Positions 1 through 64,000 of a stretch of DNA of 64,000 nt are shown here, in pieces. The stretch covers positions 3,720,001-3,784,000 of the forward strand of contig NZ_CP023439.1 in NCBI RefSeq assembly GCF_002354895.1, given 5' to 3'. Within the stretch, counting starts at the first letter, position 1, and each line of letters opens with the position of its first letter. A program made the translations under genes and the position numbers. Source of the DNA: Thauera sp. K11. GTDB lineage: Bacteria > Pseudomonadota > Gammaproteobacteria > Burkholderiales > Rhodocyclaceae. A model generated the notes under the pieces. It did no database searches. It was not told the DNA's origin and saw only the letters and a program-made list of their open reading frames with translations.

Positions 1-380
1 CAGCCGAGAACCAGGATGGCGTCGGCCTCGACCACCGCGCCGCGCGGCAGCTCCTTCACGCCGACGGCGGCGCGCGCCGGATACGGCTCGGCGAAGTAGC
101 GCGCCATCACCTCGTTCACCTTGGCGAAGTTCCCCAGGTCGGTCAGGAAGATCGTCAGCTTGACGGCGTCGGCGAGCGAGCCGCCGGCCGCCTCGGCAAG
201 CGCCTTCAGGTTCTCGAACACGCGCACGGTCTGCGCCTCGAAACCCTCGGCCATCTGCATGGAGACAGGGTCGAGGCCGATCTGCCCGGAGATGTAGACC
301 GTGTTGCCCGCCTTCACCGCCTGCGAATAGGTGCCGATGGCGGCCGGAGCGTTCGGCGTGGAAACGATGCTGCGGCTCAT
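1..380 (-). CDS. RidA family reactive enamine/imine deaminase (3' end cut by window edge)
   Basis: The 126 visible codons encode a RidA/YjgF/UK114-type protein: an N-terminal [20 protein letters not shown] segment, then [11 protein letters not shown] and the C-terminal [20 protein letters not shown] signature, including the family's catalytic-site arginine. Family members hydrolyse reactive 2-aminoacrylate-type enamines in the cytoplasm and form trimers. The start at 380 is preceded by AGGA with 7-base spacing. Family length is about 128 residues, so only one or two codons are missing past the left edge. Nothing local shows which pathway it serves. Confidence 0.9.
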
Positions 381-471
381 GAACTCATCCTCGCGTGTTT
401 GAAATCACAGGATTCTAACCCCTGCCGGACTACGGACACGCTTCCGCCCGCCGCGGTGCGTACGGCCGCGC

Positions 472-996
472 TCAGCGCTGCGCCATGGCACGGACCAGTT
501 CGGCCTCGGCCAGCGTGATGCCGCAGCGCTCCGCAATGGCGGCGGCCTCGACGCCGCGGCGCGCATACGCGAGGGCCGCGTCGTATTCGGGCGAGACGCC
601 GGCCGGCGCCGGCGCCAGCCGCTCGCGCAGATCCTCGACGTCGGCGCGCAGGCCGGCGATGGTCCGGTCCTGCTCGGCGCACCGCTGCTGCAGCCGCTCC
701 AATTCGCGGTGCAGGTGCTGCCACTCGAACGACCTGCGGAAGGCATCGTCATCCGTGACCGCGGCAGGCTGCGGCCGCAGTTCGGGCGCGTAGTCGAAAT
801 CGTCGTCCGCCGCATCGGACTCGTCGTCTTCGGCCTGCGGCGGAGCCGGCTGCCGGGCCCCGCCCGCCGCCGCTGCATCCACCCCGGTCTTGCCGCGCGC
901 GGGCACCAGCCCGCGCGCACGCACGTACCACCACGCGCCGGCCGCCACCGCCAGGGCCAGCAGGACGCCTCCGACGGCCAGCAGATCGACGGCCAC
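472..996 (-). CDS. DUF2802 domain protein with N-terminal membrane anchor
   Basis: A 174-residue protein. Residues 3-26 form one hydrophobic segment, followed by an acidic, Ala/Pro-rich linker, a coiled-coil-like stretch around residues 90-125 (EWQHLHRELERLQQRCAEQD) and a C-terminal helix-turn-helix-like DUF2802 region (YDAALAYARRGVEAAAIAER, then ITLAEAELVRAM). The start is GTG at 996, chosen because GGAGGT lies 4 bases upstream. The function of DUF2802 proteins is unknown; the layout suggests a membrane-tethered protein with a cytosolic coiled coil and a small helical domain. It stands alone between ridA and a divergent DUF218 gene. Confidence 0.8.
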   Translation of the reverse strand: MAVDLLAVGGVLLALAVAAGAWWYVRARGLVPARGKTGVDAAAAGGARQPAPPQAEDDESDAADDDFDYAPELRPQPAAVTDDDAFRRSFEWQHLHRELERLQQRCAEQDRTIAGLRADVEDLRERLAPAPAGVSPEYDAALAYARRGVEAAAIAERCGITLAEAELVRAMAQR

Positions 997-1132
997 CTAG
1001 ACCTCCGCCAGACCGGTGGAACCAGCTTGCGGCACGGACACGCGGGAAGCAGGGGCAAAAGCGATCATCGACGGCGGGGACGGGCTGAATTGAACCGATA
1101 ATAGCGACCACCCTTGGCACAGACAAACGCCG

Positions 1133-1906
1133 ATGCCGTTCGATACCTCGCTGCTGCTTTTCTGGCTGAAGAAACTCGTCGCCCTCGTGGTACTGCCGCC
1201 GCTGATGCCCCTGCTGCTCGTCGCAGCCGGGCTGTTGCTGCTGCGCCGCCGCCGGCGCCTCGGCCTGGGGCTGGCCTGGCTCGGCGTCGCGCTGCAGCTG
1301 CTGCTGGTCTTTCCTCCCGCCGTCGGCTTACTGCTGGCCCCGCTGGAGGCGCAGCCGGTGCTGCAGCCAGCGGCCGCCCGCGGCGCCCAGGCCATCGTGA
1401 TCCTGGGGGCGGGCAAGCGCGACCATGCACCGGAGTTCGGCGGCGAAACCGTGAACCGGCTCGCGCTGGAACGGCTGCGCTACGGCGCGCGCCTGGCGCG
1501 CGAAAGCGGCCTGCCGGTGCTGGTGAGCGGCGGCGCGCCGACCGGCGAGCAGCCTGAAGCCGTGCTGATGCGGCAAAGCCTGATCGAGGATTTCGGCGTC
1601 ACGCCGCGCTGGGTCGAGGCCGGATCGCGCGACACCCGCGACAATGCCCGCCTGTCGGCGCTGCAGTTGAAGGAGGCCGGCGTGCACCGTGTGCTACTGG
1701 TCACCCATGCGGCGCACATGCCGCGTGCGCGCGCCGAGTTCGCGGCACAGGGCCTCGACGTGGTGCCGGCGCCCACCGCCTGGCTGGGCAGCCACGAATC
1801 GCAGGACCACAGGCTGGCGCTGCTGCCCAGCCAGAACACGGCCTACGCCGGCTGGTACGCCCTGCACGAATGGCTGGGCCTGATCGCCTACCGGCTGTCG
1901 CGCTGA
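1133..1906 (+). CDS. DUF218 (YdcF/ElyC-type) membrane protein
   Basis: A 257-residue protein with two N-terminal hydrophobic segments (about residues 14-36 and 44-68), then a DUF218 domain starting at AIVILGAG near residue 87 and containing NARLSALQLKEAG and RVLLVTHAAHMPRA. The arrangement of two membrane helices and a soluble DUF218 domain is that of ElyC/YdcF-like proteins, linked in enterobacteria to envelope polysaccharide or peptidoglycan precursor metabolism. The exact substrate cannot be read from sequence. No convincing ribosome-binding site precedes the ATG. Transcription converges with the enoyl-CoA hydratase gene 20 bases downstream. Confidence 0.85.
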   Translation: MPFDTSLLLFWLKKLVALVVLPPLMPLLLVAAGLLLLRRRRRLGLGLAWLGVALQLLLVFPPAVGLLLAPLEAQPVLQPAAARGAQAIVILGAGKRDHAPEFGGETVNRLALERLRYGARLARESGLPVLVSGGAPTGEQPEAVLMRQSLIEDFGVTPRWVEAGSRDTRDNARLSALQLKEAGVHRVLLVTHAAHMPRARAEFAAQGLDVVPAPTAWLGSHESQDHRLALLPSQNTAYAGWYALHEWLGLIAYRLSR

Positions 1907-1925
1907 AGGGCGGCGCCCGCGGCAC

Positions 1926-2726
1926 TCACGCCTTCCTGAACACCGCCCTGCGCTTTTCCAGGAAGGCCGTCACGCCCTCGGCAAAGTCCGCCGTCGCGCC
2001 GCAGCGTGCGAAGGCTTCGGCCTCGCTCTGCAGTTGCGATTCGATCTGGTTGCCGTGCGAATCGGCGAGCAGGCGCTTGATTTCCGCGTAGGCGTGGCGC
2101 GGCCCGCTCGCGAGCCGTTCCGCCAGCAGGCCAACCTCGGCGTCCAGCTCGGCTGCGGGCACGCAGCGATTGACGAGGCCCAGCCGCAGGGCCTGCGCCG
2201 CGTCGAAGCGCTCGCCCAGCAGCAACAGCTCGGCGGCCTTGCGCCGGCCGACGATGCGGGGCAGGAAATACGAGGCGCCGCCGTCGCCCGGCAGCCCGAT
2301 CGCCGAGTAGGCGGTGGCGAACGTCGCGTCGTCGGCGCATACGGCAAGATCGCAGCCGACCATCAGCGACAGGCCGAACCCGGCGCAGGCGCCGCGCACC
2401 TTGGCGACCACCGGCTGGCCCAGGCTCTGCAGCGTCTCGACGGTGGGGTTGATGTACTGCACGATCATCGCCTTGAACGCGGCCAGGCGCGCCTCGGGCG
2501 ACAGATGCAGGTGGCGCGCGAAGTCCTTCAGGTCGCCTCCCGCCATGAAGTGATCGCCCGCGCCGGTGACGACCACCACGCCCACATCCTTGCGCCCGGC
2601 GAGTTCGCGCGCGGCGGCCGAAAGGTCCTGCATCATCTCGACCGACAGCGCGTTGAGCGCGCCGGGTCGGTTCAGCGTCAGGGTGGCGACGCCGCTGGCG
2701 ACGTCGAGCAATGCGGTTCCGGCCAT
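1926..2726 (-). CDS. Enoyl-CoA hydratase/isomerase family protein
   Basis: A 266-residue crotonase-fold protein, the usual family length. It shows the CoA/oxyanion motif GAGDHFMAGGDLKDFA and the second oxyanion-loop region GACAGFGLSLMVGCDLAVCA, followed by FATAYSAIGLPGDGG, where one catalytic acidic residue is expected. It probably hydrates an enoyl-CoA in beta-oxidation; the substrate could be a fatty acyl-CoA or a ring-cleavage product. The start at 2726 has AGGAG 8 bases upstream; the open frame extends much further but only this start fits the family. It is the third gene of a minus-strand run with thiolase and a two-domain dehydrogenase/hydratase, so the three likely act together. Confidence 0.92.
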   Translation of the reverse strand: MAGTALLDVASGVATLTLNRPGALNALSVEMMQDLSAAARELAGRKDVGVVVVTGAGDHFMAGGDLKDFARHLHLSPEARLAAFKAMIVQYINPTVETLQSLGQPVVAKVRGACAGFGLSLMVGCDLAVCADDATFATAYSAIGLPGDGGASYFLPRIVGRRKAAELLLLGERFDAAQALRLGLVNRCVPAAELDAEVGLLAERLASGPRHAYAEIKRLLADSHGNQIESQLQSEAEAFARCGATADFAEGVTAFLEKRRAVFRKA

Positions 2727-2803
2727 TGCAATAGCTCCTGCTCCTGTCGGGATGCGCGTCCGGCGGACGAACCCGGACCCGCTCCCTGCACGCCGCGCGG
2801 CGG

Positions 2804-4003
2804 TCAGACCCGCTCGAAGACGCCCGCCGCGCCCATGCCGGTGCCGATGCACATGCTGATCATGCCGTAGCGCAGGTTGGCGTCGCGCTGCATGGCCGAC
2901 ATCAGCGTGGCGGTACGGATCGCGCCGGTTGCGCCCAGCGGATGGCCCAGTGCGATGGCGCCGCCCTGCGGATTCACGCGGGCGGGATCGAGGCCGAGCT
3001 GCCCGATGACCGCCAGCGCCTGCGCCGCGAAGGCTTCGTTCAGTTCGATCCAGTCCACTTCGTCCTGCGCGATGCCTGCCTGCGCCAGGGCGCGCGGGAT
3101 GGCCTCCACCGGCCCGATGCCCATCACCGCAGGCGGGACGCCCGCCACCGCATACGCCGCGACGCGCGCGATGGGCACGGCGCCGCTGCGCCTGAGCGCG
3201 GCCTCGCTCATCAGCAGTACGGCGGCCGCGCCGTCCGACATCTGCGAGCTGTTGCCGGCCGTCACCGAACCGCGTGCGGCAAAGACGGGCTTCAATCTGG
3301 CGAGGCTCTCGACGGAGGAGTCGGCACGCGGCCCTTCGTCGTGCCGCACCACGCTCTCCACGATGCGCACCGCTCCATCCTCGCCCGGCAGGTGGCTGCG
3401 CACGGTATAGGGCGCGATCTCGCCGGCGAAGCGGCCGTCGGCGATGGCCGCGCAGGCGCGACGGTGCGATTCGGCGGCGAAGGCGTCCTGGTCTTCGCGG
3501 CCCACCCGCCACTGCTCGGCGACCTTTTCCGCGGTCAGCCCCATGCCGAAGGCGATGCTGCGGTTTTCCGCATGGGCGAAGATCTCCGGATTGATGCTCA
3601 CCTTGTTGCCCATGATCTGCGGCATCGCGCTCATGCTCTCGGTGCCGGCGGCGATCATCACGTCGGCCTCGCCCAGCCGGATGCGGGCCGCGGCATCGGC
3701 CACCGCCTGCAGCCCGGAGGCGCAGAAGCGGTTGATCGTCACGCCCGGCACGCGCTCGGGCAGGCCGGCCAGCAGCAGGCCGATGCGGGCGACGTTCATG
3801 CCCTGCTCGGCCTCGGGCATCGCGCAGCCCGCGATGACGTCGCCGATCTCCTGCGGATCGAGCCCCGGCACCTTCGCCACCACGGCGCGCAGCACGTGCG
3901 CCAGCATGTCGTCCGGGCGCACGCGGCGGAAGACGCCGTTGCGCCGGCCCACCGGGGTGCGGACGGCGGCGACGATGTAGGCATCCTGGATCTGTCTGCT
4001 CAT
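2804..4003 (-). CDS. Acetyl-CoA acyltransferase (thiolase)
   Basis: A 399-residue thiolase of the FadA/PcaF superfamily. The acyl-accepting cysteine is C94 in NRFCASGLQ, the general-base histidine is H354 in GGAIALGHPLGATG, and the second catalytic cysteine is C385 in SMCIGTGMG. It cleaves a 3-ketoacyl-CoA with free CoA to acetyl-CoA and a shortened acyl-CoA. It starts 13 bases after the stop of the upstream dehydrogenase/hydratase gene, so the two are almost certainly co-transcribed as a beta-oxidation pair. Whether it prefers fatty acids or 3-oxoadipyl-type substrates cannot be decided from motifs. Confidence 0.94.
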   Translation of the reverse strand: MSRQIQDAYIVAAVRTPVGRRNGVFRRVRPDDMLAHVLRAVVAKVPGLDPQEIGDVIAGCAMPEAEQGMNVARIGLLLAGLPERVPGVTINRFCASGLQAVADAAARIRLGEADVMIAAGTESMSAMPQIMGNKVSINPEIFAHAENRSIAFGMGLTAEKVAEQWRVGREDQDAFAAESHRRACAAIADGRFAGEIAPYTVRSHLPGEDGAVRIVESVVRHDEGPRADSSVESLARLKPVFAARGSVTAGNSSQMSDGAAAVLLMSEAALRRSGAVPIARVAAYAVAGVPPAVMGIGPVEAIPRALAQAGIAQDEVDWIELNEAFAAQALAVIGQLGLDPARVNPQGGAIALGHPLGATGAIRTATLMSAMQRDANLRYGMISMCIGTGMGAAGVFERV

Positions 4004-4016
4004 GCCCGTCTCCGTG

Positions 4017-6398
4017 TCAGTTGCGCAGCGGCTTGCCGGTTTCCAGCATGTGCCCGATGCGCTGCTGCGTCTTGTGCGTCTTCAGCAGTTCGACGAACTG
4101 CGCCCGCTCGACGTCGAGTATCCACTGTTCGCTGACCTGCGTTCCGCTGTCGACCTCGCCGCCGCACAGGGCGGTGGCCGCGGCCTTGGCGACGCGGTAG
4201 TCGTGCGGCGAGATCATCCCGCCTTCGGCCATGTTGAGCAGCAGCATCTCGCAGGTGGCGATGCCGTTGCGCCCGGCCACGATGACCGCGCGCTGCGGCA
4301 GGGGCGGATGCCAGCCCGCTTCCGCCAGCGCGCGCGCGCGGCGGATGGCCACGTACAACAGTTCGGCGGCGTTGAAGACGATGTCGTCGCCCGCGCGTGC
4401 GAAGCCGAGCTGCACCGCCTCGAGCGCGCTCTTGGCCACCGTCGCCATGGCGATGGTCTGGAAGGCGTTCTGGATGTAGGGGAACACGTCGCCGCCCGCG
4501 GCGCGCTGCGCCATCGCGTGGGCCTGCAGGGCGAATTCCTTGCTGCCGCCGCCGGCCGGTATCAGGCCGACGCCCGCCTCCACCAGGCCGATGTAGCTCT
4601 CCAGCGCCAGCACGCGGTGCGCCGCGTGCATCAGGAACTCGCAGCCGCCGCCCAGCGCCATGCCCTGCACCGCGGCCACCACCGGGATCTGCGCATGCCG
4701 GATCGTCATCGCCGTGTGCTGGAAGCGGGCCACCATGCGATCGAGCAGGTCGAAGCGGTGCGCATGGCATGCCTGCGCCACCTGCTGCAGGTTGGCGCCG
4801 ACGGCGAACGGCGGTTCATGCCAGATCACCAGGCCGTCGAGATCGGCTTGCGCACGCGCGATGGCCTCGAGGATGCCGTCCATCACGTCGTCGCCGATCG
4901 CGTGCATCTTGGAAGTGATCGACAGGATGCCGATGCCCGCGTCCTGGTCCGGCCGCCGCCACAGCCGCACGCCGGTGTTCTCCCACAGCAGTTCGCCGCG
5001 GTCCGCGGGCGCCTCGCCGAACACGCGGTCGGGATAGAGCTGGCGCCGGTAGACCGGCAGCGCGGTGCGTGGCTCGAGCACGCCCTCGGCCGCGCTCCAC
5101 GATCCGGACGGCGCATGGACGCCGTCGCGCTCGCCCACCCAGGCCGGCAGCGGCACGTTCGCCATCGCGCGGCCATGATCGATGTCTTCCTGGATCAGCC
5201 GGGCGACGGCGCGCCAGCCGGCGGCCTGCCAGGTCTCGAACGGCCCCATCGTCCAGCCGAAGCCCCAGCGCATCGCCAGGTCGATGTCGCGCGCGTTGTC
5301 GGCGATGTCGGCCAGATGCACGGCGCAGTAGTGGAACACGTCGCGGAACACCGACCACAGGAACTGCGCCTGGGGATGCGGATGCGCCGCCAGTTCGGCG
5401 AACTTCTCTCCCGCATCGCGCAGCTTGAGGATGTCCTCGACGTCGGGGAAGACCTCGCCGCCGCTGTCGACGTAGTCCTGCCGGTGCAGGTCGAGCACCA
5501 GGATGCGCTTGCCGTCCTTGCGATAGATGCCGGCGCCGCTCTTCTGGCCGAGCGCACCGCGCGCGATCAGCACCTGGAGCCATTCGGGGGTGCGGAAGTG
5601 GCTGCTCCACGGGTCGTCGGCCAGCGTCGCCTGCATCGTGTCGATGACGTGGGCCACCGTGTCCAGGCCGACCACGTCGGCGGTGCGGAAGGTCGCGCTC
5701 TTGGGACGGCCGATGCGCGGCCCGGTGAGCAGGTCCACCTCGTCGAAGGCGAGGCCGAGGCGCGCGGTGTGGTGCATCACCGCCAGGATCGAAAACACGC
5801 CGACGCGGTTGGCGACGAAGTTGGGGGTATCCCGGGCGCGGACGATGTTCTTGCCCAGCCGGGTGGTGAGCCAGGTTTCCAGCCCGTCGAGCATCGCGGG
5901 CTCGGTTTCCGCGGCGGGAATCAGCTCCACCAGCGGCATGTAGCGCGGCGGGTTGAAGAAATGGATGCCGCAGAAGCGGGGACGGCGATCCGGCGGCATG
6001 CCCGCGGCCAGCGCCTGGATCGACAACCCCGAGGTGTTGGACGCGAACACCGCGCCCGGCTTCAGGTGCGGCGCGACCCTGGCGTAGAGGTCGAGCTTCC
6101 AGTCCATGCGCTCGGCGATCGCCTCGATCACCAGGTCGCACTCGCCCAGCCGGGCCAGGTCGCTGCCGTAGTCCGCCGGCTCGACGTGCTGCGCCCTGTC
6201 CCTGGTCGCGAACGGCGCCGGGTCCAGCTTGCCGAGCCCGGCGAGCGATTTCGCCGCGATGCCGTTCGGCGGCCCCTCCTTCGCCGGCAGGTCGAACAGG
6301 ATCACGGGCACGTCGGCGCTGGCACAGTGGGCGGCGATCTGCGCGCCCATCACGCCGGCGCCCAGGACGGCAACCTTGCGAATCATGAAACGGCTCAT
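4017..6398 (-). CDS. 3-hydroxyacyl-CoA dehydrogenase / enoyl-CoA hydratase, two-domain
   Basis: A 793-residue bifunctional beta-oxidation enzyme with the dehydrogenase first: the NAD-binding loop GAGVMG is at residues 13-18, the 3HCDH C-terminal domains follow, and a crotonase-like domain (AVQGMALGGGCEFLMHAAHR) lies in the last third. This order is reversed relative to E. coli FadB and matches the FadN-like type. It should hydrate enoyl-CoA and oxidise 3-hydroxyacyl-CoA with NAD+. The start at 6398 was chosen because it sits directly before the Rossmann fold; the frame is open for 101 more codons upstream without homology-like sequence. The thiolase gene follows 13 bases downstream. Confidence 0.93.
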   Translation of the reverse strand: MSRFMIRKVAVLGAGVMGAQIAAHCASADVPVILFDLPAKEGPPNGIAAKSLAGLGKLDPAPFATRDRAQHVEPADYGSDLARLGECDLVIEAIAERMDWKLDLYARVAPHLKPGAVFASNTSGLSIQALAAGMPPDRRPRFCGIHFFNPPRYMPLVELIPAAETEPAMLDGLETWLTTRLGKNIVRARDTPNFVANRVGVFSILAVMHHTARLGLAFDEVDLLTGPRIGRPKSATFRTADVVGLDTVAHVIDTMQATLADDPWSSHFRTPEWLQVLIARGALGQKSGAGIYRKDGKRILVLDLHRQDYVDSGGEVFPDVEDILKLRDAGEKFAELAAHPHPQAQFLWSVFRDVFHYCAVHLADIADNARDIDLAMRWGFGWTMGPFETWQAAGWRAVARLIQEDIDHGRAMANVPLPAWVGERDGVHAPSGSWSAAEGVLEPRTALPVYRRQLYPDRVFGEAPADRGELLWENTGVRLWRRPDQDAGIGILSITSKMHAIGDDVMDGILEAIARAQADLDGLVIWHEPPFAVGANLQQVAQACHAHRFDLLDRMVARFQHTAMTIRHAQIPVVAAVQGMALGGGCEFLMHAAHRVLALESYIGLVEAGVGLIPAGGGSKEFALQAHAMAQRAAGGDVFPYIQNAFQTIAMATVAKSALEAVQLGFARAGDDIVFNAAELLYVAIRRARALAEAGWHPPLPQRAVIVAGRNGIATCEMLLLNMAEGGMISPHDYRVAKAAATALCGGEVDSGTQVSEQWILDVERAQFVELLKTHKTQQRIGHMLETGKPLRN

Positions 6399-6511
6399 GC
6401 TGCGCTCCAGATTGGAAACGGGGCGGAGAGCCGGACCCGTCGCGGGCGGGCTCCCTCGCCGGGTCATCGGGCCCGGTGCCTCTTCGCATCGGGCATCCGC
6501 ATCGCGGACGT

Positions 6512-7795
6512 TCAGAAGGACAGCGAGTATTGTGCGCCGAGAATCCACACGCTCGAATCGTACTCCCCCTTGACCAGCCCCTTGAGGGGATCGCGCGCAT
6601 CGCGGTTCTCGATGGACGTATCCGGGATGTAGAGATACGCCACGCCGAGGTCGAGCAGCGAGTCCTTGCCCGCCCGCCACTGGCCGCCGAACGAAAACCA
6701 CGTCCGATCGTTGTCGGGCAGCGAGGTGAGGCGCCGGCGCGCGTCCTTGACCGGCGATTCATCGTAGGCGATGCCGAACTTGAGCTTCCAGGCATCGTTG
6801 TACTGGTAGCTCGCGCCGAGCGCGTACCGCCACGAATCCTGGAAGTCGGTCGTCAGCACCTGCGCGACGGCACCGTTGTCCAGCCCCGACGTGCGCACGA
6901 TGTCCACTTTCTTGATGCTGCTCCAGCCGGTGCGCGAGATGTCGCCCAGCAGTTCCCACCTGCTGCCGAGCTTGTGCACGGCACTGAGGATGACGGTATC
7001 GGGGAGTTCGACGTCGGCCTTCGCATTCGAGCTTCGCGCCGCATTGAAGAGAGGCGACGGCCCCTTCACCTTGAGGTCGCCCTTGAGTTCGTGATCGATG
7101 CTGGAGCGGTACGAGAGGCCGACCCGGGTCGCGCTGGTCAGCTCGAGCAGGACGCCGACGTTCCAGCCCCACGCGTCGCTGGCGGCATCCAGGGTCGCAA
7201 AGCTGGCGGGGAGGGGAAATCCGCCCACCGGCACGATGCCCGTGCGCCTGACGTATTCGACCTCCATGCGCTGCCAGTTCACCCCGGCCCCGAGCGACAG
7301 TTTGTCGTTGACGCGCCAGGCGATCGACGGATTGATGTTGTAGGTCTTGATGTCGAATTTCGTCGAATGCGCCGCCCCCGCCCAGTCGTCGTCGTATTCG
7401 GTCATCAGGCCGAAGGGCGCGCCCAGGCCGACGCCGACATGGACGTCTTTGTCGAGCGCCCATGAGACATAGCCGTTGGGAATGGCGGCCCAGCCCCCCG
7501 CATCGCTCGTCCCGGCATTCAGCACGCCGGTCTGGGAGCCCTCGTTGCTGAACCTGAAGCTCGGCCGCACCGCGGCCAGGCCGACCGACAGGGTCCGCGC
7601 CGGCAGCCGCGTCATACCGGCCGGATTGAAGAAGATCGTGCTGGCATTCTCGGCGATCGCCGCGGACCCGGCATACGCGTTGGCGATGCCGCTCGCATTC
7701 TGTTCGAGAAGCTGGAAGCCCGCTGCCGACGCCGGGCCGGAAGCCATCGCCGCCAGCGCAGCGGCCAGCACACCTGAAATCGTCGATCGCCGCAT
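6512..7795 (-). CDS. FadL/TodX (OmpP1) family outer-membrane hydrophobe transporter
   Basis: A 427-residue outer-membrane beta-barrel precursor. It has a signal peptide of about 24 residues ending in GPASA, the FadL-type N-terminus AGFQLLEQNASG, the family NPAGM motif near residue 58 and a C-terminal phenylalanine (QYSLSF) typical of barrel assembly. Family members pass long-chain fatty acids or aromatic hydrocarbons across the outer membrane. It lies just downstream of the benR-side regulatory gap and upstream of the beta-oxidation genes, so fatty acids or hydrophobic aromatics are both plausible substrates. The 113-base gap to the dehydrogenase/hydratase gene leaves co-transcription open. 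Confidence 0.9.
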   Translation of the reverse strand: MRRSTISGVLAAALAAMASGPASAAGFQLLEQNASGIANAYAGSAAIAENASTIFFNPAGMTRLPARTLSVGLAAVRPSFRFSNEGSQTGVLNAGTSDAGGWAAIPNGYVSWALDKDVHVGVGLGAPFGLMTEYDDDWAGAAHSTKFDIKTYNINPSIAWRVNDKLSLGAGVNWQRMEVEYVRRTGIVPVGGFPLPASFATLDAASDAWGWNVGVLLELTSATRVGLSYRSSIDHELKGDLKVKGPSPLFNAARSSNAKADVELPDTVILSAVHKLGSRWELLGDISRTGWSSIKKVDIVRTSGLDNGAVAQVLTTDFQDSWRYALGASYQYNDAWKLKFGIAYDESPVKDARRRLTSLPDNDRTWFSFGGQWRAGKDSLLDLGVAYLYIPDTSIENRDARDPLKGLVKGEYDSSVWILGAQYSLSF

Positions 7796-8246
7796 CTGTC
7801 ATCCCTCCACGGTTCGTCTTGTAATGGACACCGATATCCGCGGCGGCCGGGATGGTCCCGATGCCCCGGCCCGGCGCACCCGCCCATGCGACGGTACCGC
7901 CTGTCCCGCCGGGAGGGGTTTCGTGCCGCAGCGCCGTGTCCGGTCGCCGCACGGAAATGCACCATCGTGCAGCATGCCCTCTCCGCCAATCAGGGTTTCC
8001 CCGCACGGGCAAGCGCCCGCCCCCCGCAAACGCCCGTGCCTGCACGCTGGCAGCGCCCGTCGCGCAGCGGTTGCGGCGGACCGGGCGGCAGTCGAAATGA
8101 ACCTTCCCGCCATTTATAGTGATATAAACGATTAAGGAAAAAATTCCGTTCCCTCCACGACCGGCCGGGTTGGTCTCGTCTTCCCGCGCCACGGGCGTTC
8201 TGGCACTACCTTCGACGTGGGACGGAACCATAGGTGGTGGAGCCCC
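7796..8246. other. Divergent regulatory gap between the FadL-type gene and benR
   Basis: This 450-base gap holds no gene I can support. An AT-rich island at 8113-8147 has two inverted repeats, TTTATA-GTGA-TATAAA (8113-8128) and GGAA-A4-TTCC (8136-8147), in otherwise very GC-rich DNA; -10-like sequence can be read from both strands there. A second inverted repeat, TGCAC-N4-GTGCA, lies at 7958-7971 on the FadL-gene side. These are candidate promoter and operator sites for the divergent genes. No TGCA-N6-GGNTA box was found here, so autoregulation by BenR is not indicated. Confidence 0.4.
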
Positions 8247-9200
8247 ATGAAATATCGCCTGCTCGACGAGAAGAGTCTGATCTTCGAAGGCGCGGACCCG
8301 TTCGAGGTATCGGAGTACGTCAATCGCCACGTCGGCGTGCACCGCATCCGGCTGCCGGGAAGCGCAGATCCCGCGGCCGGGCTGCGCCACCGCAAGGTGG
8401 GCCTGATCGACCTGTGCCGCATCAGCTACGGCGGCCCGGTACGCGTGGTGTCCACCGGGCTGTCCGACGTCTACCACCTGCAGATCATCCTGCGCGGCCA
8501 CTGCCGGTACGAGATCTCGCGCCAGAACCATGAGTTTTCTTCCGGCGACATCCTGCTGCTGAACCCCGACGATCCGATCGACCTGACCTACTCGGAAGAC
8601 TGCGAAAAGTTCATCCTCAAGATCCCGGCCTCGCTGCTCGACGACGTCTGCGCCGAACAAGGCTGGCTCAAGCCCCGCGAGGGCATCAAGTTCATCCCGA
8701 TCCGCTACCAGCTCCACGAGATCGAGAGCCTCATGAACCTGCTGGCGCTGCTGTGCCAGGAGGCCGAATCCGCGGACGGCTCACTGCAGATCTTCGGGCA
8801 CTACAACTGGATCGTCGCCAACAAGCTGCTGACCCTGCTCAAGCACAACATCCGGCGGGAGTTTCCCACCCTGCAGTCCTGCTCGTTCGAGCGGCTCGTC
8901 CAGCACATCGACGAGAACATCAAGCGCGACATCTCGGTGGAGGAACTGGCGCGCGTGTCGCACATGAGCCTGCGCTCGCTCTACCTGCTGTTCGAGCGCT
9001 ATGCGGACACGACGCCCAAGAACTACATCAAGCGGCGCAAGCTCGAACGCATCCATGCGACGCTGATCGACCCGGCGAGCACGGTGCGCAGCGTCACCGC
9101 GGTCGCCCTCGACTACGGCTTCACGCACCTCGGGCGCTTTTCCGAGTGCTACAAGGCAGCCTTCGGCATCCTGCCGTCCGATTCCCTGAAACGCCGCTGA
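8247..9200 (+). CDS. benR: AraC/XylS-family activator of benzoate genes, BenR-like
   Basis: A 317-residue AraC-family protein that reads closely like XylS/BenR along its length, for example YVNRHVGVHRIRLP, IDLCRISYGG, YHLQIILRGHC, LLLNPDDPIDLTYSEDCEKF and the C-terminal DNA-binding half ending LDYGFTHLGRFSE and GILPSD. Such proteins bind benzoate through the N-terminal domain and activate ben operons at TGCA-N6-GGNTA boxes, and two such boxes are present upstream of benA. The start at 8247 was preferred over an upstream one because GGTGGAG precedes it and it matches the family N-terminus. It converges with benK across a terminator. Confidence 0.93.
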   Translation: MKYRLLDEKSLIFEGADPFEVSEYVNRHVGVHRIRLPGSADPAAGLRHRKVGLIDLCRISYGGPVRVVSTGLSDVYHLQIILRGHCRYEISRQNHEFSSGDILLLNPDDPIDLTYSEDCEKFILKIPASLLDDVCAEQGWLKPREGIKFIPIRYQLHEIESLMNLLALLCQEAESADGSLQIFGHYNWIVANKLLTLLKHNIRREFPTLQSCSFERLVQHIDENIKRDISVEELARVSHMSLRSLYLLFERYADTTPKNYIKRRKLERIHATLIDPASTVRSVTAVALDYGFTHLGRFSECYKAAFGILPSDSLKRR

Positions 9201-9257
9201 CCTGGCCGCGGCCTTCGCCGCCGCGCCGGCCGTCCCGCATGCGCCGTCCGCAAGGAC

Positions 9258-9293
9258 GAAGGGCGGCGCCCCGATGCCGGAACGCCGCCCTTC
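9258..9293. terminator. Bidirectional hairpin between benR and benK
   Basis: A perfect 11-base inverted repeat, GAAGGGCGGCG (9258-9268) and CGCCGCCCTTC (9283-9293), separated by 14 bases, in the gap between the convergent benR and benK genes. There is no clear T-run on either side, so it may work as a bidirectional or Rho-assisted end rather than a classical intrinsic terminator. Confidence 0.6.
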
Positions 9294-9344
9294 GACAGAC
9301 CCGGACGACCACGCGGTGCCCGGGGGTTTTCATCGGCCGCAGCC

Positions 9345-10712
9345 TCAGTCGACTTCCATCATGCCGGTCTCGGCGGCGAAGGCGAGGTTCTTTTCCTCTT
9401 CCGGCGCATGCACCGCGCTGCGGCCGACCATCGAGATCGCGAGGCCGGCAATGGCGCCCGGCACCGCGAAGGCCAGGAAGTTGAACTGGAACGCAAGCTC
9501 CGCGCTCACCAGGAAGCCGCCCAGCATCGGGCCGGAGATGGCGCCCAGGCGGCCGACGCCCGATGCCCAGCCGATGCCGGTGGAACGGATCGCCAGCGGG
9601 TAGTACTGCGCGACGTAGGCGTACAGCAGGATCTGCGCGCCGATCGTGCATGCGCCGGCCACGGCGATGAACAGGTACAGCAGGCCCTGGTCTTCCTTCG
9701 GCAGGAAGCCGAGTCCGCCGATCGACAGCGCGGCGATCACGAACATGATCGTCAGCACGCGCCGCAGGTGGAAGCGGTCCGCCAGCCAGCCGCCGCCGAT
9801 CGCGCCGAAGATCGCGCCGAAGTTCAGCACCAGCAGGAAGGCGAGGCTGTTCTTCAGGTCGTAGCCGGCCTTGACCATCAGCTTCGGCAGCCACGAGCCC
9901 AGCGCGTACACCATCAGCAGGCAGCCGAAGAAGGCGACCCAGTACATCAGCGTGCTCAGCAAGCGGCCGTTCTGGAACAGCGCGCCCAGCGCGGCGCCCT
10001 TGCCCTTGCCGGTGGGGTAGTGGAGCGTGTCGCCCGCCCGCATCCTGAAGGACGGCTCGACCCGCGACAGCAGCCCGCCCGCCTCGGTCTCGCGCCTGGC
10101 CTGGATCAGGAAGCCCACCGCGTCCGGCAGGAAGAACCAGATCAGCGGCAGCAGCAGCAGCGGGACGCCGGCCACGAAGAACACCGCCTGCCAGCCGTAG
10201 TTCGGCATCAGGTACATGCCGAGGAAGGCCGAGGTCATGCCGCCCACCGAATAGCCGGAGAACATCACCGCGACCATGGTGCTGCGGATCTTCTTCGGCA
10301 TGTATTCGGTCATCAGCGCGACCACGTTGGGCATCACGCCGCCGATGCCCAGGCCGGCGATGAAGCGGCAGATGCCGAACTGCGTCGGCGTGGTGGCGAA
10401 GCCGTTCAGGAAGGTCATGCCGCTGAAGATGAGCACCGTGATCATGATCACCTTCTTGCGGCCGATCTTGTCGGACAGCGGCCCGAAGATCAGTGCTCCG
10501 AACATCATGCCGAACAGCGCGTAGCTGCCCAGCGCACCGGCCTCGATCGGGCTCAGCGCCCACTGTTCCATCAGTTTGGGCAGCACCACGCCATAGATGA
10601 CGAGGTCGTAGCCGTCGAAGATGATGACCAGCGCGCACCAGAAAAGGACATTGAGGTGAAATCTGTTGAATTTCGCCTCGTCGATTATTTTGTGTACATC
10701 AACCGTTGCCAC
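9345..10712 (-). CDS. benK: Benzoate/aromatic acid:H+ symporter, MFS
   Basis: A 455-residue major facilitator protein with about 12 hydrophobic segments. It carries the AAHS-family TM1 signature FDGYDLVIYG, and the MFS loop motif GPLSDKIGRKK between TM2 and TM3. AAHS members (BenK, PcaK) import benzoate or hydroxybenzoates with protons across the inner membrane. The start is GTG at 10712 with AGGAGA 6 bases upstream. It follows benD on the same strand after a 201-base gap, which may hold its own promoter, although I found no TGCA-N6-GGNTA box there. Context makes benzoate the likely substrate. Confidence 0.92.
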   Translation of the reverse strand: MATVDVHKIIDEAKFNRFHLNVLFWCALVIIFDGYDLVIYGVVLPKLMEQWALSPIEAGALGSYALFGMMFGALIFGPLSDKIGRKKVIMITVLIFSGMTFLNGFATTPTQFGICRFIAGLGIGGVMPNVVALMTEYMPKKIRSTMVAVMFSGYSVGGMTSAFLGMYLMPNYGWQAVFFVAGVPLLLLPLIWFFLPDAVGFLIQARRETEAGGLLSRVEPSFRMRAGDTLHYPTGKGKGAALGALFQNGRLLSTLMYWVAFFGCLLMVYALGSWLPKLMVKAGYDLKNSLAFLLVLNFGAIFGAIGGGWLADRFHLRRVLTIMFVIAALSIGGLGFLPKEDQGLLYLFIAVAGACTIGAQILLYAYVAQYYPLAIRSTGIGWASGVGRLGAISGPMLGGFLVSAELAFQFNFLAFAVPGAIAGLAISMVGRSAVHAPEEEKNLAFAAETGMMEVD

Positions 10713-10913
10713 GTTACGTCTCCTGCTCGCTTATGAAAAACCGGGGGATGGGGAAGGCTCTTCCACGCATCCGTGAAGGGGACGGGGCGCCTGATCCTGT
10801 TTTGCGCGCACAGTCTCCCCTCCAGTGCGCATGACGCACCGGAAACCGTGGCTTTCCGCCGCTGCGGCCCCGGCTTGCGGGGCGCCCCGTCTATCGTTTG
10901 GGAGTGTCTGCGA

Positions 10914-11696
10914 TCAGCCCAGATCGCCGCCGCCCACCGGCAGCACCACGCCGGTGATGTAGGAGGCATCGTCCGAGGCCAGGAACAGGATCGCCCCGGC
11001 CTGCTCGTCGGTGGTGCCGAAGCGCTTCATCAGGCTGGTGTCGAGCGACTGGGTGTAGATCTGCTTGTACCAGGTCTTTTCCTGCCGGGACTGCTTGCCG
11101 GTGTTGCGCTGCACGCGCCGCGGCGGCGCCTCGGTGGCGCCGGGCGACACCGCATTGACGCGGATGCCGCGCTCGCCGTTCTCGAACGCGAGGCACGCGG
11201 TCAGGGCATTGACGCCGCCCTTCGCCGCGCCATAGGGCACGCGGTTGACGCCGCGCGTGGCGATCGACGACACGTTGACGATGACGCCGTGCTCCTTCTC
11301 GAGCATGTAGGGCAGCGCGGCGCGGCAGCACCACAGCGTCGGGAACAGCGAACGGCGCACCTCGGCCTCGATCTGCTTTTCTTCGTAGTGCTCGAAGGGC
11401 CTGGTCCAGATCGTTCCGCCGACGTTGTTGATCAGGATGTCGATGCGGCCGAAGCGTTCGACGGCCTCGTCCATCACCCTCTGGCACTCGGCGAACTGCT
11501 CGAGATCGGCCGTCAGCGTCAGCACCTGGGTGATCTTGCCCAGCGTGTCGTTCAGCTCATGGACGAATTCGGCGCGGTCCACCAGTACCAGGAGTCCCCC
11601 CTCGTCGGCCATCCGCTCCGCTACGCGCAGGCCGATGCCCTGCGCGGCGCCGGTGATGACCGCGACCTTGTTGTCGAAACGCTTGTTCTGCTGCAT
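10914..11696 (-). CDS. benD: Benzoate cis-diol dehydrogenase (SDR)
   Basis: A 260-residue short-chain dehydrogenase with the cofactor motif TGAAQGIG (residues 16-23), NNVGG, the catalytic serine in VNVSSIATRG and the YGAAK pair. BenD oxidises and decarboxylates 1,6-dihydroxycyclohexa-2,4-diene-1-carboxylate to catechol using NAD+. It is the last of four tightly ordered genes benA-benB-benC-benD, starting 43 bases after benC, which supports the specific assignment over other SDRs. The product, catechol, is the substrate of the dioxygenase encoded divergently at 15696. Confidence 0.95.
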   Translation of the reverse strand: MQQNKRFDNKVAVITGAAQGIGLRVAERMADEGGLLVLVDRAEFVHELNDTLGKITQVLTLTADLEQFAECQRVMDEAVERFGRIDILINNVGGTIWTRPFEHYEEKQIEAEVRRSLFPTLWCCRAALPYMLEKEHGVIVNVSSIATRGVNRVPYGAAKGGVNALTACLAFENGERGIRVNAVSPGATEAPPRRVQRNTGKQSRQEKTWYKQIYTQSLDTSLMKRFGTTDEQAGAILFLASDDASYITGVVLPVGGGDLG

Positions 11697-11739
11697 GTCG
11701 AATTACCCGAATGGATGGATTGCGTGGATCGGAACCCGC

Positions 11740-12750
11740 TCAGACGCTGGCGGCGAACTTCTCGTAGTGGAAGCTGGCCGGTTCGACCTTGCGCTCGCGC
11801 AGGTTGTGCGCAACGGCCTCCACCATCGGCGGGGGGCCGCACAGGTAGATATCCACGTCGCCCTCGTTCAGGTGCGCCGGCTCGATGTGGGCGGTGACGT
11901 AGCCCTTCCTCGGGCAGGCGCTGTCCTCCGCCACCACGCACACGGCATAGGTGAAGTTCGGCAGCAGTCTGGTGAAGGCGTCGAGCTTGTCGGTCTCGAC
12001 CACGTCGGCATCGGTATTGACGCCGTAGATCAGGTGGATCGGCTGCGCGCTGCCGCCGTCGGCCACGATCTTGTCGAGCATGGCGAGGAACGGCGCCAGG
12101 CCGGTGCCGCCCGCCAGCATCAGCACGGGACGCTGGATGTCGCGCAGGTAGAAGCTGCCGAGCGGGCCGGCGAGCTTGATCTCGTCGCCCGGCCGGGCCT
12201 TGCCGGTCAGGTAGCCGCTCATCAGGCCGTTGGGCACGTTGCGGATCAGGAAGGACACCTCGCCCGCCTTCGGCATCGAGCTGAAGGAATACGCGCGATG
12301 CTGGTCGCTGCCGGGAACGCCGAGGTTGGCGTACTGGCCCGGCAGGAAGGACAGCTTGTCGATGCCTTCGCCCTGCAGCGTCAGGTTGATGGTGCTGGCC
12401 GACAACTGGCGCACTTCCTTGACGGTGGCGGCGATGCTGCTCTGCCTGATCTTGCACACTTCCGACGACGCCGGGATGCGGATCACGCAGTCGCTCTTGG
12501 GGTGCATCTGACAGGTCAGGACGTAGCCCAGCCCCGCCTCCTCTTCGCTGAGGGCATCCTCGATGTAGAAGTCCAGTTCGAACTTGCCGGACTCCGCGAA
12601 GCTCTTGCAGGCGCCGCAGGCGCCGTCGCGGCAGTCGATCGGAACGTTGACGCCCTGGCGGTAGGCGGCGTCGGCCACGGTCTCGGTCGACTTGCAATCG
12701 ATGAAGCGGGTGACACCGTCTTCAAAGTTCAGTGCGATCTTGTAAGTCAT
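11740..12750 (-). CDS. benC: Benzoate 1,2-dioxygenase reductase component
   Basis: A 336-residue electron-transfer protein. An N-terminal plant-type 2Fe-2S ferredoxin domain has the cysteine pattern CRDGACGAC with a fourth cysteine in VLTCQM; it is followed by an FAD domain (HRAYSFSSMP) and an NAD domain (LAGGTGLAPFLAML, then CGPPPMVEA). It passes electrons from NADH to the BenAB oxygenase. The start at 12750 has a weak AG-rich upstream region; the reading frame extends 48 bases further but MTYKIALNFEDG is the family N-terminus. A 135-base gap with a stable hairpin separates it from benB. Confidence 0.95.
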   Translation of the reverse strand: MTYKIALNFEDGVTRFIDCKSTETVADAAYRQGVNVPIDCRDGACGACKSFAESGKFELDFYIEDALSEEEAGLGYVLTCQMHPKSDCVIRIPASSEVCKIRQSSIAATVKEVRQLSASTINLTLQGEGIDKLSFLPGQYANLGVPGSDQHRAYSFSSMPKAGEVSFLIRNVPNGLMSGYLTGKARPGDEIKLAGPLGSFYLRDIQRPVLMLAGGTGLAPFLAMLDKIVADGGSAQPIHLIYGVNTDADVVETDKLDAFTRLLPNFTYAVCVVAEDSACPRKGYVTAHIEPAHLNEGDVDIYLCGPPPMVEAVAHNLRERKVEPASFHYEKFAASV

Positions 12751-12816
12751 ATTGACCCCCTCTGCTGGAGATGAGCCCGAATCGACACCACCCTCCACAT
12801 GTCGATCAGGCGAAAA

Positions 12817-12849
12817 CCGGCGACAACCCCGGGTAAGAGCTGTCGCCGG
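12817..12849 (-). other. Intercistronic hairpin between benB and benC
   Basis: A perfect 9-base inverted repeat, CCGGCGACA (12817-12825) and TGTCGCCGG (12841-12849), with a 15-base loop, inside the benB-benC gap. There is no T-run after it in the direction of transcription, so it looks like an mRNA-processing or stability element, or a partial attenuator, rather than a terminator. Confidence 0.45.
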
Positions 12850-12885
12850 CCACTGACACGCCCGAGCCTGAGCCCGGCGCCTGCG

Positions 12886-13374
12886 TCAGACGTGATAGAC
12901 GTCGATGACGTGGCGGATGTAATCGGTCTTCAGAACGACCTTCTTGTCCTTGATGATCGGGCCGGCGCCCGAGAAGTCGATGGTGTAGAAGCTGCTGCCG
13001 TAGAACAGGTCCGTGTGGTTGTAGCGGGTGCTCGACGTGTGCCAGTTGAAGCGCACCTTCACCAGGCTGCCGCTCTGCTCGACGACTTCCACGTTGGTGA
13101 TGTTGTGCGAGGTGCGGGTATCCGGGATCGTCGCGCTCGAGCGCTCGGTGCGGATACGGAACACACGGTCTTCCAGGCCGCCGCGGTTCGCGTAGTAGAT
13201 CAGCGAGATTTCGCTCTGCGGATCTTCCGTCAGCTCACCGTCGTCGTCCCAGGCGGGCATCCAGTAGGTGGCCTTCTCGTCGTAGCAGGCCAGCCAGCTA
13301 TCCCAGTCGCGGTCGTCGAGGTAACGGGCTTCGCGGTAGAGGAAGGCGCACACGGCCTCGTAGGAAATGCTCAT
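12886..13374 (-). CDS. benB: Benzoate 1,2-dioxygenase small (beta) subunit
   Basis: A 162-residue ring-hydroxylating dioxygenase beta subunit of the usual length, with the family N-terminus EAVCAFLYREARYLDDRDWD, and EERS-region equivalents RTERSSATIPDTRTSHNITN near residue 75-95. Beta subunits are structural: they support the alpha3beta3 hexamer with BenA. The gene begins 19 bases after benA ends, consistent with translational coupling of the two oxygenase subunits. Confidence 0.95.
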   Translation of the reverse strand: MSISYEAVCAFLYREARYLDDRDWDSWLACYDEKATYWMPAWDDDGELTEDPQSEISLIYYANRGGLEDRVFRIRTERSSATIPDTRTSHNITNVEVVEQSGSLVKVRFNWHTSSTRYNHTDLFYGSSFYTIDFSGAGPIIKDKKVVLKTDYIRHVIDVYHV

Positions 13375-13393
13375 TTAATTCGTCTCCTCGGTA

Positions 13394-14746
13394 TTATTGT
13401 TCGGCGGCCTGCTGTTCGGCGACGAGCGCCTTCTTCATTTCCTCGAGCCAGTAGGTGTGCTGGGCGACGTAGAGACCTTCGTCTTCCGTCTTCACACCGC
13501 TGAGGATGGGCTTCAGGCCGATCTTGTCGGCTTCGGCGTCCGGCCCCTCGACCCAGTGCTCGGCACCGCGGGACATGTCGTTCCAGACGAGGCTGCGGCC
13601 GTTGAAACCTTCCTGGCAGGCGCGGAATTCTTCCAGATCGTCCGGCGTGGCCATGCCCGAGGCGTTGAAGAAGTCCTCGTACTGGCGGATACGGCGGGCG
13701 CGGGCCTCGGCGCTCTCGCCCTTCGGCGCGATGCAGTAGATCGTCACTTCGGTCTTGTTCACCGACAGCGGACGGAACACGCGGATCTGCGAGCTGAACT
13801 GGTCCATCAGATAGACGTTCGGGTACAGGCACAGGTTGCGCGAGTTGTTGATCATCCACTCTGCGGTGTTCTCGCCGACGCGCTCGGCGAGCTGCCCGCG
13901 CACCGGATACAGCGGACGGTCTTCAGGGTTGTCCCAGCGCGTCCACAGCAGCAGGTGGCCGTTCTCGAACGAGTAGGAACCACCGCCCTTCTTGGCCCAG
14001 CCGCCGGCGCTCATCGCCTTGATGCCGTCGCCGCCGGCGTCGCGCTCCTTGCGGGCGGCCTGGGTGGCCGCATAGTTCCAGTGCGTGGCCGTGACGTGGT
14101 AGCCGTCGGCGCCGTTCTCGGCCTGCAGCTTCCAGTTGCCCTCGTACACGTAGGTCGAGGAACCGCGCAGCACTTCCAGACCTTCCGGCGACTGGTCGAC
14201 GATCATGTCGATGATCTTCGTCGACTCGCCCAGATGCTCTTCGAGCGGGACGACGTCCGGGTTCAGGCTGCCGAACAGGAAGCCGCGATAGGACTCGAAG
14301 CGGGCGATCTTCCTGAGGTCGTGCGAACCGTCGGTGTTGAAGCTGTCCGGATAGCCGGTTTCGTTCGGGTCCTTGATCTTCAGCAGCTTGCCCGAGTTGT
14401 TGAACGTCCAGCCGTGGAACGGGCAGGTGTAGGTCGCCTTGTTGCCGTGCTTGAAGCGGGCCAGCGTGGCGCCGCGGTGGGCACAGGCGTTGATGAAGGC
14501 GTTGAGCTGGTTGTCCTTGTTGCGCGTGATGAAGATCGGCTGGCGACCGATCTTGGTCGTGTAGTAGTCGTTGATCTTCGGCAACTGGCTTTCATGGGCG
14601 AGGTAGATCCAGTTGCCCTCGAAGATGTGCTTCATCTCGAGTTCGAACAGTTCCTCGCTGGTGAACATCTCGCGGTTGCAGCGGAAAAGCCCCTTCTCCT
14701 TGTCCTTCTCGAGCAGGGAATCCAGGTACTCGTTAGTCACTTGCAT
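13394..14746 (-). CDS. benA: Benzoate 1,2-dioxygenase large (alpha) subunit
   Basis: A 450-residue alpha subunit. The Rieske 2Fe-2S ligands are C88 and H90 (CAHRG) and C108 and H111 (CPFHGW). The mononuclear iron region [13 protein letters not shown] supplies the bridging aspartate and two histidines. The enzyme adds O2 to benzoate to give the cis-1,2-dihydrodiol carboxylate. The start at 14746 is preceded by AAGGAG and matches BenA N-termini; the frame runs a further 59 codons upstream but through the operator region. It is the first gene of benABCD and has a Pm-like promoter upstream. Confidence 0.96.
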
Positions 14747-14780
14747 GGCCGTAGTCTCCTTCGTTGGCTGGCAGGGGCAG

Positions 14781-14844
14781 AGATTAGAGATCGCGCCGGA
14801 TCGATAATATCCATTTCCTGCACGATCAATATCCGTTTTTTGCA
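14781..14844 (-). promoter_or_regulatory. Pm-like BenR-activated promoter of benABCD
   Basis: Read on the minus strand, two direct repeats TGCA-N6-GGATA occupy 14844-14830 (TGCAAAAAACGGATA) and 14822-14808 (TGCAGGAAATGGATA), 22 bases apart. Exactly 21 bases after the second GGATA is TAATCT (14786-14781), a plausible -10. The known XylS box consensus is TGCA-N6-GGNTA, and in the TOL Pm promoter the proximal box is also followed by the -10 after 21 bases (recalled, not looked up). Pm boxes are 21 bases apart, one fewer than here. Predicted transcript start is near 14774, leaving a short leader before benA. Confidence 0.8.
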
Positions 14845-14846
14845 TG

Positions 14847-15258
14847 CGGTCGATGAATGAAAGGAATACCCTGTTTACGTAAACGTGACGAGAATGGAAG
14901 AGGAAAATCGATGGGGCGGACACGGCCGGGAGGGGAAACGGGAGTCATGGATTTTTTTTATCGACAAACCTCTTGCAGTACCGGCCGTTCTCGAGTATAA
15001 AATCTCGAGATATTTTTGCTGTACGCTGGAAAAGCGTGCAAGCAACTGAAAATTCAGGATTTATCGACGGCAGGGCGAAGGCATTAGGGTTTCCCCTTGG
15101 CGCACGTCGATGACATCGCCGGCGGCGAGGGGAGACTCTTCGCGCCGGCCGGAATTTCGGGCGGCGAATCGACATTCGTTCATCTATCGAATAAAAAATA
15201 ATACGCCGCTGCACGACATGCAATCGTGCCCGAATCGGCGGCGCAATTACCTGCAATT
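14847..15258. other. Divergent control region between ben and meta-cleavage operons
   Basis: This stretch carries no gene but several sites. A perfect 12-base palindrome, GTTTACGTAAAC, lies at 14873-14884. An inverted repeat TCTCGAG-N8-CTCGAGA (14989-15010) encloses a TATAAA reading toward the meta genes, with TTGCAG 17 bases upstream (14973-14978). Nearer the genes, TCGACA (15169-15174) and TAAAAA (15192-15197), 17 bases apart, form a second possible promoter, followed by an inverted repeat GCACGA-N7-TCGTGC (15211-15229). Which of these is used, and by which regulator, cannot be told from sequence. Base composition is unusually AT-rich for the window. Confidence 0.45.
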
Positions 15259-15266
15259 GGAGGAGG
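15259..15266 (+). promoter_or_regulatory. Strong Shine-Dalgarno that points to an AUC start codon
   Basis: GGAGGAGG at 15259-15266 is the only good ribosome-binding sequence ahead of the ferredoxin. Counting 7 bases further lands on ATC at 15274, in frame with the ferredoxin domain. No ATG, GTG or TTG lies at a usable distance: the in-frame GTG at 15226 is upstream of it and the GTG at 15313 is too far downstream and inside the domain. Confidence 0.6.
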
Positions 15267-15273
15267 CGGCAAA

Positions 15274-15693
15274 ATCGCACCACAGAACAATAACTGCGCA
15301 CGGCAATTCAGCGTGCTGATCTCCAATAGCGGAGAAGAGTATGTCTGCGCCGAAAGCGACAATCTGCTCAAGGGGATGGAGCACCTGTCGCGCAGGGGGA
15401 TCCCCGTCGGCTGCCGCGGCGGCGGGTGCGGCGTCTGCAAGATAAGAATCGCGAAAGGCCGGGTGCGCTCGCTGAAGATGAGCCGCCAGCGCGTCACGCA
15501 CGAGGAGGAAGCCGAGGGCGTCGTCCTGGCCTGCCGGGCCTTTCCTCAAAGCGACATCGAACTCGGCGTACTGGGGAAGATGTCCCGGAGTTTCGATCTG
15601 CACCGTTTCATGGCACGCCCTCCGCAAGGGCGTGTCGAATCATTGGCGGCGGCCCAACCTTGCCGTTCGCCCACCATCAGAGAGGAGAGTTGA
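15274..15693 (+). CDS. 2Fe-2S ferredoxin of the meta-cleavage operon (XylT/DmpQ-like)
   Basis: About 139 residues. The plant-type cluster motif reads [10 protein letters not shown] (cysteine spacing C-x4-C-x2-C) with the fourth cysteine in [12 protein letters not shown]. XylT/DmpQ ferredoxins reduce the inactivated ferric iron of catechol 2,3-dioxygenase, and here the dioxygenase gene starts 2 bases after this stop, so that role is very likely. The start is taken as ATC at 15274 because a GGAGGAGG ribosome-binding site fits only that codon; an alternative GTG at 15226 would add 16 residues without a binding site. A close paralogue lies at 57565. Confidence 0.85.
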
Positions 15694-15695
15694 TC

Positions 15696-16628
15696 ATGGC
15701 ACTTACTGGCGTTCTTCGTCCCGGCCACGTCGTCATCCGCGTACTGGACATGGCTGCGGCACTCAACCACTACGTCGAGGTTCTCGGCCTTATCGAGACG
15801 GCCCGCGACGACAAGGGCCGCGTCTTCCTCAAAGCCTGGGACGAGCATGACCACCACAGCGTGGTGCTGCGCGAGGCCGACGAAGCCGGCATGGACTACA
15901 TGGGCTGGCGCGTCGATTCCCCCGCCACGCTGAAGAAGCTGGCGGCCGACCTCGAAGCCTCGGGCTTGTGTACGGACTTGAGCTGGGTCCCGGCCGGCGA
16001 GCACCCGAAGACGGGCGAGCGCTTCCGCTTCACGATCCCGACCGGCCACATCATGGAGCTGTATGCCGAGAAGGAACAGGTCGGCAACGGCATGCCGACC
16101 ACCAACCCGGACGCCTGGCCTGACGGCCTGAAGGGCATGGCGCCCTCCCGCTTCGACCACTGCCTGCTGTACGGCGACGATCTCGACGGCACGGTGAAGG
16201 TGTTCACCGAGATTCTCGGCTTCAACATCGCCGAACTGGTGGTGGCCGGCCCCGACAAGTTCCCGATCGGCGCCTTCCTGACCTGCTCGAACAAGGCGCA
16301 CGACGTCGCCTTCATCCGCCAGCCGGTGAAGGGCAAGCTGCACCACGCCTCCTTCCTGCTCGACAACTGGTACGAAGTGCTGCGGGCGGGCGACATCATC
16401 TCGAAGAAGGACGTGTCCATCGACATCGGCCCGACCCGCCATGGCATCACCCGCGGCGAGACGATCTACTTCTTCGACCCGAGCGGCAACCGCAACGAGG
16501 TGTTCGCCGGCGGCTACATCTGGTACCCGGACAAGCCGACGATCTACTGGACCGACGACCAGCTCGGCAAGGCAATTTTCTACCACGACCGGGTGCTCAA
16601 CGAGAAGTTCCTGTCTGTTTTCTCCTGA
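15696..16628 (+). CDS. dmpB: Catechol 2,3-dioxygenase (extradiol)
   Basis: A 310-residue two-domain vicinal-oxygen-chelate dioxygenase. Likely iron(II) ligands are H155 (RFDHCLLYG), H216 or H217 ([10 protein letters not shown]) and E268 ([11 protein letters not shown]), matching XylE/DmpB spacing, and the stretch [12 protein letters not shown] is the extradiol fingerprint. It cleaves catechol to 2-hydroxymuconic semialdehyde. The start at 15696 follows AGAGGAGAG; it begins 2 bases after the ferredoxin stop. Its substrate is provided by BenD, encoded divergently. Confidence 0.96.
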
Positions 16629-16778
16629 TTCACGCAACGGGCGACCCCGGAGGCCAGGCATCGCGGCCTCCGGCGACTGCCCGACCACGACTGCCCGGCA
16701 CCGCAGGTTCGAGCCGCGCAGTCCGATCGGCCGCAGCCCGCGTAGCCGCCTTCTCCATCAACTTTGGGAAACCTGAGC

Positions 16779-18239
16779 ATGAAAGACATCAAGAACTTCA
16801 TCAACGGCGAGTACGTCACCAACGTCAGCGGCAAGACGTACGAGAAACGCAATCCGGTCGACAATTCGCTGATCGGCACGGTTCATGAAGCCGGCAAGCC
16901 CGAAGTCGATGCAGCGGTCGCGGCGGCCAAGGCCGCGCTGAAGGGCCCGTGGGGCAAGCTTTCCGTCGTCGAGCGCTGTGCCATGCTCGACGCCGTCGTG
17001 GACGAGATCAACCGCCGCTTCGACGACTTCCTGCAGGCGGAGATCGCGGATACCGGCAAGCCGGTCCATCTCGCCTCCCACGTCGACATCCCGCGCGGCG
17101 CGGCCAACTTCAAGATCTTCACCGACACGATCAAGAACGCCTCGACCGAGTCGTTCGAAATGCGCACCCCCGACGGCAAGACCGCGCGCAGCTACGGCGT
17201 GCGCGTGCCGCGCGGCGTGATCGCGATCATCTGCCCGTGGAACCTGCCGCTGCTGCTGATGACCTGGAAGTGCGGCCCGGCGCTGGCCTGCGGCAACACC
17301 GTGGTGGTCAAGCCCTCCGAGGACACGCCGAGCACCGCCACGCTGCTGGGCGAGGTCATGAACAAGGTCGGCCTGCCCAAGGGCGTGTACAACGTGGTGA
17401 ACGGCTACGGCGTCGATTCCGCCGGCGCCTTCCTGACCGCCCACCCGGACGTGAACGGCATCACCTTCACCGGCGAGACCAGGACCGGTACCGCCATCAT
17501 GAAGGCGGGCGCCGACGGCATCCGCCCGGTGTCGCTGGAACTGGGCGGCAAGAACGCCGCGCTGGTGTTCGCCGACTGCGATTTCGACAACGCCATCGCC
17601 ACCGTGACCCGCTCCTGCTTCGAGAACGCCGGCCAGGTCTGCCTGGGCACCGAGCGCGTCTATGTGCAGCGCCCGATCTTCGACAAGTTCGTCGCCGCGC
17701 TGAAGGAGAAGGCCGAGACGATGAAGCCCGGCCGCCCGTTCGACCCCGACACCAAGATCGGACCGCTGGTCAGCAAGAAGCACCAGGCGAAGGTGCTGGG
17801 CATGTATGCCAAGGCCAAGGAAGAAGGCGCCAACATCGTCTTCGGCGGCGGCATCCCCGACATGCCGGCCGAGCTGAAGGACGGCTGCTGGGTCCAGCCG
17901 ACGATCTGGACCGGCCTACCGGAGACCGCGACCGTCATCACCGAGGAAATCTTCGGCCCCTGCTGCCACATCCAGCCGTTCGACACGGAAGAGGAAGTGA
18001 TCGCGATGGTCAACAACAACCGCTACGGCCTGGCCACCTCGATCCACACCCAGGACATCGGCCGCGCCATGCGCCTCGCCAACGCGATCGAAGTGGGCCT
18101 GTGCTGGATCAACAGTTGGTTCCTGCGCGACCTGCGCACGCCGTTCGGCGGCTCGAAGCAGTCGGGCATCGGCCGTGAAGGCGGTCTGCACTCGCTCGAG
18201 TTCTACACTGAACTGCGCAACGTGATGGTCAAGTATTGA
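16779..18239 (+). CDS. dmpC: 2-hydroxymuconic semialdehyde dehydrogenase
   Basis: A 486-residue NAD-dependent aldehyde dehydrogenase of the DmpC/XylG type: the glutamate is E254 in LELGGKNA, the catalytic cysteine C288 in NAGQVCLGTE, with the cofactor region PWNLPLLLM and a C-terminal FGGSKQSGIGREGG. It oxidises the ring-cleavage semialdehyde to 2-hydroxymuconate (4-oxalocrotonate enol). A start at 16779 fits the family N-terminus MKDIKNFINGEYV. A 150-base gap separates it from the dioxygenase gene. The hydrolytic alternative enzyme (DmpD/XylF) is not in the window. Confidence 0.95.
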   Translation: MKDIKNFINGEYVTNVSGKTYEKRNPVDNSLIGTVHEAGKPEVDAAVAAAKAALKGPWGKLSVVERCAMLDAVVDEINRRFDDFLQAEIADTGKPVHLASHVDIPRGAANFKIFTDTIKNASTESFEMRTPDGKTARSYGVRVPRGVIAIICPWNLPLLLMTWKCGPALACGNTVVVKPSEDTPSTATLLGEVMNKVGLPKGVYNVVNGYGVDSAGAFLTAHPDVNGITFTGETRTGTAIMKAGADGIRPVSLELGGKNAALVFADCDFDNAIATVTRSCFENAGQVCLGTERVYVQRPIFDKFVAALKEKAETMKPGRPFDPDTKIGPLVSKKHQAKVLGMYAKAKEEGANIVFGGGIPDMPAELKDGCWVQPTIWTGLPETATVITEEIFGPCCHIQPFDTEEEVIAMVNNNRYGLATSIHTQDIGRAMRLANAIEVGLCWINSWFLRDLRTPFGGSKQSGIGREGGLHSLEFYTELRNVMVKY

Positions 18240-18334
18240 TCGCACGTCCGGCGCGGACGGGGCCACCGCCCGCCCGCGTCCGGCGCCCGCCGTTCCGCAT
18301 CCCTACCCGCTCCGCACATTCACACGAGCCAGAC

Positions 18335-19117
18335 ATGGACCAAACCAAGATCGATCATTACGGCGACGAGTTGTACAGCGCGCTCAAGACGCTGACTCCC
18401 GTCGCGCCCCTCACCGACCGCGAAAGCGACATCACCATCGAGGACGCCTACCAGATCCAGTTGCGCATGATCCAGCGCCAGCTCGACGACGGCCACACCA
18501 TCGTCGGCAAGAAGATCGGCGTCACCAGCAAGGTCGTCATGGACATGCTGAAGGTGAACCAGCCCGACTTCGGCCAGTTGCTGTCGAACATGGTGTACAA
18601 CGAAGGCGAGCCGATCCAGGCATCGTCGATGATCGCGCCCAAGGCCGAAGCCGAGGTCGCCTTCATCCTCAAGAGCGACCTGACCGGCCCCGGCGTGACC
18701 GCCGCCGATGTGCTGCGCGCCACCGACTGCGTGGTGCCCTGCTTCGAGATCGTCGATTCGCGCATCAAGGACTGGAAGATCAAGATCCAGGACACCGTGG
18801 CCGACAACGCCTCGTGCGGCGTGCTGGTGCTCGGCGGCGTGCGCAAGAGCCCGCGCCAGCTCGATCTCGCGCTGGCCGGCATGGTGCTCGCCAAGAACGG
18901 CGACATCATCAGCACCTCCACCGGCGCCGCGGTGCAGGGCTCGCCGGTCAACGCCATCGCCTGGCTGGCCAACACCCTGGGCCGCCTGGGCATCAGCCTG
19001 AAGGCCGGCGAGATCATCCTGTCCGGCTCCCAATCCCCGCTCGTCCCGGTCGTCGCCGGCGACAGCCTCATCTGCAACGTCGGCGGCCTGGGCGGCACGT
19101 CGGTCCGCTTCATCTGA
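18335..19117 (+). CDS. dmpE: 2-oxopent-4-enoate hydratase
   Basis: A 260-residue member of the hydratase/decarboxylase family (fumarylacetoacetate-hydrolase-like fold). Features include KKIGVTSK, metal-binding acidic residues in KAEAEVAF and the segment CFEIVDSRIKDWKIKIQDTVADNAS. It adds water to 2-oxopent-4-enoate to give 4-hydroxy-2-oxovalerate. It pairs with the homologous decarboxylase encoded next, which is known to form a complex with it in the DmpE/DmpH system. The frame is open upstream, but MDQTKIDHYGDEL is the plausible N-terminus; the ribosome-binding site is weak. Confidence 0.93.
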   Translation: MDQTKIDHYGDELYSALKTLTPVAPLTDRESDITIEDAYQIQLRMIQRQLDDGHTIVGKKIGVTSKVVMDMLKVNQPDFGQLLSNMVYNEGEPIQASSMIAPKAEAEVAFILKSDLTGPGVTAADVLRATDCVVPCFEIVDSRIKDWKIKIQDTVADNASCGVLVLGGVRKSPRQLDLALAGMVLAKNGDIISTSTGAAVQGSPVNAIAWLANTLGRLGISLKAGEIILSGSQSPLVPVVAGDSLICNVGGLGGTSVRFI

Positions 19118-19133
19118 CAAGGAATCCGCACAC

Positions 19134-19928
19134 ATGGCCATCACCCTCGACCAGGCAACCATCGCCAGACTCGCCGAGCATCTCGAGAACGCCGAGCTGC
19201 AGGCGCACGACGTCACCAAGATCACCGACGAATACCCGGACATGAGCTGGGAAGATGCCTACGCCATCCAGGACGAGATCCGCCGCCGCAAGGAAGCCCG
19301 CGGCAACAGGATCGCCGGCCTGAAGGCGGGCCTGACCTCGCGCGCCAAGATGAAGCAGATGGGCGTCGAGACCCCAGTGTTCGGCTTCGTCGCCGACTAC
19401 ATGTCGGTGCCCGACGGCGGCGAAGTCAAGTTCGACGAACTCATCCACCCGAAGGTCGAAGCCGAGATCTGCGTCGTCACCAAGGCGCCGCTGCGCGGCC
19501 CCGGCTGCCACATCGGCAACGTGATGGCGGCGATCGACTTCGTGCTGCCGGCCGTCGAAGTGATCGACTCGCGCTACCGCGACTTCAAGTTCGACCTCAA
19601 GAGCGTGATCGCCGACAACACTTCGTCGGCCCGCTTCGTCATCGGCGGCAACATGCGCGACCTCGGCGAACTCGACCTGCCCACGCTGGGCGTGGTGCTC
19701 GAGATCAACGGCGAGGTCAAGTCGATGGCCGCCGGTGCTGCCGTGCTCGGCAACCCGCTGGTCGCGATCGCGATGATGGCGAACGAACTCGGCAAGCGCG
19801 GCCAGGAGATCCCGGCCGGTACCTTCATCATGACCGGCGGCGTCACCGAGGCGATTCCGGTCGCCAAGGGCGACAACGTCGTCGTCCGCTTCCAGGATCT
19901 CGGCAACGTCTCGTTCCGCTTCGTCTGA
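19134..19928 (+). CDS. dmpH: 4-oxalocrotonate decarboxylase
   Basis: A 264-residue homologue of the preceding hydratase, of the DmpH/XylI type: AGLKAGLTSRAKMKQMG, metal-site acidic residues in HPKVEAEICVV and VLPAVEVIDSRYRDFKFDLKS. It decarboxylates 2-oxo-3-hexenedioate to 2-oxopent-4-enoate, which DmpE hydrates. It begins 16 bases after the hydratase with AAGGA upstream. The tautomerase normally feeding it (DmpI/XylH, about 63 residues) was looked for in the neighbouring gaps and not found. Confidence 0.93.
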   Translation: MAITLDQATIARLAEHLENAELQAHDVTKITDEYPDMSWEDAYAIQDEIRRRKEARGNRIAGLKAGLTSRAKMKQMGVETPVFGFVADYMSVPDGGEVKFDELIHPKVEAEICVVTKAPLRGPGCHIGNVMAAIDFVLPAVEVIDSRYRDFKFDLKSVIADNTSSARFVIGGNMRDLGELDLPTLGVVLEINGEVKSMAAGAAVLGNPLVAIAMMANELGKRGQEIPAGTFIMTGGVTEAIPVAKGDNVVVRFQDLGNVSFRFV

Positions 19929-19980
19929 CAATACCTACTGCACGCCAGGATCAGTCATGCGCTGAAACGTTGCGCATCGG

Positions 19981-20008
19981 GGCAGCAGCGGCCGGCGCCG
20001 CTGCTGCC
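19981..20008 (+). other. Intercistronic hairpin between dmpH and the oxidoreductase gene
   Basis: A perfect 12-base inverted repeat, GGCAGCAGCGGC (19981-19992) and GCCGCTGCTGCC (19997-20008), with a 4-base loop, preceded by more G residues and not followed by a T-run. It lies 48 bases before the next start codon. It could modulate how much of the meta-operon transcript reaches the large downstream gene. Confidence 0.5.
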
Positions 20009-20055
20009 GCAGACATGGCTGGCCGAGCGATGCGGTGCTTTCGGGAGGCATAGCG

Positions 20056-23000
20056 ATGTCATCCAAACAGGACTTCACCAGGCAGTTCACCGCGGAAGAA
20101 GGCGTCATCCACATCGGCGGCATCGAAGCGCTGGTGCGGCTGACGATGGACCAGATCCGCTTCGACCGCCGCCGCGGCCTGAACAACGCCATGTTCATCT
20201 CCGGCTACCGCGGCTCGCCCGTCGGCATGCTGGACGCGAATTTCATCAAGCAGCAGAAGCTGCTGCTGCAGCACAACATCCAGTTCGTCGATGGCCTCAA
20301 CGAGGACCTCGCCGCGACCGCCGTCTGGGGCACCCAGATGCTGCACACCGTCGGCAAGCAGAAGTTCGACGGCGTCGTCGGCACCTGGTACGGCAAGGCC
20401 CCGGGGGTCGACCGCAGCGGCGACGTGCTCAAGCACGCCAACTACACCGGCACGCTGAGGAACGGCGGCGTGCTCGCCATCTTCGGCGACGACCCGAGCT
20501 GTAAGTCGTCCTCGCTGCCGAGCCAGTCGGAGGCGATGTTCTACCACGTCGGCATTCCCTCGCTGTACCCCGGCAACGTGCAGGACATCCTCGACTTCGG
20601 CCTGCACGGCTACTACCTGTCGCGCATCTCCGGCCTGTGGTGCGGCCTGAAGATCGTCACCAACGTGGCCGACGGCAGCGGCAGCGCCATCGTCGATCCC
20701 GACCGCATGAAGTTCGTCGCGCCGGTGGTCGAACTCGACGGCAAGCCCTACGTGCCCGAGGTGAACCTGGGCATGAACGTGCGCAAGGACGCGCTCGACA
20801 TGGAGCGCACGCTGTACTACGCGCGCCACGAGGTGGCCCGCCAGTATGCGCGCGAGAACAACCTGAACAAGGTCGTGCTGCCCAACCCCGACGCGTGGCT
20901 GGGCATCATCGCCGCCGGCAAGACCTACCACGACCTGCGCCAGGCCTTCCTCGAGATGGGCCTGGACGACGACGCGCTGCGCAGCTACGGCGTGCGCATC
21001 CTGAAGATCGGCATGCTGCATCCGCTGCAGCCGCAGGACATCAAGGATTTCGCGAAGGGCCTGGAAGAGATCCTCGTCATCGAGGAGAAGCGCCCCTTCA
21101 TCGAACTGTTCGCCAAGGAAATCCTCTACGGCACCGCCAACGCCCCGCGCATCGTCGGCAAGCGCGACGAGGAAGGGCGCGACCTGCTGCCCTTCCACAG
21201 CGAATTCGAGTCGGACATCATCGCCCGCGCGCTGCATGCCCGCATGTCGCGCAAGGCCAGGCTGGAATCGGCCGAAGCCTGGATCAAGCGCCTGGACGAG
21301 ATCCACAGCCGCAACACGCTGACCACGCTCGGCCGCTCGGCCTGGTACTGCTCCGGCTGCCCGCACAACACCTCCACCAAGGCGCCCGACGGCAGCATCG
21401 TGTCGGCCGGCATCGGCTGCCACACGATGGCGATGTGGATGAACCGCGGCGTGGTGATGGGTACGCACATGGGCGCCGAGGGCACGCAGTGGATCGGCAT
21501 GCAGCCCTTCACCGACACCAAGCACATCTTCCAGAACATGGGCGACGGCACCTATGCGCACTCGGGCAGCCTCGCCGTGCGTTACTGCGCCGCCACCAAC
21601 ACCAACATCACCTTCAAGATCCTGTTCAACAGCCACACGTCGATGACCGGCGGGCAGGAGATCATGGGCGCGGAACCGGTGCGCGCGATGGTGTCCGAAC
21701 TGGTCTCCAACGGCGTCAAGCGCGTGATCGTCACCACCGAGGACCTGAGCCGCTACAACGGCGTCAGCCTCGCCGGCAGCACCGAGGTCTGGCACCGCGA
21801 CCGCATCATGGACGCGCAGAAGGAACTGGCCGCGACGGAAGGCACGACGGTGCTGATCCACGACCAGGAATGCGCCGCCGAGCTGCGCCGCCAGCGCGGC
21901 CGCGGCAAGGCTTTCGAGCCTGAAGCGCGCATGGTGATCAACGAGCGCGTGTGCGAGGGCTGCGGCGACTGCGGCGTCAAGTCGAACTGCATGTCGGTGG
22001 AGCCGGTGCAGACCGAATTCGGCCGCAAGACCCGCATCCACCAGCCGTCGTGCAACAAGGACTATTCCTGCGTGAAGGGCTTCTGCCCGTCCTTCCTGAC
22101 CATCACGCCGAATGCCGCGCCGGCCGAGGAAGGCGGCAAGAAGAAGAAAAAGGGCCGCCTGCCGGCGCTCGACCGCAGCCTGCCCGAGCCGGCGTACAAG
22201 GCCGATCCGGACAACTTCGGCGCCCACATCATGGGCATCGGCGGCACCGGCTCGGTGACCGTGGCGGCGACCATCGCCAATGCGGCGCGCATCGACGGCA
22301 AGTGGGCCATCGGCCTGGACCAGACCGGCCTGGCGCAGAAGGGCGGCGCGGTGATCTCCGACATCAAGGTCACCGGCACCCGGTTCGACGGCTCGAACAA
22401 GATCTCGGACGGCAGCACCGACCTCTACCTCGGCTTCGACATCCTGAACGCCACCGACCCCAAGAACCTCGACAAGTGCCATCCGGAACGCACGATCGCC
22501 ATCGTGGCGACCGGCCAGGCGCCGACGGGCTACATGGTGTCCGACAAGTCTGTCCAGTTCCCCAACGTCGGCGGGCTGACGCGCGGCATCGACCGCGTCA
22601 CGCGCAAGAACGACAACGTCTACATGGACGCGCAGACGCTGGCCGAAGGTCTGTTCGCCGACAGCATGGCGACCAACATGTTCATGGTCGGCGTGGCCTA
22701 CCAGGCCGGCGCGCTGCCGATCGGCGCGGCCTCCATCGAAGCGGCGATCAAGCAGGCCGGCGTGGGCATCGAGATGAGCCTGCTGGCGTTCAAGTGGGGC
22801 CGCATGGCGGTGGTCGACCTCGATTTCGTCAAGGCCGAGATCCACAAGTACGAAGCCAAGGCGTCCAGACTGCCGGCGCTGACGCCGGAAGCCCGCCAGA
22901 TCGTCGATTCCGTCGGCGCCGCCGGCGAGGTCCGCCACCTGCTCGAGGTCCGCGTCCCCGACCTGATCGAATACCAGGATGCCGCCTACGCGCGCCGCTA

Positions 23001-23583
23001 TGCCGCGAAGATCAAGGACGTGCTGGAAGCCGAGAAGCGCGTCGCGCCCGAGAGCAGCGCGCTGGCCGAGGCCGCGGCCCGCTACTTCTACAAGCTGATG
23101 GCCTACAAGGACGAATACGAAGTGGCGCGCCTGCACTCCGACCCGGCCTTCCTGGCCGAGCTGGACGCGCAGTTCCCGAACGGCTACACGGTCGAGTACA
23201 ACCTCGCGCCGCCGCTGTTCTCGAAGCGCGACCCGGAGACCGGCGAACTCATCAAGCAGAAGTACGGCCCGTGGGTGCTGAAGGCGTTCCGCCATCTCGC
23301 CAGGTTCAAGCACCTGCGCGGCGGCAAGTGGGACATCTTCGGCAAGACCGAGGAGCGCCGCCAGGAACGCCAGGCGATCGAGGACTACGGCAGGCTGCTC
23401 GACGAGATCGCCGGCAAGCTGAGCCGCGACAACCTCGCCACCGCCGTGCAACTGGCCAGCGTGCCGGACGACGTCCGCGGCTACGGTCACGTGAAGGAGA
23501 AGAACATCCATCTGGCGAAGGAGAAGGAAGCCAGGCTGCTCGAAGCCTTCCGCAATCCACAGCCGGCCCGCGTCGCCGCCTGA
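20056..23583 (+). CDS. Fused indolepyruvate/2-oxoacid:ferredoxin oxidoreductase
   Basis: A 1175-residue fusion. The N-terminal two-fifths are thiamine-diphosphate-enzyme-like (ISGYRGSPVG, then GCHTMAMWM around residue 455). Cysteines C633, C636, C639 and C645, with C666, C672 and C677, mark an iron-sulfur region. A POR gamma-type domain starts at GIGGTGSVTVA (near 730), and a long C-terminal region (DUF6537-like) ends the protein. Family members decarboxylate aryl or branched 2-oxoacids to acyl-CoA and reduce ferredoxin. The start at 20056 has GGGAGG upstream. It sits directly after meta-cleavage genes, which is not its classical setting; the substrate is unknown. Lys-rich linker KKKKK near 700. 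Confidence 0.88.
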   Translation: MSSKQDFTRQFTAEEGVIHIGGIEALVRLTMDQIRFDRRRGLNNAMFISGYRGSPVGMLDANFIKQQKLLLQHNIQFVDGLNEDLAATAVWGTQMLHTVGKQKFDGVVGTWYGKAPGVDRSGDVLKHANYTGTLRNGGVLAIFGDDPSCKSSSLPSQSEAMFYHVGIPSLYPGNVQDILDFGLHGYYLSRISGLWCGLKIVTNVADGSGSAIVDPDRMKFVAPVVELDGKPYVPEVNLGMNVRKDALDMERTLYYARHEVARQYARENNLNKVVLPNPDAWLGIIAAGKTYHDLRQAFLEMGLDDDALRSYGVRILKIGMLHPLQPQDIKDFAKGLEEILVIEEKRPFIELFAKEILYGTANAPRIVGKRDEEGRDLLPFHSEFESDIIARALHARMSRKARLESAEAWIKRLDEIHSRNTLTTLGRSAWYCSGCPHNTSTKAPDGSIVSAGIGCHTMAMWMNRGVVMGTHMGAEGTQWIGMQPFTDTKHIFQNMGDGTYAHSGSLAVRYCAATNTNITFKILFNSHTSMTGGQEIMGAEPVRAMVSELVSNGVKRVIVTTEDLSRYNGVSLAGSTEVWHRDRIMDAQKELAATEGTTVLIHDQECAAELRRQRGRGKAFEPEARMVINERVCEGCGDCGVKSNCMSVEPVQTEFGRKTRIHQPSCNKDYSCVKGFCPSFLTITPNAAPAEEGGKKKKKGRLPALDRSLPEPAYKADPDNFGAHIMGIGGTGSVTVAATIANAARIDGKWAIGLDQTGLAQKGGAVISDIKVTGTRFDGSNKISDGSTDLYLGFDILNATDPKNLDKCHPERTIAIVATGQAPTGYMVSDKSVQFPNVGGLTRGIDRVTRKNDNVYMDAQTLAEGLFADSMATNMFMVGVAYQAGALPIGAASIEAAIKQAGVGIEMSLLAFKWGRMAVVDLDFVKAEIHKYEAKASRLPALTPEARQIVDSVGAAGEVRHLLEVRVPDLIEYQDAAYARRYAAKIKDVLEAEKRVAPESSALAEAAARYFYKLMAYKDEYEVARLHSDPAFLAELDAQFPNGYTVEYNLAPPLFSKRDPETGELIKQKYGPWVLKAFRHLARFKHLRGGKWDIFGKTEERRQERQAIEDYGRLLDEIAGKLSRDNLATAVQLASVPDDVRGYGHVKEKNIHLAKEKEARLLEAFRNPQPARVAA

Positions 23584-23661
23584 TTCTTCCCCTGCGCGGC
23601 AGGGTGGCCTTCCGCCGCTGCGCGGAAAGCCGCCCGGCGCCGGCGGCATCAGCTCCCTCTT

Positions 23662-23698
23662 GGCCTCTCCCGCGCATCGCGGGCGGGGCTCTTTTTTT
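23662..23698 (+). terminator. Intrinsic terminator of the meta/oxidoreductase operon
   Basis: CCCGCG (23669-23674) pairs with CGCGGG (23678-23683) around a 3-base loop, extendable outward through CTC and GGG, and is followed by GGGGC then CTTTTTTTCC (23691-23700). This is the clearest Rho-independent terminator on the plus strand in this half of the window. The rest of the 299-base gap to the ABC transporter gene holds nothing else I can name. Confidence 0.8.
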
Positions 23699-23882
23699 CC
23701 TCCGCCCGCACCGTCGCCGCCCTTCGCGGCACCACGTTTGACGCCCGGCGCCGGGGGCAACAGAATCCGGCCTGCCCGCGCAGCCCGCCACATGCCGGCC
23801 GCGGCGATGCCTGCGGATGCGGGCACGGCCATCCAGCCGCCTGCCCGGCACCAACCCGAACGCCCTTCCGGATCTCCAGTTC

Positions 23883-25700
23883 ATGAGACGCGCCCCAGCC
23901 GCCGCCCTCCCCGCCCCCGAACCCGCCGAACGCCACGACTGGCAGACGGTCAAGAGCCTGCTGCCTTTCATCTGGGCCTACCGCGGACGCGTACTGTTCG
24001 CGCTCGCCTGTCTGTTCGCCGCCAAGGGCGCCAACGTGGCGGTGCCGCTGATCTTCAAGGATCTGATCGACGCCCTGTCGATCACGCCGCAGCAGGCGCT
24101 GATCGTGGTGCCCGCGGCGCTGCTGCTGGCCTACGGCATGCTGCGCTTTTCCACCTCGCTATTCACCGAACTGCGCGAGGTGGTGTTCGCCCGCGTCACG
24201 CAGCAGGCGGTGCGCGAGATCACGCTGCGCACCTTCCGCCACCTGCATTCGCTGTCGCTGCGCTTCCATCTCGAGCGCCAGACGGGCGGCCTCACCCGCG
24301 ACATCGAGCGCGGCACCCGCTCGGTGGGCTCGCTGATCAGCTACACGCTGTACTCCATCCTGCCGACGATGATCGAGATCAGCCTCGTCATCGGCATCCT
24401 GCTGGTCCGCTACGACGCCGTCTTCGCCCTGATCACGCTGGCGACGCTCCTGCTGTACGTGGTGTTCACCGTGAGCGTCACGAACTGGCGCACCGCGCTG
24501 CGCCGCCATGCCAACGAACTGGATTCCGCGGCAAACTCGCGCGCGATCGACAGCCTGATCAACTTCGAGACGGTCAAGTACTTCAACAACGAGGAATACG
24601 AAGCGCGCCGCTACGACGAACAGCTGCAGAAGTGGATCAAGGCCCAGATCACCAACCAGTACTCGCTGTCGGCGCTCAACGTCGGCCAGGCGGCGATCAT
24701 CGCCGTCGGCGTCACCGCGATGATGTGGCAGGCCACCGTGCGGGTGGCCGCCGGCAGCATGACGATCGGCGACATCGTGCTGGTGAATGCCTTCCTGATC
24801 CAGCTCTACGTCCCGCTGAACTTCCTCGGCGTGCTGTACCGCGAGATCCGCCAGTCGCTGACCGACATCGAACGCATGTTCGCGCTGATGCACCAGCACC
24901 GCGAGGTGGCCGACGCGCCGGGTGCGCTGGCGCTGCCACCCGGCCCGGCGAGCGTGCGCTTCGAACACGTGGACTTCGCCTACGATGCCAAGCGCCCCAT
25001 CCTGTTCGACGTCGATTTCGAGATCCCCGCCGGCAGCACCGTCGCGGTCGTGGGGCATTCCGGCTCCGGCAAATCGACCCTGGCGCGGCTCCTGTACCGC
25101 TTCTACGACGTGCAGCAGGGCGCCATCCGCATCAACGGCCACGACCTGCGCCAGCTCGGCCAGCACAGCCTGCGCGCGGCGATCGGCATCGTGCCGCAGG
25201 ACACCGTGCTGTTCAACGACACCCTGCTGTACAACATCCAGTACGGCCGCCCGAACGCCAGCCGCGCCGAGGTCGAGGCCGCCGCGCGTGCCGCCCAGCT
25301 CGAGGACTTCATCCGCGAACTGCCGGACGGCTATGGAACGCGGGTCGGCGAGCGCGGCCTGAAGCTTTCCGGCGGCGAGAAGCAGCGCGTCGCCATCGCC
25401 CGCGCCCTGCTGAAGAACCCCGCCATCCTGATCTTCGACGAAGCCACCTCGGCGCTGGACTCGAAGACCGAGAAGGCGATCCAGGCACAGATCGAACGCG
25501 CCGCCGAAGGCCGCACCGCGCTGGTCATCGCTCACCGGCTGTCGACCATCATGGATGCCGACGAGATCATCGTCCTGGAAGCCGGCCGCATCGTCGAACG
25601 CGGCCGCCATGCGGCGCTGCTCGCGCGCGGCGGCACCTACGCGCAGATGTGGCTGTTGCAGCAGCAGGAGGAAGAAGAGGCAGCCGCGCCTGCCGCCTGA
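23883..25700 (+). CDS. Atm1/ABCB7-type ABC exporter, half-transporter
   Basis: A 605-residue half-transporter: six membrane segments in residues 20-310, then a nucleotide-binding domain with Walker A GHSGSGKST, the signature LSGGEKQR, Walker B ILIFDEATSALDS and a switch histidine in VIAHRLST. The FNNEEYEARRYDE stretch in the coupling region is typical of Atm1/HMT1-like proteins, which export glutathione-linked sulfur or metal species. The start was set at 23883; an in-frame ATG at 23817 would add 22 residues, and neither has a clear ribosome-binding site. It is separated from the preceding operon by a terminator. Confidence 0.92.
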   Translation: MRRAPAAALPAPEPAERHDWQTVKSLLPFIWAYRGRVLFALACLFAAKGANVAVPLIFKDLIDALSITPQQALIVVPAALLLAYGMLRFSTSLFTELREVVFARVTQQAVREITLRTFRHLHSLSLRFHLERQTGGLTRDIERGTRSVGSLISYTLYSILPTMIEISLVIGILLVRYDAVFALITLATLLLYVVFTVSVTNWRTALRRHANELDSAANSRAIDSLINFETVKYFNNEEYEARRYDEQLQKWIKAQITNQYSLSALNVGQAAIIAVGVTAMMWQATVRVAAGSMTIGDIVLVNAFLIQLYVPLNFLGVLYREIRQSLTDIERMFALMHQHREVADAPGALALPPGPASVRFEHVDFAYDAKRPILFDVDFEIPAGSTVAVVGHSGSGKSTLARLLYRFYDVQQGAIRINGHDLRQLGQHSLRAAIGIVPQDTVLFNDTLLYNIQYGRPNASRAEVEAAARAAQLEDFIRELPDGYGTRVGERGLKLSGGEKQRVAIARALLKNPAILIFDEATSALDSKTEKAIQAQIERAAEGRTALVIAHRLSTIMDADEIIVLEAGRIVERGRHAALLARGGTYAQMWLLQQQEEEEAAAPAA

Positions 25701-25714
25701 GTGGCGCCCGGAAA

Positions 25715-25774
25715 GGAATCGGCGCCCGCAGGCGCCGATTCCCCCTCCCTGAACCCTTCCGGGTTTCTGTTTCT
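25715..25774. terminator. Bidirectional terminator between the ABC exporter and the PEP-CTERM gene
   Basis: A perfect 12-base stem, GGAATCGGCGCC (25715-25726) and GGCGCCGATTCC (25731-25742), with a CGCA loop, lies between convergent genes. A smaller hairpin AACCC-TTCC-GGGTT (25752-25765) followed by TCTGTTTCT serves the plus strand as a second terminator. In the minus direction the large stem is followed by TTTCC. Confidence 0.8.
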
Positions 25775-25786
25775 ATATCAAAGCCG

Positions 25787-26692
25787 TCAGGCGGCAGCCC
25801 TGCGGCGGCGGCGCAACCCCACCATGCCGAGGAAGGCCACGCCGGCAAGGGCGAGCGAACCGGGCTCGGGTGCGCTTCCACCGCCGCCGCTGGTGCCGCC
25901 GCCACCCGTCACGCCACCGATGCTGGTGAGCTTGAGGTAGTCGAATTTCTTCTTGCTGGACGTCGAATCCAGGGGGAGGTAGCTGCTGCCGGACGTATCT
26001 CCCGAATTCACACCGGTGCCAACCGTGAAACCGCCCGCGCCGATCAGCCAGTAGCTGGACGTGATCCCTGCCGACTGCGCGCTCAGATCGACGCTGGTCG
26101 TACCCTTGTTCGAGTAGTTGCCGACCAGCGTCCAGCCGCTCAGGGTCGCGTAGGTCAGGTCGGTGAGCGTCGGCGTGCCGCCCCCGATATAGGCGAGCAC
26201 GAAGAAGTCGCTGTCGTTGGTCGTCCAGCCGAACGTGATGCTGTTCAGGGTGACGGCGGTGCCGAACGACAGCAGCACCGAGTCGGCGCGCTCGTTGTTG
26301 TCGATGGAATGCTCGGGGCTCTGGCTTTCCTGCCAGTCGTAACCGGAACTGCTGGACGTGCTGCCGCCGGCGTCCCGGTTGTAGACGCCGAGCCCTTCCC
26401 AGGTTCTGTCGTATGCGAGCCTCGCGGTCTGGAGCCGGTTGGCATTGCTGTTGTCCACGCTCGTCGTCGAGGCGCCGTTGTTGCCCGTATTGGAATACGC
26501 GCTCACGCCCACCGTCACGCCCGAGTTGGTGTAGTTGCGGGAGTTGCCGTAGCCGGACGCATCGCCGGACGTCGTCGACGTCGTTGCATTGGTCTGCAGA
26601 TTGAAGGACCAGTCCGTCGCCGCCTGCGCCACAACCGGTGCCAGGGCCAGTACGGCGGCTGCAGTGAGCGTCAGAGGAATGCGGTAGAACAT
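25787..26692 (-). CDS. PEP-CTERM sorting domain exported protein
   Basis: A 301-residue exported protein: signal peptide of 24 residues (APVVAQA end), a Ser/Thr/Asn/Gly-rich middle with no recognised domain, a GGGGTSGGGG linker, then the sorting signal with PEP at 275-277, a hydrophobic helix and the RRRRR cluster. PEP-CTERM proteins are cut and anchored or released by the exosortase EpsH/XrtA during export of exopolysaccharide-associated surface proteins. The start at 26692 has GGAG 7 bases upstream. Its function beyond being a surface protein is unknown. PrsT, the TPR protein of the same sorting system, is encoded just upstream; no exosortase gene is in the window. Confidence 0.92.
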   Translation of the reverse strand: MFYRIPLTLTAAAVLALAPVVAQAATDWSFNLQTNATTSTTSGDASGYGNSRNYTNSGVTVGVSAYSNTGNNGASTTSVDNSNANRLQTARLAYDRTWEGLGVYNRDAGGSTSSSSGYDWQESQSPEHSIDNNERADSVLLSFGTAVTLNSITFGWTTNDSDFFVLAYIGGGTPTLTDLTYATLSGWTLVGNYSNKGTTSVDLSAQSAGITSSYWLIGAGGFTVGTGVNSGDTSGSSYLPLDSTSSKKKFDYLKLTSIGGVTGGGGTSGGGGSAPEPGSLALAGVAFLGMVGLRRRRRAAA

Positions 26693-26823
26693 GGTAAATC
26701 TCCGGTTGTACGCTATTGCGCTAGACATGCAAGAATCGATCCAACTTCACAAGCAACTGAAAATAAATGATTTTTTGAAGACTAGCAGTACTCGCTGGAA
26801 AAACCTGTAAGAATCGCCGACAT

Positions 26824-29631
26824 CTATTTGCCGGCATTGATCTCACGCAGGAAGCTGCCGACCTTCTCGGGAACCGACGCCGCCGGCATGCCGGAGACAT
26901 CCACCATCTCGGCGCGGGCCTCGGCCGTGCGGCCCGTTTCATGCAAAGCGCGCGCGAGGTGGTAGCGGATCTCCAGGTTGTCGGGATCGCGCAGCCTCGC
27001 TTCGCGCAGGTAGCGCATGCCCTCCTCGCGGCGCCCGGCACGCAGCAGGAGCCAGCCGTAGGTATCCACCACGTTCGGGTCGGCAGGCGCCAGGGCGTGG
27101 GCCCTTTCCGCCATGGCCAGCGCCTGCGCGTCCCCCAGTTCGTGCAGCACGAGCGCGTAGTTGTTCAGCACGCCGGGATGGGCCGCGCCCTTGTCCACCA
27201 GGGTCCGGTACTCGCGCGCGGCGGCGGGCCAACTCCCCGCGCGCATGTGCAGTTCCGCCAGGGCCTGCCTCACCGCGGCATCGTCATTTTGCTGCTGCAG
27301 CCGCGCCTCGAGGGTCGCGACGGCCTGCGCACGCTTGCCCTGCGCCATCTGCGCGCGGACGACGCTCAGCACCCTCGCGCCCGAAGGCTGGAGGCGCGCC
27401 GCCTCGCGGTAGGCGTCTTCGGCTTCGGCATACCGGCCGGCCAGCAGCGCGAGATCCCCGCCCAGGCGCAGACCCTCGACATTGCCGGGGTGCCGGTCGC
27501 GCAGCGTCCTGGTGCGCTCGCGCGCCTTGTCGAAGTCCGTGGACGCCATCGCGGCTTCTGCCGCCAGGATCAGGGCGCCCGCATCGCCGGGGCGCCCGGC
27601 CAGCGCCTTTTCAGCGGAATATTGGGCGCCGGCGGGGTTGCCGGCAGCCAGTTGCAGGCGGCCGACGCGGACCTGGGCATCGGTGTCGAACTCCGCCAGC
27701 TTCGTCATGTCGCGCAGCGTCTGCTGCGCGGACTTGCCGTCGCCGCTGTCGAGCTGCGCCTGCGCCAGTGCGGCCAGGACGGCGAGATCGTCGCTGCGCC
27801 GCGCCGCCAGAGCCTTCGCCGCCTCGAGCGCGCCGGGCCGGTCGCCGGCCATTGCCTTTGCCCGGACCAGGGCGAGGCCGACGCGCGTATCGTTCGGGCG
27901 TTCGGCCGACGCCTTCTCCAGCCAGCGCATCGCCTCGGCCGGACTGCCGGCACGCTGTTCGAGCAGCGCGGATTCGTACATCGCCGTCGCATCGCGCCTG
28001 TCCTTCTTCAGCATCTCGGCGTAGGTCTTGCGCGCATCGTCGAAGCGGCCCTCGGCGATGTCGAGCCGGGCCAGATTGAAGCGTGCCGGGGTGAAGCCGG
28101 GGTCGCGCCCGAGCGCATCCGTGTAGGCAGCACGGGCCCCGGCGCGGTCGCCGGCGCCTCCCTTCACCACCCCGAGCAGGTTCAGCGCCGCCGGGTTGCC
28201 GGGGAGGGCGGCGCTGGCGCGCTGCGCAACGTCGAGCGCCTTCTTCGGATAGCCCTGGCGCATCAGCGTGTTCGACAGCGTGGTCGCCAGGCCGAGATCG
28301 CCGGGGGATCCGTCGAACGCCGCCTGCAGGTTCATGGCCGCTGCCACGGTGTCGCCCTGTCCGAGGCGGCTGACGCCGAGCGCGGCCTGGGCGCGCGTGT
28401 CGCCGCCCTGGGCGGCCTTCTCCAGCAGTTCGGTGGCCTTCGCGTAGCGCTTCTGGGCGAGATAGACACGCCCCAGCAGATGCAGGGCCTGCGGGTCGTC
28501 CGGCTGCGCGCGCAGCACCTGTTCGAGCAGGCCGGTCGCCCGCGCGTAGTCGGCCGTCTCGACATGGATGGAGGCCAGCAGCTTGCGCGCACCGAGGTTG
28601 CGCGGAAAGCGTGCCACGAGCGAATCGAGGTATTTGCGCGCCTTTTCGTACTGGCGCCCGGCATGGTGGGACAGCGCGCCCACCATCAGCAGGGGTTCGT
28701 GGCCGGCCAGCCATTCGATGGGCAGGGCATCGACCAGGCGCGCCGCCTCCTCGAGATATTGCGTCGCCTGGGCCGCATCCCCGCGGCGGCTGGCCAGCAG
28801 CGCCAGCAGGTAGGACGCGCGCGGCTCGACCGGTCCGTCCTTCGCCAGATCCTCGAGATCGGTGCGCGCGTCGGCATCGCGGCCGAGGTCGATCAGGATG
28901 CCGGCACGCGCGACGCGGGCGTCGACGAAACCCGGCTGCAGTTCGATCGCGCGTTCGTAGTCCTTCAGCGCGGCGGCGACGTCGCCGCCGGCATGCGCCA
29001 CCGAGCCGCGCACGTTGTAGGCGGCGGCATGGGTCGGCCCGAGCTGCACGGCCTTCGCGGCGCGCTCGCGGGCGAGGTCCATGCGTCCCGCCGCGATCAG
29101 CATCGGCACCTCCGCGATCAGCGGCACCGGCGACGCAGGGTCGATCGCGCGCGCATCGGCAAAGCTGCGCTCGGCCTCGGCGCGCTTGTCGAGCGCCGCG
29201 TAGGCCGTGCCGCGCTGCGCGAGCAGTTCGAGCCGTATGCCGGGCGGCAGGCCATCCGCCGGGATCGACTCGATCAGCTTCCCCGGCCGCCCCTGCAGCA
29301 GGTAGATGCGCCCCAGCGGCACGGCCACCTCCGCGCGATTCACGCCCAGGCGCAGCGCCTCGTTGAACTCCACCTCGGCCGGACCGACGTCGCCGTCATG
29401 CAGGTAGGCGTTTCCCAGCAGCAGATGCGCCGCGAGCATGTTGCGGTCCTGCTGCAGCGCGTTCTTCAACTGGATGATCGCGCCGGTGACGTCTTGCTTC
29501 TGGTAGCGCGCCAGTCCATCCTCATAGTAACGGCTGGCGGCGGCGGCATCGGCCAGCGCGGCGACCGGGAGCGACATCAGGCCGAGCGCGACGGCGACGG
29601 GCAGCAGCAAGGGGCGAAACGACTTGGTCAT
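26824..29631 (-). CDS. prsT: PEP-CTERM/XrtA system TPR-repeat protein PrsT
   Basis: A 935-residue protein with a signal peptide (LMSLPVAALA end, cut near residue 27) and then tetratricopeptide repeats along almost the whole length, for example ALLNPDNLEIRYHLAR-like units near the C-terminus and LLLGNAYLHDGDVGPAEVEF near the start. Length and repeat content match PrsT, the large TPR protein of exosortase loci, thought to act in the periplasm in polysaccharide or protein export. PrsT is often described as a lipoprotein; here no lipobox cysteine follows the signal peptide. The start at 29631 precedes the signal peptide directly. Confidence 0.85.
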   Translation of the reverse strand: MTKSFRPLLLPVAVALGLMSLPVAALADAAAASRYYEDGLARYQKQDVTGAIIQLKNALQQDRNMLAAHLLLGNAYLHDGDVGPAEVEFNEALRLGVNRAEVAVPLGRIYLLQGRPGKLIESIPADGLPPGIRLELLAQRGTAYAALDKRAEAERSFADARAIDPASPVPLIAEVPMLIAAGRMDLARERAAKAVQLGPTHAAAYNVRGSVAHAGGDVAAALKDYERAIELQPGFVDARVARAGILIDLGRDADARTDLEDLAKDGPVEPRASYLLALLASRRGDAAQATQYLEEAARLVDALPIEWLAGHEPLLMVGALSHHAGRQYEKARKYLDSLVARFPRNLGARKLLASIHVETADYARATGLLEQVLRAQPDDPQALHLLGRVYLAQKRYAKATELLEKAAQGGDTRAQAALGVSRLGQGDTVAAAMNLQAAFDGSPGDLGLATTLSNTLMRQGYPKKALDVAQRASAALPGNPAALNLLGVVKGGAGDRAGARAAYTDALGRDPGFTPARFNLARLDIAEGRFDDARKTYAEMLKKDRRDATAMYESALLEQRAGSPAEAMRWLEKASAERPNDTRVGLALVRAKAMAGDRPGALEAAKALAARRSDDLAVLAALAQAQLDSGDGKSAQQTLRDMTKLAEFDTDAQVRVGRLQLAAGNPAGAQYSAEKALAGRPGDAGALILAAEAAMASTDFDKARERTRTLRDRHPGNVEGLRLGGDLALLAGRYAEAEDAYREAARLQPSGARVLSVVRAQMAQGKRAQAVATLEARLQQQNDDAAVRQALAELHMRAGSWPAAAREYRTLVDKGAAHPGVLNNYALVLHELGDAQALAMAERAHALAPADPNVVDTYGWLLLRAGRREEGMRYLREARLRDPDNLEIRYHLARALHETGRTAEARAEMVDVSGMPAASVPEKVGSFLREINAGK

Positions 29632-29843
29632 GGCGGAGCCGGCAGCGGCGTGTGGTGGACGCGCACACTTTAGGGAACTCGGGCAAATACCGCCGTGACA
29701 TCCTTGGCTGCCGCCGTGATCGCACGCTCCGGCGCGCCACGCGTCAGTGTTGGCCGCAATTTCGGCAGCACGCGGTTTTGTGCGATGCTTGGATACAGGG
29801 ATGTCCGTCACCCGATCATTTCGACCACGACTGGAGGCTGTCC

Positions 29844-30740
29844 ATGCGCAAGTCCCTCACCGTCCTCGCCCTGTGCCTGTCCGCCGCCGGACTTGCCGCA
29901 CCGGCCCACGCCCAGCTCACCGGCACGCTGCAGAAGATCAAGGAATCGGGCACGATCACCGTCGGCCATCGTGAGTCGTCGGTGCCCTTCTCCTACCTCG
30001 ACGCCGACCAGAAACCGGTCGGCTATGCGATGGACCTTTGTGCGAAGGTCGTCGATGCAGTGAAGTCCGAGCTGAAGCTGCCCAATCTGCAGGTGAAGTA
30101 TCAGGCGGTGACCTCGCAGAACCGCATCCCGCTGATGCAGAACGGCACCATCGACCTCGAATGCGGTTCCACCACGAACAGCGTGGCGCGCCAGCAGCAG
30201 GTCGGCTTTTCCGTCAGCTACTTCATCACCAGCGTGCGCATGGCGGTACGCAAGGATTCCGGCGTCAAGGACATCGGCGACCTCAACGGCAAGCCGGTCG
30301 CCACCACCACCGGCACCACGTCGGACGCGCTGATCAAGCAGAACGAGAAAGGCAGGTCGATCGACGTGAGGAACATCTACGGCAAGGACCACGCCGACTC
30401 CTTCCTGATGGTCGAGAGCGGGCGTGCCTCCGCGTTCGTGATGGACGACATCCTGCTCGCCGGCCTCATCGCCAACTCCAAGAATCCGGCGAATTTCGCC
30501 ATCGTCGGCCCGTCGCTGCGCGACGAACCCTATGGCGTGATGCTGCGCAAGGACGACGCGCCCTTCAAGGCGCTGGTCGACAAGACGCTGGTCGACCTGA
30601 TGAAGTCGGGCGAGGCCGAAAAGCTGTACACCAAGTGGTTCATGAACCCGATCCCGCCGCGCAACGTGAACCTCAACTTCCCGATGAGCCCGGCCCTCAA
30701 GGCCGCCCTCGAGACGCCGACCGACAAGGGCGTCGAATAA
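29844..30740 (+). CDS. gltI: Glutamate/aspartate ABC transporter substrate-binding protein
   Basis: A 298-residue periplasmic binding protein (family 3): signal peptide ending PAHA at residue 23, then GTLQKIKESGTITVGHRESS, the family-3 signature region GYAMDLCAKVVDAVK, and DLECGSTTNSVARQQQVGFS, typical of GltI/DEBP. It delivers glutamate or aspartate to GltJK. AGGCTG-type sequence (GGAGG at 29832-29836) precedes the start. First of four transport genes; a very stable hairpin downstream may keep its expression above that of the permeases. Confidence 0.93.
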   Translation: MRKSLTVLALCLSAAGLAAPAHAQLTGTLQKIKESGTITVGHRESSVPFSYLDADQKPVGYAMDLCAKVVDAVKSELKLPNLQVKYQAVTSQNRIPLMQNGTIDLECGSTTNSVARQQQVGFSVSYFITSVRMAVRKDSGVKDIGDLNGKPVATTTGTTSDALIKQNEKGRSIDVRNIYGKDHADSFLMVESGRASAFVMDDILLAGLIANSKNPANFAIVGPSLRDEPYGVMLRKDDAPFKALVDKTLVDLMKSGEAEKLYTKWFMNPIPPRNVNLNFPMSPALKAALETPTDKGVE

Positions 30741-30754
30741 GCGGCAACCGCCCA

Positions 30755-30827
30755 GGCCCGGTGCGCGGCCCGGACGAGCCGCGCACCGGGCCAATATGAT
30801 CCGTCCGCCGGCCGGCCTGCCGGCCGG
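30755..30827 (+). other. Two stable hairpins between gltI and gltJ
   Basis: A perfect 15-base inverted repeat (arms 30755-30769 GGCCCGGTGCGCGGC and 30778-30792) with an 8-base loop, followed by CCGGCCGGC-CT-GCCGGCCGG (30808-30827). No T-run follows. Such hairpins after binding-protein genes commonly protect the 3' end of the upstream message and lower downstream expression; that is an inference here. Confidence 0.6.
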
Positions 30828-30874
30828 TACCCGCGGCGCGTGGCCGGCGCGCCGCCTCATGCCAGGGGATGCTC

Positions 30875-31609
30875 ATGGACTACCACTGGGACTGGCAGTT
30901 CTTCTTCCAGGAGACCGACGACGGCCTCAAGTACTACGAGTGGGTAGTGTCCGGCCTGGGGTGGACGACGGCCGTGTCGCTCGCCTCGCTGGCCGTCGCG
31001 CTGCTGCTGGGCTCGGTGCTCGGCGTCATGCGCACCACGCCCAAGCGCTGGCTGGTGGCGGTCGGCGACACCTATGTGGACGTGTTCCGCAACGTGCCGT
31101 TGATCGTCCAGCTCTTCCTGTGGTTCTTCGTCGTGCCCGAGCTGGTGCCGCAGCAGATGGGCATCTGGATGAAGCAGGACCTGCCCTATTTCGTCACCGC
31201 CGTCGTCGGGCTGGGCCTCTACACCGCCGCGCGCATCGCCGAGCAGGTCCGCTCCGGGATCAACTCGCTGCCCCGCGGCCAGCGCTTCGCCGGCCTGGCG
31301 CTGGGCTTCACCGAGTGGCAGACCTACCGCTACGTGCGCCTGCCGATGGCCTACCGCATCGTGCTGCCGGCGCTCACCTCGGAGGCGATGAACATCTTCA
31401 AGAACTCGGCGGTGACCTACGCGGTGGGCATCCTCGAACTCTACTTCCAGTACAAGCAGATCATCGAGAAGACCTCGCAGGTGCTCGAGATCACCATCGT
31501 CGTCACGCTCGCCTACTTCATCCTGGCCTTCGTCATGAACCGGCTGCTGGCCTTCGTCGAGAAGCGCACCCGGGTGCCGGGCCTGATCACGGGTACGGGA
31601 GGGAAGTGA
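30875..31609 (+). CDS. gltJ: Glutamate/aspartate ABC transporter permease GltJ
   Basis: A 244-residue inner-membrane permease with about five hydrophobic segments and the amino-acid permease loop (EQVRSGINSLPRGQRFAGLALG) contacting the ATPase. It resembles E. coli GltJ from its first residues (MDYHWDWQFF) onward. Start 30875 was chosen over 30869 because AGGGG is then 6 bases away and the N-terminus matches GltJ. The gene is followed after one base by gltK. Confidence 0.92.
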   Translation: MDYHWDWQFFFQETDDGLKYYEWVVSGLGWTTAVSLASLAVALLLGSVLGVMRTTPKRWLVAVGDTYVDVFRNVPLIVQLFLWFFVVPELVPQQMGIWMKQDLPYFVTAVVGLGLYTAARIAEQVRSGINSLPRGQRFAGLALGFTEWQTYRYVRLPMAYRIVLPALTSEAMNIFKNSAVTYAVGILELYFQYKQIIEKTSQVLEITIVVTLAYFILAFVMNRLLAFVEKRTRVPGLITGTGGK

Positions 31610-31610
31610 C

Positions 31611-32291
31611 ATGAGCGACTTCGATTTCTCGGTCATCACCGCGAACTGGAGATTTCTCGCCGAGGGCCTGCGCTACACGCTGCAGGTCACCGTCACCGCG
31701 ATGACCGGAGGCATCATCCTCGGCACGCTGCTCGCGCTGATGCGGCTGTCGTCGATCAAGCCCCTGCAGTGGTTCGCGGCCGGCTACGTGAATTTCTTCC
31801 GCAGCGTGCCGCTGGTGCAGGTGATCCTCGCCTTCTACCTGATCCTGCCGCTGGTGCTGCAGTTCGTCACCGGCCGGATGATCCCGATCGGCGCGGAGAA
31901 TTCGGCCTATTTCACGTTCACGATCTTCGAGGCCGCCTACTACTCCGAGATCATGCGCTCGGGCATCCAGTCGGTGCCGCGCGGCCAGATCGGTGCGGGC
32001 TACGCGCTCGGCTTCACCTACAGCCAGACGATGCGCCTGGTGGTGCTGCCGCAGGCGTTCCGCAACATGCTGCCGGTGCTGCTGACGCAGACCATCGTGC
32101 TGTTCCAGGACGTGTCCCTGGTGTATGCCATCGGCGCCACCGACTTCTTCGGCGCGGCCGACAAGATCACCCAGCGCGACCTGCGCCCGGTGGAGATGTA
32201 CACCACCGTCGCCGTCGTCTATTTCATCATCTGCTTCGTGCTGTCGAGGCTGGTGAAACGGCTGCAGGCCCGCATCGCCATCATTCGCTGA
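31611..32291 (+). CDS. gltK: Glutamate/aspartate ABC transporter permease GltK
   Basis: A 226-residue permease: MSDFDFSVITANW, membrane helices, and the EAA-type loop EIMRSGIQSVPRGQIGAGYA, with the final RLVKRLQARIAI cytoplasmic tail. It forms the membrane channel with GltJ. Its ATG overlaps nothing but begins one base after the gltJ stop, a tight operon arrangement. Confidence 0.93.
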   Translation: MSDFDFSVITANWRFLAEGLRYTLQVTVTAMTGGIILGTLLALMRLSSIKPLQWFAAGYVNFFRSVPLVQVILAFYLILPLVLQFVTGRMIPIGAENSAYFTFTIFEAAYYSEIMRSGIQSVPRGQIGAGYALGFTYSQTMRLVVLPQAFRNMLPVLLTQTIVLFQDVSLVYAIGATDFFGAADKITQRDLRPVEMYTTVAVVYFIICFVLSRLVKRLQARIAIIR

Positions 32292-32309
32292 CCCGGGGAG
32301 TTCCCACCG

Positions 32310-34194
<1,885 letters not shown>

Positions 34195-34260
34195 ACCAGG
34201 CCCAGGCGGACGACACCCTCGCCAGCCGGCGACCGGATGACTCGACGCGGCAGGTCTGGA

Positions 34261-34350
34261 GCCGGGGGATGCGTGGAGCGGGCGAGGACTGTCCGAGCAC
34301 CGAGCGCAGCGAGGGCGAGTTCCGCAGCCCGACGGAACGCATCCCCCGGC
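34261..34350. repeat. Palindromic element with 14-base terminal inverted repeats (copy A)
   Basis: Arms GCCGGGGGATGCGT (34261-34274) and ACGCATCCCCCGGC (34337-34350) are perfect inverted repeats. The interior contains the core shared with copies at 40680 and 40868: GCGAGGACTGTCCGAG and later GGGCGAGTTCCGCAGC. The core is conserved, but the arms differ between copies. Confidence 0.75.
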
Positions 34351-34576
34351 TCCGGACCGGATTCAGGAGACGCGCCGTAACGAGCAAAGACCGTCCAAGC
34401 CCCAAGCGCAGCGAGGGCGGGTTCCGCGGCCCGACGGAACGCACCCCCCGGCTCCGGACCGGACTCAGGAGACGCGCCGTAACGAGCGAAGACCGCCCAA
34501 GCCCCAAGCGCAGCGAGGGCGGGTTCCGCAGCCGACGGAGCGCATCCCGACTCCAGACCGGATTGCCGGGCATCCA
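34284..34576. repeat. Tandem 102-base repeats (two full copies and a partial third)
   Basis: Units at 34284-34385, 34386-34487 and 34488 to about 34576 share AAGCGCAGCGAGGGCGGGTT, then GACGGAACGCA, CCGGCTCCGGACCGGA and CAGGAGACGCGCCGTAACGA, with a few substitutions. The first unit overlaps copy A of the palindromic element; later units carry only its right-hand arm. It looks like local amplification of the element with flanking DNA. Confidence 0.8.
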
Positions 34577-34595
34577 TGAGCCTGGCCCGGCGACC

Positions 34596-35537
34596 TCACA
34601 GGCCGGCGTCGGTCCCGCCGCCGCTGCGCGCCGCCTCGACGATGCGGCGCGTCAGCGAGGGCACGAACAGCTCGATGAACGCATAGACGAAACCGCGCAG
34701 CCACGCGTTGCGGCGGATGCCGATGCGCGTGGTGCTCGATTCGAACAGGTGGCTGGCATCCACCATGCCGAGCTTGCGGTCCTCGTCGGCATCGTAGGCC
34801 ATGCGCGCGAGGATGCCGATGCCCAGGTCCATCTCCACGTACTTCTTGATCACGTCCGAGTCGATCGCGGTGAGCACCACGTTCGGCTTCAGGCCGCGGC
34901 CGAGGAACGCCTTGTTGATCTGGCCGCGGCCGGTGAAGGCATCGTCGTAGGTGATCAGCGGATAGCGCGCGATCGCCTCCAGCGTCAGCGGATGCTCGCG
35001 CAGGATGGGGTGGCGCGGCGTGGCGACGATGCAGCGGTTCCACTGGTAGCACGGCAGCATCACCAGGTCGGGATTGTCGGCGATGGCCTCGGTGGCGATG
35101 GCGATGTCGGCGCCGCCGCTCAGCACCATGTCGCACACCTGCTGCGGATCGCCCTGGTGCAGCTCCAGCCGCACCCCGGGATAGCGCTGCATGAAGTCGC
35201 GCACCACGCGCGGCAGCACGTAGCGCGCCTGGGTGTGGGTGGTGGCGATCGACAGCGTGCCGGACGACTCGTTGGAGAATTCCTCCCCCACCTGCAGCAG
35301 GTTGTCCATGTCGCGCAGCATGCGCTGGGCGATCGCCAGCACTGCGCGGCCCGGTTCGGTGACCGCGACGAGGCGCTTGCCGTGGCGGGCGAAGATCTCG
35401 ACCCCCAGTTCCGCCTCCAGCAAGCGGATCTGCTTCGAAACGCCCGGCTGCGAGGTGAACAACGCCTCGGCCGCGTCCGACACGTTGAGACCACGCCGCG
35501 CGACCTCGTGGATGTAACGCAGTTGCTGGAGATTCAT
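34596..35537 (-). CDS. cysB: CysB-type LysR regulator of sulfur assimilation
   Basis: A 313-residue LysR protein of the CysB/Cbl group: MNLQQLRYIHEVARRGLNVSDAAEALFTSQPGVSKQ gives the winged helix-turn-helix, and the effector domain has TTHTQARYVLP, typical of CysB. CysB-type proteins respond to O-acetylserine, thiosulfate or sulfate and control cys genes. It is divergent from a run of sulfate-reduction genes, with a LysR-type inverted repeat in the intervening 119 bases. Confidence 0.93.
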   Translation of the reverse strand: MNLQQLRYIHEVARRGLNVSDAAEALFTSQPGVSKQIRLLEAELGVEIFARHGKRLVAVTEPGRAVLAIAQRMLRDMDNLLQVGEEFSNESSGTLSIATTHTQARYVLPRVVRDFMQRYPGVRLELHQGDPQQVCDMVLSGGADIAIATEAIADNPDLVMLPCYQWNRCIVATPRHPILREHPLTLEAIARYPLITYDDAFTGRGQINKAFLGRGLKPNVVLTAIDSDVIKKYVEMDLGIGILARMAYDADEDRKLGMVDASHLFESSTTRIGIRRNAWLRGFVYAFIELFVPSLTRRIVEAARSGGGTDAGL

Positions 35538-35563
35538 CGTGGTTTCGCACGTGCCGGGCGTGC

Positions 35564-35584
35564 TTAATAACCAATAGTTCTTAA
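35564..35584. promoter_or_regulatory. Candidate CysB operator between cysB and the cys operon
   Basis: An imperfect inverted repeat TTAATAAC-CAATA-GTTCTTAA (7 of 8 arm positions match) in AT-rich DNA between the divergent genes, in the place a LysR regulator normally binds its own and the divergent promoter. No experimental consensus was available to test it. Confidence 0.5.
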
Positions 35585-35656
35585 AGTCTAACGCACATCG
35601 CCTTTATCGCCCTAACCGTCACGATTAGGATGCCGGGCATAAAAAAGGAACATTCT

Positions 35657-36436
35657 ATGGATTTCGCCTACACGCTCGCAGGCTTCTCGGTCGGCGCCAT
35701 CGTCGGACTCACTGGCGTCGGTGGAGGTTCGCTGATGACGCCGCTGCTGGTATTGCTGTTCGGTATCCATCCGTCGGTGGCGGTGGGCACCGACCTGCTC
35801 TACGCTGCAATCACCAAGGCGGGCGGAACCTTGGCCCACGGCCTGCGAGGGACGGTAGACTGGCAGATCACCCGCCGCCTGGCATCCGGCAGCATTCCGG
35901 CCGCCGCGCTGACGCTGCTGCTGGTGCACCAGTTCGCACCCGGCGGCATCGACGGCGCAGCCGACCTGATCAAGGTGGTGCTGGGCGTGGCCCTGCTGCT
36001 GACGGCGGTGGCCCTGATCCTGCGCAAGCGCATCCAGGACTACGCCCGCCGGCACTTCGGCGACACGCCCAACCCGGTCCGCACCGCGCGGCTGACGGTG
36101 CTGACCGGCGCGGTGCTCGGCGTGCTGGTGTCGATCTCGTCGGTCGGCGCCGGCGCACTGGGCGTCACCGCGCTGTTCTTTCTCTATCCGGCCATGCCCG
36201 CCCTGCGCATCGTCGGCTCGGACATCGCCCACGCGGTGCCGCTGACCGCCGTCGCCGGCATCGGGCACTGGATGCTGGGGAGCGTGGACTGGCTGCTGCT
36301 GGGCAGCCTGCTGGTCGGCTCCCTGCCCGGCATCTGGATCGGCAGCCACATTTCGACCAAGGTGCCCGACCGCATCCTCCGCCCGATGCTGGCGGCGATG
36401 CTGGTGATGGTGGGTGCGAAGCTGATCGGCCGCTGA
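35657..36436 (+). CDS. TauE/SafE-family sulfite exporter-like protein
   Basis: A 259-residue membrane protein with about eight hydrophobic segments and the duplicated family motif: GLTGVGGGSLMTPLL near residue 17 and SISSVGAGALGVTALFFLYP in the second half. TauE/SafE proteins move sulfite, sulfoacetate or similar organosulfur anions. Being the first gene of a sulfate-reduction run, sulfite (the CysI substrate) or sulfate is the likely solute. Start 35657 was chosen for the AAGGAA 7 bases upstream. Confidence 0.87.
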   Translation: MDFAYTLAGFSVGAIVGLTGVGGGSLMTPLLVLLFGIHPSVAVGTDLLYAAITKAGGTLAHGLRGTVDWQITRRLASGSIPAAALTLLLVHQFAPGGIDGAADLIKVVLGVALLLTAVALILRKRIQDYARRHFGDTPNPVRTARLTVLTGAVLGVLVSISSVGAGALGVTALFFLYPAMPALRIVGSDIAHAVPLTAVAGIGHWMLGSVDWLLLGSLLVGSLPGIWIGSHISTKVPDRILRPMLAAMLVMVGAKLIGR

Positions 36437-36490
36437 CAGCGCGCCCGCAGCACGCGGTGAAGAACCCCCGGACTTAACCAGAGAGACGCA

Positions 36491-38179
36491 ATGTACCGAT
36501 ACGACGAATACGACCAGCACATCGTGGACGAACGGGTGGCGCAATACGCCGACCAGACGGCACGCTACCTGGCCGGCGAACTGGGCGAGGACGAGTTCCG
36601 TCCGCTGCGCCTGCAGAACGGCCTCTACATCCAGCGCCACGCGCCGATGCTGCGCATCGCGGTTCCCTACGGCAACCTGCGCGCGGAGCAACTGCGCATG
36701 TTCGCCCACATCGCACGCACCTACGACCACGGCTACGGCCACTTCACCACGCGCCAGAACCTGCAGTACAACTGGCCGAAGCTCGAGGACGTGCCGGAGA
36801 TCCTGCGCCTGCTCGCCAGCGTGCAGATGCATGCCATCCAGACATCGGGCAACTGTATCCGCAACGTCACGTCCGACCCGTTCGCCGGCGTGGCCGCCGA
36901 CGAGTTGATCGACCCGCGCCCGTGGTGCGAGATCGTGCGCCAGTGGAGCACCTTCCACCCCGAGTTCGCCTACCTGCCGCGCAAGTTCAAGATCGCCGTG
37001 AACGGCGCGGCGGAAGACCGCGCCGCGATCCAGATCCACGACATCGGCCTCGACCTCAGGCGCGACGCCGGGGGCAACGTCGGCTTTCGCGTGCTGGTGG
37101 GCGGCGGGCTCGGCCGCACGCCCATCCTCGGCGAGGAAGTGGCGAGCTTCGTGCCGTGGCAGCAGATCCTCAACTACTGCGAGGCGGTGCTGCGCGTCTA
37201 CAACCTGCACGGCCGGCGCGACAACGCCTACAAGGCACGCATCAAGATCCTGGTGAAGGCGCTGGGCGTGGAAGAGTTCGCGCGCCAGGTCGAAGCCGAG
37301 TTCGTGCATCTGAAGGACGGCCCGTCCACGCTCACCCAGGCCGAGATCGACCGCGTCGCCGGCCGCTTCACCGATCCGGAACTGGCGCCGCTGCCGCCGG
37401 ACGAGGACTACCGCGCCCGTCTCGCCGACGACAAGGGCTTCGCCAACTGGGCCAGGCGCAACGTGCGCGGGCACCAGCTCTCCGGCTACGCCAGCGTCGT
37501 GCTGTCGCTGAAGAAGCCCGGCATCGCCCCCGGCGACATCACCGCCGAACAGTTCGACGCGGTGGCCGACCTGTGCGAGCGCCATGCCCAGGGCGAAGTG
37601 CGCGTGCTGCACGAGCAGAACCTCGCCTTCGCCAGCGTGCGCGAAGCCGACCTGTACGATTTGTGGCAGCAGTTGCGCACGCTCGGCCTGGCCACGCCCA
37701 ACATCGGCCTCCTGACCGACATCATCTCGTGCCCCGGCGGCGACTTCTGCTCGCTCGCCAATGCCAAGTCGATCCCGATCGCGCTGGCGATCCAGGACCG
37801 CTTCGACGACCTCGACTACCTGCACGACATCGGCGAACTCGAGCTGAACATCTCCGGCTGCATGAATGCCTGTGGCCACCACCACGTCGGCCACATCGGC
37901 GTGCTCGGCGTCGACAAGAGCGGCGAGGAGTGGTACCAGGTCACGATCGGCGGCGCCCAGGGCGAAAACGCCTCGCTGGGCAAGGTCATCGGCCCGTCCT
38001 TCGCCGCGGCCGAGATGCCCGACGTGGTCGAGTCGCTGATCCGCAGCTACGTCGACAACCGCAACGAAGGCGAGTCCTTCGTCGACACCGTACGCCGCCT
38101 CGGCATCGAGCCGTTCAAGACGCGCGTGTATGCCGAACGCGCCTCCCGCCAGGAAGAAAGGAAGACCGCCCATGCCTGA
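36491..38179 (+). CDS. cysI: Assimilatory sulfite reductase, siroheme subunit
   Basis: A 562-residue nitrite/sulfite reductase protein. The 4Fe-4S/siroheme cysteines are C414, C420, C457 and C461 (CPGGDFC and CMNACGHHH); the siroheme region HFTTRQNLQYNWPKL lies near residue 90. It reduces sulfite to sulfide by six electrons. No CysJ flavoprotein is encoded here, so electrons may come from ferredoxin or another reductase. It overlaps the next gene by 8 bases, which supports coupling. Confidence 0.94.
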   Translation: MYRYDEYDQHIVDERVAQYADQTARYLAGELGEDEFRPLRLQNGLYIQRHAPMLRIAVPYGNLRAEQLRMFAHIARTYDHGYGHFTTRQNLQYNWPKLEDVPEILRLLASVQMHAIQTSGNCIRNVTSDPFAGVAADELIDPRPWCEIVRQWSTFHPEFAYLPRKFKIAVNGAAEDRAAIQIHDIGLDLRRDAGGNVGFRVLVGGGLGRTPILGEEVASFVPWQQILNYCEAVLRVYNLHGRRDNAYKARIKILVKALGVEEFARQVEAEFVHLKDGPSTLTQAEIDRVAGRFTDPELAPLPPDEDYRARLADDKGFANWARRNVRGHQLSGYASVVLSLKKPGIAPGDITAEQFDAVADLCERHAQGEVRVLHEQNLAFASVREADLYDLWQQLRTLGLATPNIGLLTDIISCPGGDFCSLANAKSIPIALAIQDRFDDLDYLHDIGELELNISGCMNACGHHHVGHIGVLGVDKSGEEWYQVTIGGAQGENASLGKVIGPSFAAAEMPDVVESLIRSYVDNRNEGESFVDTVRRLGIEPFKTRVYAERASRQEERKTAHA

Positions 38180-38723
38180 GATCATCAAGAACGGCCAGGT
38201 CCATGCCGACGAATGGACGGTGCTGCGCCTTGCCGCGGACGAGGACGCCGCCGGCGCCGGACTGCCTGCGGGCCGCGTGATCGTCCCGCTCGCCGTCTGG
38301 CTCGCACGCCGCGAGGCGCTGCTGCCGCTGGCCGAAGCCGGCGTGCTCGGCGTCTGGCTGGCCGGCAGCGACGATCCGGCGGCGCTCGCCGGCGACCTGC
38401 CGAGGCTGCAGCTCATCGCGGTCGATTTCCCGAAGTTCGTCGACGGCCGCGGCTATTCGATCGCCGCGCTGCTGCGCAGCCGGTACGGCTACGGCGGCGA
38501 ACTGCGCGCGATCGGCGAAGTGCTGCGCGACCAGTTCTTCTACATGAAGCGCTGCGGCTTCGACAGCATGCAGCCGCCCGCGGGCAGATACACCCACGCC
38601 CAGCTCGAGGCGGCGCTCGCCAGCCTGCGCACCTTCTCCGAACCCTACCAGGGCGCGGTCGATGTCGCCGAGCCGCTGTTCCGCCGCCGCCCGCACCCGG
38701 CTCCGGCCAAGGAAAAAGCATGA
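38172..38723 (+). CDS. DUF934 protein accompanying CysI
   Basis: A 183-residue DUF934 protein (DFPKFVDGRGYSIAALLRSR near the middle, QFFYMKRCGFDSMQ). Proteins of this family are regularly encoded right after cysI in proteobacteria and are presumed to assist sulfite reduction, perhaps as an electron-transfer or assembly partner, but the function is unknown. The start overlaps the cysI stop; its own stop lies in the first stem of a repeat array before cysH. Confidence 0.9.
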   Translation: MPEIIKNGQVHADEWTVLRLAADEDAAGAGLPAGRVIVPLAVWLARREALLPLAEAGVLGVWLAGSDDPAALAGDLPRLQLIAVDFPKFVDGRGYSIAALLRSRYGYGGELRAIGEVLRDQFFYMKRCGFDSMQPPAGRYTHAQLEAALASLRTFSEPYQGAVDVAEPLFRRRPHPAPAKEKA

Positions 38724-38791
38724 GCGCCCCCGCCCGCCCGAAGGGGGCGCTCATCCTCCCTCGGGGAGGATGTCGCGCAGCGACAGGAGGG
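38722..38791 (+). repeat. Array of three stem-loops with the cysH ribosome-binding site
   Basis: Three consecutive hairpins: GAGCGCCCCC/GGGGGCGCTC (38722-38731, 38743-38752), ATCCTCCC/GGGAGGAT (38753-38760, 38764-38771) and GTCGC-GCA-GCGAC (38772-38784), then AGGAGGG (38785-38791), the Shine-Dalgarno for cysH at 38799. Compact, ordered palindromes like this recall mobile intergenic repeats; there is no T-run for termination. Confidence 0.7.
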
Positions 38792-38798
38792 TAGTCCA

Positions 38799-39569
38799 AT
38801 GAGCGCCACCGTCTCCCTGCTGCGCCCGGCGCCGACCAACCCCGCCACCCGCCCCGAACTGACCGACGCACTGCGCGCGGCGGTCGCCGGCAAGGCCGCG
38901 GCCGCACAGGACTTCCTGCGCGCGGCGATGGCCGAGTTCGGCACCGGCGGCGAACTCACCTTCGCCAACAGCTTCGGCGCCGAGGACATGGTGCTGACCG
39001 ACCTGATCCTGCAGGCGAAGCTGCCGATCGAGATCTTCTCGCTCGACACCGGCCGCCTGCCGGCCGAGACCTACACGCTGATCGGCGAAGTCGAGAAGCG
39101 CTACGGCGTGAAGCTGAAGATCTTCTTCCCCGACGCCGCCGCGGTCGAACAGTTCGTGCGCACCAGCGGCATCAACGCCTTCTACGATTCGGTCGATCTG
39201 CGCAAAGCCTGCTGCGGCGTGCGCAAGATGGAACCGCTGCGCCGCGCGCTCGCCGGCAAGAAGGCTTGGATCACCGGCCTGCGCGCCGCCCAGTCGGTGA
39301 CCCGCACCGGCATGGCCCTGCGCGAGTTCGACGACGGCAACGGCCTCGAGAAGCTCAATCCGCTGCTGAACTGGAGCGAAGCCGAGGTGTGGGCCTACAT
39401 CCGCATCCACGACGTGCCCTACAACGCGCTGCACGACCAGTTCTACCCGAGCATCGGCTGCGCGCCCTGTACGCGGGCGATCGCCGTCGGCGAGGACGTG
39501 CGCGCCGGCCGCTGGTGGTGGGAGGACCCCGCCACCAAGGAATGCGGCCTGCACGTGAGCGAGCGCTGA
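38799..39569 (+). CDS. cysH: Assimilatory adenylyl-sulfate (APS) reductase
   Basis: A 256-residue reductase. Paired cysteines C138/C139 (KACCGVRK) and C221/C224 (GCAPC) are the ligands of a 4Fe-4S cluster, which marks APS rather than PAPS reductase; the catalytic cysteine is C249 in ECGLH. It reduces APS with thioredoxin to sulfite and AMP. This agrees with a CysN without a fused APS kinase and no cysC in the window. AGGAGGG precedes the start. Confidence 0.94.
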   Translation: MSATVSLLRPAPTNPATRPELTDALRAAVAGKAAAAQDFLRAAMAEFGTGGELTFANSFGAEDMVLTDLILQAKLPIEIFSLDTGRLPAETYTLIGEVEKRYGVKLKIFFPDAAAVEQFVRTSGINAFYDSVDLRKACCGVRKMEPLRRALAGKKAWITGLRAAQSVTRTGMALREFDDGNGLEKLNPLLNWSEAEVWAYIRIHDVPYNALHDQFYPSIGCAPCTRAIAVGEDVRAGRWWWEDPATKECGLHVSER

Positions 39570-39713
39570 GCGATGCAAAGCCCGCATCCGGCACACGCCC
39601 CCCCGGTGCGGCGCCCCGCGCGCTCCGCTCCCCGGCCGGGACCGGCTGCCGGCGCTGCGGGCCGGCCTGCACGCCTTCGGCCCCGCGACACCCACGAAAT
39701 GCTGAACAGAATC

Positions 39714-40628
39714 ATGTCGACCCTTACCAAACAGACGCTTTCCCATCTCGACTGGCTCGAGGCCGAGGCCATCCACATCCTGCGCGAAGTCGCGGGCCAG
39801 TGCTCCAACCCGGTGCTGCTGTTCTCCGGCGGCAAGGATTCGATCTGCCTGCTGCGCCTGGCCGAAAAAGCCTTCCGCCCGGGCCGCTTCCCCTTTCCGC
39901 TGATGCACATCGACACCGGCCACAACTACAGGGAAGTGACGGACTTCCGCGACAGGCGCGCCGCCGAACTGGGCGAGCGCCTGATCGTGCGCTCGGTGGA
40001 AGATTCGATGGCGCGCGGCACGGTGGTGCTGAAGCACCCGCAGGAGAGCCGCAACAAGCACCAGTCGGTGACGCTGCTGGAGGCGATCGAGGAATTCGGC
40101 TTCGACTGCTGCATCGGCGGCGCCCGCCGCGACGAGGAAAAGGCGCGCGCGAAGGAGCGGATCATGAGCTTCCGCGACGAGTTCGGCCAATGGGACCCGA
40201 AGAACCAGCGCCCGGAGCTGTGGAACCTGTACAACGCGCGCAGCCACAAGGGCGAGAACATCCGCGCCTTCCCGATCAGCAACTGGACCGAACTCGACGT
40301 GTGGCAGTACATCGCCCGCGAGCAACTGGAACTGCCGTCGATCTACTTCGCCCACACCCGCCCGGTGGTGCGCAAGAGCGGCCTGCTGCAGCCGGTGACC
40401 GAAGTGACGCCGGCCAGGGACGGCGACGTGGTCGAGGAGGTTCTCGTGCGCTTTCGCACCGTCGGCGACATCACCTGCACGGCGCCGGTCGAGTCCGACG
40501 CCGACACGGTGGAGAAGATCCTCGCCGAGACCGCGACGACGACGATCACCGAGCGCGGCGCGACGCGGATGGACGACCAGACCTCCGAAGCGTCGATGGA
40601 GCAGCGCAAGAAGGAAGGGTATTTCTGA
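39714..40628 (+). CDS. cysD: Sulfate adenylyltransferase subunit 2
   Basis: A 304-residue subunit with the PP-loop SGGKDS at residues 38-43, HIDTGHNYREVTDFRD and the GARRDEEKARAKER stretch. With the GTPase CysN it forms ATP sulfurylase, making APS from sulfate and ATP. The open frame begins far upstream; 39714 gives the normal family N-terminus MSTLTKQTLSHLDWLE, with 39699 as an alternative. CysN follows after a 398-base repeat-filled gap, which is unusual for such a pair. Confidence 0.93.
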   Translation: MSTLTKQTLSHLDWLEAEAIHILREVAGQCSNPVLLFSGGKDSICLLRLAEKAFRPGRFPFPLMHIDTGHNYREVTDFRDRRAAELGERLIVRSVEDSMARGTVVLKHPQESRNKHQSVTLLEAIEEFGFDCCIGGARRDEEKARAKERIMSFRDEFGQWDPKNQRPELWNLYNARSHKGENIRAFPISNWTELDVWQYIAREQLELPSIYFAHTRPVVRKSGLLQPVTEVTPARDGDVVEEVLVRFRTVGDITCTAPVESDADTVEKILAETATTTITERGATRMDDQTSEASMEQRKKEGYF

Positions 40629-40679
40629 TTTCTTGACCCTGTTGAAAGGCAAGACCACGGAAATCTGAACGGACGGCGC

Positions 40680-40766
40680 GCGGGGTATTTGCTCCGTTGG
40701 GCTGCGGAACTCGCCTTCGCTGCGCTCGGCTCAGACAGTCCTCGCCCAACTCCGCAAACACCCCGC
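40680..40766 (-). repeat. Palindromic element, copy B (inverted orientation)
   Basis: Arms GCGGGGTATTTGC (40680-40692) and GCAAACACCCCGC (40754-40766) match at 12 of 13 positions. On the minus strand the interior reads GCGAGGACTGTCTGAG then GAAGGCGAGTTCCGCAGC, the same core as copies A and C. Arm sequence is specific to this copy. Confidence 0.75.
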
Positions 40767-40867
40767 TCGTCCCGCCACGGTGTTACCGATGGCCGCAAAG
40801 GCAAAAACCGAACCGTCGATCGTTCCCTGCCGGCGCATGAACCACCATCCACGGTAGCCAGAGACGT

Positions 40868-40943
40868 GCCGGGTGTTCCTGGAGAAGGCGAGGACTGTCC
40901 GAGCCCGAAGGGCGAGTTCCGCAGCCTTCGGAAGGAACACCCG
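40868..40943 (+). repeat. Palindromic element, copy C
   Basis: Perfect 12-base arms CCGGGTGTTCCT (40868-40879) and AGGAACACCCGG (40932-40943). The interior reads GCGAGGACTGTCCGAG then GGGCGAGTTCCGCAGC, as in copy A, but the middle of the element is shorter and the arms differ. Confidence 0.75.
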
Positions 40944-41026
40944 GTGCGGCTCCGGCGGATCGCAGGCGCGAACGCCCCACCGGCAGAGGCCCGCAGCCAA
41001 CGAATTTGAGAAAGCTTGAAGGAATC

Positions 41027-42313
41027 ATGACCATGTCCGCTCCCGAACAACTGCCCGAGATCGACAACGGCCTGCTGCGCTTCTTGACCTGCGGCAGCGT
41101 GGACGACGGCAAGAGCACGCTGATCGGCCGCCTGCTGTTCGACACCAAGACCATTCTCGCCGACACCCTCAACGCCATCGAGAAGACCTCGGCCAAGCGC
41201 GGCATGAGCGCGGTCGACCTGTCGCTGCTCACCGACGGCCTGCAGGCCGAACGCGAGCAGGGCATCACCATCGACGTCGCCTACCGCTACTTCTCCACCG
41301 GCCGGCGCAAGTACATCATCGCCGACGCCCCCGGCCACGAGCAGTACACCCGCAACATGGTGACCGCGGCCTCCACCGCCAACCTCGCCATCATCCTCAT
41401 CGACGCGCGCAAGGGCGTGCTGACGCAGACCCGGCGGCACTCCTACCTTGCCAGCCTGGTCGGCATTCCCCACCTGGTCGTCGCGGTGAACAAGATGGAC
41501 CTCGTCGACTACGACCGGGCGGTGTTCGAGCGCATCGAGGCCGACTACCGCGCCTTCGCCGGCAAGCTCGGCATCCGGGACGTGCGCTTCATTCCGCTGT
41601 CGGCGCTCAACGGCGACATGGTCGTCGAGCGTGGCGACCGCCTGGACTGGTACAGCGGCCCCACCCTGCTCGACATCCTCGAGGCCGCGCCGGCCGCCCA
41701 CACCGAGCGGGCCGAGGACTTCCGCTTTCCGGTGCAGTTCGTGTGCCGGCCGCAGGACTCCGCCAACCCCGAACTGCACGACTACCGCGGCTTCATGGGC
41801 CGGGTGGAGTCGGGCGAGATCGCCGTCGGCGACGAGATCACGGTGCTGCCCTCGGGCGCGGCGAGCCGGGTGAAGGCGATCGAACTCGGCGGCGTGCCGC
41901 TGCCGCGCGCGATCCACGAGCAGTCGGTGACGCTGCTGCTGGAGGACGAGATCGACATCTCGCGCGGCGATCTGATCGTGAAATCGTCGGAAGCGCCCGA
42001 GCCGGTCAAGCAGATCGAGGCCGCCGTGTGCTGGCTCTCCGAAACCCCGCTGTCGCCGGCCCGCACCTACCTCGTGCGCCACACCACGCGCGAAGTGAAG
42101 GCCAAGGTGGCGAAGATCGACTACCGCCTGGACGTGAATACGCTGGAGCGGGAAGCGGCGACCGGCCTGGCGATGAACGACATCGCCCGCGTCACGCTGA
42201 AGCTCGCGCAGCCCATCGTCGCCGACCGCTATGCCGGCAACCGTACCACCGGCGCTTTCATCGTCATCGACGAGAGCACCAACAACACCGTCGGCGCCGG
42301 CATGATCGGCTGA
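41027..42313 (+). CDS. cysN: Sulfate adenylyltransferase subunit 1 (GTPase)
   Basis: A 428-residue translation-factor-like GTPase: G1 GSVDDGKST at residues 23-31, DAPGHEQYTRNM for G3, and NKMD for G4. It couples GTP hydrolysis to APS formation by CysD. No C-terminal APS kinase is fused. The start at 41027 has GAAGGA upstream. CysN is separated from CysD by repeat elements, so it may depend on read-through or its own promoter. Confidence 0.94.
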   Translation: MTMSAPEQLPEIDNGLLRFLTCGSVDDGKSTLIGRLLFDTKTILADTLNAIEKTSAKRGMSAVDLSLLTDGLQAEREQGITIDVAYRYFSTGRRKYIIADAPGHEQYTRNMVTAASTANLAIILIDARKGVLTQTRRHSYLASLVGIPHLVVAVNKMDLVDYDRAVFERIEADYRAFAGKLGIRDVRFIPLSALNGDMVVERGDRLDWYSGPTLLDILEAAPAAHTERAEDFRFPVQFVCRPQDSANPELHDYRGFMGRVESGEIAVGDEITVLPSGAASRVKAIELGGVPLPRAIHEQSVTLLLEDEIDISRGDLIVKSSEAPEPVKQIEAAVCWLSETPLSPARTYLVRHTTREVKAKVAKIDYRLDVNTLEREAATGLAMNDIARVTLKLAQPIVADRYAGNRTTGAFIVIDESTNNTVGAGMIG

Positions 42314-42347
42314 AGCGGTCCACAGCACGCCACCCGACCGAACCCGC

Positions 42348-42743
42348 ATGGCCACCGAGCAAACCAGCGAACGCATCCGCCTCGACAAATGGTTGTGGGC
42401 GGCGCGCTTCTTCAAGCACCGCACCGCGGCCACCGAGGCGGTCGACGGCGGCCGTGTGAAGCTCAACGGCGCGGCAGTGAAGCCGGCGCGCGAGGTCAGG
42501 GCGGGGGATCGGGTCGAGATCACCGCCGATGACGGCGTGCGTACCGTCGTCGTGCGTGCGCTGGCCGACAAACGCGGACCGGCCAGCGTGGCGCAGACCC
42601 TGTACGAGGAAACGCCGGAGAGCATCCGAAAGCGCGAAGCCGCGCGCGAGATGCACCGCCTGGCCGCCGTGCCGGGCGCCGACCTGCACGGCCGGCCGAC
42701 GAAGCGCGACCGCAGGCGGATGGACCGCTTCGGCGGGCGCTGA
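42348..42743 (+). CDS. hslR: S4-domain RNA-binding heat-shock protein (Hsp15-like)
   Basis: A 131-residue protein with an N-terminal S4 domain (IRLDKWLWAARFFKHRTAATEAVDGGRVKLNG) and a basic C-terminal tail (KRDRRRMDRFGGR), the layout of HslR/Hsp15. E. coli Hsp15 binds 50S subunits carrying stalled nascent chains and helps recycle them. It lies 34 bases after cysN on the same strand, with no sign of a functional link. Confidence 0.88.
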   Translation: MATEQTSERIRLDKWLWAARFFKHRTAATEAVDGGRVKLNGAAVKPAREVRAGDRVEITADDGVRTVVVRALADKRGPASVAQTLYEETPESIRKREAAREMHRLAAVPGADLHGRPTKRDRRRMDRFGGR

Positions 42744-42883
42744 GCCCGCCCCGGCGGCCGTGGATGCCGCCGGACCGCAAACGCGGACGACATGCCCTCG
42801 CCCGCAATGAACTTGCACCCGCATCCGCACTCCCACCGTTGGAAGCCGCAGCGCTCCCATGCGGCACGCACTGGAGGCACGCG

Positions 42884-44317
42884 ATGCAGATCCGTTCGTT
42901 CGCCCCGTCGCGGTACATCGCCCGCGTGCTGTCGCTGCTCGCACTGCTGATCCTCGCGGCCGGAAGCACGAACGCGGCGGCAGAAGGCGTGCTGGTCCTG
43001 AAGGTGGATGGCGCGATCGGACCGGCGAGTGCCGACTACATCCACAAGGGCTTGGCACGCGCGGCATCCGGCGGCGCCCGGCTGGTGGTGATCGAGATGG
43101 ATACGCCCGGCGGGCTGGATACCTCGATGCGCGCCATCATCAAGGACATCCTCGCCTCGCCGGTGCCGGTGGCCACCTTCGTGGCGCCTGAAGGCGCGCG
43201 CGCGGCCAGTGCCGGCACCTACATCCTCTACGCCAGCCACATCGCGGCGATGGCGCCGGCCACCAATCTGGGTGCCGCCACGCCGGTGGCGATCGGCATC
43301 GGCGGACCGCAGCCGGGCAAGACCTCGCCGGCTCCGCCAGCCGGCGAGCGCTCGCCTGCCCAGCCTCCGGACGACAAGGCCGCCGCCGGCGCCGATGCGA
43401 TGGCCGCCAAGGCGATGTCCGACGCCACCGCCTACCTGCGCAGCCTCGCCCAGTTGCGCGGCCGCAACGCCGATTTCGCCGAACGCGCGGTGCGCGAGGC
43501 GGCCAGCCTGTCGGCCGAAGAGGCGCTCGCCGGCGGCGTGATCGACCTGATCGCGGCCGACGTCCCCGAACTGCTCAAGAAGCTGGACGGCCACCAGATC
43601 TCGGCGTCCGGCGGTTCCCGCACGCTGACCACCGCCGGGGTGACGATCGAGCGCGTCGAGCCCGACTGGCGCAACCGCATCCTCGCCACGCTCGCCAGCC
43701 CGCAGGTGGCGCTGATCCTGATGATGATCGGCCTGTACGGCCTGTTCTTCGAATTCTCCTCGCCCGGCGGCGGCGTACCCGGCGTGGCCGGCGCGATCTC
43801 CCTGCTGATCGCGCTGTATGCCTTCCACCTGCTGCCGGTGAACTGGGTGGGGGTGCTGCTGCTAGCCGTCGGCGCCGGCCTGATGCTGGCCGAGGCCTTC
43901 CTGCCCAGCTTCGGGGTGCTGGGCGTGGGCGGCATCGTCGCCTTCGTCGTCGGCGGGCTGTTCCTGATGGACGCCGAGGCACCCGGCTTCGGCGTGCCGG
44001 TGGGGCTCGTCGTCGGCCTGGCGCTGGCCAGCGCCGCGATCCTGCTGGCCATCGGCAGCTTCGCCGCCCGCAGCCGCAGCCGCCCGGTGGTGAGCGGCCG
44101 CGAGGAACTCGTCGGCGCGCTCGGCACCGTCGGCGCCGCGGCGGACGACGGTACGTGGTGGATCACCGTCCACGGCGAAAACTGGCGCGCCCGCTCCCCT
44201 GTGCCGCTGTCGCCCGGCGCCAGGGTGCGGGTCGAACGGCTCGACGGGCTCACCGTGGACGTTTCTCCCGCCGACCCGCCCGCTCCCCCAACCCGCACGC
44301 CCCGGAGACCACAATGA
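42884..44317 (+). CDS. NfeD-family membrane-bound serine protease
   Basis: A 477-residue protein: signal/anchor segment residues 11-30, a ClpP-like protease domain ([34 protein letters not shown], catalytic serine in [10 protein letters not shown]), four to five membrane helices, and a C-terminal OB-fold NfeD domain from about residue 400. NfeD proteases act on membrane proteins and are encoded next to stomatin-like proteins, as here: the stop overlaps the slipin start. Start chosen at 42884 because CTGGAGG precedes it. Confidence 0.9.
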
Positions 44318-45114
44318 GCATCGACCTTCAATTCGGCCTTGCCCCGCTGATCCTGCTGCTGATCCTGCTGGGCCTGTCGTCGCTGCGCATCCTGCGCGAA
44401 TACGAGCGCGGCGTGATCTTCATGCTGGGACGCTTCTGGAAGGTGAAGGGGCCGGGGCTGGTGATCGTGCTCCCCGGCGTCCAGCAGATGGTGAAGGTGG
44501 ACCTGCGCGTGGTGACGATGGACGTGCCGTCGCAGGACGTGATCTCGCGCGACAACGTGTCGGTCAAGGTCAATGCCATCGTGTTCTTCCGCGTGGTCGA
44601 CCCGCAGAAGGCCATCATCCAGGTGGAAAACTACCTCGTCGCCACCAGCCAGCTCGCCCAGACCACGCTGCGCGCGGTGCTCGGCAAGCACGAACTGGAC
44701 GAGATGCTGGCCGAGCGCGAGCGCCTGAACCTCGACGTGCAGCAGATCCTGGACGCGCAGACCGACTCCTGGGGCATCAAGGTGACCAACGTCGAGATCA
44801 AGCACATCGACCTCAACGACAGCATGGTGCGCGCCATCGCCCGCCAGGCCGAGGCCGAGCGCGAGCGGCGTGCCAAGGTCATCCACGCCGAGGGCGAGAA
44901 GCAGGCCGCGCGCTCGCTGCTGGACGCCGCCGACATGCTCGCGCGCCAGCCGGCGGCGATGCAGTTGCGCTACCTGCAGACGCTCACCCAGGTCGCGGGC
45001 GACAAAAGCTCGACGCTGGTCTTTCCCGTGCCGGTGGACCTGCTGGGCAGCCTGCTCGCGGGCGCCCGCTCCCCCGCGCCCGGCGATGCGGACCCGGGCG
45101 GCGGCAAGGCGTAG
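44314..45114 (+). CDS. SPFH-domain slipin (stomatin-like protein)
   Basis: A 266-residue protein: one membrane segment (residues 7-26), then an SPFH domain beginning [15 protein letters not shown] and a coiled-coil C-terminus ([22 protein letters not shown]). Slipins assemble on membranes and are substrates or partners of NfeD proteases. The ATG overlaps the nfeD stop (ATGA), indicating translational coupling. Confidence 0.92.
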
Positions 45115-45126
45115 TTCCGCGGTGCC

Positions 45127-46002
45127 TCAGGGCAGCGCCAGCGCGAGCGCGATCGGCAGGGACACCACCGCGGCGATGTTGCCGATCAGCACCATCGACG
45201 CGACCTTGTCCGGCTCCTGGTCGTAGCGCTCGGCGAACATGTAGTTGAGCACCGCCGGCGGCAGCGCGCCGAATACCAGCAGCAGCGCCCGCTCACGCGG
45301 CGGCAGATCGATCAGCAGCATGATGCCCCACGCCAGCAGCATGCCCGCGGCCGGACGCAGCGCCGCGCCGAAGAGGCCGAAGCCCACTGCGCCGATGCGC
45401 GAATCGGCCAGCCTGACACCGAGTGCGAACAGCATCAGCGGAATCGAGATGTCGCCGACCATCCTGATCGACATCAGCAGCGGCGGCCACACCTCGATGC
45501 CGAGCAGCCCCACCGTCAGGCCGGCGATCGTCGCCAGGATAGGAGGCGATCTCCACACGGTGGTCAGCCGCGTGCGATGGTCCAGCAGCCAGGCGCCGTA
45601 GGAAAAGTGGATCACGTTCGACACCACGAACATCACCACCGCGGGCGCCAGCGCCGATTCGCCGAAGGCCAGCACCGCCAGCGGCAGGCCGAGGTTGCCG
45701 CAGTTGTTGAACATCATCGGCGGCACCAGCGTCTTGGGCGCGATGCCGGCTGCGCGCGCGACGAACAGCCCGACCACGCCCGAGCCCACGATGATCACCA
45801 CCGTCGCCAGCAGCAGCGGCAGGTATTCCCCGATGCGGAAGTCCTTGCTGACCAGCGCGCCGAACACCAGCGCCGGCACGAAGACGTCCATGTTCAGCTT
45901 GTTCGCGTGCGACAGGTCGGGCTTCATGCGGCGGCCGACGAAATAGCCGAGCGCGGTGATCGAGAACAGCGGAAACAGGATGGAGACGATGCGGATCAGC
46001 AT
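45127..46002 (-). CDS. AEC-family permease
   Basis: A 291-residue auxin-efflux-carrier family membrane protein with about ten hydrophobic segments: FITALGYFVGRRMKP-like start, a central NNCGNLGLPLAV motif and the symmetry-related GALPPAVLNYMFAERYD near the end. AEC proteins export or import small carboxylates such as malate; the substrate is unknown. It is preceded by the hslU terminator and so transcribed on its own, and converges with the slipin gene. Confidence 0.88.
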   Translation of the reverse strand: MLIRIVSILFPLFSITALGYFVGRRMKPDLSHANKLNMDVFVPALVFGALVSKDFRIGEYLPLLLATVVIIVGSGVVGLFVARAAGIAPKTLVPPMMFNNCGNLGLPLAVLAFGESALAPAVVMFVVSNVIHFSYGAWLLDHRTRLTTVWRSPPILATIAGLTVGLLGIEVWPPLLMSIRMVGDISIPLMLFALGVRLADSRIGAVGFGLFGAALRPAAGMLLAWGIMLLIDLPPRERALLLVFGALPPAVLNYMFAERYDQEPDKVASMVLIGNIAAVVSLPIALALALP

Positions 46003-46022
46003 GGGGTGGCCTGAAAATGAAA

Positions 46023-46045
46023 GGTCCGCGGCAGTACCGCGGACC
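46023..46045 (-). terminator. Terminator of the hslVU operon
   Basis: On the minus strand, a perfect 9-base stem GGTCCGCGG/CCGCGGACC with a 5-base loop is followed by TTTCATTTTC. It lies between the hslU stop and the AEC permease start. Confidence 0.8.
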
Positions 46046-46098
46046 GGTACCGGGGGCCGCTTCGTGCGGCGGCCCGCCGGATCGTCGCCTGGAGCGGG

Positions 46099-47433
46099 TT
46101 ACAGCACGTAGCGCGCGAGATCCTCGCGTTCGGCGAACACCTCGAGGCGGCCGTCGACGTAGGCGGCGTCGACGCGCACCGCGATTTCGCCGCTGCTGCG
46201 GCCGGCCTCGAACGAGACCTCCTCGAGCAGCTTTTCCACCACGGTGTAGAGCCGCCGCGCACCGATGTTCTCGGTCTTCTCGTTCACCTGGAAGGCGATC
46301 TCGGCGAGGCGGCGGATGCCGTCCGGCGCGAACTCGAGCTTCACCCCGTCGGTGGCGAGCAGGGCCTCGTACTGGCGCGTCAGACAGGCGTCGGTGCTGG
46401 TCAGGATGCGCTCGAAATCGTCCACCGACAGCGATTCGAGTTCGACGCGGATCGGGAAGCGCCCCTGCAGTTCGGGGATCAGGTCGCTCGGCTTGGACAG
46501 GTGGAAGGCACCGCTGGCGATGAACAGCACGTGATCGGTCTTGATCATGCCGTACTTGGTCGAGATCGTCGTGCCCTCGACCAGCGGCAGCAGGTCGCGC
46601 TGCACGCCCTGGCGCGACACGTCGGCGCCATGGGCGTCGGTGCGCGCGGCGATCTTGTCGACCTCGTCGAGAAAGACGATGCCGTCCTGCTCCACCGCCC
46701 GCACCGCCTCGGCCTTGATCTCGTCGTCGTTGATCAGGCGCGCGGCCTCCTCGTCGGCGAGCAGCTTGAGCGCCTCGCGGATCTTCAGCTTGCGCTGCTT
46801 CTTCTTGCCCCCGCCCAGGTTCTGGAACATGCCCTGGATCTGCTGGGTGAGTTCCTCCATGCCCGGCGGCGCGAAGATCTCCGCCTGCATCGACGGCGCG
46901 GCGACCTCGAGTTCGATCTCCTTGTCGTCGAGTTCGCCCTCGCGCAGCTTCTTGCGGAATTTCTGCCGGGTGGCCGAATCCTGCGGTTCCGGCTCGGCGT
47001 TGAAGCCGACCGGACGCGCCGGCGGCAGCAGCGCATCGAGCACGCGGTCCTCGGCGGCATCGAGCGCGCGGTCGCGCACCGTCTTCATCGCCCGCTCGCG
47101 GCCATCCTTGATCGCGATCTCGACCAGGTCGCGGATGATGGTGTCCACATCGCGGCCGACGTAGCCCACCTCGGTGAACTTGGTCGCCTCGATCTTGATG
47201 AAGGGCGCGTTCGCCAGCCGCGCAAGGCGGCGCGCGATCTCGGTCTTGCCGACGCCGGTGGGGCCGATCATCAGGATGTTCTTGGGCGTGATCTCGCTCC
47301 TCAGCGGCTCGGCCACCTGGGCGCGCCGCCAGCGGTTGCGCAGCGCGATGGCGACGGCCTTCTTGGCCCTGTCCTGGCCGACGATGTGCTTGTCGAGTTC
47401 GGAGACGATCTCCGGCGGGGTCATCTGGGTCAT
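46099..47433 (-). CDS. hslU: ATP-dependent protease ATPase subunit HslU
   Basis: A 444-residue AAA+ unfoldase: Walker A GPTGVGKT at 57-64, the pore-loop GYVG, Walker [11 protein letters not shown] near 258, sensor-2 region [20 protein letters not shown], and the C-terminal LARYVL that docks on HslV. It unfolds substrates for HslV. It begins 21 bases after hslV ends. Confidence 0.97.
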
Positions 47434-47454
47434 GTTTCTACCTTCGCGCCGGCT

Positions 47455-47991
47455 TCAGTCCAGCGTCTCGATGGTGTGGCACTGGTTGGTGTAGATGCAC
47501 AGGTCGCCGGCGATCGCGAGCGCCCTGGCCACCACGTCCTTCGGTTCGAGCTCGGTGTTCTCGACCAGCGCACGCGCCGCCGCCTGCGCATAGGCGCCGC
47601 CGCTGCCGATGGCGACGATGCCCTGCTCCGGCTCGAGCACGTCGCCGTTGCCGGTGATGACCAGCGAGTTGTCGCGGTCGGCCACCGCCAGCATGGCCTC
47701 GAGGCGGCGCAGCATGCGGTCGGTGCGCCAGTCCTTGGCAAGCTCCACCGCGCTGCGCAGCAGGTTGCCCTGATGCTTCTCGAGCTTGGCCTCGAAGCGC
47801 TCGAACAGCGTGAAGGCATCGGCCGTGCCGCCGGCGAAACCGGCCAGGATCTTGCCGCCGTAGAGGGTGCGCACCTTGCGCGCCGAAGCCTTGATGACGA
47901 TGTTGCCGAGGGTGACCTGGCCGTCGCCGCCGAGGGCGACGTGGTCACCGCGCCGCACCGACAGGATGGTGGTGCCGTGATACTGTTCCAT
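47455..47991 (-). CDS. hslV: ATP-dependent protease peptidase subunit HslV
   Basis: A 178-residue proteasome-beta-like peptidase: after a short pro-segment MEQYHG the mature N-terminus is the catalytic threonine of [15 protein letters not shown] and [14 protein letters not shown] are typical. It degrades proteins delivered by HslU. The STAS-protein gene lies 38 bases upstream on the same strand, so they may share a transcript. Confidence 0.97.
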
Positions 47992-48029
47992 GAGCCTTTC
48001 CTTGCGGGATGTTCGGCCCGGCCGTACGC

Positions 48030-49211
48030 TCAGTCGCGCAGCGTGACATGGGCCACCTGGTCGACGTTCATGACACGCAGCAGGGCGCCGACCATGGCAT
48101 TGACGTTCTGCAGGGTGACCAGTCTACCCTGAGCGCGCAGCGTGGACAGAATGTTGAACAGCGTGCCCGCGCAAACGAAATCGATGCGCCGGAGGCGGGC
48201 GCAATCGACGATGATCGCGGTGCGCTCGGCACCGAAGGCCGCCAGTGCGCGCAGCGTGTCGTTCGACGCACCGGCCAGTTCGGCATCGAAACGGAACACG
48301 TCATCGGCGCCGGCATCCCCCGCCGGGACGGTCGCCGCGGCTGCCCGCCCCGCCGGCGCCTGCGCCGCGCGCCCTTCCCACGAGGGCGGCGACTCCTCGA
48401 AGGTCACCGCATAGTCGATGGCGAGGTTCTCGAAGCGCGCCTCGTCGGCGCCGTACTGCAGCAGGTCGAGCAGCAGCAACCACACGTCCCGCCCCTCGGC
48501 GCGGCCGGGCGCCGTCTGCCCGGCAAGGGAGTCGGCCAGCGGCCCGCAATTGAGCAGCGCAACCTTCACCCGATCGGCGGCCAGCGCGGCCAGGGCCTGG
48601 CGCAGCAATGCGCAGCCGGCCTCGTCGGCGCCGCGCACGCGGCCCAGGTCGATGCGGATCGCGCCGCTCTTGCGGCCGATGATGCCGATCTGCTGGAACT
48701 GCGCGGCGGCCTGCGCCGACAGCCTGCCCGACAGGTTGACCATGGGTGCGACGCCCGCGTCCCGGCGTTCGGCCTGCGGCGACAGATCGGCCCAGGGCGG
48801 CGGCGAGCGCTCGAAGTGCGTGGCGTAGTCGAGCACCCGCGCCTCGAAGCGCTGCTTCTGGCCGGTGAGGCGGTAGAGATCGAGCAGCATCAGCCAGAGC
48901 CCGTCGCCCGCGATCGTAGAGGGATCGTCGAGTGCCGCCTCGAGCGTCCGCTCGGCCTCGGCCACGTCGCCGTTCGCGTACAGCACGGCGGCCTCCTCGG
49001 CGGCGGCCCCCACCCCGGTTTCGCTCTCCTGCACTTCCACCATGCGCGCGACCTGGGCGAGCGCATGGCTGGCATCGATGCCGCCGAAGTTAAGCGACGA
49101 CAGCTCGGTGCGGGGCGGCTGCGACTCATCGGCACGATCGTCCGCGCCTGTGCCCGTTCCTCGCTGGGACGGGCCCGTGGGCGGCTTCTTGCCGAAGAAG
49201 GAAAGTACCAC
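48030..49211 (-). CDS. Tandem-module STAS domain protein
   Basis: A 393-residue cytoplasmic protein without enzyme motifs. It contains the same module twice: [20 protein letters not shown] then [14 protein letters not shown], and later [20 protein letters not shown] then [14 protein letters not shown]. Each is followed by a STAS-like beta-alpha domain (first: [15 protein letters not shown]; second: [26 protein letters not shown]). STAS domains bind nucleotides or partner proteins, as in anti-sigma-antagonists. The start is GTG at 49211 with AAGGA 7 bases upstream; the frame is open further. Function unknown; it precedes hslV. Confidence 0.8.
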
Positions 49212-49383
49212 TCTGAAGTCCTTCCGAATCGGCTCGTCTGAGCCCGATGACAATGCTGCCCCGAGGATAGCACTTGTCGAATCGACCTTGCGCGCCGCCC
49301 GCCGCAAGTCCTTACATCCTGAAAAGTTTGCGCGATGGGCTCCGTCCATGCTGCGGACGGCCAAGCTCGGCTAGAATGCTGCG

Positions 49384-49854
49384 ATGCACATCGACGACCC
49401 TGGCCGCAGTCCGACGTTGCCGGCTGCCGCGTGCGGAACCGGCAACGGGTTCCGCATGCCCGTGCGCGTCTATTACGAAGATACCGACGCCGCCGGGGTG
49501 GTCTACTACGCCAACTACCTGCGCTTCTGCGAGCGGGCGCGCACCGAATGGCTGCGCGCCCTGGGCTTCGAGCAGCAGGCGCTGCTGGCCGCCGAGGGCG
49601 TGGGTTTCGTGGTGCGTTCGGTGAGGGCCGACTACCTCTCGCCCGCGCGCCTGGACGACGGCCTGACCGTCGTGTCGTCGCTGGCCGGCCTGCGCCGGGC
49701 GAGCCTCGACTTCCGCCAGGAAATCATGCGCGACGACGAACGCCTGTTCGTCGCACATGTCGTACTCGCCTGCGTCGACTGGCGCCGCCAGCGGCCGGTG
49801 GCCATTCCCGCTGCAATGCAACAACGATTTCAAACGTACGCGATCCCAGCATGA
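49384..49854 (+). CDS. ybgC: Tol-Pal system acyl-CoA thioesterase YbgC
   Basis: A 156-residue hotdog thioesterase: VRVYYEDTDAAGVVYYANYLRFCERARTEWLR holds the catalytic aspartate (D in YEDTD) and the family signature. YbgC hydrolyses acyl-CoA and interacts with acyl-carrier protein; it is the customary first gene of tol-pal. Start 49384 gives an 18-residue N-terminal extension; 49456 is an alternative. A TAGAAT hexamer at 49372-49377 suggests transcription begins close to the start. It overlaps tolQ by 4 bases. Confidence 0.93.
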   Translation: MHIDDPGRSPTLPAAACGTGNGFRMPVRVYYEDTDAAGVVYYANYLRFCERARTEWLRALGFEQQALLAAEGVGFVVRSVRADYLSPARLDDGLTVVSSLAGLRRASLDFRQEIMRDDERLFVAHVVLACVDWRRQRPVAIPAAMQQRFQTYAIPA

Positions 49855-50525
49855 CCGTCTCCCACGACCTTTCGATCATCAGCCTGATCAGCCAGGCCAG
49901 CGTCCTCGTCCAGCTCGTCATGGCGCTGCTCGCCACGCTGTCGCTGGTGTCCTGGTACTGGATCTTCCGCAAGTGGTTCCAGATCCGCGCCGCCCGCGCC
50001 GAGACCGACAACTTCGAGCGCGATTTCTGGAGCGGGGCGGACCTCAACAAGCTGTTCGACGCGGCGACCTCGTCGCGCCACCAGACGGGCGGCATGGAAC
50101 GGATCTTCGAGGCCGGCTACCGAGAATTCTCCAAGCTGCGCAACAAGAGCCACGATCACAGCGCCACCATCGACGGCTCGCGCCGCGCGATGCGCGCGAC
50201 CTACCAGCGCGAGGTGGACGACCTCGAAGCCCATCTCGCCTTCCTCGCCTCGGTCGGTTCCGTGTCGCCCTACATCGGCCTGCTGGGCACCGTGTGGGGC
50301 ATCATGAACGCCTTCCGCGGCCTGTCCAACGTCAGCGCCGCCACCCTCAACCAGGTGGCGCCGGGCATCGCCGAGGCGCTGGTGGCCACGGCGATCGGCC
50401 TGTTCGCGGCGATCCCGGCGGTGGTCGCCTACAACCGCTTCGCCCACGACATCGACCGCATCGGCATCCGCTTCGAGAGCTTCATGGAGGAGTTCTCGAA
50501 CATCCTGCAGCGCAACCTGCGCTGA
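49851..50525 (+). CDS. tolQ: Tol-Pal proton channel subunit TolQ
   Basis: A 224-residue MotA/ExbB/TolQ protein: one N-terminal membrane helix (16-38) and two C-terminal helices (SVSPYIGLLGTVWGIMNAF and VATAIGLFAAIPAVVAYNRF). With TolR it uses the proton gradient to energise TolA. Starts overlapping the ybgC stop (ATGA). Confidence 0.96.
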   Translation: MTVSHDLSIISLISQASVLVQLVMALLATLSLVSWYWIFRKWFQIRAARAETDNFERDFWSGADLNKLFDAATSSRHQTGGMERIFEAGYREFSKLRNKSHDHSATIDGSRRAMRATYQREVDDLEAHLAFLASVGSVSPYIGLLGTVWGIMNAFRGLSNVSAATLNQVAPGIAEALVATAIGLFAAIPAVVAYNRFAHDIDRIGIRFESFMEEFSNILQRNLR

Positions 50526-50541
50526 GCGGCGGAAGACGACC

Positions 50542-50955
50542 ATGCGCCAGCGCCGCCTGATGAACCAGATCAACGTCGTGCCCTACATCGACGTGATGCT
50601 GGTGCTCCTCGTCATCTTCATGGTCACCGCGCCGATGATCCAGCCCGGCACGATCAACGTGCCCTCGGCCGACACCGTGTCGGCCCCGCCCGCCGAAGCG
50701 ATCGTCATCGAGGTCAAGCCCGACCGCAAGTACGGGCTGCACATGTCGTCGAGCGCCTCGTCGCGGCCGGTGACCGAACTCGAACTGCAGCGCGAGATCC
50801 GCAGCGCGCTGGCGAAGAACCCGGAACAGCCCTTCCTCGTGGCCGCCGACCGCAAGCTGGAATACCAGACGGTCATCGACGTGCTCGAGGCCGCGCGCGG
50901 CGCCGGCGTCACCAAGATCAGCCTGCAGACCCAGGGCGGCAGCACGGGCCGATGA
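50542..50955 (+). CDS. tolR: Tol-Pal proton channel subunit TolR
   Basis: A 137-residue ExbD/TolR protein: a single membrane helix with the functional aspartate in VVPYIDVMLVLLVIFMVTAP, and a periplasmic domain. It works with TolQ. Its last bases overlap the tolA start (ATGA). Confidence 0.96.
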   Translation: MRQRRLMNQINVVPYIDVMLVLLVIFMVTAPMIQPGTINVPSADTVSAPPAEAIVIEVKPDRKYGLHMSSSASSRPVTELELQREIRSALAKNPEQPFLVAADRKLEYQTVIDVLEAARGAGVTKISLQTQGGSTGR

Positions 50956-51784
50956 ACGAGCGCGCAGCACCCCCGCGCCGCGAGCCCCCTGGCAAGAGGG
51001 CCTCGGCCGCACTGACGGTGGCGGTCCACCTCGGCCTCGCGCTGTTCCTGTTCTTCGGCATCCGCTGGCAGAGCCAGCCGCCCGCCTCGCTCGAGGTGGA
51101 ACTGGCAAGCGCGCCGCAGCGCGCCGCCACGCCGGCCGAAACGCCCAAGCCGCCCCCCGGCCAGCCGAGCAGCCAAGACCGCAGCCCAGGCCCGAACCTC
51201 CGCCCGAACCCAAGGCGCAGCCCAAGCCCGAGATCGCGACCAAGGCGCCGGAGAAGAAACCCGAGCCGAAGCCGGAACAGAAGAAACCCGAGCAAAAGCC
51301 CGAACCCAGGAAGCCCGAGGCCAAGGCGGAGCCGCCCAAGCCGGCCCAACCGCCCCCGGAAGACTATCTGAAGCAGCAACTGGAGCAGGAGCGCAAGCGC
51401 GCCGAAGCCGCCCGCCGCGAAGAGCAGACCAGGCGGGAAGAGGACGCCCGCCTCGCAAACATGCTCAAGGCCGATGCCGCGCGCGCGTCCGCCGCACGCT
51501 CGCAGGGCGACTTCGACAAGTACAAGCTCGCCATCCAGCAAAAGGTGCGCGGCAACCTGCTGCGCCCGCCCGGGCTGAGCGGGAACCCCGAAGCGGTGTT
51601 CGAGGTCGATCAGCTTCCGTCCGGCGAAGTGCTCGCCATCCGGCTCAAGCGCTCGTCCGGCCTCCCGGCGCTCGACGACGCGATCGAACGCTCGATCCGC
51701 CGCTCCAGCCCGTTGCCGCTGCCCGAACAGCGCGATCTGTTCCAGCGCACCCTCGAACTGCGCTTCCGGCCGCTCGAGGACTGA
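50952..51784 (+). pseudogene. tolA: Cell-envelope protein TolA, interrupted by a -1 frameshift
   Basis: TolA is recognisable in two frames. From ATG 50952 the first frame gives the membrane helix ALTVAVHLGLALFLFFGI and the start of the Pro/Lys-rich domain (TPAETPKPPP), then runs into Arg/Ser-rich nonsense. The frame one base earlier carries the rest: a Pro-Lys-Glu stretch (EPKAQPKPEI onward), the helical domain (LKQQLEQERKRAEAARREEQ) and the C-terminal TonB/TolA domain to 51784 (VRGNLLRPPGLSGNPEAVFE, ending LRFRPLED). The switch fits a one-base loss in the C6 run at 51153-51158. It may be a sequencing error or a true mutation; neighbours tolR and tolB are intact. Confidence 0.85.
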
Positions 51785-51816
51785 AGCCAACCCTAGGATT
51801 TCATGGATATAATTCG

Positions 51817-53112
51817 ATGCCTCGCGCCCACGCCGTCACGCAGATGCCCGCCGCCCTCCGCCTCTTCATCCTTGCCGTCCTCGCCAGCCTGTCGCTGACG
51901 GCCCACGCGCAACTGTCGATCGAGATCGTCGGTGCCGGCGCCTCGCGCTACCCGGTGGTCATCCCCATCTTCGAGAACGAGAGCCAGTTGCCGCGCGGCG
52001 TCACCGACGTGGTGCGCGCCGACCTCGAGCGCAGCGGCCTCTTCAGCCTGATCAGCATCGGGCCGCAGCCCCTGCCCGAATCCGTGGTACCCGACCTCGC
52101 CGGCATCCGCGCCCGCGGCGCCGACGCGGTGCTGACCGGCTCCTTCGTGCCGCAGGGCGACGGCCGCTACCAGGTCAGCTTCCGCCTGTTCGACACCCAG
52201 AAACAGGCCGAACTGGGAGCGATGGCCTTGCCGATGGCGCCGGCGCAGAACCGCGCCACCGGCCACCGCATCGCCGATTTCGTCTATGAGAAGCTCACCG
52301 GCCAGCCCGGCTACTTCTCCACCCGCATCGCCTACGTGGTCAAGAGCGGCACCAACTACGAGCTGCAGGTCGCCGACGCCGACGGCATGAACGCCGCCAC
52401 CGCGCTGCGCTCCCGCGAGCCGATCATCTCGCCCGCGTGGTCGCCCGACGGCCAGCGCCTGGCCTACGTGTCGTTCGAGCAGAAGAAGCCGATCGTGTAC
52501 GTGCACACGCTCGCCACCGGCCAGCGCCGCGTGGTCGCCAACTTCAAGGGCTCGAACTCGGCGCCCGCCTGGTCGCCGGACGGCAACCAGCTCGCGGTGG
52601 TGCTGACCAAGGACGGCCTGTCGCAGCTCTACGCCCTCAATGCCGACGGTTCGGGCGTGCGCCGCCTGGCCAGTTCGTCGGGCATCGACACCGAGCCCGC
52701 CTGGGCCGCCGACGGCAACATCTACTTCACCTCGGACCGCGGCGGCAGCCCGCAGATCTACCGCGTGTCCGCCACCGGCGGCACGGCCCAGCGCATCACC
52801 TTCGACGGCGGCTACAACGTGACGCCGCGCCCGTCGCCCGACGGCCGCCAGCTCGCCTTCATCACCCGCAACAACGGTCGCTTCCAGGTCGCCGTGCAGG
52901 ACCTCGCCTCGAAGCAGACCACGATCCTCACCGATTCGGCTCGTGACGAATCCCCCAGTTTCGCCCCCAACGGCCGCATGATCCTCTACGCCACCGAAAG
53001 CGGCGGACGGGGCGTGCTCGCCGCGGTGTCGTCGGATGGGCGGGTGAAACAGCGCCTGACGGTGCAGGCTGCCGACGTCCGCGAACCCGCCTGGGGTCCG
53101 CAGGTCCGGTAA
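51817..53112 (+). CDS. tolB: Tol-Pal system periplasmic propeller protein TolB
   Basis: A 431-residue protein (or 422 if starting at 51844): signal peptide ending TAHA, N-terminal domain, then a six-bladed propeller visible as repeated SPDG/WSPDG motifs (PAWSPDGQRLAYV, PAWSPDGNQLAVV, PRPSPDGRQLAF). TolB binds Pal. A TATAAT at 51808-51813 lies right before the first ATG; if it is a promoter, the second start (51844) would be used from that transcript. Confidence 0.95.
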   Translation: MPRAHAVTQMPAALRLFILAVLASLSLTAHAQLSIEIVGAGASRYPVVIPIFENESQLPRGVTDVVRADLERSGLFSLISIGPQPLPESVVPDLAGIRARGADAVLTGSFVPQGDGRYQVSFRLFDTQKQAELGAMALPMAPAQNRATGHRIADFVYEKLTGQPGYFSTRIAYVVKSGTNYELQVADADGMNAATALRSREPIISPAWSPDGQRLAYVSFEQKKPIVYVHTLATGQRRVVANFKGSNSAPAWSPDGNQLAVVLTKDGLSQLYALNADGSGVRRLASSSGIDTEPAWAADGNIYFTSDRGGSPQIYRVSATGGTAQRITFDGGYNVTPRPSPDGRQLAFITRNNGRFQVAVQDLASKQTTILTDSARDESPSFAPNGRMILYATESGGRGVLAAVSSDGRVKQRLTVQAADVREPAWGPQVR

Positions 53113-53161
53113 GTTGGTTGTTCCCCCCCTGTCATCACCAAAACAAGTTGGAGTTGCATCC

Positions 53162-53686
53162 ATGAAGAAGCTCGCTCTGCCCATCCTCCTGTCCGTGCTG
53201 CTGGCCGCGTGCTCGAGCACCGGTCCTGAAGCCACTACTGGTGCCAAGGTCGAAGACCGCACCGGCGGCGGTCCCGGCGTCGCCACGGTGAACGCCGGCA
53301 GCCCGTCCGGCTCCGGCATCGCCGCACTGACCGATCCGAACAACATCCTGTCCAAGCGCAGCGTGTATTTCGACTTCGACAGCTTCGTCATCAAGTCCGA
53401 AGCCAAGCCGCTGATCGAAGCCCATGCCCGTTTCCTGGTGCAGAACCCGCAGATGAAGATGCTCATCCAGGGCAACACCGACGAGCGCGGCAGCCGCGAA
53501 TACAACCTGGCGCTGGGCCAGAAGCGTGCCGACGCGGTCAAGCAGGCGCTGCTGCTGCTGGGTGCCAAGGAAGGCCAGACCGAATCCGTCAGCCTCGGCG
53601 AGGAGAAGCCGCGCTGCGAGGAAGCGTCCGAGTCTTGCTTCGCCCAGAACCGTCGCGGCGACATGCTGTACTCCGGCGAGTTCTGA
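53162..53686 (+). CDS. pal: Peptidoglycan-associated lipoprotein Pal
   Basis: A 174-residue lipoprotein: lipobox LLAAC with C17, then an OmpA-like peptidoglycan-binding domain (VYFDFDSFVIKSEAKPLIEAHARFL, GNTDERGSREYNLALGQKRA). It links the outer membrane to the wall. Start 53162 begins the lipoprotein signal; AAGTTGGAG precedes it. Confidence 0.96.
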   Translation: MKKLALPILLSVLLAACSSTGPEATTGAKVEDRTGGGPGVATVNAGSPSGSGIAALTDPNNILSKRSVYFDFDSFVIKSEAKPLIEAHARFLVQNPQMKMLIQGNTDERGSREYNLALGQKRADAVKQALLLLGAKEGQTESVSLGEEKPRCEEASESCFAQNRRGDMLYSGEF

Positions 53687-53687
53687 C

Positions 53688-54440
53688 ATGAAGCGCCTCC
53701 TGCCGCTGGCAGCGCTGCTCGCAGTGTCATCGGCCGGACCCGCCCAGGCGGGTCTGTTCGATGACACCGAGGCCCGGCGCCAGATCACCGAAATGCGTCA
53801 GGAGCTCGAAGGCCGCATCGACACCACGAGCCGCGGCCAACTCGAGCTTGCGAACCAGAACGAGCAGTTGCGTGCCGAGGTGGCCCGCCTGCGCGGCCAG
53901 CTCGAAGTGCTGATGAACGAAGTCGAGAACCTCGGCGCACGCCAGCGCGACTTCTACGTCGACCTCGACAGCCGCCTGCGCAAGATCGAATCCGCAGCCG
54001 CCGCGGCATCCGCGCCTGCAGCCGCCACGGCGCCCGGCACCGCCCCCGCCGCCGCGCCCGCCGATCCCGGAGCGGAATCGGCCGACTACGAAGCCGCGCT
54101 GAACCTGCTCAAGCAGGGCAAGAACAAGGAAGCGCTCGGCGCGTTCGAAAACCTCCTCGCCCGCTACCCGTCCGGCAGCTTTGCGCCCGGTGCCCACTTC
54201 TGGGCGGGCAACTCCGCCCTGCAGGCCAAGGACGTCGCTTCGGCGACCAAGCACTTCAACTCCGTGCTCAACAAGTGGCCCGGCGACCCGAACGCGCCCG
54301 ACGCGATGCTGGGCCTGGCCAACAGCCAGCAGGCGATGGGCGACGCGAAGACCTCGCAGCGCACGCTGCAGCAACTGGTCGATCGCTATCCGCAGAGCAA
54401 CGCGGCAAAGATCGCCAAGCAGCGCCTGGGGACGCGCTGA
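53688..54440 (+). CDS. cpoB: Cell-division coordinator CpoB (YbgF)
   Basis: A 250-residue periplasmic protein: signal peptide ending PAQA (residue 21), a coiled coil at about 30-110 (QLELANQNEQLRAEVARLRG), an Ala/Pro linker and three TPR units in the C-terminal half (ADYEAALNLLKQGKNKEALGAFENLL). It coordinates wall synthesis and Tol-dependent constriction. Starts one base after the pal stop. Confidence 0.95.
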   Translation: MKRLLPLAALLAVSSAGPAQAGLFDDTEARRQITEMRQELEGRIDTTSRGQLELANQNEQLRAEVARLRGQLEVLMNEVENLGARQRDFYVDLDSRLRKIESAAAAASAPAAATAPGTAPAAAPADPGAESADYEAALNLLKQGKNKEALGAFENLLARYPSGSFAPGAHFWAGNSALQAKDVASATKHFNSVLNKWPGDPNAPDAMLGLANSQQAMGDAKTSQRTLQQLVDRYPQSNAAKIAKQRLGTR

Positions 54441-54444
54441 CCGC

Positions 54445-55143
54445 ATGCACGACACTGCCGCGGCAGACGCCGCTGCCCCCCTTGCCGGCGCCGCCCCACC
54501 GGACGCCAGGCTGCGCATCACCGAGATCTTCGCCTCGCTGCAGGGCGAATCGACCCGGGTCGGCCTGCCCACCGTGTTCGTGCGCCTCACCGGCTGTCCG
54601 TTGCGCTGCACCTGGTGCGACACCGCCTACGCCTTCCATGGAGGCGAAACGCGTACGCTCGAATCCGTGCTCGCCGAGGTGGCGGACCACGGCCTGCGCC
54701 ACGTCTGCGTCACCGGCGGCGAACCGCTGGCGCAGAAGGGCTGCCTGTCCTTGCTGGGCGCGCTGTGCGACGCCGGCTACTCGGTGTCGCTCGAGACCAG
54801 CGGCGCGCTCGCGGTCGGCGCCGTCGACCCGCGCGTGTCGCGCATCATGGACCTGAAGGCGCCCGGCTCCGGCGAGGCCGGCAAGAACCTCTACGCCAAC
54901 ATCCCGCTGCTGGACGCGAACGACGAGATCAAGATCGTGCTCGCCGACGAGGCGGACTACGCGTGGGCGAAGCAGCAGATCGCCGAACACGACCTCGCGC
55001 GCCGCTGCACCGTCCTGCTGTCGCCGGTCGCGGGAGCCCTGGGCCCTGCCACGCTCGCCGGATGGATCGTGCGCGACCGGCTGCCGGTGCGCTTCCAGTT
55101 GCAATTGCACAAGATCCTGTGGAGCGACGCCCGCGGGCGCTGA
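54445..55143 (+). CDS. queE: 7-carboxy-7-deazaguanine synthase QueE
   Basis: A 232-residue radical-SAM enzyme with cluster cysteines C51, C55 and C58 (CPLRCTWC) and a GGE motif in VTGGEPLAQ. It converts 6-carboxytetrahydropterin to 7-carboxy-7-deazaguanine in queuosine synthesis. It begins 4 bases after cpoB, so it probably shares the tol-pal transcript, an arrangement common in proteobacteria. Confidence 0.95.
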   Translation: MHDTAAADAAAPLAGAAPPDARLRITEIFASLQGESTRVGLPTVFVRLTGCPLRCTWCDTAYAFHGGETRTLESVLAEVADHGLRHVCVTGGEPLAQKGCLSLLGALCDAGYSVSLETSGALAVGAVDPRVSRIMDLKAPGSGEAGKNLYANIPLLDANDEIKIVLADEADYAWAKQQIAEHDLARRCTVLLSPVAGALGPATLAGWIVRDRLPVRFQLQLHKILWSDARGR

Positions 55144-55269
55144 CCGGCTTCCCGTCCATTCCGGCGGCGGCGATGCCCCGCGGGCACGGCGCGTGCATGG
55201 AGCGTAGATCGCCCGGCCCCGCCGCATCCCGGTTCCGGTCCCCGCGGGAAGCACAACGAAAGGTTTGCC

Positions 55270-55959
55270 ATGACCACGATGTCCCAAGCCAAACGCGCAG
55301 TCGTCCTGCTGTCGGGCGGACTCGACTCCGCCACCTGCCTCGCCATCGCGCGCGACATGGGTTTCGAGGCCTATGCGCTGTCGGTGGCGTACGGCCAGCG
55401 CCACGCCGCCGAACTCGCCGCCTCGCGGCGCGTCGCCGCCGCGCTGGGTGCGACGGCGCACCGCACCGCCAGCGTCGACCTCGGCCAGTTCGGGGGCTCG
55501 GCCCTCACCGACGCCTCCATCGCGGTGCCGGAAGATGGCGCCGGCGACGGCATCCCGGTGACCTACGTGCCGGCGCGCAACACCGTGATGCTGTCGATCG
55601 CGCTGGCCTGGGCCGAGGTGCTAGGCGCGCACGACATCTTCGTCGGCGTCAATGCGGTGGACTACTCCGGCTACCCGGACTGCCGCCCCGCCTTCATCGA
55701 AGCCTTCGAGAACATGGCCAACCTCGGCACCAAGATCGGCGTCGAAGGCGCCCGTATCCGCATCCATGCACCGCTGATCACGCTCTCCAAGGCCGACATC
55801 ATCCGCCGCGGCCTCGCACTGGGCGTCGACTACGGCCTCACCGTCACCTGCTACCAGGCCGACGAGCGGGGACGGGCCTGCGGCCGCTGCGAGGCTTGCC
55901 GCCTGCGCGCCGCAGGCTTCGCCGCAGCCGGCGTGCCCGACCCCACCCCCTACAAGTAG
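55270..55959 (+). CDS. queC: 7-cyano-7-deazaguanine synthase QueC
   Basis: A 229-residue PP-loop enzyme: SGGLDS at residues 15-20 and four zinc cysteines C194, C204, C207 and C210 near the end. It makes preQ0 from the QueE product. The start at 55270 has GAAAGG upstream. The 126-base gap from queE contains no clear terminator. Confidence 0.96.
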
Positions 55960-55999
55960 GCAGCACCGCCCCGACCGGGCCCTTCGCCGCGAGGCAATC

Positions 56000-57106
56000 A
56001 TGCAGGACATCCAGGCCATCACCGGCACCGTCGTCTGGCTCGCATTCGCCATCGGCGCCGCCTTCGGCTTCGTCGGCGGCAGGACCCGCTTCTGCACCAT
56101 GGGCGCGGTCTCCGACGTCGTGCTCATGGGCGAATGGGGCCGGATGCGGATGTGGATGCTGGCCATCGCCACCGCCGTCGCGGGCAGCGCCGCGCTGCAG
56201 TTCGCCGGCCTCTTCGACGCATCGAAGACGATCTACACCGGCAACCGGCTGGCCTGGCTGTCGCACGTCGCCGGCGGCGCGGCCTTCGGTGTGGGCATGA
56301 CGCTGGCGTCGGGCTGCGGGGCGAGGACGCTGATCCGCCTCGGCGGCGGCAACCTCAAGTCGGTGGTCGTGTTCGCCTTCTTCGCCATCAGCGCGCTGAT
56401 GACCATGCGAGGCCTGTTCGCCGTCGGCCGCGTCCGCCTGCTCGATACCGCGGCGATCACGCTGCCGCACGGCCAGGACATCCCCGCCTTCCTCGCCGCC
56501 GCGGGACTCGCGCCCGACACGGCACTGGCCCTTGCCGCCGGCACCGTCGCCATCGTGCTGTTCGCCGCCGCGCTGCACCGGCGCGAAGCCTGGTGCACCG
56601 ACATCCTGCTCGGCGGCTTCGCCACCGGGGCACTGGTCGTCGCCGGCTGGTACGTCACCGGCCACCTCGGCCATCTCGCCGAACATCCCGACACGCTGGA
56701 AGAAGCCTTTCTCGCCACCAACAGCAACCGCGCCGAATCCCTGACCTTCGTCGCGCCGCTGGCCCATGCGCTCGACCTGCTCATGGCCTGGAGCGACGCC
56801 AGCCGCGTGGTCACCTTCGGCATCGCCAGCGCGCTCGGCGTCGTCGCCGGCGCTGCACTCCATGCCGCGACCAGCCGCAGTTTCCGCATCGAGAGCTTCC
56901 ACGGCGCCGGCGATCTGGCACGCCACATCGCCGGCGCCGTGCTGATGGGCTTCGGCGGCGTCACCGCGCTCGGCTGCACCATCGGCCAGGGCATCAGCGG
57001 CCTCTCCACCCTGGCGCTCGGCTCCGTGCTGACGACCGCCTCCATCATTCTCGGCGCCTGCGCGAGCCTGAAACTGCAGTACCGCGCGGCCCGGCGCACG
57101 GGCTGA
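56000..57106 (+). CDS. YeeE/YedE-family thiosulfate transporter
   Basis: A 368-residue membrane protein with a duplicated fold. Conserved cysteines C32 (RTRFCTMG), C106 (LASGCGAR) and C326 (ALGCTIGQG) match the three that relay thiosulfate in characterised YeeE. It likely imports thiosulfate for cysteine synthesis, complementing the CysDNHI route encoded earlier. It begins 40 bases after queC and is followed by the tRNA-Lys promoter. Confidence 0.88.
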   Translation: MQDIQAITGTVVWLAFAIGAAFGFVGGRTRFCTMGAVSDVVLMGEWGRMRMWMLAIATAVAGSAALQFAGLFDASKTIYTGNRLAWLSHVAGGAAFGVGMTLASGCGARTLIRLGGGNLKSVVVFAFFAISALMTMRGLFAVGRVRLLDTAAITLPHGQDIPAFLAAAGLAPDTALALAAGTVAIVLFAAALHRREAWCTDILLGGFATGALVVAGWYVTGHLGHLAEHPDTLEEAFLATNSNRAESLTFVAPLAHALDLLMAWSDASRVVTFGIASALGVVAGAALHAATSRSFRIESFHGAGDLARHIAGAVLMGFGGVTALGCTIGQGISGLSTLALGSVLTTASIILGACASLKLQYRAARRTG

Positions 57107-57137
57107 ACACCGGGCGATCGCCCCGGCGGGCGCATCC

Positions 57138-57167
57138 TTGACACCTCCTCACCCGGCCGACTAGAAT
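57138..57167 (+). promoter_or_regulatory. Sigma-70 promoter of tRNA-Lys
   Basis: TTGACA (57138-57143) and TAGAAT (57162-57167) are separated by 18 bases; the start of transcription would be near 57174, nine bases before the tRNA. Confidence 0.8.
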
Positions 57168-57182
57168 CCGGCCTCTCTTTTC

Positions 57183-57258
57183 GGGTCGTTAGCTCAGCTG
57201 GTAGAGCAGCGGACTTTTAATCCGTTGGTCGCTGGTTCGAATCCAGCACGGCCTACCA
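57183..57258 (+). tRNA. tRNA-Lys (anticodon TTT)
   Basis: A 76-base cloverleaf with encoded CCA: anticodon loop CTTTTAA in stem GCGGA/TCCGT, T-arm GCTGG-TTCGAAT-CCAGC, D-arm AGCTCAGCTGGTAGAGC. The acceptor stem GGGTCGT/ACGGCCT carries two wobble pairs, G1-U72 and U4-G69, where most bacterial tRNA-Lys have Watson-Crick pairs. Confidence 0.95.
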
Positions 57259-57564
57259 TAAAAAGAATAATAATCAAGCACTTGACGCCACCTTTCCGGT
57301 GGCGTTCGCTTTTCCGCCCCAGGCTGTGACCAAGACGCGACCGTTTCGGCATGGCGCGCCAGATGCGACGGCGCTAGGTAAGCGTACCGTGTCGGGGACG
57401 GATCATCCGGCACAGGGGCGGGTCCGTCTCCCAAGCCTTCGCTCTCGCATGGGCTCTCGCGCGACGCCGGACCCGCCTGCGCGTTTTCGCCGCATCGCCG
57501 CCGGGCTTAGAATCCGTACAGGACACCGGCGCCGACCGGTGCGCAACGATAGGGAGACTTCATC
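57259..57564 (+). other. Gap between tRNA-Lys and the second ferredoxin
   Basis: About 306 bases without a gene. It holds the tRNA terminator (57285-57314) and, closer to the ferredoxin, a TAGAAT at 57508-57513 that may be its -10; no convincing -35 accompanies it. AGGGAG at 57551-57556 is the ferredoxin ribosome-binding site. The rest shows nothing recognisable. Confidence 0.6.
57285..57314 (+). terminator. Terminator after tRNA-Lys
   Basis: ACGCCACC (57285-57292) and GGTGGCGT (57298-57305) form an 8-base stem with a TTTCC loop, followed by TCGCTTTTCC. Confidence 0.8.
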
Positions 57565-57972
57565 ATGGGCTCGCGCTCGTTCACGGTTTCGATCTCGAAC
57601 ACCGGGGAAGAATTTGTCTGCTCGGAAGAAGACAACCTCCTGAAGGGGATGGAGCAACTTTCACGCAAGGGCATCCCCGTCGGCTGCCGCGGTGGCGGGT
57701 GCGGGGTCTGCAAGGTGCAGATCGACGCGGGCGAGTTCCGGACCATCAAGATGAGCCGTGCCTACGTCACGCACGAGGAGGAAGCCAGCGGCGTCGTGCT
57801 CGCCTGCCGCGTGTTCCCGCAGAGCGACGTCGCGCTCACGGTACTGGGCAAGATGGTGAAGAAGTTCGAGCTCTATGCGCTGCCGGCCCGGCGCGCCGCA
57901 CCCGCGCCGGCATCCGCACCGCAGCCGGCGGGCGTTGCTTCGCAGCCGGGCGATGGACAAGAAGCACCGTGA
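57565..57972 (+). CDS. 2Fe-2S ferredoxin, paralogue of the meta-operon ferredoxin
   Basis: A 135-residue plant-type ferredoxin: [10 protein letters not shown] with the fourth cysteine in [12 protein letters not shown]. Over the core of about 108 residues it is roughly two-thirds identical by eye to the protein at 15274, sharing [11 protein letters not shown] and VTHEEEA. It has an Ala/Pro-rich C-terminal tail. Unlike its paralogue it has an ordinary ATG with AGGGAG 8 bases upstream. It is a single-gene unit ending before a terminator; what it reduces is unknown, although ring-cleavage dioxygenase repair is one option. Confidence 0.85.
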
Positions 57973-58426
57973 AACGTATCATGTGAAACAAAACAACGGA
58001 TGTGGCCGGATTCGGACTGTCCCGAAACCTACCTGCCCCAACCCGGCGTTCCGGCAAGAATCCGGTGCGCACGAGAACACAGGAGATAGCCGGAGTCCGC
58101 TCCGGCTATTTTCTTTCCGCTTGCCGCGGCTGCACTGCAGCCGTGGTCCGTACCGGTCGCCCAGTCCCGATGCCGCGACCGGCCGTCATGTGGCGCGCTC
58201 ATCCTGCTGTCGCGCGCCGCTCGCGCCTGCCTCATTTGCGTGCAGGCGCGCCATCGCAGCATCCCGTCGCCCGGCCCGCCGATTATCGAGCCGATCCGGC
58301 CGGACGCGCCCGGCGCCACCCGCGCCGGATGGCGGTCCGCCCAGCCTGTCGCGGCGGAGACAGGCCCGCCCTTCCCGTCGCCCACACCCGGCGCCGGCGA
58401 CGGGCACAACCATAAGGAGCCCGAAC
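57973..58426 (+). other. Gap between the second ferredoxin and infA
   Basis: 454 bases without a gene. Besides the terminator at 58086-58116, a near-perfect palindrome CGGCTGCA-C-TGCAGCCG lies at 58127-58143. Open frames running through it lack a family match and continue into infA. TAAGGAG before 58427 is the infA ribosome-binding site. Confidence 0.6.
58086..58116 (+). terminator. Intrinsic terminator after the second ferredoxin
   Basis: A perfect 10-base stem ATAGCCGGAG (58086-58095) and CTCCGGCTAT (58100-58109) with a TCCG loop, followed by TTTCTTT. Confidence 0.88.
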
Positions 58427-58696
58427 ATGGCCAAGGAAGAACTCATCGAAATGCATGGCGCCGTCACCGAAGTGCTGCCCGACGGCCGCTACCGCGTCAC
58501 CCTCGACAACGGTCACAACCTCATCGCCTACGCCGGCGGCAAGCTCAAGAAGAACCACATCCGCATCATCGCCGGCGACAGCGTGTCGCTCGAGATGTCG
58601 CCGTACGATCTGAGCAAGGGCCGCATCACCTTCCGCCACCTGCCGGGCCGGCCGGCCAACGCCGCGTCGGCGCCGGTGCATCAGCGCCGCCAGTAA
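58427..58696 (+). CDS. infA: Translation initiation factor IF-1, extended paralogue
   Basis: An 89-residue IF-1: the OB fold runs [20 protein letters not shown] to [15 protein letters not shown], followed by an Ala/Pro/Arg tail of about 16 residues ([16 protein letters not shown]) not present in the 72-residue E. coli factor. Betaproteobacteria often carry a second infA away from the ribosomal-protein operon, and this looks like that copy. TAAGGAG precedes the start. Confidence 0.93.
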
Positions 58697-58740
58697 GCCG
58701 GGACGGCTGCGCCGCACCGACGCTGGGCGAGGATCGCGGC

Positions 58741-59934
58741 ATGGCCGTACCGCAACCGTCCCGCCGCCTGCCCGGCGGCATCTGGGCGCTGGGTTTCGTG
58801 TCCATGCTGATGGACATCTCGTCCGAGATGATCCATGCGCTGCTGCCCGTCTATCTGGTCGTCTCGCTCGGTGCCTCGACGCTTGCAGTCGGCCTCATCG
58901 AGGGCATCGCCGAGGCCACCGCGGCCATCACCAAGGTGTTCTCCGGCGCGTTGTCGGACCGGCTCGGCCGCCGCAAGCTGCTCGCGGCCGCCGGCTATGG
59001 CCTGGCCGCCTTCACCAAGCCGGTCTTCCCGCTCGCCGGCTCGGTGGGCTGGGTGGTCGCCGCCCGTTTCGTGGATCGCGTCGGCAAGGGCATACGCGGT
59101 GCCCCGCGCGACGCGCTGATCGCCGACCTCGCCCCGCCAGCGCTGCGCGGGGCCGCCTTCGGCCTGCGCCAGTCGCTCGACACCGCCGGCGCCTTCATCG
59201 GTCCATTGCTGGCGATGGTCCTGATGGCATGGAGCGGCGGCGACATTCCTTTCGTGTTCTGGGTCGCCGTGGTGCCGGCCTTCGGCGCCTTCGCCCTGAT
59301 CGTGTTCGCCGTGCGCGATGCCCCCCGGCCCGCGGGGCCGCAGCACTTCCGGCAGCCCCTGTCGCGTGCCGAACTCGCGCGGTTGCCGCGCGCCTACTGG
59401 AGTGTCGTCGCCGTCTCCGCCGTCTTCACGCTGGCGCGATTCAGTGAGGCTTTCCTGGTGCTGCGCGCGCAGGAACTCGGCCTCGGCCTGGCGTGGGTCC
59501 CTGCGGTGCTGGTAGCGATGAACGTGGTGTATTCGCTGTCGTCCTATCCGGTGGGCGTGCTCGCCGACCGCATGGACCGCGGCAAGCTGCTCGCGCCGGG
59601 CTTCGCGCTGCTCGTGGCCGCCGACCTCGCCCTGGCGCTGGTGGATGGGCTGGCCGGACTCGCGCTCGGCGTCGTGCTGTGGGGCCTGCACATGGGCATG
59701 ACGCAGGGGCTGCTCGCCACCCTGGTGGCCGATGCCGCGCCCGCCACGCTGCGCGGCACCGCCTTCGGCATCTTCAACCTCGTGAGCGGCGTGGCGCTGC
59801 TCGCGGCGAGCGTGCTGGCCGGCGCGCTGTGGGATGCCTGGGGCTCGCAGGCGACCTTCCTGGGCGGCGCCGCGCTGGCCTGCCTGGCCCTCGCTGGCGT
59901 GCCGGCGCTGCACTGGCGATCCGCCGGCCGCTGA
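58741..59934 (+). CDS. MFS transporter, unknown substrate
   Basis: A 397-residue major facilitator protein with about 12 hydrophobic segments. SDRLGRRKL is the loop 2-3 motif, and the start [19 protein letters not shown] and [19 protein letters not shown] fall in the subgroup seen in many proteobacteria as putative drug or metabolite efflux. Substrate unknown. It starts 44 bases after infA and may be co-transcribed with it. Confidence 0.87.
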
Positions 59935-60032
59935 TGCGCGCCGCGGACGGCGACGGCCGGCAGGGCTGGACCGTGCCGCATCGCTTGGCAGAAAATCGAG
60001 ATTCCCTCACGCCTCACCGGAGCACGCATCCC

Positions 60033-61469
60033 ATGACCTATCCCAACACCCAGCTTCTGATCGACGGCCAATGGCAGGACGCCGCGGACGGGCGCACGCT
60101 GGCCGTGCACAACCCGGCCACCGGCGCCGAGATCGGCCGTGTCGCCCACGCCAGCGTCGCCGACCTGGATCGCGCGCTGGCCGCCGCGCAGAAGGGTTTC
60201 GAGACCTGGCGCGACGTCCCCGCGCTGGAACGCCAGAGAATCATGCGTCGCGCCGCCGGCCTGATGCGCGAGCGCGCCGATGCCATCGCCGCGCTGCTCA
60301 CGCAGGAACAGGGCAAGCCGCTGGTCGAGGCCCGCCTGGAGACCCTGGCGGCGGCCGACATCATCGAATGGTTCGCCGATGAGGGCATGCGCGTGTATGG
60401 CCGCATCGTGCCGTCGCGCAGCCTGACCACCCGCCAACTGGTGCTGAAGGACCCGGTCGGCCCGGTGGCGGCCTTCACGCCGTGGAACTTCCCGATCAAC
60501 CAGGTGGTGCGCAAGACGGCGGCCGCGCTCGCCACCGGCTGCTCCATCCTGGTGAAAGCCGCCGAGGAGACCCCCGCCGCGCCGGCCGCGCTGATCCGCG
60601 CCTTCGTCGATGCCGGCGTACCCGCCGGCGTGGTCGGCCTGGTGTACGGCACCCCGGCGGAGATCTCTTCCTACCTGATCCCGCATCCGGTGATCCGCAA
60701 GGTGACGTTCACCGGCTCCACCGCGGTCGGCAAGCAGCTCGCCGCGATGGCCGGCCAGCACATGAAGCGGGTGACGATGGAACTGGGCGGCCACGCGCCG
60801 GTGATCGTGTGCGAGGACGCCGACGTCGAGCTGGCGGTGAAGGCGGCCGGCGCGGCCAAGTTCCGCAACGCCGGCCAGGTGTGCATCTCGCCCACCCGCT
60901 TCCTGGTGCACGAAAGCGTGCATGACCAGTTCGCCGCCGCCCTGGCCAGGCACGCCGCCTCGCTGAAGGTGGGCGACGGCCTTGCCGAAGGCACGCAGAT
61001 GGGACCGCTGGCCAATCCGCGCCGCATCAGCGCCATGACCGATTTCCTGCAGGATGCGGTGCAGCGCGGCGCCACCGTCGCGGCCGGCGGCGAACGCCTG
61101 GGCAGCGCCGGGAACTTCTTCGCGCCGACGGTGCTGACCAACGTGCCGCTGGACGCCAGGGTGTTCAACGACGAGCCCTTCGGTCCGGTCGCCGCGATCC
61201 GCCGCTTCGGCGCGCTGGACGAGGCCATCGCCGAGGCCAACCGCCTGTCGTACGGCCTGGCCGGCTACGCCTACACCCGCTCGCTGAAGAACGCGCACCT
61301 GCTGTCGCAGCGCGTCGAGGTCGGCATGCTGTGGGTGAACCAGCCGGCGCTGCCGTCGGCCGAGATGCCCTTCGGCGGCGTGAAGGATTCGGGCTACGGC
61401 ACCGAGGGCGGGCCGGAAGCGCTCGACGCCTACCTCAACACGCGCGCGGTGTCGATCGCCAACGTGTGA
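60033..61469 (+). CDS. NAD(P)-dependent succinate-semialdehyde-type aldehyde dehydrogenase
   Basis: A 478-residue aldehyde dehydrogenase: cofactor region [10 protein letters not shown], general base E250 (MELGGHAP) and catalytic C284 ([11 protein letters not shown]). Length and these motifs are those of the GabD/AldH succinate-semialdehyde or similar short-aldehyde group; substrate specificity is not certain. The start has CCGGAG upstream. It ends at a convergent hairpin before the GGDEF/EAL gene. Confidence 0.9.
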
Positions 61470-61476
61470 TGCCGCA

Positions 61477-61508
61477 GCGCGGCGATGCGCCACGCCCGGC
61501 GCATCGCC
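61477..61508. terminator. Bidirectional hairpin between convergent genes
   Basis: A perfect 13-base inverted repeat, GCGGCGATGCGCC (61477-61489) and GGCGCATCGCCGC (61496-61508), with a 6-base loop, between the aldehyde dehydrogenase and GGDEF/EAL genes. No T-run. Confidence 0.6.
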
Positions 61509-61514
61509 GCCGGC

Positions 61515-64000
61515 TCATCCGGCCACCAGCAGGAGGGCATGCCGCGCGAAGGCGTCCGGCGCCAGCGGCGGGCTGAACAGGTAGCCCTGGTAGGCGCTGC
61601 AGCCCAGCTTGCGCAGCACCTCGAGTTGGGCCTCGGTCTCGACCCCTTCCGCCACGGTGGAAAACCCCAGGCTGCGCGCCATCGCGATCGTCGCGGTGAC
61701 GATCGCGTGGTCGTTGCCGTCGTCCGGCAGGCCGCGCACGAAGCTCTGGTCGATCTTCAGCTTGTCGAGCGGCAGTCGCTTCAGGTAGGCGAGCGACGAG
61801 TAGCCGGTGCCGAAGTCGTCGATGGCCAGGCTCACGCCCAGCCTGCGCAGCGCATCCAGCGTCGCCACCGCCCGTTCCACGCCTTCCATCAGCGCCGACT
61901 CGGTGATCTCCAGTTCCAGGTAGCGCGCCGGCAGGCCCGTCGCCGCAAGCACGTCGGCCACCTCGTCGACGATGTCCTTCTGGCGGAACTGGCGTACCGA
62001 AAGATTCACCGACACGCCGCCGAAATGCAGGCCGGCGTCGAGCCATGCCTTGGCCTGGCGGCAGGCCGCGCGCAGCACCCAGTCGCCGATCGGCACGATG
62101 AGCCCGGTTTCCTCGGCCAGCGGAATGAAGCGGGCCGGCGGGACCATCGCCTCGTCCGGCGGCTGCCAGCGCAGCAGGGCCTCGGCGCGGATCGGCTGCC
62201 CCGGCTCCAGGCCGACCAGCGGCTGGTAGTGCAGCAGCAGTTCGCCGCGCTCGAGTGCCCGGTGCAGCCGCATTTCCAGTTGCAGATGGTCGTTCACGCG
62301 GCTCGTCAGCGCCGCGGAATGGAAGCAGAACGTGTTGCGCCCCAGCTCCTTGGCCTGGTAGAGCGCGACGTCGGCATGCTGGTTGAGTTCGGTGACGGTC
62401 TCGCCGTCGTCCGGGTACAGCGCCACGCCGATGCTGGCGCTGACGATCACCTCCTGCCCGCCCGACAGCACGAACGGCTGCTGCACCAGGTTGATCAGCT
62501 TCTGCGCGACGCTGGCCGCCTCGTCGGGCGACTGCAGGTCCTCGAGCACGACGATGAATTCGTCGCCGCCCGCGCGCGCCAGCGTGTCCTCGTCGCGCAG
62601 GCCGCCGCGCAGGCGCCCCGCGACCGCGCGCAGCAGTTCGTCGCCCGCCGGATGCCCGAGGCCGTCGTTGACGTTCTTGAAGCGGTCGAGGTCCAGGAAG
62701 AGCACCGCCGCGCCGTCGTGATGGCGGCGGGCCTGCTCGATCGCATGCTCCAGCCGGGACTGCACCAGCAGCCGGTTCGGCAGGTTGGTGAGCGGATCGT
62801 AGTGGGACAGGCGTTCCAGTTGCTGCTCGGAGCGCCTGAGCTGGGTCAGGTCGGTCATCACGCCGACGTACTGGCTGGCCTGCCCGCCCTCGTCGCGCAC
62901 CGTGCTGATGGTCAGCCACTGCGGATACACCTCGCCGTTCTTGCGCCGGTTCCAGATCTCGCCCTGCCAGTAGCCGAGTTCGTTCAGGCTCGCCCACATC
63001 TCGCGGTAGAACTGCCGCCCGTGGCGGCCGGACTTCACGAAGTTCGGGTCGCGGCCCAGCACCTCGTCCGGCGTGTACCCGGTGATCTCGGTGTAGGCCG
63101 GATTGACCGCGACGATGCGCGGTTCCAGCGTGGTGATGACGACGCCGTCGCGCGTGCTCTCGAACACCGCGGACGATTGCCGCAGCGCGGCTTCGGCGCG
63201 CACCCGCTGCACGGCCAGCCCGGCGATGCGGGCGAATTCCTGCAGCAGCTCGAGTTCCGCGCCCTGCGGCCCGCGCGGCTCGCCGAAATAGGCGGCGAAG
63301 GTACCCAGCACGCGCCCGCCGGCATCCTTGAACGGCACCGACCAGCATGCGCGCAGGCCCGCCTCCCGTGCCAGGGCGCGGTAGGACGTCCAGTAGGGGT
63401 GGGTGTCCACATCCTCGACCACCACCGTCTCGCCGCGCCACGCGGCGGTGCCGCAGGAGCCGCGGCCGTCGCCGATCTCGAGCCCCTGGATCGCCTCGTT
63501 GTAGAAGGCCGGCAGGCTGGGGGCCGCGACCACGTCCAGGCACTGTGTCTTGCCGTCCAGGAGCAGCACCGACACGCGCATCTGCGGCGCGATCGACTCC
63601 AGCCGGCGCACGATGCTCTCCATGATCTCGTGCAGCGGCCGCGCCGCGACGACCTGGTCGAGCACGTCCGCGCGCGCCACCCGCAGCAGCTCTGCCTGCT
63701 TGCGCAGCGTGACGTCGGTCCATGTGCCGGCGATCTCCAGCGGGCGGCCGTCCGGCGCGCGCAGCAGATGAAGCTCGTCGAGCAGCCAGATCGGGCTTCC
63801 GTCCTTGCAGCGGAAGCAGTACTCCTGCCGCAGGGTGCCGGTCTCGAGGAGCCGCTGCAGCCAGTCGGCGGCGACCCCCGAGCCGCGCGGATCGAGGTTG
63901 CCGCACCACCAGCCGGGGGCCAGCGCCTCCTCGACCGAAAAGCCGGTGAGGCGGACGACGTTCTCGCTGACCCACACCGGGACGGCGTGCCCGCCGTCGA
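61515..64000 (-). CDS. PAS/GAF/GGDEF/EAL cyclic-di-GMP signalling protein (5' end cut by window edge)
   Basis: At least 827 codons remain; the frame is open to the edge and begins inside a PAS domain (VSENVVRLTGFSVEEAL). Order: PAS/PAC, GAF (CGTAAWRGETVVVEDV), a second PAS (TRDGVVITTLEPRIVAVNPA), GGDEF with an intact RAGGDEFIV, and EAL with an intact AEALLRW. Both catalytic motifs look functional, so it may make and degrade cyclic di-GMP in response to signals sensed by PAS and GAF. Upstream part unknown. Confidence 0.9.
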   Translation of the reverse strand, partial: DGGHAVPVWVSENVVRLTGFSVEEALAPGWWCGNLDPRGSGVAADWLQRLLETGTLRQEYCFRCKDGSPIWLLDELHLLRAPDGRPLEIAGTWTDVTLRKQAELLRVARADVLDQVVAARPLHEIMESIVRRLESIAPQMRVSVLLLDGKTQCLDVVAAPSLPAFYNEAIQGLEIGDGRGSCGTAAWRGETVVVEDVDTHPYWTSYRALAREAGLRACWSVPFKDAGGRVLGTFAAYFGEPRGPQGAELELLQEFARIAGLAVQRVRAEAALRQSSAVFESTRDGVVITTLEPRIVAVNPAYTEITGYTPDEVLGRDPNFVKSGRHGRQFYREMWASLNELGYWQGEIWNRRKNGEVYPQWLTISTVRDEGGQASQYVGVMTDLTQLRRSEQQLERLSHYDPLTNLPNRLLVQSRLEHAIEQARRHHDGAAVLFLDLDRFKNVNDGLGHPAGDELLRAVAGRLRGGLRDEDTLARAGGDEFIVVLEDLQSPDEAASVAQKLINLVQQPFVLSGGQEVIVSASIGVALYPDDGETVTELNQHADVALYQAKELGRNTFCFHSAALTSRVNDHLQLEMRLHRALERGELLLHYQPLVGLEPGQPIRAEALLRWQPPDEAMVPPARFIPLAEETGLIVPIGDWVLRAACRQAKAWLDAGLHFGGVSVNLSVRQFRQKDIVDEVADVLAATGLPARYLELEITESALMEGVERAVATLDALRRLGVSLAIDDFGTGYSSLAYLKRLPLDKLKIDQSFVRGLPDDGNDHAIVTATIAMARSLGFSTVAEGVETEAQLEVLRKLGCSAYQGYLFSPPLAPDAFARHALLLVAG

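Follow-up and report, generated by a model that had tools for sequence, protein, structure and literature searches.

Thauera sp. K11 carries a family of hairpin repeats that is probably REP/BIME-like: non-coding, selected for the fold of a single strand, spread in trans, and useful to the cell. Each copy is a hairpin of about 100 to 115 nt made of a 31-nt core and long arms; the arms vary between copies yet covary, and the hairpin tip is almost invariant. It is the strand reading GAGGACTGTC...GAGTTCCGC that folds into the long stem bearing this tip. A covariance model of 112 positions has 83 matches in the K11 genome, and 32 of the 61 genomes searched (K11 included) have matches; over 29 Thauera genomes the number of copies ranges from 0 to 83. 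Elsewhere, in some unrelated bacteria too, an identical core is patchy: in a sample of 398 genomes from the phylum, 2 have it, one of them K11.

REP-like repeats tend to be treated as passengers of RAYT transposases. In Thauera, both the core and the pairing persist at orthologous sites, in a genome without a detected Y1 transposase, the asymmetry of wobble pairs names the folded strand from sequence alone, and the old question of whether REP-like repeats are useful to the cell becomes directly testable. The Thauera repeats would thereby point to an undescribed hairpin-recognizing factor.

Core sequence and elements in the window

Three complete copies lie in the window (the whole 64-kb stretch of DNA analyzed), and all were recovered at the positions given in the initial annotation. 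The features of the two sites are as follows.

33109..34194, + strand: asparaginase gene, left of element 1 (Pfam Asparaginase)
34249..34362, + strand: element 1, class A, complete hairpin (covariance-model match G000:C1:3754249-3754362)
34253-34274 / 34337-34358: inverted repeat of element 1 (inverted-repeat search)
34281..34298, + strand: element 1, core half 1 (core pattern match)
34317..34329, + strand: element 1, core half 2, GAGTTCCGCAGCC (pattern match)
34381..34564, + strand: two degraded tail units, core and 3' arm without the 5' arm (covariance-model matches and tandem repeats)
34596..35537, − strand: convergent lysR-type gene on the right side of element 1 (Pfam LysR_substrate, HTH_1)
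39573..40628, + strand: cysD (Pfam PAPS_reduct; the gene name is that of the initial annotation and ours)
40667..40779, − strand: complete hairpin of element 2, the left one of the pair between cysD and cysN (covariance-model match G000:C1:3760667-3760779)
40700..40712, − strand: element 2, core half 2 (pattern match)
40729..40746, − strand: element 2, core half 1 (core pattern match)
40855..40958, + strand: complete hairpin of element 3, the right one of the pair between cysD and cysN (covariance-model match G000:C1:3760855-3760958)
40887..40904, + strand: element 3, core half 1 (core pattern match)
40914..40926, + strand: element 3, core half 2 (pattern match)
41027..42313, + strand: cysN (Pfam GTP_EFTU; ORF listed from 41006, ATG at 41027)

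Exact GCGAGGACTGTC occurs at three places in the window (34282-34293 +, 40734-40745 −, and 40888-40899 +). At up to two mismatches it occurs at 6 places in the window against a chance expectation of 11.8, and this 12-mer with mismatches is not significant taken alone. Core half 2 at up to three mismatches was found at 18 places in the window (3.0 expected), a number reached by none of 100 shuffles. Genome-wide, GGCGAGGACTGTCNGAGC at up to two mismatches has 74 places (40 on the + strand, 34 on the − strand; 55 exact), compared with 2 for a reversed control of the pattern. On this genome-wide count, we accept the shared core as real. The core shared by the three elements is thus borne out, and, when searched in K11 and its relatives, it proved to have further copies, whose absence had been named as a finding that would refute the initial interpretation.

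Other parts of the initial annotation needed revision. Its terminal arms of 12 to 14 bases were too short, since those of many copies span about 22 to 27 bp. The two elements that it placed between cysD (end at 40628) and cysN (ATG at 41027) are indeed there, as a divergent pair (− then +). The tandem amplification reported for one of the elements is present as a repeat beside element 1 (34381-34564), but the repeated part comprises only core and 3' arm. This tail has tandem repeats of 102 nt and yields covariance-model matches at 34381-34433 (E = 0.002) and 34451-34564 (E = 2.5e-6); the cores of both units are degraded.

Arm covariation and change in place

In a covariation test on aligned copies, 25 of 34 pairs had changed on both sides, 95.0% of cells were paired (74.2% in shuffles), and the covariation score was 0.491, compared with 0.127 in shuffles, none of 500 reaching the observed value. 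Arms that differ yet remain self-complementary, as first noticed in the three elements, are a property of the family. When orthologous copies from different species are compared, pairing survives 200 double changes and is lost in 11, a comparison that took in 44 of 58 orthologous pairs, which fall in 26 groups and hence are not independent. Arms at orthologous sites change in place through compensatory substitutions, many of them via G.U, and this is why copies differ in their arms and still are self-complementary. A copying mechanism that rebuilds ends, one of the explanations first offered, is not needed, because arms change in place. Copies were chosen with at most two mismatches per core half, which caps the core divergence that could be seen.

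Class A is different in that its arms are nearly identical and homogeneous, with extra flanks also shared, which we read as recent spread. Identical arms in other copies had been named as an observation that would speak against the initial interpretation; class A comes close to this. The accompanying premise, that ordinary transposition leaves the same ends, fits these fresh copies and not the others. Mean arm identity is 0.759 to the best paralogue and 0.735 to the orthologue, and copying between copies may account for part of the pattern, paralogue arms being as alike as orthologue arms.

Strand asymmetry of wobble pairs

On the + strand, wobbles comprise 375 G.T and 59 A.C in 211 of 214 copies, a count in which most copies from relatives are top matches of a structure model that prefers arms which pair, and G.U to A.C. 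Three sets alone are free of this bias: K11 copies found by sequence pattern (49 G.T, 19 A.C), 20 copies found by their position at cysD (54 and 6), and 107 copies of other lineages (88 and 41). Among K11 class A copies, the asymmetry is 15:8 and not significant. One-sided changes from paired states in orthologous copies went to G.T in 94 cases and to A.C in 2; the 94 consist of 77 C/T and 17 A/G changes, so both kinds contribute, and a single wobble hot spot holds 48 of them. Pairwise single changes at cysD-cysN were 70 G.T to 0 A.C in right copies and 24 to 0 in left copies.

The asymmetry is alike in sense, antisense, and convergent gene settings, and the compensatory pattern likewise holds irrespective of the direction of neighboring genes. 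Copies antisense to both neighbors have 44 G.T and 6 A.C, and their one-sided changes are 30 to 0, which argues against selection via host mRNA alone. Selection on the folded form, suggested initially, is strongly supported by covariation, by pairing kept in orthologues, and by the 94:2 ratio; these comparisons suggest that what is selected is a single strand, always of the one polarity, in its folded state, either ssDNA or RNA.

Genomic placement and divergent pairs

The copies avoid genes (one overlap with a called ORF among 214 copies) and divergent promoter regions (2 of 194 have divergent genes on their two sides), and they often stand in divergent pairs. They thus show the REP/BIME trait of being extragenic, beside gene ends, and often inverted dimers. 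Neighboring copies are divergent in 38 cases, convergent in 11, and direct in 3. Arm identity is 0.597 within pairs, never above 0.79, and 0.525 between pairs; since the within-pair value is the higher, a forced difference between pair members was rejected. Spacers of divergent pairs are short or contain one gene, in other taxa sometimes a single orphan gene. Six proteins encoded inside pairs matched no transposase or integrase family (Pfam, E ≤ 0.1), and a mobilizer gene inside the pairs was likewise rejected as a candidate.

Candidate mechanisms

In our preferred interpretation, the folded + strand would be recognized as a single strand (ssDNA or its own transcript) by a putative factor, through the core and internal loops. 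Copies would have been spread by a putative mobilizer acting in trans, and the fact that old sites have retained core and fold suggests that the copies serve the cell in some way.

It is quite possible, if just short of probable, that the hairpin arises in the + strand of the DNA at replication or transfer, where a hairpin-recognizing protein binds it, as in REP/RAYT or attC/integrase. Such binding would fit a pattern independent of transcription direction, the excess of divergent pairs (27 of 32 neighboring pairs in a separate count), and an NNAG/GTAG-like tag at the 5' stem base. Of 214 copies, 29 have GTAG within the 25 nt that surround the stem base, compared with 7 in a stretch further out, and 24 of the 29 have it 31 to 33 nt before the core. 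At the 5' stem base of class B copies, NNAG is found in 114 of 180 (57 of 180 in a control stretch) and GTAG in 24 (4 in the control); the tag appears weak and is not invariant. However, the K11 genome has no match to the Y1 transposase (PF01797, Y1_Tnp; E ≤ 0.001), and 20 of the 38 Y1_Tnp matches listed for other element-bearing genomes, taken with ±1.5 kb, contain no copy with both core halves, so RAYT was rejected as the present mobilizer. Of the 21 other element-bearing genomes, 15 have PF01797 matches. Nor is a significant strand bias apparent between chromosome halves (10+/15− and 34+/24−, by inspection).

A more doubtful proposition is that the + strand of each copy is transcribed into a structured RNA that serves as a UTR element, as a processing site, or as a protein sponge. 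It accords with G.U tolerance and compensatory change and with the tandem wobbles, 40 of 42 counted being 5'UG/3'GU, the kind favored in RNA. Yet the asymmetry is equally strong in antisense copies, and the 30 to 140 nt upstream of copies hold no conserved block suggestive of a promoter, on which ground an own promoter was rejected. Rfam gave no family match on elements at gathering score (window and 18 loci) and no element match at E ≤ 1 (8 loci), the sole exception being sub-threshold microRNA models that match the L197 palindrome.

Rather unlikely, in our estimate, is a broader proposal of a patchy class of single-strand hairpins (ssDNA or self-transcribed RNA) under host-level selection on the + strand fold at dozens of sites in any orientation. 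Its divergent pairs could enclose orphan genes as hairpin-ended cassettes served by a putative trans-acting recognition protein, neither REP/RAYT nor integron.

We consider it clearly improbable that the repeats are selfish only, with intact copies alone spreading and old copies merely undecayed. Homogeneous class A copies with further shared flanks are consistent with this, as is the asparaginase-lysR element, present in K11 only and absent in 5 relatives, whose flanks are too diverged for target duplications to be read. At cysD-cysN, however, both hairpins persist at 10 of 12 occupied sites, their cores intact and their arms diverged, and identity falls to 0.56 to 0.60 at 40 to 60 nt from the core.

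Insertion into preexisting palindromes such as terminators, whose stems became arms, is very unlikely: the asparaginase-lysR gap of relatives has a short palindrome (by eye), but the inner arms of copies share a common consensus, and 5 of 11 empty cysD-cysN sites have a 32-nt gap without a comparable palindrome (by eye). Least credible is gene conversion between arms (quasi-palindrome correction), also raised initially, which would give complementary arms without selection but is not supported because it treats both strands alike and would leave G.T and A.C equal, not 375:59 and 94:2.

Relation to known repeat systems

REP/BIME/REPIN repeats are described as GTAG- and CGTC-tagged and 20 to 40 nt long (PMC3733652, PMC8266576). 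The Thauera repeats resemble them in having many intergenic hairpin copies that mostly adjoin gene ends, inverted dimers that are frequent and in many cases join unlike members, mismatched bulges in the hairpin, and, at the base of the stem, what appears to be a weak GTAG-like tag. They differ in their greater length, long covarying arms, conserved 31-nt core, a tag that is not invariant, a fold kept at orthologous sites, and a host genome in which no Y1 transposase was found.

Like bacterial MITEs, the repeats are small, non-coding, and multicopy, and inverted ends are visible by eye in class A copies and in Gallionella-type units, but no parent gene was seen between pairs. Integron attC sites are hairpins recognized by shape, with variable stems. 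The Thauera family shares the variable stem, and in other taxa a single orphan gene lies inside some of the pairs; attC conserves the stem base, whereas here the tip is conserved and flanking copies are inverted. Strong covariation and G.U tolerance recall the structured RNAs of Rfam, although no family is matched. No paper was recognized as describing the Thauera hairpin element in literature searches that included sequence strings, and the best label is a previously undescribed variant of REP-like repeats. Plasmid or phage carriage was considered and rejected: blastn gave no match for the Thauera element in plasmids or phages and none for the Gallionella-type unit in plasmids, and in IMG/VR one stretch matched.

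Hairpin elements and their sites

The three palindromic elements reported for the window in the initial annotation are real, and the two it placed between cysD and cysN form a divergent pair:

34249..34362, + strand: element 1, complete hairpin, with an asparaginase gene to its left and a convergent lysR-type gene to its right
40667..40779, - strand: element 2, complete hairpin, one member of the divergent pair between cysD and cysN
40855..40958, + strand: element 3, complete hairpin, the other member of that pair

On its own + strand, which reads core half 1 before core half 2, each element has a small hairpin of variable sequence between GGCGAGGACTGTCYGAGC and GAGTTCCGCAGCC. A few variable bases precede GGCGAGGACTGTCYGAGC and their complement follows GAGTTCCGCAGCC; the 5' and 3' arms lie outside these. 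In the predicted fold, one long stem leads through a GGA/GGA-like internal loop into a short stem, and this in turn through a GA/GCA internal loop to the capped tip. The tandem amplification also proposed holds in part: repeats are present at 34381-34564, but the repeated unit comprises the core and 3' arm only. As an inner control, in 13 class A copies (those with nearly identical arms in this genome) that have such a tail unit, the tail has 7.1 mismatches in the 31-nt core versus 0.08 in the complete hairpin, the complete hairpins having been selected for few mismatches. Some class A copies (loci L002, L016, L033, L054, and L055) share additional 5' sequence resembling CAGGGCGATCGCACGATGG, with an inverted match to it at the 3' end, and may thus belong to a larger unit.

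Searching this genome and its relatives with the core recovered many further copies. The core 18-mer occurs at 74 places in the genome with ≤2 mismatches (55 exact; reversed pattern, 2); 58 distinct copies contain both core halves, and 8 further pattern places do not contain both. A covariance model gave 83 matches here at E ≤ 0.01, and at E ≤ 0.001 it matched 32 of 61 genomes including this one, the others being 25 of 28 from the genus, 2 of 8 from elsewhere in the family, and 4 of 24 from elsewhere in the order. The exact core pattern was found in at least 119 stretches of genome_contigs, with Thauera, Azoarcus, Gallionella, Nitrospira, and Coriobacteriaceae/Eggerthellaceae among the matches listed, together with a few MAGs that may be affected by binning errors. 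In a sample of 398 genomes of the phylum, however, it was found in just 2, one of them our own; one viral contig also has it. Outer stems are very different among these taxa, the identical tip there being a consequence of the core-based search.

Sites with and without an element were compared at both window locations. cysD was found in 26 of 29 Thauera genomes, in some as a distant or partial match only. Across 23 cysD-cysN loci, both pair members occur in 10 (in G010 the contig ends there), one member or a fused remnant in 2 (G028 and G001), and no element in 11, 5 of which have an intergenic gap of 32 nt. The asparaginase-lysR site is occupied in 1 of 6 genomes compared, our own. Neighboring genes were predicted with a small script based on codon usage. 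On that basis, a single copy out of 214 overlaps an ORF; among the 194 copies whose neighbors were both called, 88 are sense, 66 are antisense, 38 lie between convergent genes, and 2 lie between divergent genes.

Arm covariation and wobble asymmetry

The arms covary. In an alignment of 56 copies (two tail units excluded), 25 of 34 stem pairs have changed on both sides, and 95.0% of cells are paired, versus 74.2% in shuffles and 37 to 50% with partners slid. The covariation score is 0.491 versus 0.127 in shuffles, for a structure taken from, and therefore favored by, the same alignment.

If the duplex alone mattered, G.T and A.C mismatches, scored on the + strand, would be equal. The two arms of 214 distinct copies (Thauera, plus a handful of Azoarcus/Aromatoleum loci) were aligned starting at the core and working outward, with a reward for Watson-Crick pairs alone and the same penalty for every mismatch. 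The 211 usable copies contain 4,578 Watson-Crick pairs, 375 G.T, 59 A.C, 304 other mismatches, and 149 gaps, with copies from relatives being mostly top matches of a structure model that favors G.U. Three sets free of that bias gave G.T:A.C ratios of 49:19 (own genome, pattern-found; p = 0.0004), 54:6 (20 copies located via cysD), and 88:41 (107 pattern-found copies of other lineages); class A of our genome alone gave 15:8, which is not significant. Thauera copies have a wobble hot spot at arm positions 17 to 20, with 40 tandem 5'UG/3'GU pairs versus 0 in the opposite order. Without it, sense copies give 64:10, antisense copies 44:6, and convergent copies 29:4.

Change in place at orthologous sites

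From 134 copies in seven Thauera genomes, 58 cross-species pairs (67 copies, 26 groups) were matched on both flanks, and arms were compared in the 44 without arm gaps (14 skipped). At 687 arm positions nothing changed; double changes kept pairing in 200 cases versus 11 broken, and single changes kept it through G.T in 94 versus 20 that broke it. Arms differ at 26.5% of bases and cores at 41 of 1,798 positions (all 58 pairs), a figure capped by selecting copies with ≤2 mismatches per core half. Single changes starting from a Watson-Crick pair led to G.T in 94 cases, A.C in 2, and other mismatches in 17 (30, 0, and 4 in copies antisense to both neighbors). The 94 comprise 77 C/T and 17 A/G changes, so one-strand deamination alone is insufficient; 48 lie in the hot spot.

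Copies found by position between cysD and cysN gave pairwise G.T:A.C changes of 70:0 (right) and 24:0 (left), with core differences at 33 of 1,395 and 18 of 1,116 positions; their broken classes (60 and 10) are inflated by pairs with out-of-register arms. Arm identity averaged 0.735 between orthologues, 0.544 between paralogues, and 0.759 with the best paralogue, the orthologue being more alike than the latter in 20 of 44 pairs. Sequence identity was 0.56 to 0.60 at 40 to 60 nt from the core, and no promoter-like identity bump appeared upstream of copies.

Covariation, wobble asymmetry, and pairing kept in orthologous copies bear out selection on the folded form, one of the explanations first offered. 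Selection acting only via host transcripts does not fit the antisense copies. Gene conversion between arms, also offered, would make them complementary but is strand symmetric, and fits neither the G.T excess nor the in-place single changes to G.T at orthologous sites. With both readings misfitting, what remains as the selected molecule is a strand-specific single strand, either single-stranded DNA recognized by shape or an RNA of its own. Differing yet complementary arms would then reflect compensatory evolution where one strand must fold and the tip sequence must stay. The single-stranded DNA form would resemble the recognition of REPs by shape by RAYT transposases, as described in PMC8266576. 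The spread of copies implies a mobiliser; a search for one found none.

Comparison with known repeats and paired copies

According to PMC3733652, REPs span 20 to 40 bp and bear a GTAG or CGTC tag, GTAG REPs accompanying RAYTs and CGTC REPs having no dedicated transposase. The Thauera copies fall outside this length, and no Y1 (RAYT) transposase was found in our genome. In distribution and dimer habit they are REP-like. Thauera GTAG-1 elements, which that paper mentions as having 5-bp stems, are not these hairpins. No matching family was found in Rfam, and no description recognized as these hairpins in a literature search whose scope excluded most subscription journals. Class B copies carry a weak tag at the 5' stem base: NNAG occurs there in 114 of 180 copies, compared with 57 of 180 for a control stretch, most commonly as GTAG (24 versus 4).

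In the 120 loci L118 to L237, of which 23 come from Thauera or its close kin, 32 pairs of neighboring copies lie within 3.5 kb, and 27 of these pairs are divergent. Their spacers measure 100 to 319 nt in 20 cases; in the other 7 they measure 0.87 to 1.22 kb and contain a gene (Mrr_N-like, DUF2971-like, unknown, and one folate-pathway gene). Neighbors within 500 nt in the Thauera set are divergent in 38 cases, convergent in 11, and direct in 3. Six loci (L125, L150, L165, L181, L204, and L237) each hold one orphan gene within a divergent pair 0.88 to 1.22 kb apart, which looks like a cassette. The folate-pathway gene, which we take to be fchA between fhs and folD, lies inside a divergent pair in an operon-like run of a Coriobacteriaceae MAG (L147:6618-7562), similar to the cysD-cysN case.

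Gallionella-type units (L165:6480-7730, L150:1490-2940, and L226:850-1430) show, by eye, further hairpins on the outside, built around stems that resemble CTTTCTTTTG..CAAAAGAAAG, and AAAACCG-like inverted ends; the L150 unit is flanked by inverted copies of a host repeat. In our genome, one divergent pair has between its members a sequence resembling an intrinsic terminator, with a GC-rich hairpin and a T run after it (L021:1570-1615), and another has a degraded third copy in its spacer (L025:1655-1760; covariance-model match 2889152-2889274).
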